From Acidobacteriota bacterium (GTDB lineage Bacteria > Acidobacteriota > Terriglobia > Bryobacterales > Bryobacteraceae), in NCBI GenBank assembly GCA_016870995.1, contig VFZU01000057.1:1-35513 (forward strand): a stretch of 35,513 nucleotides of DNA. The letters are read 5' to 3'. Made by a program: the position numbers and the translations under genes. Below are positions 1 to 35,513 of this stretch, in pieces. Below the pieces are notes generated by a model. The model saw nothing but the letters and a program-made list of their open reading frames with translations. It searched no databases and had not been told where the DNA came from. Within the stretch, counting starts at the first letter, position 1, and each line of letters begins with the position of its first letter.

Positions 1-51
1 CTTTGAAAAATGCCCTTCAAACTCGAAGCGTTCTTGGATACACTCTGTCAT
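1..51 (-). CDS. IS1380 family transposase, N-terminal 17 residues only
   Basis: The ATG is at 51-49 on the minus strand and the reading frame is open to base 1. The peptide MTECIQERFEFEGHFSK matches the characteristic opening of IS1380-family DDE transposases, which as I recall usually start MTEC.QERFEFEGHFSR. The rest of the protein, including the catalytic DDE residues, lies outside the window, so activity cannot be judged. Recognition is from the family N-terminus alone, which is distinctive. The gene reads away from the truncated TPR gene stub to its right. Confidence 0.75.
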   Translation of the reverse strand, partial: MTECIQERFEFEGHFSK

Positions 52-148
52 AGCGAAGGCCTCTCTTCTTTGTGCGTTAACTGCTTGTAGACAAATCAGT
101 TATGGCACGGATGGAGGCCTTTTGCTAGTTTTTTGTGAGAAATCCGGG
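1..148 (-). mobile_element. Left (5') end of an IS1380-type insertion sequence, cut by the window edge
   Basis: The minus strand carries the first 17 codons of an IS1380-type transposase running off the window at base 1. Upstream of it lies about 95 bp of leader ending in an AT-rich stretch (GTGAGAAATCCGGG on the plus strand, about 135-148). Immediately after that, coding sequence of an unrelated gene begins in the opposite orientation. I infer that the IS terminus lies at about 148-152. The terminal inverted repeat and target duplication cannot be confirmed because the other end is outside the window. Confidence 0.65.
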
Positions 149-151
149 CTA

Positions 152-289
152 GCCGAACTCGAAGCTGGCCTCCAATCCCGGCCCTATCAGATGATTTGGA
201 CTGCGGCGGAACCAGCATTCATCCCCCTGCGCTCCAACCCGCACTTCCAGAAAGTCATCCGTGGAATCGGCCTGACGCCCCTTTCATAA
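152..289 (+). pseudogene. C-terminal remnant of a TPR-type protein truncated by the IS element
   Basis: On the plus strand a frame open from at least 152 to the TAA at 287-289 encodes about 45 residues that include IPLRSNPHFQKVIRGIGL near the end. The pattern L-R-S/D-P-x-F-x-x-(L/V)-(L/I)-R-x-x-G-L close to a stop is typical of the C-termini of large TPR-containing regulators and adenylate-cyclase-like proteins common in Solibacter-type genomes. No start codon or upstream body is present; the frame enters directly from the IS terminus. I infer the gene was interrupted by the IS and only its tail remains. Its stop overlaps the stop of the minus-strand gene to the right by 6 bp. Confidence 0.6.
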
Positions 290-669
290 TTCCCCGCGCG
301 ACTTCCAGATCTGCTGCGCATTCACGCCCAACCCGATCTTCCCCACCAACACTTCAGATGGCAGCAACCCTTCGAGCCAGCCATTGAGATCCGGCACCGG
401 CCAGCCGTCGCTGGACGTAATGCCCGCGACCTCGAAAGCGGATTCCAATTCGCAAGCATCCGCCATGCCATGCCAAGCTGCTCGACGGAGGCAAACACCA
501 TCGTCACGGCTCCGAAACTGAACAAAAGCGCCGACATCAATCGACCCTGGACACCGCGCCATGCTTCCCACCAGCTATACACGGCCCGGTAGTTTTCGCT
601 AAACAACATCAGTGAGGGCAGCATAAGCAATGCCGGCGTCGTCATGCACAGCAATAATTTCCGCCCCAT
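284..669 (-). pseudogene. Small membrane protein gene, apparently frameshifted
   Basis: From an ATG at 669 the minus strand encodes about 75 residues with two hydrophobic segments (LLLCMTTPALLMLPSLMLF and SALLFSFGAVTMVFASV). After about residue 75 this frame turns into unlikely sequence rich in R, S and C. The neighbouring frame then gives a plausible C-terminus (ELESAFEVAGITSSDGWPV onward) ending at the TGA at 286-284. Joining them needs a single -1 shift near 445-455, so one missing base or a sequencing error is the simplest reading. I recognise no family. Two transmembrane helices followed by a soluble tail of about 45 residues are all that can be seen. It is convergent with the TPR remnant and divergent from the sigma factor. 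Confidence 0.4.
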
Positions 670-771
670 TCACCTTCAGGGAAGCCCGCGCCGGAGGCGA
701 CCGGGGCTTCGCCGCGGCAATCGCCCCCAAATGACCTGCCACAAATCTTCCATACCAATCGTCCTAGAATT

Positions 772-1284
772 GTGAACGCAGTGAGCACCGCCACTAGCCC
801 GACTCAGGATCTCGAGGATCTCTTTGAAGCCCACTTTGGGCGCATTACCCGCGTCATTGGCCGCGTCATCCACAACCAGGCCCGCGCGGAGGAACTCGCA
901 GTCGGAGTTTTCCTGAAATGGCAGCGGAATCAACAACTCCCACCCGGCTGGCTTTACCGGGTCGCCGTACGCGAAGCATTCGATGAACTCCGTCGCATTC
1001 AGCGGCGTCAGCGCTTTGAACCACTCTTCGCCGCCTTCCGCCCCAGTCCTCCCACCCCGGCACAGTTGCATGAATCGACAGTCGAGCAAAACCAGGTCCG
1101 CAAAGTCCTCGCCTCACTCGACCGTCGTCAATCCGCGCTGCTGGTGCTCTGGAGCGAAGGCCTTTCCTACAACGAATTGGCATCTGCACTCGAGATTGCC
1201 CCAAACTACATTGGCAGCCTGCTCAGCCGTTCCAAAGAATCATTTCGCAAGGAGTATCTCAAACGATATGGAACACAATCCTGA
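772..1284 (+). CDS. ECF-like RNA polymerase sigma-70 factor
   Basis: The product is a 170-residue ECF-type sigma factor that would recruit RNA polymerase to a specific regulon. Residues ~14-80 form region 2 (DLEDLFEAHFGRITRVIGRV, with a W-L-Y-R-V-A-x-R-E element). Residues ~110-160 form the region 4 helix-turn-helix: LDRRQSALLVLWSEGLSYNE followed by LASALEIAPNYIGSLLSRSK. The length is normal for a minimal ECF. The start is GTG at 772 or GTG at 781; neither has a clear ribosome binding site. The next gene starts inside its last codons (17-bp overlap), so the two are translationally coupled. This is the usual arrangement of a sigma factor and its regulator. The promoter specificity cannot be read from sequence. 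Confidence 0.85.
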   Translation: MNAVSTATSPTQDLEDLFEAHFGRITRVIGRVIHNQARAEELAVGVFLKWQRNQQLPPGWLYRVAVREAFDELRRIQRRQRFEPLFAAFRPSPPTPAQLHESTVEQNQVRKVLASLDRRQSALLVLWSEGLSYNELASALEIAPNYIGSLLSRSKESFRKEYLKRYGTQS

Positions 1285-2095
1285 ATCCCATTGGGTCGAA
1301 GCCAAGCTCGCCGCACTCGAGCCCACCTGGCAACCGAATCTCGCCCGCGCCCGAACTCTCGCGCAACCGCGCAAGCAATTCAGCTCCTGGATTCTCGCCG
1401 CCACCGCCGCTTCGCTCCTCCTGGTTGCTTTGCCGCAAACACGCGCCCTGGCTCAAAGCCTCTGGCAACGTCTCACGCTCAACCGCATTGAGGCCCTTCG
1501 GGTCGACCTCAGCGCACTCCCAGTCGATTCGAGCATCAAGACCAACGGCCTCGCCCGCAAAGTGGCGAGCATTGAAGAGGCCACCACCGCGGCCGGCTAC
1601 ACGCCCCATTTGCCGAAGCTCGGCTCCATTCCTGAGATCCTCGTCAACGGCCCCATTTCGCTCACTCAAACCTTCCGCACCGCAACGCCATTTGCGGTCC
1701 GCACCGAGTTCGGCCCTTCGGTATTGGCGAACTATCCAGAGGAGCTCCAGGTGGCACAATCCCAAACTCCGCAGCTCTTCTTCCCTCCCGATCTCGACAT
1801 CGAGCAATTGATTGAGAAGACATTCCGCTCCATCGGGGTACCCGCGGCGGAGGCATCTCGCCTCGCTCGCAACTTCAAGTCTCAACCCGCTCTACTTCTT
1901 CAAATCCCCCCAGAAGAAGATGCGCAGCTCACTGAGATCACCCTCCGCCACGGTCCGGCAATGTTAGTAGAAGAACGCAACGATCAAGGCAAGCCCGAAC
2001 GCTTCACGATCCTCTTCCACACCGCAGACCGCCTCTACTCCATCAGCGCGGCAGACAAAACTCTGGCCATCCGCGCCGCAAACCTGATCGACTAA
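1268..2095 (+). CDS. Single-pass membrane protein, putative anti-sigma partner of the upstream ECF factor
   Basis: This 275-residue protein begins at the ATG at 1268, overlapping the sigma gene by 17 bp. It has a short cytoplasmic N-terminus (~38 residues), one transmembrane segment at ~40-62 (WILAATAASLLLVALPQTRA) and an extracytoplasmic domain of about 210 residues rich in beta-strand-like sequence. That topology and coupling fit an anti-sigma or sensor partner. It has no cysteine, so it is not a zinc-binding (ZAS) anti-sigma factor, and I do not recognise the outer domain. The function is inferred from context only. Its stop overlaps the stop of the convergent MFS gene by 4 bp. Confidence 0.7.
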   Translation: MEHNPESHWVEAKLAALEPTWQPNLARARTLAQPRKQFSSWILAATAASLLLVALPQTRALAQSLWQRLTLNRIEALRVDLSALPVDSSIKTNGLARKVASIEEATTAAGYTPHLPKLGSIPEILVNGPISLTQTFRTATPFAVRTEFGPSVLANYPEELQVAQSQTPQLFFPPDLDIEQLIEKTFRSIGVPAAEASRLARNFKSQPALLLQIPPEEDAQLTEITLRHGPAMLVEERNDQGKPERFTILFHTADRLYSISAADKTLAIRAANLID

Positions 2096-3288
2096 GCACT
2101 GGAGGGCTGCGGCAGCTTTTCGCGCACCAGCCCGCCAAACACCAGATACGCCAGCGGGTGCAACACGCCCATAAAGGCAAACACCCAGAAGTAACCGGAA
2201 TATTGCACCAGCCATCCCGTCAACGCCGTAAACAACAACCCACCCAGTCCGTTGCCAAACGCAAACACGCCGCTCACACTCCCCACCACTGAAGTCGGAT
2301 AGAGATCGTTCGTTACCGTTGCCAGATTGGTCTTCCAAACCATATGCGCAAACGTCACCAGGCAAATCCCGGCGATCGCGACCGTGCTCGACGGCGTCGT
2401 GCCCACCAAAAGACTTACAGGCATCACCATCGCCGCCGGCAACATCACCACGCGCCGCGCCTTCAGCACATCCCAACCGCGCGAGATCAAACGTCCACTC
2501 ATCCACCCGCCGAACATCGCGCCAAGGTCCGCCGACAAATACGGCATCCACGCCACCAGCGCCATTTCCTGCAACGTAAACCCACGCGCCTCCACCAGAT
2601 ACTTCGGCAGCCAGAACAGGTAGAACCACCACACCGGATCACTTAAGAACCGCGACCCAAACAATCCCCAGCTCTGCGGCAGCTTCAGATATGCCTTCCA
2701 CGCCCCCGCGGGCTTCTTCTCGATCACAACGCCCTCAAGCGGCTTGTAAAAATACAACCACGGCCCAATCCAAACCAACCCGAGCAGTCCGCAAATCACA
2801 AACGCCCCGCGCCAGCTCAATTGCCCGTACAGCCAAGTCACAAGGAACGGTGCGATCATCGCCCCTACGCTCGACCCCGCATTCAATAATCCATTCACCA
2901 GCGCCCGTTCTTCCTTCTTGAAGCACTCGCTGATCGTACGGAACCCCGCCATGAAGTTCCCCGGCTCTCCTAGCCCGAGCAAGAATCGAAACACACCCAG
3001 CCCGAACGCATTCGTCGCAAGCCCGTGCAGCGCATTGGCTACGCTCCACCACCCCATGAATACGGCCAGACTAAAACGCGCCCCCCACCGGTCCACCAGC
3101 AGCCCACTTCCGATATACATCAGCGTGTAGGCCGCCTGAAACACATTCAGAATATTCGCGTAACCCGTCGGCGTCAGCCCCAGTTCTTTCGTGATCACTG
3201 GGGCCAGCACACTCAAACACTGCCGGTCGATGTAGTTGATGATCACCGACAAAAACAGCAGCCCGGCGATCCAACTCCGCCTTCCCAT
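2092..3288 (-). CDS. MFS transporter, ACS (anion:cation symporter) type, likely sugar-acid uptake
   Basis: The 398-residue product has about 12 hydrophobic helices. Its N-terminus contains INYIDRQCLSVLAPVITKEL, the helix-1 signature of the ACS/hexuronate-glucarate branch of MFS transporters (usual form NY.DR..ls). LLGLGEPGNFMAGFRTISEC in helix 4 matches the ACS G-E-x-x-N/G pattern, and LVDRWGAR is the loop 2-3 motif. Its ATG directly abuts the stop codon of the DapA-like gene, so the two are one operon. The family and its lyase neighbour suggest import of a sugar acid such as a hexuronate, but the substrate cannot be assigned from sequence. Confidence 0.85.
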   Translation of the reverse strand: MGRRSWIAGLLFLSVIINYIDRQCLSVLAPVITKELGLTPTGYANILNVFQAAYTLMYIGSGLLVDRWGARFSLAVFMGWWSVANALHGLATNAFGLGVFRFLLGLGEPGNFMAGFRTISECFKKEERALVNGLLNAGSSVGAMIAPFLVTWLYGQLSWRGAFVICGLLGLVWIGPWLYFYKPLEGVVIEKKPAGAWKAYLKLPQSWGLFGSRFLSDPVWWFYLFWLPKYLVEARGFTLQEMALVAWMPYLSADLGAMFGGWMSGRLISRGWDVLKARRVVMLPAAMVMPVSLLVGTTPSSTVAIAGICLVTFAHMVWKTNLATVTNDLYPTSVVGSVSGVFAFGNGLGGLLFTALTGWLVQYSGYFWVFAFMGVLHPLAYLVFGGLVREKLPQPSSA

Positions 3289-4173
3289 TTACAACCTCTC
3301 TCGAAGGTTCTTAAGCTCCGCCAGGCTCACCGCATCGAGCGACGAAGTCGGATGCCGCACAGTCGCCGAAGCAATCACACCCGCCGCAACCAGGTTATGC
3401 TTCATCGCGCTCACGCCCATTCCTGGTTGCAATTCAAACCGCAACAACGGCAGAATGCACCCGAACACGCGCCATGCCGTATCCAGATCTCCGCTTTCGA
3501 GCGCATCCCAGATCGCCACAAGTTGCCGGATGCAATCGCTCCCCGGCATCATGCCTCGTGCCCCCCGCTGATACTCCTCAATGAAAAACTGTGCGTTCAA
3601 CCCGCCAAACACCACCAGCGAGTCGCCAGCCACAGCGACAGTCTGCGTTACTTTCGGAGCCGTCGGCGGCGCTTCTACCTTCGCCAGCTTCACCTGTTCA
3701 ATCTCGCGCGCCATCCGCGCCAGCAGTGCCGGCGGCATCGCCACCTGCGTCAGCAGCGGCGCATCTTGAATCATGATCGGCGTCCCCGCCCCGCGGCTGA
3801 TTTCGCCAAAGTAATGCACCAGCCCTTCTCCATCGGTTTTCAAAAAGTACGGCGGCAACACCATCAAAGCGTCCGCGCCCAGCCCGGCCAATTGCTTCGA
3901 CAGCTCGACAGCACTCCGCGTCCCGGTCGCGCCGCTCGACGCAATCAGCGGCACCCTGCCATTCACATGCTTGGTGATCGCCGTCATCAATTCGACGCGC
4001 TCATTGGACTCAAGCGCATAGCCTTCACTTGCGTTCCCAAACAGCCCAAGTCCATGGGCCCCCTGCTCCAGCAGGTAGTCCACCAGCTTCAATTGGCTCA
4101 CCAAATCAAGGGAGCCATCTTCATGAAAAGTCGTAACGAGGATCGGATAAACGCCAGCCATCATAAGATTCAT
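3289..4173 (-). CDS. Dihydrodipicolinate synthase/N-acetylneuraminate lyase superfamily protein (class I aldolase)
   Basis: The 294-residue TIM barrel starts at the ATG at 4173. The open frame extends further upstream, but that extension is basic and unlike the family, whose members begin just before a P-I/V-x-T-T/P-F motif, here YPILVTTFHEDGSLD. FGNASEG occupies the place of the usual G-T-T/S-G-E loop and LPPYF is the conserved barrel strand. KLAKVEA carries the likely Schiff-base lysine (about K165). The normal YNVP element with its catalytic tyrosine reads IQDAP here, so the tyrosine appears replaced. Activity probably differs from lysine biosynthesis. Pairing with an ACS transporter suggests a 2-keto-3-deoxy sugar-acid aldolase or dehydratase, which is inference. 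Confidence 0.82.
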   Translation of the reverse strand: MNLMMAGVYPILVTTFHEDGSLDLVSQLKLVDYLLEQGAHGLGLFGNASEGYALESNERVELMTAITKHVNGRVPLIASSGATGTRSAVELSKQLAGLGADALMVLPPYFLKTDGEGLVHYFGEISRGAGTPIMIQDAPLLTQVAMPPALLARMAREIEQVKLAKVEAPPTAPKVTQTVAVAGDSLVVFGGLNAQFFIEEYQRGARGMMPGSDCIRQLVAIWDALESGDLDTAWRVFGCILPLLRFELQPGMGVSAMKHNLVAAGVIASATVRHPTSSLDAVSLAELKNLRERL

Positions 4174-4223
4174 GATCCTAACACGTGTATCCAGACCCCG
4201 CTTGCGTGCATCGTATCCTGTAG

Positions 4224-5303
4224 ATGAGCGTGACCCGCCGCAACTTCGCTCTGAGCATTGCCGCAGCCGCTTCCGCTCAGACACAATTCACTCCAATCCG
4301 GCGCTTCCTCGACCCCTCAACCGAGGTTGAAGTCCTTGCGTTGTCAGACACTTCCAACGCCAGCTACCTTCCTCACCACTACAACCGCTCCATCTCCTCC
4401 CGCAACGGTTTTCTCGTCTACGCCACCGAAACCACCCAGGGCATCCAGGCTTCACGACTCGACATCAAGGGCGGCGCCACCCGCATCATCACCAGCAGCG
4501 CCGCAATGGACCCCAAGTCTCTCGCCCTTTCCCCAGACGATCGAACCCTCTACTTCGCCGACAGCAACCAACTCCTCGCCGTCCCGGTTTCTGGCGGTAA
4601 GCCCCGCGAACTCTACAAAGCGGCCGCACCAAAAGCTTTCCAAAAGGGCATTTCCCTCGCCGAAGACGGCACAGCCATCACGGTGGTGGACGGTAACCGC
4701 CTCGTTTACATTCCCACCAACACCACCCTCAAGCCCCGCATCTTCGCCGAGATCCCAGATCACTGCGAACAAGCCGCCCTCACCAAATTCGGCAGTGTCT
4801 TCTTTCGTGACCACTCAAAAGCGATCCACCTGATCGCCACCACCCCTGGCGCGAAATCGCAACACCTCCCAATCGAAGGCGAAGTCGGCCCCGCCCTCTG
4901 GAACCCCGACGGCCGCAGCCTGATCTACCTCAAGCTGAACCAGGGCAAAGGCATCGCCAACTCGCTCCACGAATTCTCTCTCGATACAAACAAGGAAACC
5001 TTGGTCGGCAAAACCAGCCAGTATGTGCACTTCGGGCGCAACGCCGACTCCAGCGTCTTCGTGGGCGCCTCAGGATCCAAGGCCCAGCCCTACATTCTGC
5101 TGATGCTTCGCATCACCCGCCGTGAGCTCGCCTTGTGTGAACACAAAGCTTCCGACGCCACCATGTGCGCACCCGTCTTCTCACCCAATTCACAGCGAAT
5201 TTACTTCCAATCCGACCGCCTCGGCAAACCCGCCATCTTCTCGGTCGCCGTGGAGCGACTCGTCGAAAAGACCGAACCTGACGAGCCTACTAAGAAGACC
5301 TAG
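4224..5303 (+). CDS. Tat-exported beta-propeller protein resembling oligogalacturonate lyase
   Basis: The 359-residue protein starts with TRRNFALSIAAAASA, a twin-arginine signal, so it should be exported folded. The remainder shows repeated TolB/PD40-like blades: LSPDDRTLYFADSN, WNPDGRSLIYLKLN and FSPNSQRIYFQSDRLGKPAI. From memory, blade order and several anchors parallel oligogalacturonate lyase (Pectate_lyase22): an opening D-P-x-T-x-x-x-V, then SPDDR-LY, PDGR-L-Y, and a final F-x-S-D-x-x-G-x-P-A. In the known enzyme a Q-x-x-H-x-H element before the last blade binds manganese; the matching place here reads TMCAPVF, so that site appears lost. It is divergent from the DapA/MFS operon across a 50-bp gap. 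A binding or non-metal enzymatic role is possible. Confidence 0.6.
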   Translation: MSVTRRNFALSIAAAASAQTQFTPIRRFLDPSTEVEVLALSDTSNASYLPHHYNRSISSRNGFLVYATETTQGIQASRLDIKGGATRIITSSAAMDPKSLALSPDDRTLYFADSNQLLAVPVSGGKPRELYKAAAPKAFQKGISLAEDGTAITVVDGNRLVYIPTNTTLKPRIFAEIPDHCEQAALTKFGSVFFRDHSKAIHLIATTPGAKSQHLPIEGEVGPALWNPDGRSLIYLKLNQGKGIANSLHEFSLDTNKETLVGKTSQYVHFGRNADSSVFVGASGSKAQPYILLMLRITRRELALCEHKASDATMCAPVFSPNSQRIYFQSDRLGKPAIFSVAVERLVEKTEPDEPTKKT

Positions 5304-7783
5304 CGTCGCACAGGCACTTCGCTTGCTGCCCGCCAGCTGAAGTCCTTACGCCCCAGATTCGCCAACTGACGCGTCCGCGCCATCTCCTTACCTTCTTCCT
5401 TCATCTGATACATGCGGCGATCCGCCTCGCCCAGAAGCGTCTCGGCATCCTTCCCGTCCACCGGCGCATGCACGGCCCCGATGCTGATCCCGATAATATC
5501 CTCGCCAATCACCTGCCGCGCCGCATCGGTGATCATCGAACTGATTCGTCCGATCCGCGACACCAGGTCCTCGGGCTTCAATCCCGGCAGCACCAACACG
5601 AACTCATCACCACCCATTCGCGCCACGTAATCATACTCGCGGCAATTCAGCTTCAAAGTATGCGCGACGGCCTTCAACAACCGGTTCCCCTCCAGATGCC
5701 CGAACCGGTCGTTGACAGCCTTAAAGCCATCCAAATCCGTCACCAGCACCGTAACCGACTCTCCACTGCGATTACGTCGCGCCAATTCAGAATCCAGATG
5801 GATGAACAAACTCCGCGCATTCGGCAATTCAGTCAGGAAGTCCGTCGTCGCCGTGCTTTCAGCTGCTTCCAGCCGCAACAAGTGATCGATCGTCATACCA
5901 ACCTTTGAGGCAATCGCCAGCATCACGCGCAAGTTATCCCGCGAGAACGCGTCCTTATCCGACCGGTACAACGCCAGCACGCCCACCACGCCCTGCTTGC
6001 CTTCCAGCGGCACCGCCAGCGCACTGCGTAACGTACTGAATTTGGACGGATCATTCAAATACCCCGGCTCTACGCTCGGGTTTCCATTCACAATCGGCTT
6101 GTTGTTCTCAGCCACCCAGCCGCTCAAGCCCTGTCCCATCGGAATCTCCAGCGAGGAGAATAGCCTGAAGTTCTCGCCGCAAACATACTCTGGCACCAGC
6201 TTGTCACCGCGCCGAATGTACATGGCCATGGAGTCATACGGCACCATACGCTTCACGCGCAACGACAGAATGCTCAACATTTCATCGAGCGTCAACGATC
6301 GCCCGATATCCTGCGAAATTTCGAATAACTGCTGCACTTCTTCCCGCGCCGAAGCGATCATGTGAATGAAATCTCCAGGGTCGCCATTCTGAATCGCGTG
6401 CACGGATTTCTTGGTCTGCTCAAAGCCCGTTGCCGGCGCAAGCCCCGCTTCGATCTTCATCCGCTTCGACAGCTTGGCCTGAGGCACCACACTTCGAATC
6501 GCAGTTTTGGCTAGTTCCTCAAGCTCGACATACCGCTTCTTCAACACTTCAACCACACGTGGGTCAAAGCTGATTCCACTCTCTCGCTCCACCACTGCCA
6601 TCGCGTCGTTCAGCGGCAACGCTCGCCGGTACTGCCGGTCGCTTGCCAACGCATCGAGGCAATCCACTACGCTCAAAATGCGTGCGCCCAAAGGAATGTC
6701 GTTCCCCTTGGTGCCGTACGGATAACCGCTGCCATCCCACTTTTCATGGTGCGCCAACACGATGGGTGACACATCGTAAGGAAACTGCACCCGCTCCAGA
6801 ATTTCAGCCCCGACCACAGGGTGAATCTTCATCTTGTCGAACTCTTCCGGCGTCAACTTGCCGGGCTTCGAGATGATGTGCTCAGGCACTGCCAGCTTGC
6901 CGATGTCGTGCAGAATCGCTGCCGCCCGCAAAGCCTCAAGCTCTTCGGTCGTCATCCCAAGATCCTTGCCAATCTCAAGCGCATACACCTGCACCCGTTG
7001 CAGGTGCTCATGCGTCGTCTCGTCCTTCGATTCTATCGCGAGCGCCAGCGCCTCGATCGTCCGCAAGTGTAAATCCGCCATCTGCTCGGAATGCTGCATC
7101 TCCTTATCGATCCGCGACAAGTGCATCGAATACACCTTGTAAAGCAGATAGAAGAAGAACAACGCCAGCATCGAGTACCCCCAATCGAGGTACACATTGA
7201 CAAAACTGAACAACCCGGCCGCAGCCGTCCCTACAACGTAAAAATTGAAACTCCATACATACCGTTCCCGCCAAATCCGCCTCAGGCTCTTGTGTTCGGT
7301 CAGCGAAATCACCGCAGCCACTGGGAAGGTGTTAAACACATAAAACACTGCGGCCGCCGCGATCAAACGCACCGGCGTACTCGCCAGATCCAATTGCAGC
7401 CTTGGATGAAAGTACATGAAATGCGCAATACAGGTCGCAGTCCAGATACTCGAAACGTTAAAAACGATCAGAAATGTACGACTCGGCCCCGAAAGCACCT
7501 GCCTGCACTGAATCCATGTCGTTGCACCTGCGATCACAATCGTTTCCGGCAGGCTCAACTCCATGATTCCGATCAAAACAAACAAGATGTTGATCGGCAT
7601 CGCCCCGCCACCATTGGTCACTCCAACTCGCAACCCGGCCGCACACAACGCCACCAGGAGAAAACAGGAAAATCGAATTAGGTCAGTCGACTCCCACCGG
7701 AGTAAGCTCGATCCGGCCACGGCGGACCCGATCAAACTGATGAGCATCACATAGACGCGCGCTGGCAGACTCAATAGGTTCAT
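5300..7783 (-). CDS. Membrane HD-GYP / GAF / GGDEF cyclic-di-GMP protein
   Basis: The 827-residue protein carries both c-di-GMP turnover activities. Residues 1-220 contain about seven membrane helices (a MASE-like sensor). An HD-GYP phosphodiesterase follows at ~235-425 with HDIGK (292-296), KIHP (319-322) and HHEKWDGSGYP (345-355), so all metal and signature residues are present. A GAF domain spans ~480-635. A GGDEF cyclase lies at ~645-800 with an intact GGDEF (724-728) and, five residues before it, an intact I-site RxxD (REYD, 715-718). I chose the ATG at 7783 because it opens directly into the first helix; a GTG at 7849 in frame would add 22 polar residues. Its stop overlaps the stop of the convergent propeller gene. 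Confidence 0.92.
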   Translation of the reverse strand: MNLLSLPARVYVMLISLIGSAVAGSSLLRWESTDLIRFSCFLLVALCAAGLRVGVTNGGGAMPINILFVLIGIMELSLPETIVIAGATTWIQCRQVLSGPSRTFLIVFNVSSIWTATCIAHFMYFHPRLQLDLASTPVRLIAAAAVFYVFNTFPVAAVISLTEHKSLRRIWRERYVWSFNFYVVGTAAAGLFSFVNVYLDWGYSMLALFFFYLLYKVYSMHLSRIDKEMQHSEQMADLHLRTIEALALAIESKDETTHEHLQRVQVYALEIGKDLGMTTEELEALRAAAILHDIGKLAVPEHIISKPGKLTPEEFDKMKIHPVVGAEILERVQFPYDVSPIVLAHHEKWDGSGYPYGTKGNDIPLGARILSVVDCLDALASDRQYRRALPLNDAMAVVERESGISFDPRVVEVLKKRYVELEELAKTAIRSVVPQAKLSKRMKIEAGLAPATGFEQTKKSVHAIQNGDPGDFIHMIASAREEVQQLFEISQDIGRSLTLDEMLSILSLRVKRMVPYDSMAMYIRRGDKLVPEYVCGENFRLFSSLEIPMGQGLSGWVAENNKPIVNGNPSVEPGYLNDPSKFSTLRSALAVPLEGKQGVVGVLALYRSDKDAFSRDNLRVMLAIASKVGMTIDHLLRLEAAESTATTDFLTELPNARSLFIHLDSELARRNRSGESVTVLVTDLDGFKAVNDRFGHLEGNRLLKAVAHTLKLNCREYDYVARMGGDEFVLVLPGLKPEDLVSRIGRISSMITDAARQVIGEDIIGISIGAVHAPVDGKDAETLLGEADRRMYQMKEEGKEMARTRQLANLGRKDFSWRAASEVPVRR

Positions 7784-7855
7784 AGTTCGGAAAGCAGAGC
7801 CTGAGACGAAACTCCAATCCCATTCTGCAGCTACATCGGCGAGTGACACTAGAAC

Positions 7856-7865
7856 CTTTAGTACT
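7856..7865. repeat. Intergenic 10-mer CTTTAGTACT, copy 1 of 3
   Basis: The 10-mer, with palindromic core AGTACT, also occurs at 30261-30270 and 30426-30435, each time in an intergenic region. This copy lies upstream of the HD-GYP gene. On that strand the sequence reads TATAGTACTAAAG, so it overlaps a fair -10-like hexamer (TATAGT). Confidence 0.4.
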
Positions 7866-8028
7866 ATACCGGCCTATCTCCGAATTTCCCGAATTCCTAC
7901 AATCATTTGCCCTCTGGTATTTCGGGCGAAATTCACTAAGGTCTTTCGCCCCAGGGATTCAGGTCTCCCTCTCATCCTCGATTCGAGCTTCCCACCGTAA
8001 CATCTAGTAGCGGTACTTTCGCGTTTCT

Positions 8029-8991
8029 ATGCTGGAAAAACATCACTTTCTGGGTGTCGACGCAATTCTCGCCTCCCCGCGCATGCGGGAGCTGTTCCTG
8101 CAGATTCGCAAGGCAGCCCAATCGAACGCGTCTATCCTGTTGCTCGGCGAATCCGGCAGTGGTAGAGAGATCGTCGCCCGCGCCATCCACCACTTTTCCG
8201 ACCGCCAGCCTAAGCCCTTCGTCGACCTCAGTTGCGCCGCCTTGCCCGACGATCTCGTGGAATCAGAGCTTTTTGGCCAAGAGCGCGGTGCATTCCACGG
8301 CGCCTACGCAGCCAAGCAAGGGCTCCTCGAACTCGCTCATGAAGGTAGCCTCTTCCTTGATGAGATTGGTGCGCTCGACAATCGCCTCCAATCCAAGCTC
8401 CTGCGCGTCCTCGACACCGGTACCTTCTACCGTCTGGGCGCAGTAAAGCAATCGAGGGCCAACGTCCGCGTCGTCGCCGCCACCAACTATCCGCTCCTCG
8501 ACGAAATCCGCAAGTCCAACTTCCGCGAAGACCTTTACCACCGCATCGGCCAGATCACCCTCACCATTCCGCCACTCCGTGAGCGCCCCGAGGATATCGA
8601 GGCCCTCGCCATTCACTTCCTGAATCAGCAAAACCCCGAAATGCGGTTCGCCTCCGACGCGATGATGACGCTCTACGCCTACCATTGGCCGGGCAACGTC
8701 CGCGAACTCCGCAACACGGTCCTGCGCTCAGCCTTGATGGCCAAGGGTCCTCTCCTCCACGCCGACGATATCGTCTTCTCACTGCGATCGCTCGAAGCCG
8801 CTCGCTCGCAAAGCTGCGACTTTGGCATCGCCGGGCTGGAACAAGCCCTGATCCGTCGCGCGCTCGAAGAATCAGGCGGCCACCGCCAACGCACCGCAGA
8901 TTCTCTGGGCATTTCCCGATCCTCCCTTTCGAGAAAGATCCGTACCTATGGCCTCGCCGTCGCCTCACCCTCATCACGCAGGTTCTCATGA
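8029..8991 (+). CDS. Sigma-54 activator-like AAA+ protein (bEBP) with altered Walker A and GAFTGA motifs, plus Fis-type HTH
   Basis: The 320-residue protein has no receiver domain. The AAA+ core spans ~8-235: Walker A GESGSGRE (40-47), Walker B SLFLDE (107-112), the sensor/arginine region FREDLYHRI and WPGNVREL. A Fis-type helix-turn-helix sits at ~265-305 (RTADSLGISRSSLSRKI). Two key positions are unusual. The Walker A lysine is arginine (AGA codon at R46), and the sigma-54-contacting GAFTGA loop reads GAFHGA (87-92). Both usually matter for ATP hydrolysis and sigma-54 remodelling, so this may be a DNA-binding regulator that no longer activates sigma-54 in the standard way. It overlaps the PilZ gene in an ATGA junction. 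Confidence 0.85.
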   Translation: MLEKHHFLGVDAILASPRMRELFLQIRKAAQSNASILLLGESGSGREIVARAIHHFSDRQPKPFVDLSCAALPDDLVESELFGQERGAFHGAYAAKQGLLELAHEGSLFLDEIGALDNRLQSKLLRVLDTGTFYRLGAVKQSRANVRVVAATNYPLLDEIRKSNFREDLYHRIGQITLTIPPLRERPEDIEALAIHFLNQQNPEMRFASDAMMTLYAYHWPGNVRELRNTVLRSALMAKGPLLHADDIVFSLRSLEAARSQSCDFGIAGLEQALIRRALEESGGHRQRTADSLGISRSSLSRKIRTYGLAVASPSSRRFS

Positions 8992-9290
8992 ACGCCGTCC
9001 GTTCCGCGCCCGTTAACTGGGAAGACCGCCGCTCTGAAGCTCGCCTCAAGGCCAATGGCACCGTCACCCTCCGGCTCAATGAGGAATATCAGGTCCCTTT
9101 CGACGCTCGCCTGATGGATATCTCCGCGTCTGGCTTCCGCGTCCGCCATGCCAATACAGAGCTACACTCCGGTCAGGAGTGTGACTTCACCCTCCCCGGC
9201 ACTCGTGGCAAGGCCAAGGTCGTCTGGAACAGAACCACGCCGGATTTCATCGAAACCGGATTTTTTATTCTCATTCACGATACCGCCTGA
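8988..9290 (+). CDS. Stand-alone PilZ domain protein (c-di-GMP receptor)
   Basis: The 100-residue protein consists of a single PilZ domain. The N-terminal R-x-x-x-R switch is DRRSEAR, and the D/N-x-S-x-x-G motif is present as DISASGFRV, so c-di-GMP binding is likely. The ATG at 8988 overlaps the TGA of the AAA+ gene (ATGA), giving translational coupling. The HD-GYP/GGDEF enzyme lies divergently just upstream of the pair. I infer that the PilZ protein reads the c-di-GMP level and may act with the coupled AAA+ protein, either by direct contact or on the same output. It has no signal peptide or membrane segment. Confidence 0.85.
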   Translation: MNAVRSAPVNWEDRRSEARLKANGTVTLRLNEEYQVPFDARLMDISASGFRVRHANTELHSGQECDFTLPGTRGKAKVVWNRTTPDFIETGFFILIHDTA

Positions 9291-9348
9291 TTCTTTCACC
9301 CAGAGGCAAGTGTTTCAAGTACACTAACAAGGGAGAAAGCACGTACGG

Positions 9349-11457
9349 ATGCAAGCCTATCGATCGGAGCCCGGCCTAGGGCGACCGTTCCGAACGCAGA
9401 CGGAAATTCTGGAATCGAACGAACTGCTTCGAGCCTTCCGTCTCATGTATCTTTCCCGGCGCATTGACGACCGGGAAATCCTCCTCAAACGCCAGAATAA
9501 GATCTACTTCCAGGTCTCCGCCGCTGGCCACGAGGCGATTCAAGTAGCAGCCGCCATGGCCTCTCAGCCTGGCTACGATTGGTATCACCTCTACTACCGC
9601 GACCGGGCATTCGCCCTTGCCCTCGGCATTACCCCCGAACAGATGTTCCTCCAGGCGGTTGGCGCTGCGGCCGACACCATGAGCGGTGGCCGCCAGATGC
9701 CCTCCCACTGGTCCTCACGCGATCTCCACATCATCTCCGGCAGCTCCCCCACAGGCAGCCAGTATCTGCACGCCATCGGCTGCGCACACGCCTCTCGATA
9801 CCTCAAACAGAACCCCGACGAAGTCACCGTGGTCTCTAGCGGCGACGGTGCCACTAGCGAGGGCGAATTCTGGGAAGCCGTCAACCTTGCCTGCCTCCAT
9901 CGCTACCCGGTGATCTTCCTCATCGAGGACAACGGCTACGCCATCAGCGTTCCCGTCGAATACCAGACTCCCGGCGGCAGCATCTCGAAACTCCTCGCCA
10001 GCTTCCCTGGCCTGCTGCGTCTCGAAGCCGACGGCCTCGACTTCCGCGCCAGCTTCAACACGATGGCCGAAGCCGTCGCACATTGCCGGGCAGGCTTGGG
10101 TCCGGTCCTCGTCCACGCTAAAGTCATCCGTCCTTACTCGCACTCTCTGAGCGACGACGAGCGTTTCTACAAATCCACTGCCGAACGCGCCCGCGAAGCC
10201 GAGCAGGATCCGATCGAGCGCCTCTTCCGCGAACTCGTCGAAGAGGGTCTCTTCAACGAAGCCGATCTCAAAACCGTCATGGCGGAGTGCGATCTCGAAG
10301 TACAGCAAGCTGCCGATCTTGCCCTAACTCACCCGCCGCCCCCTGTTGACTCGATTTTCGACAACCTCTACTCGCCCTCGATCAACATCGCCGGCCCAGC
10401 CTTCGAGTCCCTTCCCGAGTTCCGCGGCGAACCCCGCACGATGGTCGACACCATCAACCAAACGCTCGCCGAAGAAATGCGACGCGATGATCGAATCCTC
10501 GTCTTCGGCGAAGACGTCGCCGATTGCAGCCGCGAAGAACTCCTCGATGAAGTGAAGGGTAAAGGCGGCGTCTTTAAAACCACCTGGGGCCTCCAGCGCG
10601 AATTCGGCTCAACGCGCGTCTTCAACACGCCCATCGCCGAGGCCGGCATTGTCGGCCGCGCCATCGGTCTGTCTCTCCGCGGCCTCAAGCCCGCCGCCGA
10701 AATCCAGTTCTTCGATTACATCTGGCCCGCCATGATGCAGATCCGCGACGAGATGGCCAATATGCGCTGGCGCAGCAATGGCGCATGGTCCTGCCCCGCG
10801 GTCATCCGCGTCCCCATCGGCGGCTACCTCACCGGAGGCGCTGTCTATCACAGCCAGTGCGGCGAATCGATCTTCACGCACATCCCCGGCTTGCGCGTTG
10901 TCTTCCCATCCAACGCTCTCGACGCCTGCGGTCTTTTGAGAACCGCACTCCGCGCCGACGATCCTGTGCTATTTCTGGAACATAAGAAACTTTACCGGGA
11001 GCCCTATAACCGTAGTCCGCACCCCGGTGAAAATTTCACCATCCCGTTTGGGAAAGCCAATACGGTAAAGTCTGGCCAGCATTTAACCATCCTCTGTTAC
11101 GGGGCGCTGGTCAAAAAATCGCTCGACGCCGCGCAGTTACTTGAAAAACGGAACCAGGCAAAAAAGGTCGAAGTCATTGACCTCCGCAGCCTCGCTCCGT
11201 ATGATTGGACTGCGATTGCCGAAAGCGTGCGGCGTACAAGCCGCGTGTTGATTGCCCATGAAGATGTCTTGAGTTGGGGCTTCGGTGCCGAACTCGCAGC
11301 CAGGATCGCAGACGAACTGTTCTCCGATCTCGATGCGCCCGTCGCCAGAGTCGCCGCAAAAGACACCTGGGTTGCTTATCACCCCTCGTTGGAGGATGTC
11401 ATCCTCCCGCAGGTTGAGGACTTGGTTCGCGAAGGCGAAAGGCTGTTGGCTTACTGA
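9349..11457 (+). CDS. 2-oxoacid (branched-chain type) dehydrogenase E1, alpha and beta fused in one chain
   Basis: The 702-residue enzyme contains both halves of a thiamine-diphosphate E1. The alpha half (residues ~25-330) has the ThDP motif GDG (165-167) through N195 in IEDNGYAIS. The beta half (from ~363) starts [20 protein letters not shown] and carries [19 protein letters not shown] and the transketolase C-terminal domain ending [10 protein letters not shown]. Fused E1 alpha/beta of this type acts on branched-chain 2-oxoacids or a related substrate, feeding an E2 acyltransferase. No E2 or E3 gene is in the window, so the partner is elsewhere. The start is the ATG at 9349, with a GGGAGAAAG stretch about 10-20 bp upstream. 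The gene is followed by tatA 42 bp downstream. Confidence 0.9.
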
Positions 11458-11462
11458 GGTCC

Positions 11463-11474
11463 GGCAAATTTGCC
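11463..11474. promoter_or_regulatory. 12-bp perfect palindrome upstream of tatA
   Basis: GGCAAATTTGCC is a perfect palindrome placed 26 bp upstream of the tatA ATG and overlapping a weak -10-like CATACT. It could be a dimer-binding operator. Function is not demonstrable from one copy. Confidence 0.3.
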
Positions 11475-11499
11475 ATACTGAGGAAAGAAGGAAAGAATT

Positions 11500-11688
11500 A
11501 TGCCGAATCTAGGACCGATGGAATTAGTGCTCATTCTCGGAGTTGCCCTGCTGCTGTTTGGTGGCCGCAAGCTCCCCGAATTGGCCAAGGGTATGGGTGA
11601 AGGGATCAAGAACTTCAAGAACGCCTTGAAGGAAGAGCCCCCGCCGCCGCCCGCACCCCCGGCTGAACCCACACAACCCAAGGCCTAA
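11500..11688 (+). CDS. tatA: Twin-arginine translocase subunit TatA/TatE
   Basis: The 62-residue protein has the classic TatA layout: a short N-terminal periplasmic segment ([12 protein letters not shown]), one transmembrane helix (~8-20), the [20 protein letters not shown] amphipathic helix, and a short proline-rich tail. It forms the protein-conducting part of the Tat system in the cytoplasmic membrane. TatB and TatC are not in the window. At least two neighbours (the propeller at 4224 and the DUF1501 protein at 33708) carry Tat signals and would use it. The start is supported by a GAAGGAAAG ribosome binding site. It is followed by a convergent ligase gene. Confidence 0.93.
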
Positions 11689-11702
11689 GAGCCACTACAA
11701 TT

Positions 11703-13481
11703 TCAATCTTGAAGGAGTTCACCGCGCCCGGTGAACTCCTTTATGCTTTCTGGGTTTGCCAGGGCGTTCAGATTCTTCGACACCCTTCCATGCACTGCGT
11801 CCCGCACTGCTGCTTCTGAAATCTTGCCGCTCACTGTCCTCGGAATCGCTCCCACCTCCAGAATCTTCTTCGGCACATGATGTGGGCTCGCCTCTCGCTT
11901 CAATCTCCCACGAATCTTCTCTCGCACTGCCTCGTCCATCGCGAAGCCTCCCCGCATTTTCACAAACAACACGATCCGCACATCCCCCTTCCACTCCTGC
12001 CCAATCGCCACAGCCTCTTCCAGTTCCTCCACTGCCTCCACCTGCCGATAAATCTCCGCCGTGCCTATGCGGATCCCTCCTGGGTTCAACGTTGTATCCG
12101 ACCGGCCATAGATCACAAACCCACCGGTTTCGCTCGATTGCATCGCCCAGTCCCCATGACACCAAACGCCCTCAAAGCGCGCGAAATAAGCTTCCTTGAA
12201 CTTCGCCCCATCCGTGTCATTCCAGAACCCCAACGGCATCGACGGAAACGGATTCACACACACCAGTTCCCCCGCCTCATCCCACACCCGCCGCCCCTGC
12301 TCATTCCAGATCTGCACATCCATCCCCAACCCTGCCACCTGGATCTCGCCCCGCTTCACGACGCCCAGCGGATTGCCCAGCACAAAGCACGACACAATGT
12401 CGGTCCCGCCCGAGATCGATGCCAGATGTACGTCTGGCATCACATCCCGCCACACAAAATCAAAGCTCTCGGCCAGCAAGGGTGAGCCAGTCGAAAGCAC
12501 CTGCCTCAATGCGGAAAGATTATGATGCTCCCGCGGCTTGTAGCCGGATTTCTCGAGCAGCGCCAGATACTTCGCGCTCGTCCCAAAATGCGCCACTCCA
12601 TCGCGCTCAACCATCCGCCACAGCACGCCAGCATCGGGCCACATCGGTGAGCCATGATAAAGCACCAGCACCGCGCGCGAAGCCAGCCCAACCGCAAGCC
12701 AGTTCCACATCATCCACCCGCAAGTCGTGTAGTAAAACAGCCGCTCCCCGGGCTGCACATCCACATGCAGCAAATGCTCCTTCACCAATTGCACCAGCGT
12801 CCCTCCGCTGGAATGCACAATGCACTTCGGCAACCCCGTCGTCCCGCTCGAAAACAAAATGAACAGCGCATGTTTCGGGCTCAATCGCTCAAATCGCAAT
12901 TCCGCATCACCACCAACCCCAATCCCCTCAATGAAGTGTGTCGCCTCAATCCATGGCACGGCACGCACCACTTCTTCAATCCGCTCGGCCAACTCAAAGC
13001 GCTTCCCCCCAAACTCATACCAGGCCGTCGTAAACAACAACCTCGGCTTCAGTTGCGCAAACCGGTCAATGATCCCCGAAGCTCCAAAGTCTGGCGAACA
13101 CGACGACCACACGGCCCCAACACTCGCCACCGCCAGCATCAGCGCCACCGTCTCTGGCCGGTTCGGCAGCAGCCCCACCACACGATCTCCTGCAATGATT
13201 CCGTGTCCTCGCAGCAGTTGCGCGTAGCAGGCCACAGCCCGCTTCAAATCCTCTCCGCTCCACTGTTCTTCAGCTCCGCTCTCATCCCGGTAGAGCAATG
13301 CCGGCCCAGCCCCGCAGCCTCGCAGCAACACCTCCGCAAAGTTGAACTCCCCATCAGGCAACTCAGCATATCGTCGCAGCAATGCCCAGAAGGCCTCTCC
13401 CTCGGCTACACTCCACGCATGCAACTCTGCATAGTCAGCCTTCCCAGCCAACGCTAGGAATCTAGCAAGATGGGTTTGCAT
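11703..13481 (-). CDS. Acetoacetate-CoA ligase
   Basis: The 592-residue adenylate-forming enzyme would convert acetoacetate, ATP and CoA to acetoacetyl-CoA. P-loop-like FSSGTTGLPKCIVHSSGGTL, the adenylate-binding region ISGGTDIVSCF, GRSDTTLNPGGIRIG and C-terminal RTVSGKISE with the catalytic lysine are all present. The GG-W-M-M-W-N-type segment (CGWMMWNWL) is typical of acetoacetate-CoA ligases rather than acetyl-CoA synthetases. The family is usually about 650 residues; this one is shorter mainly at the N-terminus. Its start overlaps the end of fahA by 20 bp. The fahA product is acetoacetate, so the pair forms the end of tyrosine degradation. Confidence 0.9.
   Translation of the reverse strand: MQTHLARFLALAGKADYAELHAWSVAEGEAFWALLRRYAELPDGEFNFAEVLLRGCGAGPALLYRDESGAEEQWSGEDLKRAVACYAQLLRGHGIIAGDRVVGLLPNRPETVALMLAVASVGAVWSSCSPDFGASGIIDRFAQLKPRLLFTTAWYEFGGKRFELAERIEEVVRAVPWIEATHFIEGIGVGGDAELRFERLSPKHALFILFSSGTTGLPKCIVHSSGGTLVQLVKEHLLHVDVQPGERLFYYTTCGWMMWNWLAVGLASRAVLVLYHGSPMWPDAGVLWRMVERDGVAHFGTSAKYLALLEKSGYKPREHHNLSALRQVLSTGSPLLAESFDFVWRDVMPDVHLASISGGTDIVSCFVLGNPLGVVKRGEIQVAGLGMDVQIWNEQGRRVWDEAGELVCVNPFPSMPLGFWNDTDGAKFKEAYFARFEGVWCHGDWAMQSSETGGFVIYGRSDTTLNPGGIRIGTAEIYRQVEAVEELEEAVAIGQEWKGDVRIVLFVKMRGGFAMDEAVREKIRGRLKREASPHHVPKKILEVGAIPRTVSGKISEAAVRDAVHGRVSKNLNALANPESIKEFTGRGELLQD
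11712..11741. terminator. 13-bp inverted repeat between convergent tatA and the ligase gene
   Basis: AAGGAGTTCACCG (11712-11724) is mirrored by CGGTGAACTCCTT (11729-11741) with a 4-nt loop. It lies just after tatA and inside the last codons of the convergent acetoacetate-CoA ligase gene. The plus-strand tail is TTATGCTTTCT, only moderately T-rich. I read it as a likely terminator for tatA and possibly for the ligase operon. Confidence 0.6.
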
Positions 13482-14502
13482 AAATTCGATTCCTCAACTC
13501 CCCAAACCCAATCTTGCCGCAGTACCCGCGTAGCACAACTTCGTCTCCATCTTCAAGAAACGGCCCGCCCCGCTCAAGCAAGCTCCCGCCATCCGGCCCA
13601 CTGATCGTTCCCGATCCGATCAGATCCCCCACACAGAATTGAATCCCCGCGCTCCGCAAGTGAGCCAGTTGCTGCCCATGGCTCCAGTACATCCCCGCAT
13701 ACTCCATCCGCCCCAACGGCACCTCAGCACCCGCACGCACAATCCGCACCTCGATCGTCACCGCAAAATTACGCGGCTCCTCCACCTGCAAGTGCGGCAT
13801 CGCCGGAGGTTCCTGCACGGGCCCGGCAACCGCCTCGAGTGCCTCCGGCATCACCACATACGGGCTCACGCTCGTCGCAAATCCCTTCGACAAGAACGGC
13901 CCCAGCGGCACATACTCCCACCGCTGCATATCCCTTGCCGACCAATCATTCAACAACACAAAACCAGCCAGTTGATCGCACGCCTTCGGGCACAGGAAAT
14001 ACCCCATCTCTACCTCGAGATCCAGCTGCCTCGTTGGGCCAAACACTACTTCCCCGGCTTCATCCCGATACTGACCCCAGGGCCGTCGAACCAGCTCGCC
14101 AGAAACCACAACATTACTCGCCCGGCCGTTGTAGCCCGCTGGAAGGTGCAACCAGTTTTCCGGCAATGGCTTCAGCGGATCTCGAAACAGACGGCCGACA
14201 TTCTCGGCATGCTCCCGGCTCGAATAAAAGTCAACAAAATTCCCCACCGCAAAAGGCATTCTGAGTCCACCCACGGGCACTGTCGGCAACTCCCCGCCAG
14301 CTTCGATTAGCGCCCTGACATACTGGCGCAGTTCGAGCGCCTTCTCACGACCCTCGCGAAACAGTTCATTCAATGTCTCCGGCATAGAACTAAACAATGC
14401 CCGTAGATCAATCAATCCTTGGCCGTAGCGCATACCCGGCCGCGCCGGTTCGCCAAACATGCAGAAAGGCAAATTCTCCAAACCAAATTGTTCGTGCAAC
14501 AT
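13462..14502 (-). CDS. fahA: Fumarylacetoacetase
   Basis: The ~346-residue enzyme hydrolyses fumarylacetoacetate to fumarate and acetoacetate, the last step of homogentisate/tyrosine catabolism. NLPFCMFGEPARPGMRYG is the family N-terminus. PFAVGNFVDFYSSREHAENV, FGPTRQLDLEVEMGYFL, NDWSARDMQRWEYVPLGPF and the GSGTISGP region carry the metal and catalytic site (D, E, E, D, and K/S positions). It is shorter than the ~410-residue eukaryotic form but looks complete. The start is the ATG at 14502 (a GTG at 14505 precedes it). Downstream acetoacetate-CoA ligase overlaps it, linking product to next enzyme. Homogentisate dioxygenase and the isomerase are not in the window. Confidence 0.92.
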   Translation of the reverse strand: MLHEQFGLENLPFCMFGEPARPGMRYGQGLIDLRALFSSMPETLNELFREGREKALELRQYVRALIEAGGELPTVPVGGLRMPFAVGNFVDFYSSREHAENVGRLFRDPLKPLPENWLHLPAGYNGRASNVVVSGELVRRPWGQYRDEAGEVVFGPTRQLDLEVEMGYFLCPKACDQLAGFVLLNDWSARDMQRWEYVPLGPFLSKGFATSVSPYVVMPEALEAVAGPVQEPPAMPHLQVEEPRNFAVTIEVRIVRAGAEVPLGRMEYAGMYWSHGQQLAHLRSAGIQFCVGDLIGSGTISGPDGGSLLERGGPFLEDGDEVVLRGYCGKIGFGELRNRIYANPSC

Positions 14503-14505
14503 CAC

Positions 14506-16395
14506 CTATGCATTAGTCTTGCGCGACTTGGGCTTTGCCGCTGCCGAAAACAATCCCGGAATGTCTTTCGCTGCCAGCGGCTTGGCAAGATAATATCCCT
14601 GCACTGCGTCAAACCCCATGGTTTTCAGTGTCTCCAGCTGCATCCGGTTCTCGATCCCCTCCACCACAGTGCGCACGCCGAGGCCCCTCGCCAGAGTCTG
14701 AAGTGAACTCAGGATCACCCGCGACTTCTCTTCCTTCTCGCAGTTCTTCACAAACGACTCCGAGATCTTGATCCCATCTACCGGAAAGTGCGCCAGATAG
14801 CGAAACGATGAGTAGCCTTCCCCAAAGTCATCCAGCCAGATCTCAACGCCAGCTTCGCGCAGTCGTTCAAGCCCTGCTGCCGTGCTGGGATTCGAGTCCA
14901 CAAAAACACTCTCAGTGATTTCAAAAACGATCTTCGCGGCCTGCAGCGCCGGTAACTTCAACAACCGATGAAACTGCTTCTCCATCACAAAACTCGGAAA
15001 GTGCCTGCCTGAGATATTGATGCTCACGGGCACCTCAAGAATCTTCGGCTCCGTCGTCCGCCAGTAATCCAATTGCCGCGCCAGTCGCTCCAAGCCATTC
15101 ATGTCCAGCCGCAGCACAAGCCCCGAATCTTCGGCGAGGCTGATAAACGAAGATGGCGAGATCACTCCCAACCGCGGATGCCGCCATCGCACCAACGCCT
15201 CAAGCAACTTCACGTTGCCGTTGGCGGGGTCGAACACCGGCTGAAATTCGAAAAAGAACTCATCGTTATCGAGAGCCTTCGAGAGATCGAACTCAAGGGA
15301 AGCTTGCTCCATCGATTTCGAAGCTCGCGAAATCGCCGACACCACCAACTCCTCCCTGCGCTGCTTGGCCAATTGCAACGCCGCGTCAGCGTTGCGCAAC
15401 ATCATGTCCCCGTTGCAGTCCATTCCTCGTGGAAAGGCAAGTCCGGCTCGCGCCGACACCTGAATATTGTTTTCGCCCAACATGACAGGCGCAGCCAGCA
15501 CTTCCAACACTCCGCGAACCAGCGCCTCAACTTCGTTGGCATCTGTGCAACTCCGGATCAACAGTCCAAACCGGTCCGATCCGAAACCTGCCACCTTGTT
15601 CCTTGCCCGCAGCGCCTGCTCGATCCGACGGCCTACTTCTTCAAGCAGCCGATCCCCCTCCGCATATCCAAACGAATCGTTCACGGCGCGAAAGCGCGCC
15701 AAATCGATAAACGCCACCGCGAAAAACGGTGCTTCAGGAGCTGAAGTCCATTCGTCCACACTTTGATCGAGTGCTTTACGGAATTCGGTCATCGACGTCA
15801 TCGCAGGTCCGGCGCCCGCGGCAGATTCTTTGCGAGCCCTCGGCGGCCGCAATTCCGTAACGTCCTCGGCTAGTGATGCTACGAGGAGTTGGCCAGAGGC
15901 GGCATCAAAAAAGGGATGCACCCGGATCTTCAATCGTCGCCATGTGCCATCCCCATGTCGCACCCGGCAATCATAGTCCTGCGGTTGCCCCGCGCGATCC
16001 GCATCAAAATGCACCCGGGCCAGTTCAAGATCGTGCGGGTGCACGATCTTCAGAAACGCATTCACATCCGAGAAGAACTCATCGGCGGGCTTTCCATAAA
16101 CTTTCTCATGCGCCGGGCTGATGTAAACATACTTATCCAAACTCCGTACGGAAAGCACCACGGGCAATTGTGCCGACACCTCATCCAACTCCGGCGCCGG
16201 CGGTGTGATTCCCAATTCAGGCCCGTGGCTGCCACCCACTCGCAACACACGCACACCACTCATCTCGTCCAGCCCACCCACTCGCCCCAACTTCCCGTGC
16301 GCCGCCCGATTTACAACTGCGATTTCTCCTTCAGCATCTAGTACGATGACACCTTCGTCGAACTGATCCATCAGCTCTCGAACTGCAGCCCACAT
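14506..16395 (-). CDS. PAS-PAS-GGDEF(degenerate)-EAL c-di-GMP phosphodiesterase
   Basis: The 629-residue cytosolic protein has an N-terminal PAS-like segment (~1-60), a PAS_3 fold with PAC (~75-185), a GGDEF-like domain (~220-355) and an EAL domain (~370-610). The cyclase motif reads GSDRF (272-276), so it is probably inactive and may bind GTP as a sensor. The phosphodiesterase motifs are intact: EALVRW (399-404), N460 in VSINISG, E492 in FEITES, LDDFGEG (521-527), K543, EGIE (579-582) and Q599. It should degrade c-di-GMP. A GAGGAGGG ribosome site 8 bp upstream fixes the ATG at 16395. It lies directly upstream of fahA with almost no gap. Confidence 0.92.
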   Translation of the reverse strand: MWAAVRELMDQFDEGVIVLDAEGEIAVVNRAAHGKLGRVGGLDEMSGVRVLRVGGSHGPELGITPPAPELDEVSAQLPVVLSVRSLDKYVYISPAHEKVYGKPADEFFSDVNAFLKIVHPHDLELARVHFDADRAGQPQDYDCRVRHGDGTWRRLKIRVHPFFDAASGQLLVASLAEDVTELRPPRARKESAAGAGPAMTSMTEFRKALDQSVDEWTSAPEAPFFAVAFIDLARFRAVNDSFGYAEGDRLLEEVGRRIEQALRARNKVAGFGSDRFGLLIRSCTDANEVEALVRGVLEVLAAPVMLGENNIQVSARAGLAFPRGMDCNGDMMLRNADAALQLAKQRREELVVSAISRASKSMEQASLEFDLSKALDNDEFFFEFQPVFDPANGNVKLLEALVRWRHPRLGVISPSSFISLAEDSGLVLRLDMNGLERLARQLDYWRTTEPKILEVPVSINISGRHFPSFVMEKQFHRLLKLPALQAAKIVFEITESVFVDSNPSTAAGLERLREAGVEIWLDDFGEGYSSFRYLAHFPVDGIKISESFVKNCEKEEKSRVILSSLQTLARGLGVRTVVEGIENRMQLETLKTMGFDAVQGYYLAKPLAAKDIPGLFSAAAKPKSRKTNA

Positions 16396-16412
16396 CAGGG
16401 GAACCCTCCTCG

Positions 16413-17846
16413 CTAGTTACTTACTTTTACATCAAAGGACAATGTTTCAACGCCGCTCGGGCGCGCGAATTGTAGGATCAACAGGTACTCTCCGGATGTC
16501 GGAAATCCAAAAGGAAAACCGAATTCAGCCGGCACACGTTGCCCATCGCCTTCTGATGCATGCGAGGATACTAGCACATTGTTGCTTAAACGCAAGTTAT
16601 TGATTTGTGCCATTTCGAAGGCTGCCATGGAGATATTTCCGTTAGGATGCAAATGTGAGAACACACTAAAGTCACGCTTAACAACCGCCAGATGTGCGGC
16701 CATGCCAAGGTAAGGCTTCAAATTTGCCGCAGGGTTGCCGTCAGCATCTTTTACCGTGAACCGGATCATTGTGGGCTTTCCAGCCCGCAATTCGCCCATT
16801 GGTTCAAGAACTGCCAGTCCTTCGCCTTTCAAAACTCCACCAGCGTCGTCCGGTGATTCACCCGGCCCTTTCGTTGCCTCACGCAATTCCATCGAGCTGG
16901 TCAGCGTTTCCGGAAATCCATTCTTGTGCACGACATCGGCAAATAACCGATATTTACCCGCCGCCATTTCCGGCAACTTCAAAACGAATTTTCCCGATTT
17001 TTGAAATTTCGGGTGCAAATGATAAACTATTCCCAAATCCGATTCCCGAATCGCATAAAGGTGCATCAGGTGTCCATGATCTGCGACAAAGTCATCCAAC
17101 GTTTTCACCTGATACCAACCGCTCTCACTCAGCTGTAACTCCAGTAAGTCCTGATTCAACTTTGCCTGCATCGTGAGCGGCTTATACAGCGAACGCGAAT
17201 AATCCTGCGCTTCCGCATTCCACCATTCGGCACCGATCCAGATCACACCCAGGGAGAGCATGGCGGCAGTCCCCATCGCCAGCCACCCTCGCTTCGTCTT
17301 GCGGTGATCAGGCACAGTACCAGGAGGCAATTGCGCTTCTTTCGCCGCTGCCCCGGCAATCCCCACTACACCGGCCGCCAGCAAGATCATCAGGACAGTC
17401 AACACGCCTCCGGTGACTGGGTCCATCGTGCTCACTTGCTGTGATGCCGCCCTTACCGGCACAGAGACCTCCCCCGTCCCTCGCGCCCCTTCCACCATTG
17501 TCTTCACTTGCCAGGCACCTGCCGACATGATCCACAGTCCGCCCGTAAAGGTCTGCGGATCCTCTTTACTCTGTACCGCCAAATCCGGGGTGGGTGGATA
17601 CTTCGATCCAGCCCCGGTCAGCGTCATGGGCGCAATCCGAATCCCCTTCACATCCTTGGCCGCCGATCGAATCGTGATCTCAGCAACCCCTGGAATCACA
17701 ACCGGCGGGCGAATCGTGACATAAAGCGGATACACCCCAGCCAGCCCTTCAAAGAACACATCGTTCACGCCGACATGCGCGCAGAGGCTGAAGCAGCCTA
17801 GCGCGAGCGCAATCAGTTTTCTCAACGCTGCACCGTGCGCATCCAA
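16413..17846 (-). CDS. Membrane-anchored protein with YtkA/FixH-like beta domains and histidine motifs, function unknown
   Basis: The 477-residue protein has a signal-like N-terminus (LRKLIALALGCFSLCA), an Ig/YtkA-like beta domain at ~25-135 ending GLWIMSAGAWQVKTMV, two membrane helices at ~143-165 and ~188-206, and a C-terminal extracytoplasmic region (~210-477). That region has histidine clusters HGHLMHLYAI, YHLHP and FSHLHP, and a final GEYLLILQFARPSGV strand pattern. YtkA/FixH-type folds and HLHP motifs suggest metal (for example copper) handling, but this is inference. Its start overlaps the end of the polytopic protein gene by 25 bp, so the two are likely partners. Only its fold resemblance is recognised. 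Confidence 0.7.
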   Translation of the reverse strand: MDAHGAALRKLIALALGCFSLCAHVGVNDVFFEGLAGVYPLYVTIRPPVVIPGVAEITIRSAAKDVKGIRIAPMTLTGAGSKYPPTPDLAVQSKEDPQTFTGGLWIMSAGAWQVKTMVEGARGTGEVSVPVRAASQQVSTMDPVTGGVLTVLMILLAAGVVGIAGAAAKEAQLPPGTVPDHRKTKRGWLAMGTAAMLSLGVIWIGAEWWNAEAQDYSRSLYKPLTMQAKLNQDLLELQLSESGWYQVKTLDDFVADHGHLMHLYAIRESDLGIVYHLHPKFQKSGKFVLKLPEMAAGKYRLFADVVHKNGFPETLTSSMELREATKGPGESPDDAGGVLKGEGLAVLEPMGELRAGKPTMIRFTVKDADGNPAANLKPYLGMAAHLAVVKRDFSVFSHLHPNGNISMAAFEMAQINNLRLSNNVLVSSHASEGDGQRVPAEFGFPFGFPTSGEYLLILQFARPSGVETLSFDVKVSN

Positions 17847-19000
17847 TTACCAAATCCCATACCGAGACGCGAAGTCAACACAGAGAGAAAGGCCGCCTGC
17901 CCCATGATCATCGCGAAGCCAAAGCCCGCCTCTTCCTCGGGGTGCCAAAACAGTCCACGACGCAGATAAGAATTCGGATGGACGTAGTAGCCGAAGTGAT
18001 GAGAACCAAAGAACCAGTTTTTCGCCCCATCCGACACGAGAAAATTCGCGAACGGCCACTGCACCGCCACCATCACAGACAGAAACACCAAACCGCCCAC
18101 CAGGGATTGCAGCCACGCCCCCGCCCCCTTCATCCGCTGCCAGATCAGATCACAAGCCAACGCCGGAACAATCAACAGCAGTGGAAACTGTGGCGGCACA
18201 AAGTAAGTCGTGGGCGAGTACACCGGGCCAAGCTTCGGCTCTGCTGGAAACAGCGGAAGAATCCATTGAAAGCCAAGCAGGAAAATCGTATAAACCGAAG
18301 CCGTGATCGTTGCCGCCCAACGGTTTCCGCTGGCCCGCGACATCGCCGCCAGTACGACGGGAATGAACATGCCAAGCACGCGGTAAAACCGGGCCGAATG
18401 CATCAGTGTCCGTGTGGTCAACTCAAGAATCAGAATCGTCAAGGTAATGAGAATCAGCCCGCCCAGATATAGGAACAGCTTCTCCAGCAGAGCCCGCTTC
18501 TCAGCCGTCGCACGATTCATCTCACCGAGTGCCAACACAAGCCCGCCCACCTGCACAGACAAGAATCCGAAGATCAGTAGCACGTGTGGCGGCGAAATGA
18601 TCTTCACATCGAGGCCATAGGCGTTGTGCCACCAGTCATCAAACGGAGCCGACGTTAGCATCGCCACTCCACCCCATGCCACGAGAAATGCTCCCAGAGG
18701 AGCCCGCAACCCGAAGATCGTAACCGTATTCGCCCGGTCCGGATTTCCAATCCCGAACGTATTTGAAAAGATCAACCAGGACGAACTGATTCCCCCAAAC
18801 ACGCCGCACAAGTAGATGGCGATATGCGCCGGAGTCCAGAAGTTATCTCGGCCGATCGAGGAGTGCCACGAGATATCCCAGTGCGCCCCGACAATTGCTG
18901 ACGTGCAGGCCAGTGCCATGCACCACAATGTCCACGGAATCGCCGCTGCCCGGTCCGCCGCAAAGGTCCGCGGCGTCAATACGTCAACATGAGTCGCCAT
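17822..19000 (-). CDS. Polytopic membrane protein, function unknown
   Basis: The 392-residue protein has roughly nine to eleven hydrophobic helices. It contains polar motifs inside or beside helices: HWDISWHSSIGRDNFWTPAH near residues ~41-60, PFDDWWHNAYGLDVKIISPP and SHHFGYYVHPNSY. The paired histidines and acidic residues near the membrane could bind metal or quinone, but no known family is evident to me. Its stop overlaps the start of the histidine-motif protein, and its own start is 10 bp from the end of ribE. It is therefore part of the same minus-strand run, and I infer it works with the next gene. No signal peptide is cut off. Confidence 0.7.
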   Translation of the reverse strand: MATHVDVLTPRTFAADRAAAIPWTLWCMALACTSAIVGAHWDISWHSSIGRDNFWTPAHIAIYLCGVFGGISSSWLIFSNTFGIGNPDRANTVTIFGLRAPLGAFLVAWGGVAMLTSAPFDDWWHNAYGLDVKIISPPHVLLIFGFLSVQVGGLVLALGEMNRATAEKRALLEKLFLYLGGLILITLTILILELTTRTLMHSARFYRVLGMFIPVVLAAMSRASGNRWAATITASVYTIFLLGFQWILPLFPAEPKLGPVYSPTTYFVPPQFPLLLIVPALACDLIWQRMKGAGAWLQSLVGGLVFLSVMVAVQWPFANFLVSDGAKNWFFGSHHFGYYVHPNSYLRRGLFWHPEEEAGFGFAMIMGQAAFLSVLTSRLGMGFGNWMRTVQR

Positions 19001-19009
19001 ACCTCAATC

Positions 19010-19603
19010 TTACAGCTTCGGTATAACGATATTCCCCAGCATTTTCTCCACATACTTCGCGATCACGTCCGTCTCCAGGTTCACTCGCGCGCCCACTGCT
19101 TGCCGCCCGAGATTCGTATGAGTCCAGGTATGGGGAATGATCGTCACCCCCACGCGCCGCCCCTCAACAGAAGCCACCGTCAAGCTGATCCCATCAATCG
19201 CGATCGACCCCTTGAACACCAGATATCGCTCTAGCTCTTCCGGCACCTCAATCGTCAGCCACCAGTTCCCCTCTCCCAGATTGCGCAGTGCCACAATGAA
19301 TCCCACACCGTCCACATGCCCCTGCAGAATATGTCCACCCAGGCGAGCAGTCGGCAGTAGCGACCTCTCCAGATTCACCGCATCCCCAGCCTTCAAATCA
19401 CCAAGATTCGTGCGCCGCAATGTCTCTGGCGCCAGGTCCGCCGAGAATGCGCCATCAGTCAATTCAAGCGCCGTCAGGCATACCCCATTCACACAAATTG
19501 AGTCGCCTTCCCTGGCACCCTCCACAATCTCCGGCGCACGCACACGCATCCGCGCCCCGCTCTGCAAAACCTCGCCGAGGCCTTCAATCAATCCTGTAAA
19601 CAT
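19010..19603 (-). CDS. ribE: Riboflavin synthase (alpha subunit type)
   Basis: The 197-residue enzyme dismutates two 6,7-dimethyl-8-ribityllumazines to riboflavin. The start MFTGLIEGLGEV is diagnostic, and the protein shows the two lumazine-binding repeats. Repeat 1 has GDSICVNGVCLT and repeat 2 has KGSIAIDGISLTV, with GHILQGHVDGVG between. The ATG directly follows the stop of ribD with no gap, so they are co-transcribed. It is cytosolic. Length is normal for the family. The other riboflavin genes (ribBA, ribH) are not in this window. The family trimer is known; nothing here is unusual. Confidence 0.96.
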   Translation of the reverse strand: MFTGLIEGLGEVLQSGARMRVRAPEIVEGAREGDSICVNGVCLTALELTDGAFSADLAPETLRRTNLGDLKAGDAVNLERSLLPTARLGGHILQGHVDGVGFIVALRNLGEGNWWLTIEVPEELERYLVFKGSIAIDGISLTVASVEGRRVGVTIIPHTWTHTNLGRQAVGARVNLETDVIAKYVEKMLGNIVIPKL

Positions 19604-20686
19604 TTATTTCTCCACCCATCCCTCAACCGCAAACTCCTCAGGAGCCACCGGATGCAACCTCACCTCCCGCAACTGAATCGCGTCCGCCCTACGCTTCCGC
19701 CCGATCCCACCTGCCACCGGCAAGCTCTGCATCCCGCCAAGGATCTTCGGCGCGTAATAAAAAAACACCTTATCGACGATCTCGCTATCGAGAGCCCCGC
19801 CATTCACCTTGCTGCCTGCCTCAATCATGGCCGAAAGATAGTGCCGGCGTCCCAACTCCTGCACCAGCAATTCCAGGCTCACCCGGCCACTAGCCGAATC
19901 GAGCACCAACACTTCAACCCCCTTGGCCTCAAGCGCCTGCCGCCGCTCTGCAGAGCCGGCCGTCGTCGTGGCCACCAACACATCCTGATTCCCTTCCACC
20001 ACCATCCGCGATGTCACCGGCAACCGCAACTGCGAATCCAGCACCACTCGCAACAGCGGCCGCGACCGCTCGACGCCGGTGCGATCCGTCAGCTGACAAT
20101 CGTCCGCCAGCACCGTCCCGATCCCCGTGATCATCACATCGCTCCAGTGCCGCAAGCTCTGCACATGCCGCCGCGCTAATTCACTGGTAATCCACCCTTC
20201 GTTATCCTCTGGCGCCGCGATTTTCCCATCCAGCGTCACTGCCGACTTCAGCGTCACCAGCGGCCTCCCAGTCCTCATGAAATGCGCAAATGGCTCATTG
20301 ATCCTTGCCGCTTCCACATTCGCGTCATGATCCATCTCGACGCGAATCCCCGCCTCGCGCAGCTTGTGCAACCCACTCCCGCTCACCATCGGGTTCGGAT
20401 CCTGCATCGCTACAAACACGCGCGCCACTCCCGCCGCAATCAACGCATCCGCGCAAGGCCCCGTCCGGCCATGATGGCTGCACGGCTCGAGCGTCACATA
20501 AGCATCCGCCCCTTGGGCCAACGCTCCAGCTTCCCGCAGCGCCACAGTCTCGGCATGATCCTTCAAAGCATAACGATGCGCCCCCCGCCCCACTACAGCG
20601 CCATCGCGCACAATCACACACCCCACGCTCGGGTTCGGGCTCGTTTGCCCCATCGCCCCGCGCGCCAGGTCCAGCGCCTCGCGCAT
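19604..20686 (-). CDS. ribD: Bifunctional riboflavin deaminase/reductase RibD
   Basis: The protein deaminates and reduces the pyrimidine intermediate in riboflavin synthesis. The N-terminal deaminase has HAETVAL and the zinc site PCSHHGRTGPC, preceded by TSPNPSVGCVIV. The C-terminal reductase has LKSAVTLDGKIA and IEAGSKVNGGAL. The ATG at 20686 opens at MREALDLARGAMG, the usual start region. An in-frame TTG at 20737, inside the ftsY stop region, would add 17 residues and cannot be excluded. It sits between ftsY and ribE in one operon. Family length is about 360-380 residues, which this matches. Confidence 0.94.
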   Translation of the reverse strand: MREALDLARGAMGQTSPNPSVGCVIVRDGAVVGRGAHRYALKDHAETVALREAGALAQGADAYVTLEPCSHHGRTGPCADALIAAGVARVFVAMQDPNPMVSGSGLHKLREAGIRVEMDHDANVEAARINEPFAHFMRTGRPLVTLKSAVTLDGKIAAPEDNEGWITSELARRHVQSLRHWSDVMITGIGTVLADDCQLTDRTGVERSRPLLRVVLDSQLRLPVTSRMVVEGNQDVLVATTTAGSAERRQALEAKGVEVLVLDSASGRVSLELLVQELGRRHYLSAMIEAGSKVNGGALDSEIVDKVFFYYAPKILGGMQSLPVAGGIGRKRRADAIQLREVRLHPVAPEEFAVEGWVEK

Positions 20687-20711
20687 ATACTCGTTCAGCG
20701 TCTCAATGCGC

Positions 20712-21629
20712 TCAATTGTCGAATAAGGATGCAACAAACTTGTCTGCCTCGAATGGAATCAAATCGTCGACCTGCTCGCCCACGCCGACATACCGAATCG
20801 GCAGGTTCATTTCCCGCGCAATCGCCACCACAACACCGCCCTTGGCCGTGCCATCGAGCTTTGTCAACACAATGCCGGTCACGCCAGCGCTCTCGGTAAA
20901 CTTCTTGGCCTGCTCAAGCCCATTCTGCCCCGTCGTGGCATCGAGCACCATCCAAACCTCATGCGGAGCATCCGGAATCACGCGCCGCGCCGTCCGGGTC
21001 ATCTTCTCAAGCTCGGCCATCAGGTGCTCTTTGTTGTGTAGCCGGCCGGCTGTATCCACAAGCACCAATGTCGACCCGCGCGCCTCAGCTGCCTTCAGCG
21101 AATCGAACAACACCGCCGATGGGTCCGACCCCGACTGCTGCCGGATCATCTCCACGTCGCTGCGTTGCGCCCACACCTCAAGCTGCTCGATCGCCGCCGC
21201 GCGAAACGTATCCGCCGCGCAAATCAAAACCTTTTGCCCATCACCCTTAAACCGGTTCGCCAGCTTGCCGATCGAAGTCGTCTTACCCACGCCATTCACA
21301 CCCACAATCATCACCACGGTCGGCGGCTTCACCGCCCAGTTCAGCGGCTTCTCGCTGGCCTCAAGAATATCCAGTAACTGCTGCCGGATCAGCGCCCGCA
21401 ATTCCCCCGCATCGGCCAGTTGCTGCCGGTCGACGCGTTGCTTGATCCCCTCAAGAATTTCCGTCGCGGTCCGCACACCGATATCCGACGAGATCAGCGA
21501 ATACTCGAGTTCCTCAAGCAAATCTGGATCAATTTCTTTGCGTCCGTGGATCAGATTGTCGATCGATCCAACCAGCCCGCTGCGTGTTTTTTGGATACCG
21601 CTTTTCAGCCGGTCCAGTAAGCTGCTCAT
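20712..21629 (-). CDS. ftsY: Signal recognition particle receptor FtsY
   Basis: This 305-residue GTPase docks ribosome-SRP complexes at the membrane for co-translational insertion. The N domain spans ~1-95. The G domain follows with P-loop GVNGVGKT (110-117), DTFRAAA, DTAGR (192-196), TKLDGTAKGG and a C-terminal GVGEQVDDLIPF. It lacks the long acidic A domain of enterobacterial FtsY, as many bacteria do. The ATG at 21629 opens at MSSLLDRLKSGIQKTRSGL; the open frame continues upstream but is antisense to the methyltransferase and is not coding. It heads the minus-strand run that contains ribD and ribE. A short divergent gap (~33 bp) separates it from the methyltransferase. Confidence 0.95.
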   Translation of the reverse strand: MSSLLDRLKSGIQKTRSGLVGSIDNLIHGRKEIDPDLLEELEYSLISSDIGVRTATEILEGIKQRVDRQQLADAGELRALIRQQLLDILEASEKPLNWAVKPPTVVMIVGVNGVGKTTSIGKLANRFKGDGQKVLICAADTFRAAAIEQLEVWAQRSDVEMIRQQSGSDPSAVLFDSLKAAEARGSTLVLVDTAGRLHNKEHLMAELEKMTRTARRVIPDAPHEVWMVLDATTGQNGLEQAKKFTESAGVTGIVLTKLDGTAKGGVVVAIAREMNLPIRYVGVGEQVDDLIPFEADKFVASLFDN

Positions 21630-21662
21630 TTGAATGGGTAAAGACCAGTTTAGAATAGAAAG

Positions 21663-22388
21663 TTGGTCCCCAGCGCAGTTTCCACCACCAGCGATTACAC
21701 CGTCCGCGATCAACAGCGGATGACTCGCGCTGTCAATTATTTCTCCTGGCAGGCTCGCATCGCCATGGCCCCACTCGGTCGGCGCATCGTCGAGGTCGGC
21801 TGCGGCATCGGCAACTTCACCCGCATGATCGCCGATCGCGATCTCGTCATCGGCCTCGACATCGAACCCGCCTGCATCGAACAACACAAGGCCAACTTCC
21901 AGAACAAACCCAATGTCCGCTCCATGGTCCTCGACGCCATGGACCCCGCCTTCGCCAACCTCAAAAACGACAACCCGGACAGCGTCGTCTGCCTCAACGT
22001 CCTCGAACACATCGAAGACGACCTCGGCACCCTCAAGGCCTTTGCGAACATCCTCCCCAAAGGCGGCAAGGCCGTCCTCATCGTACCCGCCTTCATGGCA
22101 CTCTACGGCCCAATCGACAAACACCTTGGCCACTACCGCCGCTACACCTGCGCGAGCTTCGCAGCCACAGCCACTCAAGCCGGCTTCAAACCTGTCGAAC
22201 TCCGCTACATGAATACCGTCGGCTTCTTCGGCTGGTGGGTCAACGCAAAAATCCTCAAGCGCGAAGAACAATCCGAAGGCCAGATCGACCTGTTCGACCA
22301 GCGCATCGTCCCTGTCATGGAGATCCTTGAAACCTGGGTCACTCCTCCCTTCGGCCAAAGCGTTTTCGCCGTCATCGAAAAGCTGTAA
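21663..22388 (+). CDS. Class I SAM-dependent methyltransferase
   Basis: The 241-residue protein has the SAM-binding motif I VEVGCGIGNFT (~44-54), motif II LVIGLDIEP, and a motif IV-like LNVLEHIEDD near residue 115. The C-terminal half contains VPAFMALYGPIDKHLGHYRR and a hydrophobic FFGWWVN patch. The LYGP-D-x-x-x-G-H-Y-R-R block is common in methyltransferases found next to polyprenyl-phosphate sugar synthases, though its exact substrate is unknown. The likely start is TTG at 21663; a later ATG at 21720 would remove 19 residues. It is followed 18 bp later by the GT2 gene, so they form an operon. I infer a role in glycan or lipid modification. Confidence 0.88.
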   Translation: MVPSAVSTTSDYTVRDQQRMTRAVNYFSWQARIAMAPLGRRIVEVGCGIGNFTRMIADRDLVIGLDIEPACIEQHKANFQNKPNVRSMVLDAMDPAFANLKNDNPDSVVCLNVLEHIEDDLGTLKAFANILPKGGKAVLIVPAFMALYGPIDKHLGHYRRYTCASFAATATQAGFKPVELRYMNTVGFFGWWVNAKILKREEQSEGQIDLFDQRIVPVMEILETWVTPPFGQSVFAVIEKL

Positions 22389-22406
22389 AATCTAAAGCGC
22401 ACCATC

Positions 22407-23153
22407 TTGAAGATCTCGATCATCATTCCCGTCTACAACGAAGTCAACGTCCTGCCAATGGTGCTCGACCGCGTCATGAAGGCCGCCTTGCCCGAAGGCT
22501 GCTCGAAAGAAATCGTCATCGTCGACGACGGCTCAACCGACGGCACCTCCGAACTCCTCCAACGCTACAAAGAACTCGTCGTCGTCCACCACTCTGTCGA
22601 GAACTTCGGTAAGGGTGCAGCCATCCGCATCGGCATCCGCAAGGCCACTGGCGACATTACCCTAATCCAGGACGGCGATCTCGAATACGACCCCAACGAC
22701 TACATCAAAGTCCTGCAGCCACTGGTCGACGGCAAGGCCACTGTTGTCTACGGCAGCCGTTTCCTCGGCAGCCTTCAGGGCATGAAGTTCGCCAACTGGC
22801 TCGCCAACAAGATCCTCACCCTCACCGCCAACCTCCTCTACCAGGCCAACCTCACCGACGAAGCCACTGCCTACAAAGCCTTCCGCTCCGACGTCCTGCG
22901 TGCCATGCGCCTGCGTTGCCTGCGCTTCGAATTCTGCCCGGAAGTCACCGCCAAGGCCCGCCGCCTCGGCCACGCCATCCACGAAGTCCCCATCAAGTAC
23001 AACGCTCGCGGAATCCTCGAAGGCAAGAAGATTCGCTGGCAGGATGGCTTCCACGCCATGTGGACCCTCCTCAAGTACCGCTTCACCCCGCTCGAACAAC
23101 CCGGGCCAGAATCCGCCGCCCACGTCGCCCAAGGCACGAGTAACTCCGCGTGA
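22407..23153 (+). CDS. GT2 glycosyltransferase, polyprenyl-phosphate mannose/glucose synthase (DPM1-like)
   Basis: The 248-residue cytosolic protein begins ISIIIPVYNEVNVLP and carries IVIVDDGSTDGT, GKGAAIRIGIRKATGD, the DxD-like IQDGDLEYDP, and EVPIKYNAR with the downstream GKKI. This is the DPM1/polyprenyl-phosphate-sugar synthase pattern. It would load a sugar from a nucleotide sugar onto undecaprenyl/polyprenyl phosphate. It lacks C-terminal membrane helices, so it is the short DPM1-type form. The start is TTG at 22407. Its stop overlaps the GTG start of the next membrane glycosyltransferase (GTGA), which fits a donor-synthase plus user arrangement. Confidence 0.9.
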   Translation: MKISIIIPVYNEVNVLPMVLDRVMKAALPEGCSKEIVIVDDGSTDGTSELLQRYKELVVVHHSVENFGKGAAIRIGIRKATGDITLIQDGDLEYDPNDYIKVLQPLVDGKATVVYGSRFLGSLQGMKFANWLANKILTLTANLLYQANLTDEATAYKAFRSDVLRAMRLRCLRFEFCPEVTAKARRLGHAIHEVPIKYNARGILEGKKIRWQDGFHAMWTLLKYRFTPLEQPGPESAAHVAQGTSNSA

Positions 23154-25045
23154 CGTTCACCTGGTGGCCAGACTGGTGGCAACCCAACTTTCAAACCCTC
23201 CTCAGTCAGCTCGCTGAGCCCTCCTTCAACGGCTCACTCCTCTTCCGTTACGCCCTCCAGGCCCTGCTCACGACTCTCCCGATCTTCATCGCCGACTACC
23301 TCACCGGTCGCGCCATCCTCAAGCTGACCCGCCTCAATCTCAGCGGCCCATTCCTCCACGCCATCTCGCTCGCCCTCGGCACAGCCGCTGCCGCCCTCGG
23401 CCTGATGATCTTCGGCACCTCCGGCAACCTCACTCACAACGGCGTCCTTCTTTTCACCGCATTCCAGATCATCCTCAGCCTCACCATCGTCGGTCGCGAC
23501 CTCAAGCTTCCCCGCTTTAAACTCGTCCACCTCTGGGCCATCCCCATCCTCCTCATCTTCGTCCCCGACCTGATGCTCCCCATCCTCGAGTACGACAGCA
23601 CCATGTATCACATGGCCGCCGCACGCCACTACATGGACAACCACAAGCTTTACTATCACGACGGCATCCGCTTCAACGCCCAGCCCCACATGCCCGTCAT
23701 GCTCTACATGCGCCAGTGGTGGCTCGCCTCCGACGCCAACCTCGTCAAACTCGTCAACCTCGAATACCTCGCCATCCTGGCTGGCCTCTTTGCCTGGATG
23801 CGCCGTCGCTACCAGGTCCGCTGGGGCATCCTCGCCGCCATCGCCCTCGTCTTCGGCTCCCCCATCTTCGGCTTCATCGCAAGGCAAGAATACGCCGATC
23901 TCGCACTCACTACCTGGCTCACCTCCGGCCTCTGCCTCCTCCTCGCCAATGGCGCACGCCACAACAGAGCCCGCCTCCTCATCGCCGGCCTCCTGCTCGG
24001 CGCTTGCGGCGCAAGCAAACTCCAGGGCCTCCTCGTCGTCGGCTGCTTCCTCACCGTCGACGCTCTACTCCATCTGAAAAAGAAATTCATCGAGCGCTCC
24101 CTCATCCTCGGCGGCGCAGTCACTCTCGTCGGCCTCCCCTGGTGGCTGCGCGGCATTTACTACACGGGCTCGCCCTTCTACCCCTTCCTCTCCAACTCCC
24201 CCGACGTCGAAGCCCTCTTCAAAGTCAACGCCGGCTACGGCATGGGTCGCGACCTGGTGAGCTTCCTCGCCCTCCCCTGGCACATGATCGTTGTCTCGCA
24301 GGAAAAATACGCCGACCTCTTTCGCTTCGGCCCAAGCCTGCTCATCCTCCTCACCATCGGCATCCTCGCCTTCGCCATCAAACGCACCCGGCCCGACATC
24401 GGCACCCTCACCATCTCCCTTGGTAGCCTCCTCTTCACGATCCTCTGGTTCCGCTCCGGCCAGGTCATGCGCTATGAAGCCTGCCTGCTCCCCATCTGGT
24501 GCATGCTCCTCCTCGCCAGCCTCAAACAGCTCAACCTCCGCTACCCACTCATCCCTGCCTTACTCACAACACTCCTCATCACCTCCACACTGATGACCAG
24601 TAATATCATCCGCTACGGCGTCCCTCCTCCCGTCACCTGGCCCGCCACCCAATCCGTTCTTAACGCTGTTCTCCCTTACTACCGCGCAACTCAAGCTGCC
24701 TCTCACGTAGTCCAGAAAGACGCTCTCGTCTACACCTGGTTCTGCGACGACATCCGCGCCTACTCACCCGGCAAATCCTATGGCGACTGGTTCGGTGGCT
24801 ACACCTACACCTGGCTCGGCAACGTCCACACCGGCCCCAAAATCACCGACTCAAACCAACTCATCGCCCGCCTCAAACAAACCGGCTTCAAGTACATCAT
24901 CGTCGATCGCGCCCGCGCCGAACGTGGCGGCACCATCTACGGCGCGGCCTTCCTCGACTCAGGTCTCGTCAAAAGCAGCGTCCCCGTCCCCAACACACAA
25001 ACCATCTTCGACGACGGCAGATACGCCGTCTTTCGTCTACTCTGA
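23150..25045 (+). CDS. Polytopic GT-C glycosyltransferase (PMT/ArnT-like)
   Basis: The 631-residue membrane protein has about ten to thirteen helices and a C-terminal soluble region (~520-631). The first long periplasmic loop contains ILEYDSTMYHMAAARHYMDN, the YD-x-x-x-YH pattern typical of GT-C enzymes, whose aspartate is the catalytic base. FIARQEYADLALT and GACGASKLQGLL are further family-like loops. It starts at a GTG overlapping the GT2 stop. Such enzymes take the sugar from polyprenyl-phosphate and move it to an acceptor outside the membrane; the acceptor is not known here. The C-terminal WLGNVHTGPKITD region resembles the soluble tail of related enzymes. Confidence 0.85.
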   Translation: MTFTWWPDWWQPNFQTLLSQLAEPSFNGSLLFRYALQALLTTLPIFIADYLTGRAILKLTRLNLSGPFLHAISLALGTAAAALGLMIFGTSGNLTHNGVLLFTAFQIILSLTIVGRDLKLPRFKLVHLWAIPILLIFVPDLMLPILEYDSTMYHMAAARHYMDNHKLYYHDGIRFNAQPHMPVMLYMRQWWLASDANLVKLVNLEYLAILAGLFAWMRRRYQVRWGILAAIALVFGSPIFGFIARQEYADLALTTWLTSGLCLLLANGARHNRARLLIAGLLLGACGASKLQGLLVVGCFLTVDALLHLKKKFIERSLILGGAVTLVGLPWWLRGIYYTGSPFYPFLSNSPDVEALFKVNAGYGMGRDLVSFLALPWHMIVVSQEKYADLFRFGPSLLILLTIGILAFAIKRTRPDIGTLTISLGSLLFTILWFRSGQVMRYEACLLPIWCMLLLASLKQLNLRYPLIPALLTTLLITSTLMTSNIIRYGVPPPVTWPATQSVLNAVLPYYRATQAASHVVQKDALVYTWFCDDIRAYSPGKSYGDWFGGYTYTWLGNVHTGPKITDSNQLIARLKQTGFKYIIVDRARAERGGTIYGAAFLDSGLVKSSVPVPNTQTIFDDGRYAVFRLL

Positions 25046-25051
25046 AAGCTA

Positions 25052-25717
25052 ATGAACAAACTTGCCACCGTGGCCATCGCGGCCGCCATCCTGCTCTCCA
25101 GTTGCGTCACAAAAGAGGAGAAATCGCCCACCCTTCCCGAGGCCAAAATTGACAAAGTCCTCCCCGACAAAATCCTCGAAGGCCAGCCCTTCAATCAGCA
25201 ACCCAACGGCGCCAGCGCCCTCTCCGTCACAGGCGCCAACCTCGTCAAAGGCTCTCGCATCAAGCTCAACGGCAAGCCCCTTGAGACCGCCTCGAGCGAC
25301 GGCACTTCCCTCGCCGCCCTCATCCCCACCGAGATGTTCGCCAAGTCCGGCAGCTACATCATCACCGTCGAAACTCCCGACGGCCGCTCCTCAAACCCAC
25401 TTCCCTGGCTCGTCCTTGCCAAGACCGGCCCCGCCCCGGTCATCACCTCGCTTCACCCCGACACCACCCCTGCCGCCAAAGGCTTCAACGTCCAGGCCAG
25501 CGGCGTCTCCGCCATGGGCATGGTCGGCGCCAACTTCCTCCCCGGCGCCAAGATCCTCATCGACGGTAAGGAGATGGAAACTTCCTTCGGCAACACCGAC
25601 CAACTCGGCGCCGTAGTCGCCCCCTCAGCCTACGCCAAACCCGGCAAGTACAAAGTCACAGTCAAGAATCCCGACGGCAAACTCAGCGCTGCTCGCGACT
25701 TCATCGTTACTCCCTGA
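25052..25717 (+). CDS. Lipoprotein with two IPT/TIG (Ig-like) repeats
   Basis: The 221-residue protein has a type II signal peptide with lipobox LLSSC (cysteine 18). Two IPT/TIG-like repeats follow. In repeat 1 (~35-122): LSVTGANLVKGSRIKLNGKP and SGSYIITVETPDGRSSN. In repeat 2 (~128-221): MVGANFLPGAKILIDGKEME and PGKYKVTVKNPDGKLSA. The repeated G-A-N-(F/L)-x-x-G-x-x-(I/V)-x-(L/I)-(N/D)-G and PDG end motifs are typical of the fold. It is a small surface-facing binding or scaffold protein. It starts 6 bp after one GT-C gene and overlaps the start of the other, so the three are co-expressed. The role is inferred from location only. Confidence 0.85.
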   Translation: MNKLATVAIAAAILLSSCVTKEEKSPTLPEAKIDKVLPDKILEGQPFNQQPNGASALSVTGANLVKGSRIKLNGKPLETASSDGTSLAALIPTEMFAKSGSYIITVETPDGRSSNPLPWLVLAKTGPAPVITSLHPDTTPAAKGFNVQASGVSAMGMVGANFLPGAKILIDGKEMETSFGNTDQLGAVVAPSAYAKPGKYKVTVKNPDGKLSAARDFIVTP

Positions 25718-27591
25718 TGCGCCGCCTGGAACTCGCAACTCTAGCCATCGCCATCAGTCTCTTCCTCGGCGCAACACTGCCCTGGATCCAGCACTTGGGT
25801 CTCGAATACGACGAGGCCCATTTCCTCCCTCTCGCCACACAAATCGCCTTCGGTGCCGAGCAGCGCCTCGACCCTCCTTGGGGCATCACCATCGCCAACC
25901 GCCCCATCCCCTTCATGACGATGCCTTACGTCGGCGCGCTCGATTCCTTTCTCTACGCCATTCCCTACTCGATCTTCGGCACATCAGTCGCCGTCTCCCG
26001 CGCCACCAACATCGCCCTCGGCCTGATCATCCTCATCCTCGCCTTCCACATCGCCCGCCGCGAATCCGGCCTTTGGGCCGCAGCCCTCGCCGCAGCCCTC
26101 ATCCTCGCGGATGTCGAACTGCTCTTGCACATCCCCACCCACTTCGGCCCCTTCCTCTTGCAACAACTCCTCACCCTGGCCGCCATCGCCTGCCTCCAGC
26201 ATTGGTGGCGCACCTCTGCTCACTCCACCTTCTTCCTCGCCATCGCGCTGCTCGCCCTCGCCTTTCACGAGAAGCTCACCTTCATCTGGATCCTCTCCGC
26301 CCTCGCCCTCGCCATTCTGCTCTTTGAATTCAAACGCACCTGGTCCCAATCCCGCTGGTGGTTCTACCCGCTTGGCCTCTTGCTCGCCATCGTCATCGTC
26401 AGCCCGATCCTCTATTTCGCCTGGGCCGCCCCCGAGGTCATCCTGGGCTTCGGCAAAGCGAGCGCCAAACTTCCCGCAGATTTCAATCAACTCCTCGCCT
26501 CCCGCTGGCACGTCTTCGACCTCATGCTCCGCGGCAACTGGACCATTGAATTCACCACCGGCGAACCACCAGCTTCCCTCTCTCGCGGCCCCGCCCTGCT
26601 CATCCTCTTCTTTGTCGGCCTGCTCGCAACGATCTTCACGCGCCAACGCTTGGCCCTCATTCTTTACACCACCGCCCTCGGCGTCTGGCTCTGGAACTTC
26701 GCCTTCCCCGACGCCGGCCGCATGCACCACGTCCTCCTGATGGCTCCGTTCTGGCAGATCGCCGCGGGCATTGCACTCTCTCAAGTCCTCCCGCCGCTCC
26801 GCCTCGCCGCATGCACCCTCATCCTCTGGTCTGCCTTCGACGCCACCCGCTGCTATGCCTACTACAACACCCAGGTCCGCGCCACCGGCGGCATCAACCA
26901 CTGGTCCGACATGTCCACCCGCGCTTACGAGTGGCTCAACGCCAACCCTTCGCTCGATCCCGTCACTACCTCCTGGGGCCTCGCCCGTCCCATCAATACA
27001 TTCAGCGGCGGGCGCATCAACACCGTCGAACACTACTTCGACACCCTGCCGGAAACTCTCTCTGAAGACACCATCCGCCAGCTCAAACCCCTCATCGAAA
27101 AAGAGCGCCAGGTCTGGCTCGTCTCAAGCGTCATGCCCATCTATGAGCAACAGTGGCAACGCGTCGTTGCCCTCGCCGGTCGCAAGCCCCTTCACCTCAA
27201 AACATTTCACTCCCGCAACCAAACCCAGCAAATCGTCGCCTACACATTCACGCCCGCTCAACCCGCTCCCGCCCAATGGGTCAAAATCAATTCCACAGAA
27301 TTCCCCACCCCCACTCAACTCCGCATCCAGTTCGAAGGCAAAGCCAGCCAGGACGGCGAATATCTAAACATCCAATGGCTCGACGCCGCAGGCAACATCA
27401 TCGCCACAGACAATCGCAACTTCTACTGGACTCCTCACCTCCGCTCCGCCTCCACCTTCGAATTCACTCCCACCTACTGGCCTTCCAGCTTCAACCGCCA
27501 ACAGCTCAATCAAGCCCCGCCCGCTCGCATTCGCATTGAGTCCAAACTGAATCAAGCCCGCATCACATCCATCGAGGTACCTGCTCCATGA
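25717..27591 (+). CDS. Second GT-C membrane glycosyltransferase (PMT-2 type)
   Basis: The 624-residue protein has about eleven to thirteen membrane helices and a C-terminal soluble region (~420-624). The first loop has LEYDEAHFLPLATQI; the D-E pair is the catalytic signature of the GT39/PMT_2 group. A late block (EGKASQDGEYLNIQWLDAAG) looks like a beta-rich carbohydrate-binding-type domain. It overlaps the lipoprotein stop by one base (TGATG) and its own stop overlaps the dipeptidase start (ATGA). It is clearly diverged from the GT-C at 23150, so the pair may act at different steps. The sugar and acceptor are unknown. Confidence 0.85.
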   Translation: MRRLELATLAIAISLFLGATLPWIQHLGLEYDEAHFLPLATQIAFGAEQRLDPPWGITIANRPIPFMTMPYVGALDSFLYAIPYSIFGTSVAVSRATNIALGLIILILAFHIARRESGLWAAALAAALILADVELLLHIPTHFGPFLLQQLLTLAAIACLQHWWRTSAHSTFFLAIALLALAFHEKLTFIWILSALALAILLFEFKRTWSQSRWWFYPLGLLLAIVIVSPILYFAWAAPEVILGFGKASAKLPADFNQLLASRWHVFDLMLRGNWTIEFTTGEPPASLSRGPALLILFFVGLLATIFTRQRLALILYTTALGVWLWNFAFPDAGRMHHVLLMAPFWQIAAGIALSQVLPPLRLAACTLILWSAFDATRCYAYYNTQVRATGGINHWSDMSTRAYEWLNANPSLDPVTTSWGLARPINTFSGGRINTVEHYFDTLPETLSEDTIRQLKPLIEKERQVWLVSSVMPIYEQQWQRVVALAGRKPLHLKTFHSRNQTQQIVAYTFTPAQPAPAQWVKINSTEFPTPTQLRIQFEGKASQDGEYLNIQWLDAAGNIIATDNRNFYWTPHLRSASTFEFTPTYWPSSFNRQQLNQAPPARIRIESKLNQARITSIEVPAP

Positions 27592-28280
27592 AACTCCTGC
27601 TCTTCCTTCTGCTCGCCCAGCACGACACCTTCCGCATCCAACTGCAAAAGCCTCTCGACGAGCTCCGTCGCATCGCCGATGCGAGCACTCCCCCGCCTCA
27701 ACCCGCGAACCTCCGCGCACCCGATCTGGTCAACCTCAAAAGCCTATCCCCCTCCATCCACTTCGACATCCGCTACGCCACCACGAACAACTTCATGGGT
27801 GCTGCCCTTTACGACAAGCCCGCAGCCTACCTCCAACGCCCCGCCGCCCAGGCTCTCCTCGCCGTCCACAACGGACTCGCCCACCAAGGCCTCGGCCTCC
27901 TCATCCACGATGCCTATCGCCCATGGCGCGTCACTAAAATGTTCTGGGATGCAACACCGCAAGCCCAACGCAACTTCGTCGCCGACCCCGAAAAAGGCTC
28001 CAAACACAATCGCGGCTGCGCCGTCGATCTCACTCTCTATGACCTCAAAACCGGTCAACCCATCGTCATGCCCTCCGGCTTCGACGAATTCTCAGAGCGC
28101 GCCTACCCCACCTACAAAGGCGGCACCAAGAAACAACGCCGCTACCGCGACCTCCTGCGCAAAGCCATGGAGTCCAACGGTTTCACCGTCAACGAAGACG
28201 AGTGGTGGCACTTCGATTACAAAGACTGGCAACTATACCCCGTCCTCAACATCAGCTTCGACGAGCTCGAAGCCCGCTGA
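27588..28280 (+). CDS. VanX-like D-alanyl-D-alanine dipeptidase (peptidase M15D)
   Basis: The 230-residue protein has a short hydrophobic leader (MKLLLFLLLAQ), so it is likely exported. Its C-terminal half is a VanX/M15D zinc peptidase: DAYRPWRV (R111), SKHNRGCAVDL (H140, D147) and NEDEWWHFDY (E205, H208). These are the three zinc ligands and the catalytic glutamate. The family hydrolyses D-Ala-D-Ala. No vanA/vanH-like genes are nearby, so a resistance role is not supported; a cell-wall recycling role is more likely. It overlaps the second GT-C gene (ATGA) and, at its end, the convergent MFS gene by 29 bp. Confidence 0.9.
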   Translation: MKLLLFLLLAQHDTFRIQLQKPLDELRRIADASTPPPQPANLRAPDLVNLKSLSPSIHFDIRYATTNNFMGAALYDKPAAYLQRPAAQALLAVHNGLAHQGLGLLIHDAYRPWRVTKMFWDATPQAQRNFVADPEKGSKHNRGCAVDLTLYDLKTGQPIVMPSGFDEFSERAYPTYKGGTKKQRRYRDLLRKAMESNGFTVNEDEWWHFDYKDWQLYPVLNISFDELEAR

Positions 28281-29475
28281 TCTTCGCCTCAACCCAGAGC
28301 AACAAGAGCAGCACAAACACCATCAGGCTACACCACAGCGGCACCGTCATCGCAGAGCTTTCTGTCGAAAGCTCCGCCCAGAACGCAATCGCCGCCGGCG
28401 CCAGAATTCCCCCGATCATTCCCAACCCAAAAATCCCATGAAACAGGTTCGAGTGAAACTCTCGAAACTGATCCCCCACACGCTCCACCAACAATGGGTA
28501 CACAAATGAGAACCCCATCGCCGTCATCGTCAAACCCAGCAACGCCCCCCAGGAGTTGCTCGCACTCCCGAAGATCAACACCCCCACCCAGGACAATCCT
28601 GCACTCACCAGCAACAATCGCCGTCGCGCGAACCGCGCAATCAACGCCTGCCCGATAAACCGTCCAGCCAGCAACGCCAAACAGTAATAGCTCAAAAAGT
28701 ACATCGCCGCTGCCGGACTCATCCCAGACTTCAGGATCAAATGCAGCGGCACCCACTCCAATACCGAAACTTCCGCCGCCGTCTCAAAAAACAAGAGCGC
28801 GGCAAACAGCACATGCACCGGACTCCAAAAGTCGCTTAAGGCCGGCTGCAACCGTAAATCCAAAACTTCCACATCCTGCGGCAAGCCTTTGCGGAAAATC
28901 CAGAAGGCAGCCCCAAATGGCGCAAGTGCCAGCAGAATAAAGAGCCCCTCAAACTTCGTCCACCCATAAGACATGGCCCCAAGCAGCGCCGTCAAAAAAG
29001 CACCGAGCCCAATCAGCCCCCCAGCCAGATTCATCGTTGCCGCAGCTTCCCGTTCATACAATCGCCGGAGCAACTGCACAGTCGCCGCCATAATTCCGCC
29101 TTGTGCCAACCCAACCAGCCCTAATGCAAAATCGCGTCCAATTTCAGGGGCGGGCGGGGCGCTGAATTCCACCAGCACGATCCCCATCGCTGCCACCACA
29201 AACGAAATCGCCATCAGCCGATGCGCCCCAAACCGCCGCAACACCACACCGCTCCCGCGCAAAGCCAGTACGACACCAGCCGCAAAACTCAGAAAGTGCA
29301 ACCCGATCGCCAAGTAGGGCGGCTGCAGGTGATAATCCCAGGCAGGCAATGCCGCCCCTGGAATTGCCATTAAAACCCCGATCAGGAAAAATCCCGCAAA
29401 TGCCCGCCGTTCCGATCCCTGCTGCGGGATCTCAGCCGATGCCATTTCAACCGGCTGTTGAGCTGAGGAGGACAC
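28252..29475 (-). CDS. MFS transporter
   Basis: The 407-residue protein has about 12 hydrophobic helices with a short cytoplasmic N-terminus. It keeps the N-terminal helix plan of MFS porters (AFAGFFLIGVLMAIPGAALP; RFGAHRLMAISFVV). No family-specific motif lets me name its substrate. The start is GTG at 29475; an in-frame ATG at 29445 is possible and no good ribosome site favours either. The 3' end overlaps the dipeptidase gene by 29 bp. An operator-like palindrome lies just upstream of the start, suggesting repressor control. Confidence 0.82.
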   Translation of the reverse strand: MSSSAQQPVEMASAEIPQQGSERRAFAGFFLIGVLMAIPGAALPAWDYHLQPPYLAIGLHFLSFAAGVVLALRGSGVVLRRFGAHRLMAISFVVAAMGIVLVEFSAPPAPEIGRDFALGLVGLAQGGIMAATVQLLRRLYEREAAATMNLAGGLIGLGAFLTALLGAMSYGWTKFEGLFILLALAPFGAAFWIFRKGLPQDVEVLDLRLQPALSDFWSPVHVLFAALLFFETAAEVSVLEWVPLHLILKSGMSPAAAMYFLSYYCLALLAGRFIGQALIARFARRRLLLVSAGLSWVGVLIFGSASNSWGALLGLTMTAMGFSFVYPLLVERVGDQFREFHSNLFHGIFGLGMIGGILAPAAIAFWAELSTESSAMTVPLWCSLMVFVLLLLLWVEAKISGLRARRS

Positions 29476-29479
29476 TTCT

Positions 29480-29497
29480 AGATTCTATACAGAATCT
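29480..29497. promoter_or_regulatory. Operator-like palindrome at the start of the MFS gene
   Basis: AGATTCT-ATAC-AGAATCT is a perfect 7+7 inverted repeat 5 bp from the MFS GTG start. On the minus strand it contains TATAGA, a possible -10. This placement fits repressor control of the transporter. Confidence 0.5.
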
Positions 29498-29573
29498 CTC
29501 TTACAACCACACTACAACTTACAGGTCGTAATTTTCGCATACCACAATCCGTAGGCCCATGCGTGTTTTTCTC

Positions 29574-29602
29574 TTGACGCGTTTTCGGATTCCAATTATA
29601 TT
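29574..29602 (+). promoter_or_regulatory. Near-consensus sigma-70 promoter
   Basis: TTGACG (29574-29579) and TATATT (29597-29602) are separated by exactly 17 bp. This is the best promoter match I see in the window. Transcription would start at about 29609, running right. Confidence 0.75.
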
Positions 29603-29638
29603 CAGGACATCACTGAGAAAGGAGGTGGTCCAGTCGAA

Positions 29639-29692
29639 ATGAAAAACGGCAGTAATATAGACGAGACAAAGCGTGAGGTGATTGACTGCTGA
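29639..29692 (+). CDS. Small ORF, 17 residues, function unknown
   Basis: The ORF is MKNGSNIDETKREVIDC, ATG at 29639, TGA at 29690-29692. Upstream, AAAGGAGGTGGTCCAG can pair with the 16S 3' end over 15-16 positions (one G-U wobble), with 5-13 nt between the pairing region and the ATG. It is a polar peptide with a C-terminal cysteine, no signal and no transmembrane segment. Its strong promoter and leader support expression, but translation is not shown. It could instead be only a leader within a regulatory RNA. Confidence 0.35.
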   Translation: MKNGSNIDETKREVIDC

Positions 29693-29778
29693 AATAGCGT
29701 TGATCATGTGTAGACTCCGACAGTGCCCGGAGTCGTTGCGAATGTGGACCTCTCGCCTCGCGCAAAAAGGTCTTGTGG

Positions 29779-29828
29779 AATCCCGCTGTGCCGCTGAGAA
29801 AGCCGCAGCGGGATTTTCATTTTCTTCA
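29779..29828 (+). terminator. Rho-independent terminator of the short transcript
   Basis: AATCCCGCTG (29779-29788) pairs with CAGCGGGATT (29806-29815); extra internal pairs are possible between GC-rich arms. On the plus strand the stem is followed by TTTTCATTTTC. It also lies just past the 3' end of the convergent rnpB, so it may serve both directions. Confidence 0.8.
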
Positions 29829-30236
29829 GCCCTTCTTCTATAAGCCGGTTCCTGTTACGCCCGGGCTTGCGCCCGATCGCAGGCAATCATTCCTCTTGGC
29901 GACATATTGCTACGCCGCTCCAGCAGCCTACCCGGGAGTCGTAGCGAGACGGGCCGCCTCTGCTCCCCTATTTGGCCTTGCTCCATGTGGGGTTTTCCCT
30001 GCCAGGTGCGATTGCTCGCCCCGCGGTGCGCTCTTACCGCACCTTTTCACCCTTACTCCCTCAGCCGAAGCTTTCAGAAGCGGTACATTTTCTGTGGCAC
30101 TTTCCGTCCAAACCGCTTTGAGCGGCCCAGCCCGGCCGTTAGCCGGCACATTGCCCGATGGAGACCGGACTTTCCTCCCGAAACTCACCTACTGAGTAGG
30201 CTTATTTCCGGCGATTGCCCGAAGAAGGGCTAAAGT
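29822..30236 (-). ncRNA. rnpB: RNase P RNA (rnpB), bacterial class A
   Basis: On the minus strand the ~415-nt RNA shows the conserved core: GGAGGAAAGTCCGG near the 5' end, GTGAAAAGGTGCGGTAAGAG, a later ACATGGAGCAAGGCCAAATA block, and AACAGGAACCGGCTTATAG near the 3' end. The P1 helix closes it: AGCCCTTCTTC at the 5' end pairs with GAAGAAGGGCT at the 3' end, which set the coordinates (ends good to about 5 nt). This is the catalytic RNA that trims the 5' leader of pre-tRNAs with RnpA. Open frames across this region are shadows. Confidence 0.95.
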
Positions 30237-30260
30237 CAGCTTAGCATCCCGCCGATAGCA

Positions 30261-30270
30261 CTTTAGTACT
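30261..30270. repeat. Intergenic 10-mer CTTTAGTACT, copy 2 of 3
   Basis: This copy sits 25 bp upstream of the inferred rnpB 5' end, near where a -35 region would be on the minus strand. It also lies ~165 bp upstream of copy 3, in the long leader of the PEP-CTERM gene. Confidence 0.4.
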
Positions 30271-30425
30271 GAGAGAGATGCTTATCTTTCCGGGTAAACC
30301 GGGACCAGCTAGAAGATAGTCCCATCAGTAATTTCCCTGAATCGTATTGAAAAATCAGGCAAATCGTGAAAAACTATTGCGGTAAACTCGGTTTTGTACT
30401 ACTATCAATATTTCACGGACGAAAA

Positions 30426-30435
30426 CTTTAGTACT
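30426..30435. repeat. Intergenic 10-mer CTTTAGTACT, copy 3 of 3
   Basis: The third copy lies 20 bp upstream of the PEP-CTERM start codon, just before the GGAGG ribosome site, likely within the 5' leader. Confidence 0.4.
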
Positions 30436-30455
30436 GTTACTACGGAGGAAAAAAT

Positions 30456-31211
30456 ATGAAGCGTTGTATCTCTACTCTTTGCCTGTTGGTCGGAGCCTCC
30501 GTGGCTTCCTACGCAGGCGTTATCTCTGCCATCACGGGCAACATGACTGGCCCCAACGGTTATCTCCAAAACTTCGATAGCCCTGCGATGTTCCCCGCAG
30601 GCTCCTTCACCTCGCTGCCGCAGTTTAACGCGACCGGTGGCACCCTCAATACCAACGTCAACATCCAGGCTGCGGGCGGTTCCGGCTCCCTCAACACCGG
30701 CAACACCGGTTCGGTCCAAACAGGCGGCAACGCCACCTTCGGCCTCTCGGGTCAATACTTGAATTCCTATGCCGGGTTCCCAGCCAATACGGCCCTATCT
30801 TCCAATTTCGTCCGAACCTTAACCTTTACGTTTAGCCAGGCAGTGAGCGAATTCCTGTTCAACTATGCCGCTCACGATGGAACAGGTTTCTACACGGTCA
30901 ACGGTCTCCCCACTGAGTACGCTCTGGTCAATCAGGCTTCTTGCACCGCAAACTGCACCCCGGCTTCGGCTGGATTTGTGGTGGATGGCTCCGTAACCTC
31001 GATTTCGTTTTTCACGATCACCTTCCAGGGCAATGACCGTGACATGAGCCGCGGTGGCGACATCGTCTTCATCGACAACCTTCGCTTGGTCGGCCCTGCC
31101 AACGGTACCGTCGAAACCTCCGGCGGTGGCAACGTAATCCCTGAACCCTCCACCTACGCCCTCATGGGTGCTGGCCTCCTGGCTCTCGGCTACGCCCGTC
31201 GCAAGAAGTAA
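30456..31211 (+). CDS. PEP-CTERM sorting-domain protein, secreted
   Basis: The 251-residue protein has a signal peptide (MKRCISTLCLLVGASVASYA) and ends with a PEP-CTERM sorting signal: VIPEPSTYALMGAGLLALGY then ARRKK. This signal directs cleavage by an exosortase and surface display. The central part is low-charge, G/N/T/S-rich (GSGSLNTGNTGSVQTGG), with a jelly-roll-like late segment (VTSISFFTITFQGNDRD). The ATG has a strong GGAGG ribosome site 7 bp upstream. It is a single-gene unit with its own terminator. The exosortase is not in the window. The specific binding target is unknown. Confidence 0.92.
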   Translation: MKRCISTLCLLVGASVASYAGVISAITGNMTGPNGYLQNFDSPAMFPAGSFTSLPQFNATGGTLNTNVNIQAAGGSGSLNTGNTGSVQTGGNATFGLSGQYLNSYAGFPANTALSSNFVRTLTFTFSQAVSEFLFNYAAHDGTGFYTVNGLPTEYALVNQASCTANCTPASAGFVVDGSVTSISFFTITFQGNDRDMSRGGDIVFIDNLRLVGPANGTVETSGGGNVIPEPSTYALMGAGLLALGYARRKK

Positions 31212-31229
31212 GCTGTTCCAAACCAAAGT

Positions 31230-31257
31230 AAAAAGGCCGCCTTCGGGCGGCCTTTTT
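31230..31257 (+). terminator. Strong rho-independent terminator of the PEP-CTERM gene
   Basis: AAAAAGGCCGCC (31230-31241) pairs with GGCGGCCTTTTT (31246-31257) around a TTCG tetraloop. It is a textbook intrinsic terminator, placed 18 bp after the stop codon. Confidence 0.95.
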
Positions 31258-31270
31258 CTTTTGCTTTGCA

Positions 31271-31276
31271 TATAAT
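31271..31276 (+). promoter_or_regulatory. Perfect -10 hexamer ahead of the PSD1 gene
   Basis: TATAAT lies 9 bp before the ATG at 31286, so transcription would begin within about 5 nt of it, giving a nearly leaderless mRNA. No -35 is clear because the PEP-CTERM terminator occupies that place. Confidence 0.4.
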
Positions 31277-31285
31277 AAAGGCACC

Positions 31286-33706
31286 ATGAATTGGGTCTTG
31301 TTCCTCGCCCTTGCAGCTCAAGATGGCCCTCAGGTGCTCAAAGAAAATTGCGCTCCTTGTCACGGAGCCACCACACTCGTTTCGGCCGGCCTCAATCTTA
31401 CTTCCAAAGAGCTCGCCATCAAGGGCGGCTCCCGTGGCACGTCCCTCATTCCCGGCAAAGCCATCGAAAGCCGGATCTACCGTTTCGCGGCTCACTTCGA
31501 AGAGCCCCACATGCCGCCAAACAAGCCCCTCACCACATCCCAACTCCAAATCCTCAAGGACTGGATCGACCAGGGCGCAGCCTGGAACGCACCTGCCACC
31601 ATTTCCACTGAAGAAGCAACCGCCGCTCTCGCCCGCCTCGAAGACCGCCCCATCAAACCTCAAGAACGCACCTGGTGGGCATTCAAGAAACCAGTCAAGC
31701 CAGCAAACGGCCCCAATTCAATCGACGCATTCCTCGCAGCCAAATGGCAGCAAAAGTCCCTCACACCCTCTCCCCGCGCCGACAAGCGCACCCTCGTCCG
31801 CCGTGCCTACCTTGACATCATCGGCATCCCGCCCACCCGCGAAGAAGTCCATGCATTCCTCACCGACAATAGCCCCAAAGCTTGGGAAAATCTGATCGAC
31901 AAACTTCTCGCCTCCCCTCATTACGGCGAGCGCTGGGCCCGCCACTGGATGGACATCGCTCGTTATGCCGATTCCGGCGGCTACGAATACGACCGCGACC
32001 GCGATAACGCCTGGCGCTTCCGCGACTATCTAACGCGCTCTTTCAACGAAGACAAACCTTACGACAAGTTCCTCCTCGAACAACTCGCTGGCGACGAGCT
32101 CTTCCCCGCTTCCAGCGACGCCCGCATCGCCACCGGTTTCCTCCGCCTGGGCCCAGAAAACAATCTCAAAAACGAACAGACACGCCTTGACGAACTCGAC
32201 GACATCGTCTCAACAACAGCCAACTCCCTGATGGCTCTCACCGTCGGCTGCGCCCGCTGCCATAACCACAAATTCGATCCGATTCCGCAAAAAGACTACT
32301 ACCGAATGCAGGCCGTTTTCTTCTCCACCAAGCCGGAAGAAAAGCCACTCGTCTCCGCCGAAGAGGTCGAAAAGCACAAGTCCGAAATGAAGCGCATCGC
32401 CGACCTCCAGGCCCCGCTCAAAAAACAACTCGATGCCTTCATCAAGCCCTATAAGGACGCCTACATCGCCGAGAAAAAGGCAGCCCTTCCTGAGTACTTG
32501 AAGCAAGCCCTTGCCACCCCCGAGGCGCAACGCAACGAAGGCCAGAAGCTGAACGTCATCCAGATCGAAAAAACGCTGATGGGCACCCCGGAGACTCTTC
32601 CAAGCCGCTTCAGCTCTGCCGACAAGGCCCGCTACGACGACATCAACAAACAGATCTCCGCGCTCGATAAACAAAAGCCTAAGGCTCTTCCTACTGCCAT
32701 GGCCATCACCGAGAAAGGCCCTACTCCCGAGCCCAGCTACTTCCTCCACCGCGGCAGTCAAAAAGGCTCGCTCATGCAACCCGGCGTCCTCAGCGTCGCC
32801 ACCGAAAATGAATGGCCCTTCCCCGCTCCTCCCCCGGACGCCAAAACCAGCTTCCGCCGCGCCGGCTTCGCTAAATGGATTACCAGTCGCGAAAACCCGC
32901 TTACAACTCGCGTCATGATCAACCGCGTCTGGCAGCACCACTTCGGTGAAGGCCTGGTCCGCACGCCCAACAATTTCGGCAAGATGGGCGAACGCCCCTC
33001 TCACCCCGAACTCCTCGATGCTCTCAGTGTCGAGTTCATGGACAACGGCTGGCACCTCAAGCCCATCCACAAGGCCATCCTGATGTCGAACGCCTACCAG
33101 CAAGCGAGCGACGACATCGCTTCCAATCTCGACAAAGATCCGGAGAATCGCCTCCTCTGGCGCATGCCGCGCCGCCGCATCGAAGGTGAGATCATTCGCG
33201 ATTCCATCCTCGCCACAGCCGGCTCGCTCAACCGCACCGTCGGCGGCGAACCCGTCTTTCCCTACATCGATCCCAGCCTCTTCCAGGCCTCCTCAAAACG
33301 CACCTGGAACGGTCGCCCCGACGATGACCCCGCCACCTGGCGTCGCAGCATCTACGTCTTCAGCAAGCGGTCCATCCCTCTACCCATGTTTGAAGTCTTC
33401 GACAAACCCGACACCATCGGCTCCTGCGCTCGCCGCACTCGCTCCACAGTCGCCCCGCAAGCCCTGATCCTGATGAACAACAGCTTTGTCGCCTTCCACG
33501 CCAAACGCTTCGCCGATCGAATACAGCGGGAATCCGGCGGCAATCCCGAAAAGCTCATCGCCCTGGCCTTCGAACACGCCTACGCAAGGCCGCCCAAACA
33601 AGCTGAAATCGAACGCAGTGCTCGCTTCCTGGCCAACGGCAAAGACTCGCTCGTCGACTTCTGCCAGGCCCTTCTCAATTCCAACGAATTTGTCTACATC
33701 CCCTAA
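31286..33706 (+). CDS. PSD1 / DUF1549-DUF1553 secreted cytochrome-type protein
   Basis: The 806-residue protein has a short signal-like start (MNWVLFLALAAQ) followed at once by a haem c motif CAPCH (C22, C25, H26) in a planctomycete-type cytochrome C (PSCyt1) domain. DUF1549 (~140-330) contains YLDIIGIPPTREEV, GERWARHWMDIARYADSGGY and a second CxxCH, CARCH, at ~322-326 followed by NHKFDPIPQKDYY. DUF1553 (~540-790) has RVWQHHFGEGLV, LPMFEVFDKPD and a final AYARPP segment. Such proteins are always found with a DUF1501 partner, as here (1-bp gap). They are thought to process sugars or sulfated polysaccharides in Planctomycetes, Verrucomicrobia and Acidobacteria, but the chemistry is unproven. 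Confidence 0.93.
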   Translation: MNWVLFLALAAQDGPQVLKENCAPCHGATTLVSAGLNLTSKELAIKGGSRGTSLIPGKAIESRIYRFAAHFEEPHMPPNKPLTTSQLQILKDWIDQGAAWNAPATISTEEATAALARLEDRPIKPQERTWWAFKKPVKPANGPNSIDAFLAAKWQQKSLTPSPRADKRTLVRRAYLDIIGIPPTREEVHAFLTDNSPKAWENLIDKLLASPHYGERWARHWMDIARYADSGGYEYDRDRDNAWRFRDYLTRSFNEDKPYDKFLLEQLAGDELFPASSDARIATGFLRLGPENNLKNEQTRLDELDDIVSTTANSLMALTVGCARCHNHKFDPIPQKDYYRMQAVFFSTKPEEKPLVSAEEVEKHKSEMKRIADLQAPLKKQLDAFIKPYKDAYIAEKKAALPEYLKQALATPEAQRNEGQKLNVIQIEKTLMGTPETLPSRFSSADKARYDDINKQISALDKQKPKALPTAMAITEKGPTPEPSYFLHRGSQKGSLMQPGVLSVATENEWPFPAPPPDAKTSFRRAGFAKWITSRENPLTTRVMINRVWQHHFGEGLVRTPNNFGKMGERPSHPELLDALSVEFMDNGWHLKPIHKAILMSNAYQQASDDIASNLDKDPENRLLWRMPRRRIEGEIIRDSILATAGSLNRTVGGEPVFPYIDPSLFQASSKRTWNGRPDDDPATWRRSIYVFSKRSIPLPMFEVFDKPDTIGSCARRTRSTVAPQALILMNNSFVAFHAKRFADRIQRESGGNPEKLIALAFEHAYARPPKQAEIERSARFLANGKDSLVDFCQALLNSNEFVYIP

Positions 33707-33707
33707 C

Positions 33708-35096
33708 ATGCAACAACGATTCTGGTCTCGCAGACAACTCCTCAACAGCCTCGGCGGCGGCATTGCCGGCCTCGCAGCCACCGAACTCTTAAGCGGCGCC
33801 TCGCTCATGGAGCCCAAGAAGCCACACTTCCCCGGCAAGGCCAAAGCCGTCATCTCGATCTTCAACTACGGCGGCGTCAGCCACATCGACACCTTCGACC
33901 CCAAACCCTACCTCGTCAAGCACGCCGGCGAAACCATCCCCGGCAAAGCCATCACTCCGTCGCAAGGCACCCCCGGCGGCCTCATGCCTTCTCTCTGGGA
34001 AACAAAGAAGCACGGCCAGTGCGGCATGGACGTTTCCGCCCTGTTCCCCAACGTCGCCAGACACGTCGACAAGCTCGCCCTCATCCGTTCGATGTATTCG
34101 AAGTCCAACGATCACGCCCCTGCCCTCTACCAAATGAACACCGGCTCCATCCAGGCCGGCTACCCTTCTGTGGGCTCTTGGGCCACCTATGGTCTGGGCA
34201 CGGTCAATCAGAATCTCCCCGCCTTCGTCGTCTTCTCAGACCCTCGTGGCGGCCCCATTGGCGGCGCTCCCAACTGGGGCAACGGCTTCATGCCTGCCGC
34301 TTACCAGGGCACGCAGTTCCGCGCCACCGGCGACCCCATCGTCGACCTCAAGCCACCCAAGGGTATGGACGACGCCCGCCAGAAGCGTTGGCTTGCCTTC
34401 CTTCAAAAGCAGAACGAAGAGCACCTCGCCAAGAATCCGCAGGACACCGAACTCTCCGCCCGGATCGCCAGCTACGAACTCGCCTACCAGATGCAGACCG
34501 AGGCCAGCGAGGCCGTTGACATCAACAAAGAATCCGCCGCCACGCGCGAGCTCTACGGCCTCAACGACTCTCGCAGCGAATACGTCGGCCGTCAGGCCCT
34601 CATGGCCCGCCGCCTGGTCGAACGCGGTGTCCGCTACGTCCAAATCTTCTCCGGCGGCGGCAACTTCCAGGAAAGCTGGGACGCCCACTGGGACATCCGC
34701 GAGAATCACGAGATGCACTGCGGCGAAACCGACAAACCCATCGCCGGCCTACTGGAAGATCTGCAGGCTCGCGGCCTGCTCGATTCCACTCTGGTCATCT
34801 GGCACGGTGAGTTTGGCCGACTCCCGATCTCCCAGCGCATGGATGGTCGCGACCACAATCCCTACGGCTTCTCAATCTGGATGGCTGGCGGCGGCATCAA
34901 GGGCGGTCAGATCATCGGCTCCACCGACGAATTCGGCCTCGCCGCTGAAGAAAACAAGAAGTCCGTCAACGACGTCCACGCCACGATGCTCCATTGCCTC
35001 GGCTTCGACCACACCCGTCTCACCTTCCCCTACAACGGCCGCCAATTCCGCCTCACCGACGTCGAAGGCGAAGTCATCAAGGAGATCCTCGCCTGA
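33708..35096 (+). CDS. DUF1501 protein (sulfatase-like, Tat-exported)
   Basis: The 462-residue protein starts with a twin-arginine leader (WSRRQLLNSLGGGIAGLAA), so it is exported folded. The alkaline-phosphatase/sulfatase-like DUF1501 fold follows: ISIFNYGGVSHIDTFDPKP (~48-66) with the metal-site aspartate, IRSMYSKSNDHAPALYQMNT, WDAHWDIRENHEMHC, and near the end GEFGRLPIS and GRDHNPYGFS. It starts one base after the PSD1 stop, so they form one operon. The partner haem protein suggests a redox-linked step, but no substrate can be named. The open frame continues upstream inside the PSD1 gene and is not part of it. Confidence 0.93.
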   Translation: MQQRFWSRRQLLNSLGGGIAGLAATELLSGASLMEPKKPHFPGKAKAVISIFNYGGVSHIDTFDPKPYLVKHAGETIPGKAITPSQGTPGGLMPSLWETKKHGQCGMDVSALFPNVARHVDKLALIRSMYSKSNDHAPALYQMNTGSIQAGYPSVGSWATYGLGTVNQNLPAFVVFSDPRGGPIGGAPNWGNGFMPAAYQGTQFRATGDPIVDLKPPKGMDDARQKRWLAFLQKQNEEHLAKNPQDTELSARIASYELAYQMQTEASEAVDINKESAATRELYGLNDSRSEYVGRQALMARRLVERGVRYVQIFSGGGNFQESWDAHWDIRENHEMHCGETDKPIAGLLEDLQARGLLDSTLVIWHGEFGRLPISQRMDGRDHNPYGFSIWMAGGGIKGGQIIGSTDEFGLAAEENKKSVNDVHATMLHCLGFDHTRLTFPYNGRQFRLTDVEGEVIKEILA

Positions 35097-35449
35097 TCCA
35101 GAACTTGTAGCGAACATTCTCACTCTTTGACGCCCACGTTCACTACAGCAACAAATCCTGCGCCCGCCAGCCAGTTGCGCTCGCCCCAAATAAGCCAATG
35201 GTGTCACCTATCTAACTATCTACACATATCGATTGTTACAATCAGGGCTCCTGATCCGAGACACGAATAAGATGAAGTTAGCGGGAGATGACCGGACACA
35301 TTGATGGGGAACAGCGGTTTGGGGACGTAGGCGAAGGGAGGGTTTAGCCCGACCGGAGCCGGAGGCCCCAAACCGCTCCGAGCGGATCCTTGCGGTGATA
35401 GATTTGGAATCTTCCAAAACCCTAAATCACCCCCGAAAGGACACCACTC
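35097..35449. other. Gap between the DUF1501 gene and the IS transposase start
   Basis: About 350 bp without a protein gene. I see no clear terminator for the PSD1/DUF1501 operon. Bases 35208-35223 hold a small near-tandem repeat (CTATCTAA/CTATCTAC). The rest, from about 35234, is probably IS leader (see the mobile element entry) and carries a large hairpin. Confidence 0.5.
35313..35377. repeat. 12-bp perfect inverted repeat (hairpin) in the IS leader
   Basis: AGCGGTTTGGGG (35313-35324) is mirrored by CCCCAAACCGCT (35366-35377) with a 41-nt GC-rich loop that can fold further. It lies 73 bp before the transposase start. It may limit read-through transcription into the transposase from outside, as hairpins do in some IS leaders. 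Confidence 0.65.
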
Positions 35450-35513
35450 ATGAGCGACACACAGAAGCTTATCAAAGCCCGCATCGGCCTGTTGCAACTG
35501 GCCCAGTAACTGG
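35450..35513 (+). pseudogene. IS481 family transposase N-terminus with a premature stop at codon 20
   Basis: From the ATG at 35450 the peptide MSDTQKLIKARIGLLQLAQ is the typical IS481 opening; as I recall, relatives continue Q-L-G-N-V-S-Q. The next codon is TAA (35507-35509) followed by CTG G, exactly where CAA (Q) is expected. A single C-to-T change would therefore explain the stop. A GAAAGGA ribosome site precedes the ATG. The remaining gene is outside the window, so the copy is judged inactive only from this stop. Confidence 0.7.

Follow-up and report, generated by a model that had tools for sequence, protein, structure and literature searches.

A conserved mini-gene RNA of Acidobacteriota with a 16S rRNA-complementary leader, a candidate translation-gated regulator and putative relative of Ms_IGR-5

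What might be the role of a very short transcription unit that opens with a leader complementary to the 3′ tail of 16S rRNA, continues into an open reading frame (ORF) of just 17 codons and closes with hairpins and a terminator? Such a unit lies in a 35,513-nucleotide stretch of Bryobacteraceae DNA (hereafter, the window), facing the gene for RNase P RNA (rnpB). An original prediction, made from this sequence, had left the choice between a highly translated micro-peptide, a means of sequestering or timing 30S subunits and a regulatory RNA, and had recognised no known class. Comparison with relatives in the family, class and phylum leads us to favour, with moderate confidence, a regulatory RNA, gated by its own translation, through which 30S subunits are sensed or engaged, and points to Ms_IGR-5, an actinobacterial small RNA (sRNA), as its probable distant relative.

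Results

The predicted promoter, ORF, hairpin and terminator were all seen in the places first given for them, and the convergent rnpB was confirmed at the end of the unit (Table 1). Beyond the window, promoters scoring at least 9 of 12 against the consensus occurred at 140 of 144 loci, that of the window among them, compared with 9 of 144 after shuffling; TTGACA served as the −35 element at 118 of the 144, and the distance from the −10 element to CACTGA was 8 at 129. A strict terminator finder, too strict for counting terminators, was positive at 28 of 141 loci versus 2 when shuffled.

Table 1. Features of the unit and its convergent neighbour, in window coordinates
Feature	Position	Strand	Basis or remark
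Sigma-70-type promoter TTGACG-N17-TATATT	29574–29602	+	Read from sequence; same layout in relatives
−35 element TTGACG	29574–29579	+	Followed by the 17-nt spacer
−10 element TATATT	29597–29602	+	Read from sequence
Predicted start and 5′ end AUCACUGA	29609–29616	+	Start placed at A29609 because of promoter spacing
Predicted pseudoknot arms CACUG / CAGUG	29611–29615 / 29721–29725	+	5 bp in the window; re-matched between families
Leader complementary to the free 16S rRNA 3′ tail (extended Shine-Dalgarno, SD)	29616–29635	+	20 bp, two G-U
Leader core AAAGGAGGTGGTCCAG	29618–29633	+	Read from sequence
17-codon ORF MKNGSNIDETKREVIDC	29639–29692	+	ATG at 29639, TGA at 29690–29692; frame conserved, linker neutral
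GAGGTG, second 16S-complementary element	29675–29680	+	Exactly five codons 5′ of the stop; kept in relatives
P1 closing helix	29671–29763	+	29671–29680 with 29754–29763; the 5′ strand is the ORF end
P2 hairpin containing the stop codon	29681–29706	+	Folds, alignment, covariation
P3 hairpin GACUCCG/CGGAGUC, loop ACAGUGCC	29713–29734	+	7 of 7 pairs with two-sided changes
Intrinsic terminator hairpin and T-rich tail	29779–29825	+	Hairpin 29779–29815; read from sequence
rnpB, RNase P RNA class A	29825–30230	−	RF00010, 259.5 bits; convergent, outside the system

To gauge the leader, we took the 16S 3′ end from relatives (GGCTGGATCACCTCCTTTCTAAGAG), because an exact copy of TGGATCACCTCCTT is absent from the window's own draft genome. 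Against this end the leader is complementary over 20 nt with two G-U pairs (duplex energy, −27.8 kcal/mol), which confirms the complementarity first noted. The window holds a single exact occurrence of AAGGAGGTGRTCCA, the 4 other matches carrying 3 mismatches (4.46 expected at that looseness). In families f1 and f2 (147 loci), uninterrupted pairing with the 16S tail had a median length of 19 bp and a minimum of 14, with medians of 18 in f91 and 17 in f3, compared with a median of 6 bp at ordinary GGAGG sites before ORFs of at least 80 amino acids (151 sites in the fetched loci); the pairing is indeed far beyond that of a normal ribosome site. Leaders at 12 of 15 f4 loci pair over about 10 bp, then carry an extra A that bulges from the 16S duplex, then pair over about 10 more, and either base at R in GGTGRTCC preserves the pairing. 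In whole-RNA folding, the leader GGAGG is unpaired with a mean probability of just 0.34. Because the start codon directly follows GATCC or GGTCC in f91, f90 and f95 (spacer of 6), pairing of the full tail is hardly compatible with start-codon placement; tail capture followed by partial unzipping is suggested. Two further observations concern leaders of this kind: that of L061 is partly duplicated (ATCACTGACGTAGGTATCACTGAAG), with CAGTG missing from its P3 loop, and outside the class, an equally extended SD, AAGGAGGTGGTCCATG, precedes an ORF (MEKLVILVMAFLLG...) of 30 codons or more in L271 and L272 (genomes G272 and G218, family f45).

The mini-ORF was parsed from the first ATG after the leader to the first stop in frame, a procedure by which its length is a multiple of three by definition, making length modulo 3 alone a circular argument. 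The 142 loci parsed in this way (140 from f1/f2 and 2 from f4) came from 151 rows, of which 146 were unique; L159 was left out by eye as a chance match, as were L007, L018 and L179 for an irregular pattern and L066, L069 and L093 for being too short. At all 142, the first ATG and the block from GAGG or AAGG to the stop share one frame, with GAGG lying 15 bases 5′ of the stop at 141 loci and AAGG at 1. ORFs span 12–22 codons in f1/f2 and end in TGA (71 loci), TAA (48) or TAG (23), and stops interrupt the +1 frame at 121 loci and the +2 frame at 137. Flanking spacers fall in all classes modulo 3 (70/47/25 for leader to ATG; 47/44/43 for stop to CAGTG, which is absent in 8), and therefore insertions on either side of the ORF need not come in triplets. 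Such an ORF was found at 197 of 197 loci from all groups and at 216 with other classes added, and GAGG stands five codons 5′ of the stop at 215 of the 216, these counts coming from a finder that requires GAG or AAG at that place; L407, with GGGGG in its leader, failed the finder and was read by eye.

The encoded amino acids tell a different story from the frame. Among 52 nearest-neighbour pairs, with codons bearing several changes scored change by change, linker codons accumulated 44 synonymous and 144 non-synonymous changes, a synonymous share of 0.23 versus 0.25 expected (omega-like ratio of 1.09, calculated without a positive control gene), spread 63/57/68 over codon positions. Purifying selection on the linker peptide was sought in these pairs and not found, and the synonymous bias proposed as a check on the 17-codon ORF failed to appear. 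The last six codons showed mild constraint (synonymous share of 0.34 versus 0.26 expected; omega-like, 0.68), and these same codons form P1. Because the frame is conserved while the amino acids are neutral, translation itself, rather than the peptide, appears from these comparisons to be selected; a conserved frame, neutral amino acids and a stop at a fixed structural place, the combination by which a translation-gated RNA would be recognised, were all found.

Folds and alignment give helices P1, P2 and P3 and a short P4, with the 3′ strand of P1 about 75 nt past the ORF end, P2 at the stop codon and CAGUG in the P3 loop. Three alignments were built, from 66 of 77 preselected sequences (A1), 84 chosen loci (A2) and 50 loci (A3). 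In the 84-locus alignment, which was fitted to the model and thus favours the structure, two-sided changes were seen in 22 of 27 pairs (13.7 in shuffles) and in 197 cells (40.7 shuffled), 84.4% of cells were paired (76.0% shuffled; 29–49% in slid controls) and 0 of 500 shuffles scored as high on any measure; a separate mafft alignment shows the same helices. Covariation in the hairpins, suggested at the outset as a check, was thus borne out for P1, P2 and P3, P2 being the weakest of five helices at 71.9% paired cells. A locus's own P1 outperformed a swapped P1 in 124 of 147 cases in f1/2, 6 of 8 in f3, 8 of 21 in f91, 5 of 15 in f4 and 1 of 3 in f93. Pairing of the leader GGUCCAG with an internal UGUGGACC was considered and rejected, as members with a GAUCC leader, inspected by eye, lack compensation.

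Complementarity links the extreme 5′ end of the RNA to the P3 loop, through arms that differ by group: CACUGA/UCAGUG in f1, ACUGGC/GCCAGU in four f3 loci, GCUGA/UCAGC in L249, CGCUAG/CUAGCG in f91 and UACACA/UGUGUA in f95. Runs of at least 5 Watson-Crick pairs with the locus's own leader were present at 142 of 147 f1/2 loci, 7 of 8 in f3, 17 of 21 in f91 (14 of the 17 falling in the P3 loop region) and 2 of 2 in f95, against 15–21% with shuffled leaders; they were found at 0 of 3 f93 loci and just 3 of 15 in f4, and the single run in f90 is located elsewhere than the pseudoknot position. Swapped leaders also gave such runs, on f1/2 regions (73% with f3, 56% with f95 and 95% with f93 leaders), on f3 regions (78% with f93) and on f95 regions (80–100% with f90, f93, f91 and f4), these controls being unclean because the leaders are alike (shared CAC/CACUG). 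The swap control was clean for f91 alone (9–20%), which makes the f91 arm exchange the strongest evidence for the pseudoknot; f95 and L249 add to it. Pairing of the 5′ end with the hairpin loop beyond the stop is accordingly predicted, from the matched arms, in most groups, but finds no support in f93 or f4.

We then asked how widely the RNA occurs. A DNA search matched 22 of 41 genomes, the window's own among them, and within the family the pattern CACTGA-N(0-4)-GGAGGTGRTCC occurred in 146 of 237 genomes, its reversed control having no match. Within the order, R1, a covariance model from 66 aligned members, recovered the RNA from 143 of 150 genomes, nearly all with a single match (124 of 130 good genomes; 59 of 60 genera). 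At E 0.001, R1 matched nothing in G453, G454, G456, G503, G515, G517 and G035, whether through true loss or through gaps, and second matches, some at contig ends (G008:C208, G474:C59, G463:C24/C39, G594:C178 and G018:C176), are possibly second copies or assembly splits. In the class, R1 matched 102 of 200 at E 0.01, and R2, a sequence-only model running from leader to stop, matched 202 of 250 at E 0.01, 154 of them strongly; the 48 with E >1e-4 (counted by hand, mostly f92) were set apart as weak because short R2 matches on 16S antisense lie in the same range. Among the matches listed, strong R2 matches numbered one in f92, one in f5 and none in f94. In the phylum, R2 matched 86 of 297 at E 0.01; outside the class there were 16 matches at E 1e-4, plus G150 at 1.3e-4, and all 17 loci, from seven families (f21, f24, f42, f44, f51, f57 and f73), share the same kind of leader (its 16S match being shorter in f24, f57 and f73), together with a short ORF, opened by ATG or GTG, in which GAGG precedes the stop by five codons (finder set to GAG or AAG). 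A loose phylum-wide pattern yielded no instance of the RNA in the 30 loci among the matches listed, and a BLAST search of plasmids with one distant relative gave no match. Scanning a species collection with CACTGAGAAAGGAGGTGRTCC returned 68 stretches, of which 66 were titled Acidobacteriota of some rank; both others (L315 and L342) show the same RNA, and that of L315, titled as a Bordetella parapertussis metagenome-assembled genome (MAG), is identical to f1 locus L035, probably reflecting a mislabelled bin. Among the matches listed in a full-text literature search, most subscription journals being outside its scope, no report of this RNA in Acidobacteriota was found.

Gene neighbourhoods vary where the RNA does not. 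The rnpB gene adjoins it at 8 of 8 loci of the window's genus (L001–L008), at 0 of 12 among L009–L020 and at 0 of 20 further class loci, so that of the conservation beside rnpB originally expected, the RNA's own conservation stood and the neighbour proved particular to the genus; absence of conservation next to rnpB, named as grounds for refutation, was too narrow a test because the RNA is conserved while its neighbour varies. Comparison of 30 ORFs from 18 loci with Pfam gave MFS, TsaD, ThiG, NUDIX and other families, which recur within a bacterial family, with none common between families. As neither rnpB nor any other neighbour is constant across families, the unit, with its promoter, leader, mini-ORF, hairpins and terminator, is by these sequence comparisons a predicted autonomous, conserved gene. 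Two alternative identities were rejected: a cis-regulator of a neighbour, no neighbour being shared between families in the 30 ORFs of 18 loci, and an antisense of the 16S gene, since the RNA has its own promoter, ORF and place, although weak R2 matches of G265, G257 and G329 in the phylum search do coincide with the 16S 3′ ends of those genomes. In the window, a 251-amino-acid ORF lies beyond rnpB (30456–31211), with a C-terminus, VIPEPSTYALMGAGLLALGYARRKK, that we take to resemble a PEP-CTERM sorting signal; it is followed at 31286–33706 by an 806-amino-acid protein with a CAPCH haem-like motif, presumably of the DUF1553/PSCyt type.

Is the RNA related to any described class? The proposed Rfam search, carried out at gathering thresholds, returned just rnpB for the window, just rnpB for 20 near relatives and nothing for 20 class loci, and the window RNA had no match to RF02471 (Ms_IGR-5) at gathering or at E up to 5. 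The view that it belongs to no known class thus held for the window RNA itself and gave way among its distant relatives, 3 of 19 loci, all three outside the class, passing the RF02471 cut-off of 45 with full-length matches (L403, 50.6; L399, 50.3; L390, 47.3). Below the cut-off were L392 (44.8), L404 (42.6), L401 (39.3) and others, along with all class loci searched (best L234, 39.2, and L405, 39.0). The identity therefore runs through a chain, from the window to R2, from R2 to relatives in other classes and from these to RF02471, by which the window RNA is, on sequence grounds, a putative divergent relative of Ms_IGR-5 that the Rfam model does not recognise. Consistent with this, the Ms_IGR-5 consensus resembles the window in having a leader, AAGGAGGUGGUCC, near the 5′ end (29616–29635 in the window), in GUGAGGUG with a stop five codons later (29673–29692), reading in frame GAG GUG GCU GCC CGC UAG, and in a downstream UCACC strand and terminator; it differs in that Rfam types it as an sRNA and its nested consensus structure marks neither an ORF nor a 5′-end pseudoknot. 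Ribosomal reads have been described on Ms_IGR-5 homologues in Mycobacterium abscessus and M. smegmatis Ribo-seq, with the authors' caution that footprints cover most Escherichia coli non-coding RNAs too and that sRNA Ribo-seq reads may be background (PMC4974804). According to excerpts of further reports, Ms_IGR-5 was confirmed by RNA-seq in Streptomyces lividans (PMC8079986), has a matching sRNA transcription unit in S. avermitilis (PMC8780764) and shares an overlap with an sRNA detected in M. smegmatis (PMC10454040); no ORF and no function are described for it in the accessible parts of these four papers (PMC4974804, PMC8079986, PMC8780764 and PMC10454040).

Other known RNAs share single traits with this one. 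The Rfam consensus of the Caulobacter sRNA CC2171 (RF01867) starts with cAAcaAucGAAAGGAGGUGAUCCAGUG, a leader of the same kind, and differs in that the best scores were 22.7 (L234) and 21.8 (L389) against a cut-off of 75, the match covering roughly the leader alone in L388 and L389; this suggests that extended-SD leaders may occur on sRNAs of another phylum. Sub-threshold CC2171 matches were seen in L234, L388, L389, L394 and L402, and that consensus has GAAAGGAGGUGAUCCAGUG after a few bases. In Bacteroidia, the extended SD of rpsU likewise pairs nearly the whole 16S tail but precedes a real protein gene, whereas here it precedes a neutral mini-ORF in a structured RNA; in the accessible account, the rpsU element extends up to 13 bp, is used by free-tail ribosomes (in Flavobacterium) and serves autoregulation by ribosomes lacking bS21 (PMC9976891). 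Extended SDs are also described, in the portion available, as guiding initiation in Staphylococcus aureus (PMC13009471), and the STAB-SD of cry3A is a 5′ SD-like sequence that binds 30S subunits, not for initiation (PMC4113751, in excerpt), from which the window RNA differs in having an ORF after the SD. Transfer-messenger RNA (tmRNA, RF00023) resembles it as a housekeeping RNA with a short ORF; this identity was rejected, as no RF00023 match was present in the window at Rfam gathering and the genome has a separate tmRNA, a normal copy of which was present in all 8 genomes tested (that of the window among them, at G000:C66). Genome G028 has a second tmRNA-like match above the cut-off (C1:6012367-6012717, 77.4 bits) beside its main tmRNA. 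Leader-peptide attenuators of the rnTrpL type, which are set free as sRNAs, and dual-function sRNAs, as far as partial sources describe them, also have a short ORF read on a structured RNA, from which the window RNA is set apart by a neutral peptide and, in the window, no downstream operon.

Discussion

The reading that we favour, of a translation-gated regulatory RNA, would work as follows. The leader would capture a 30S subunit via the free 16S tail, and the captured subunit would translate the short ORF; since the end of the ORF is one strand of P1, reading it would open P1 together with P2 and displace the 5′-end pseudoknot. At the stop codon, GAGGUG, placed six bases before the last sense codon, may slow the ribosome or keep it in place. 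Two states would result, the RNA being open when occupied by a ribosome and knotted closed when unoccupied, and it would report or buffer how readily free-tail 30S subunits initiate, any regulatory output depending on which state prevails. Of the roles first put forward, a regulatory RNA that engages 30S subunits and forms an autonomous conserved unit is thus the most likely on present comparisons.

Much of the same evidence could be read as a ribosome trap or store, in which an abundant RNA titrates 30S subunits or the 16S tail (as in hibernation or a translation brake) and the ORF and GAGGUG prolong the stay. A leader complementary to the free tail, with its duplex energy of −27.8 kcal/mol in the window, and the second 16S-complementary element near the stop at 215 of 216 loci would suit such a trap; the conserved frame, the stop inside a hairpin and the re-matched pseudoknot are all unneeded by a pure trap, and we consider this account unlikely. 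Similarly unlikely, and if anything slightly more so, is an ordinary trans-acting sRNA that pairs with mRNAs and whose SD leader and ORF merely shield its 5′ end via a bound ribosome: protection alone explains neither the kept frame nor the fixed distance from GAGG to the stop, despite the STAB-SD precedent on cry3A mRNA (PMC4113751, in excerpt) and the conserved, unpaired-looking stretches noted by eye 3′ of P1 in several groups.

What of the peptide itself? The ORF is intact at all 216 parsed loci, C-termini recur (REVADC/S in f1, REVTEA in f4 and SEGAEA in f91) and there is mild constraint on the last six codons (omega-like, 0.68), as might be expected if the gene encoded a functional micro-peptide with a C-terminus such as EVAD[CS]; yet the linker is neutral (omega-like, 1.09), the recurrent C-terminal codons are the P1 strand and the ends vary by family (VADC, VTEA, GAEA and VPVT), so that we regard a micro-peptide gene, one of the roles first proposed, as highly improbable. 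The least probable account is a self-inhibiting switch, in which the 3′ strand of P1 contains a copy of the 16S tail that closes the leader after translation. Pairing between leader and 3′ domain was stronger than shuffled at 112 of 147 f1/2 loci (−16.8 versus −14.5 kcal/mol), 3 of 3 in f93 and 2 of 2 in f95, and the 3′ part of L250 (G032) holds GCTGGATCACC, with a hairpin, CCGCTGGATCACCCTAGCGG, that repeats the 16S tail sequence; there was no excess in f91 (10 of 21), f3 (3 of 8) or other classes (5 of 17), and self-inhibition by an internal 16S mimic was rejected for want of a general excess over shuffled pairing.

Translation gating may reach beyond this phylum. As a tentative extension, Acidobacteriota, Actinobacteria (Ms_IGR-5, known here from its Rfam consensus alone) and perhaps Alphaproteobacteria (CC2171) could share an ancient superfamily in which a ribosome reads a neutral mini-gene just to open the RNA, a general sensor of free 30S tails whose closed state would be the 5′ pseudoknot.

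Together, these results suggest that Ms_IGR-5, an actinobacterial sRNA for which we know of no function, can now be joined to a second phylum and to a testable anatomy: pairing with the 16S tail, a frame without a peptide, a fixed SD-like element before the stop and a putative pseudoknot between the 5′ end and a hairpin. Retention of a frame whose amino acids are neutral clearly signals that the function lies in translation itself. If this reading is right, bacteria would have in this RNA a natural means of sensing or holding initiating ribosomes, one that annotation as a non-coding sRNA has hidden.
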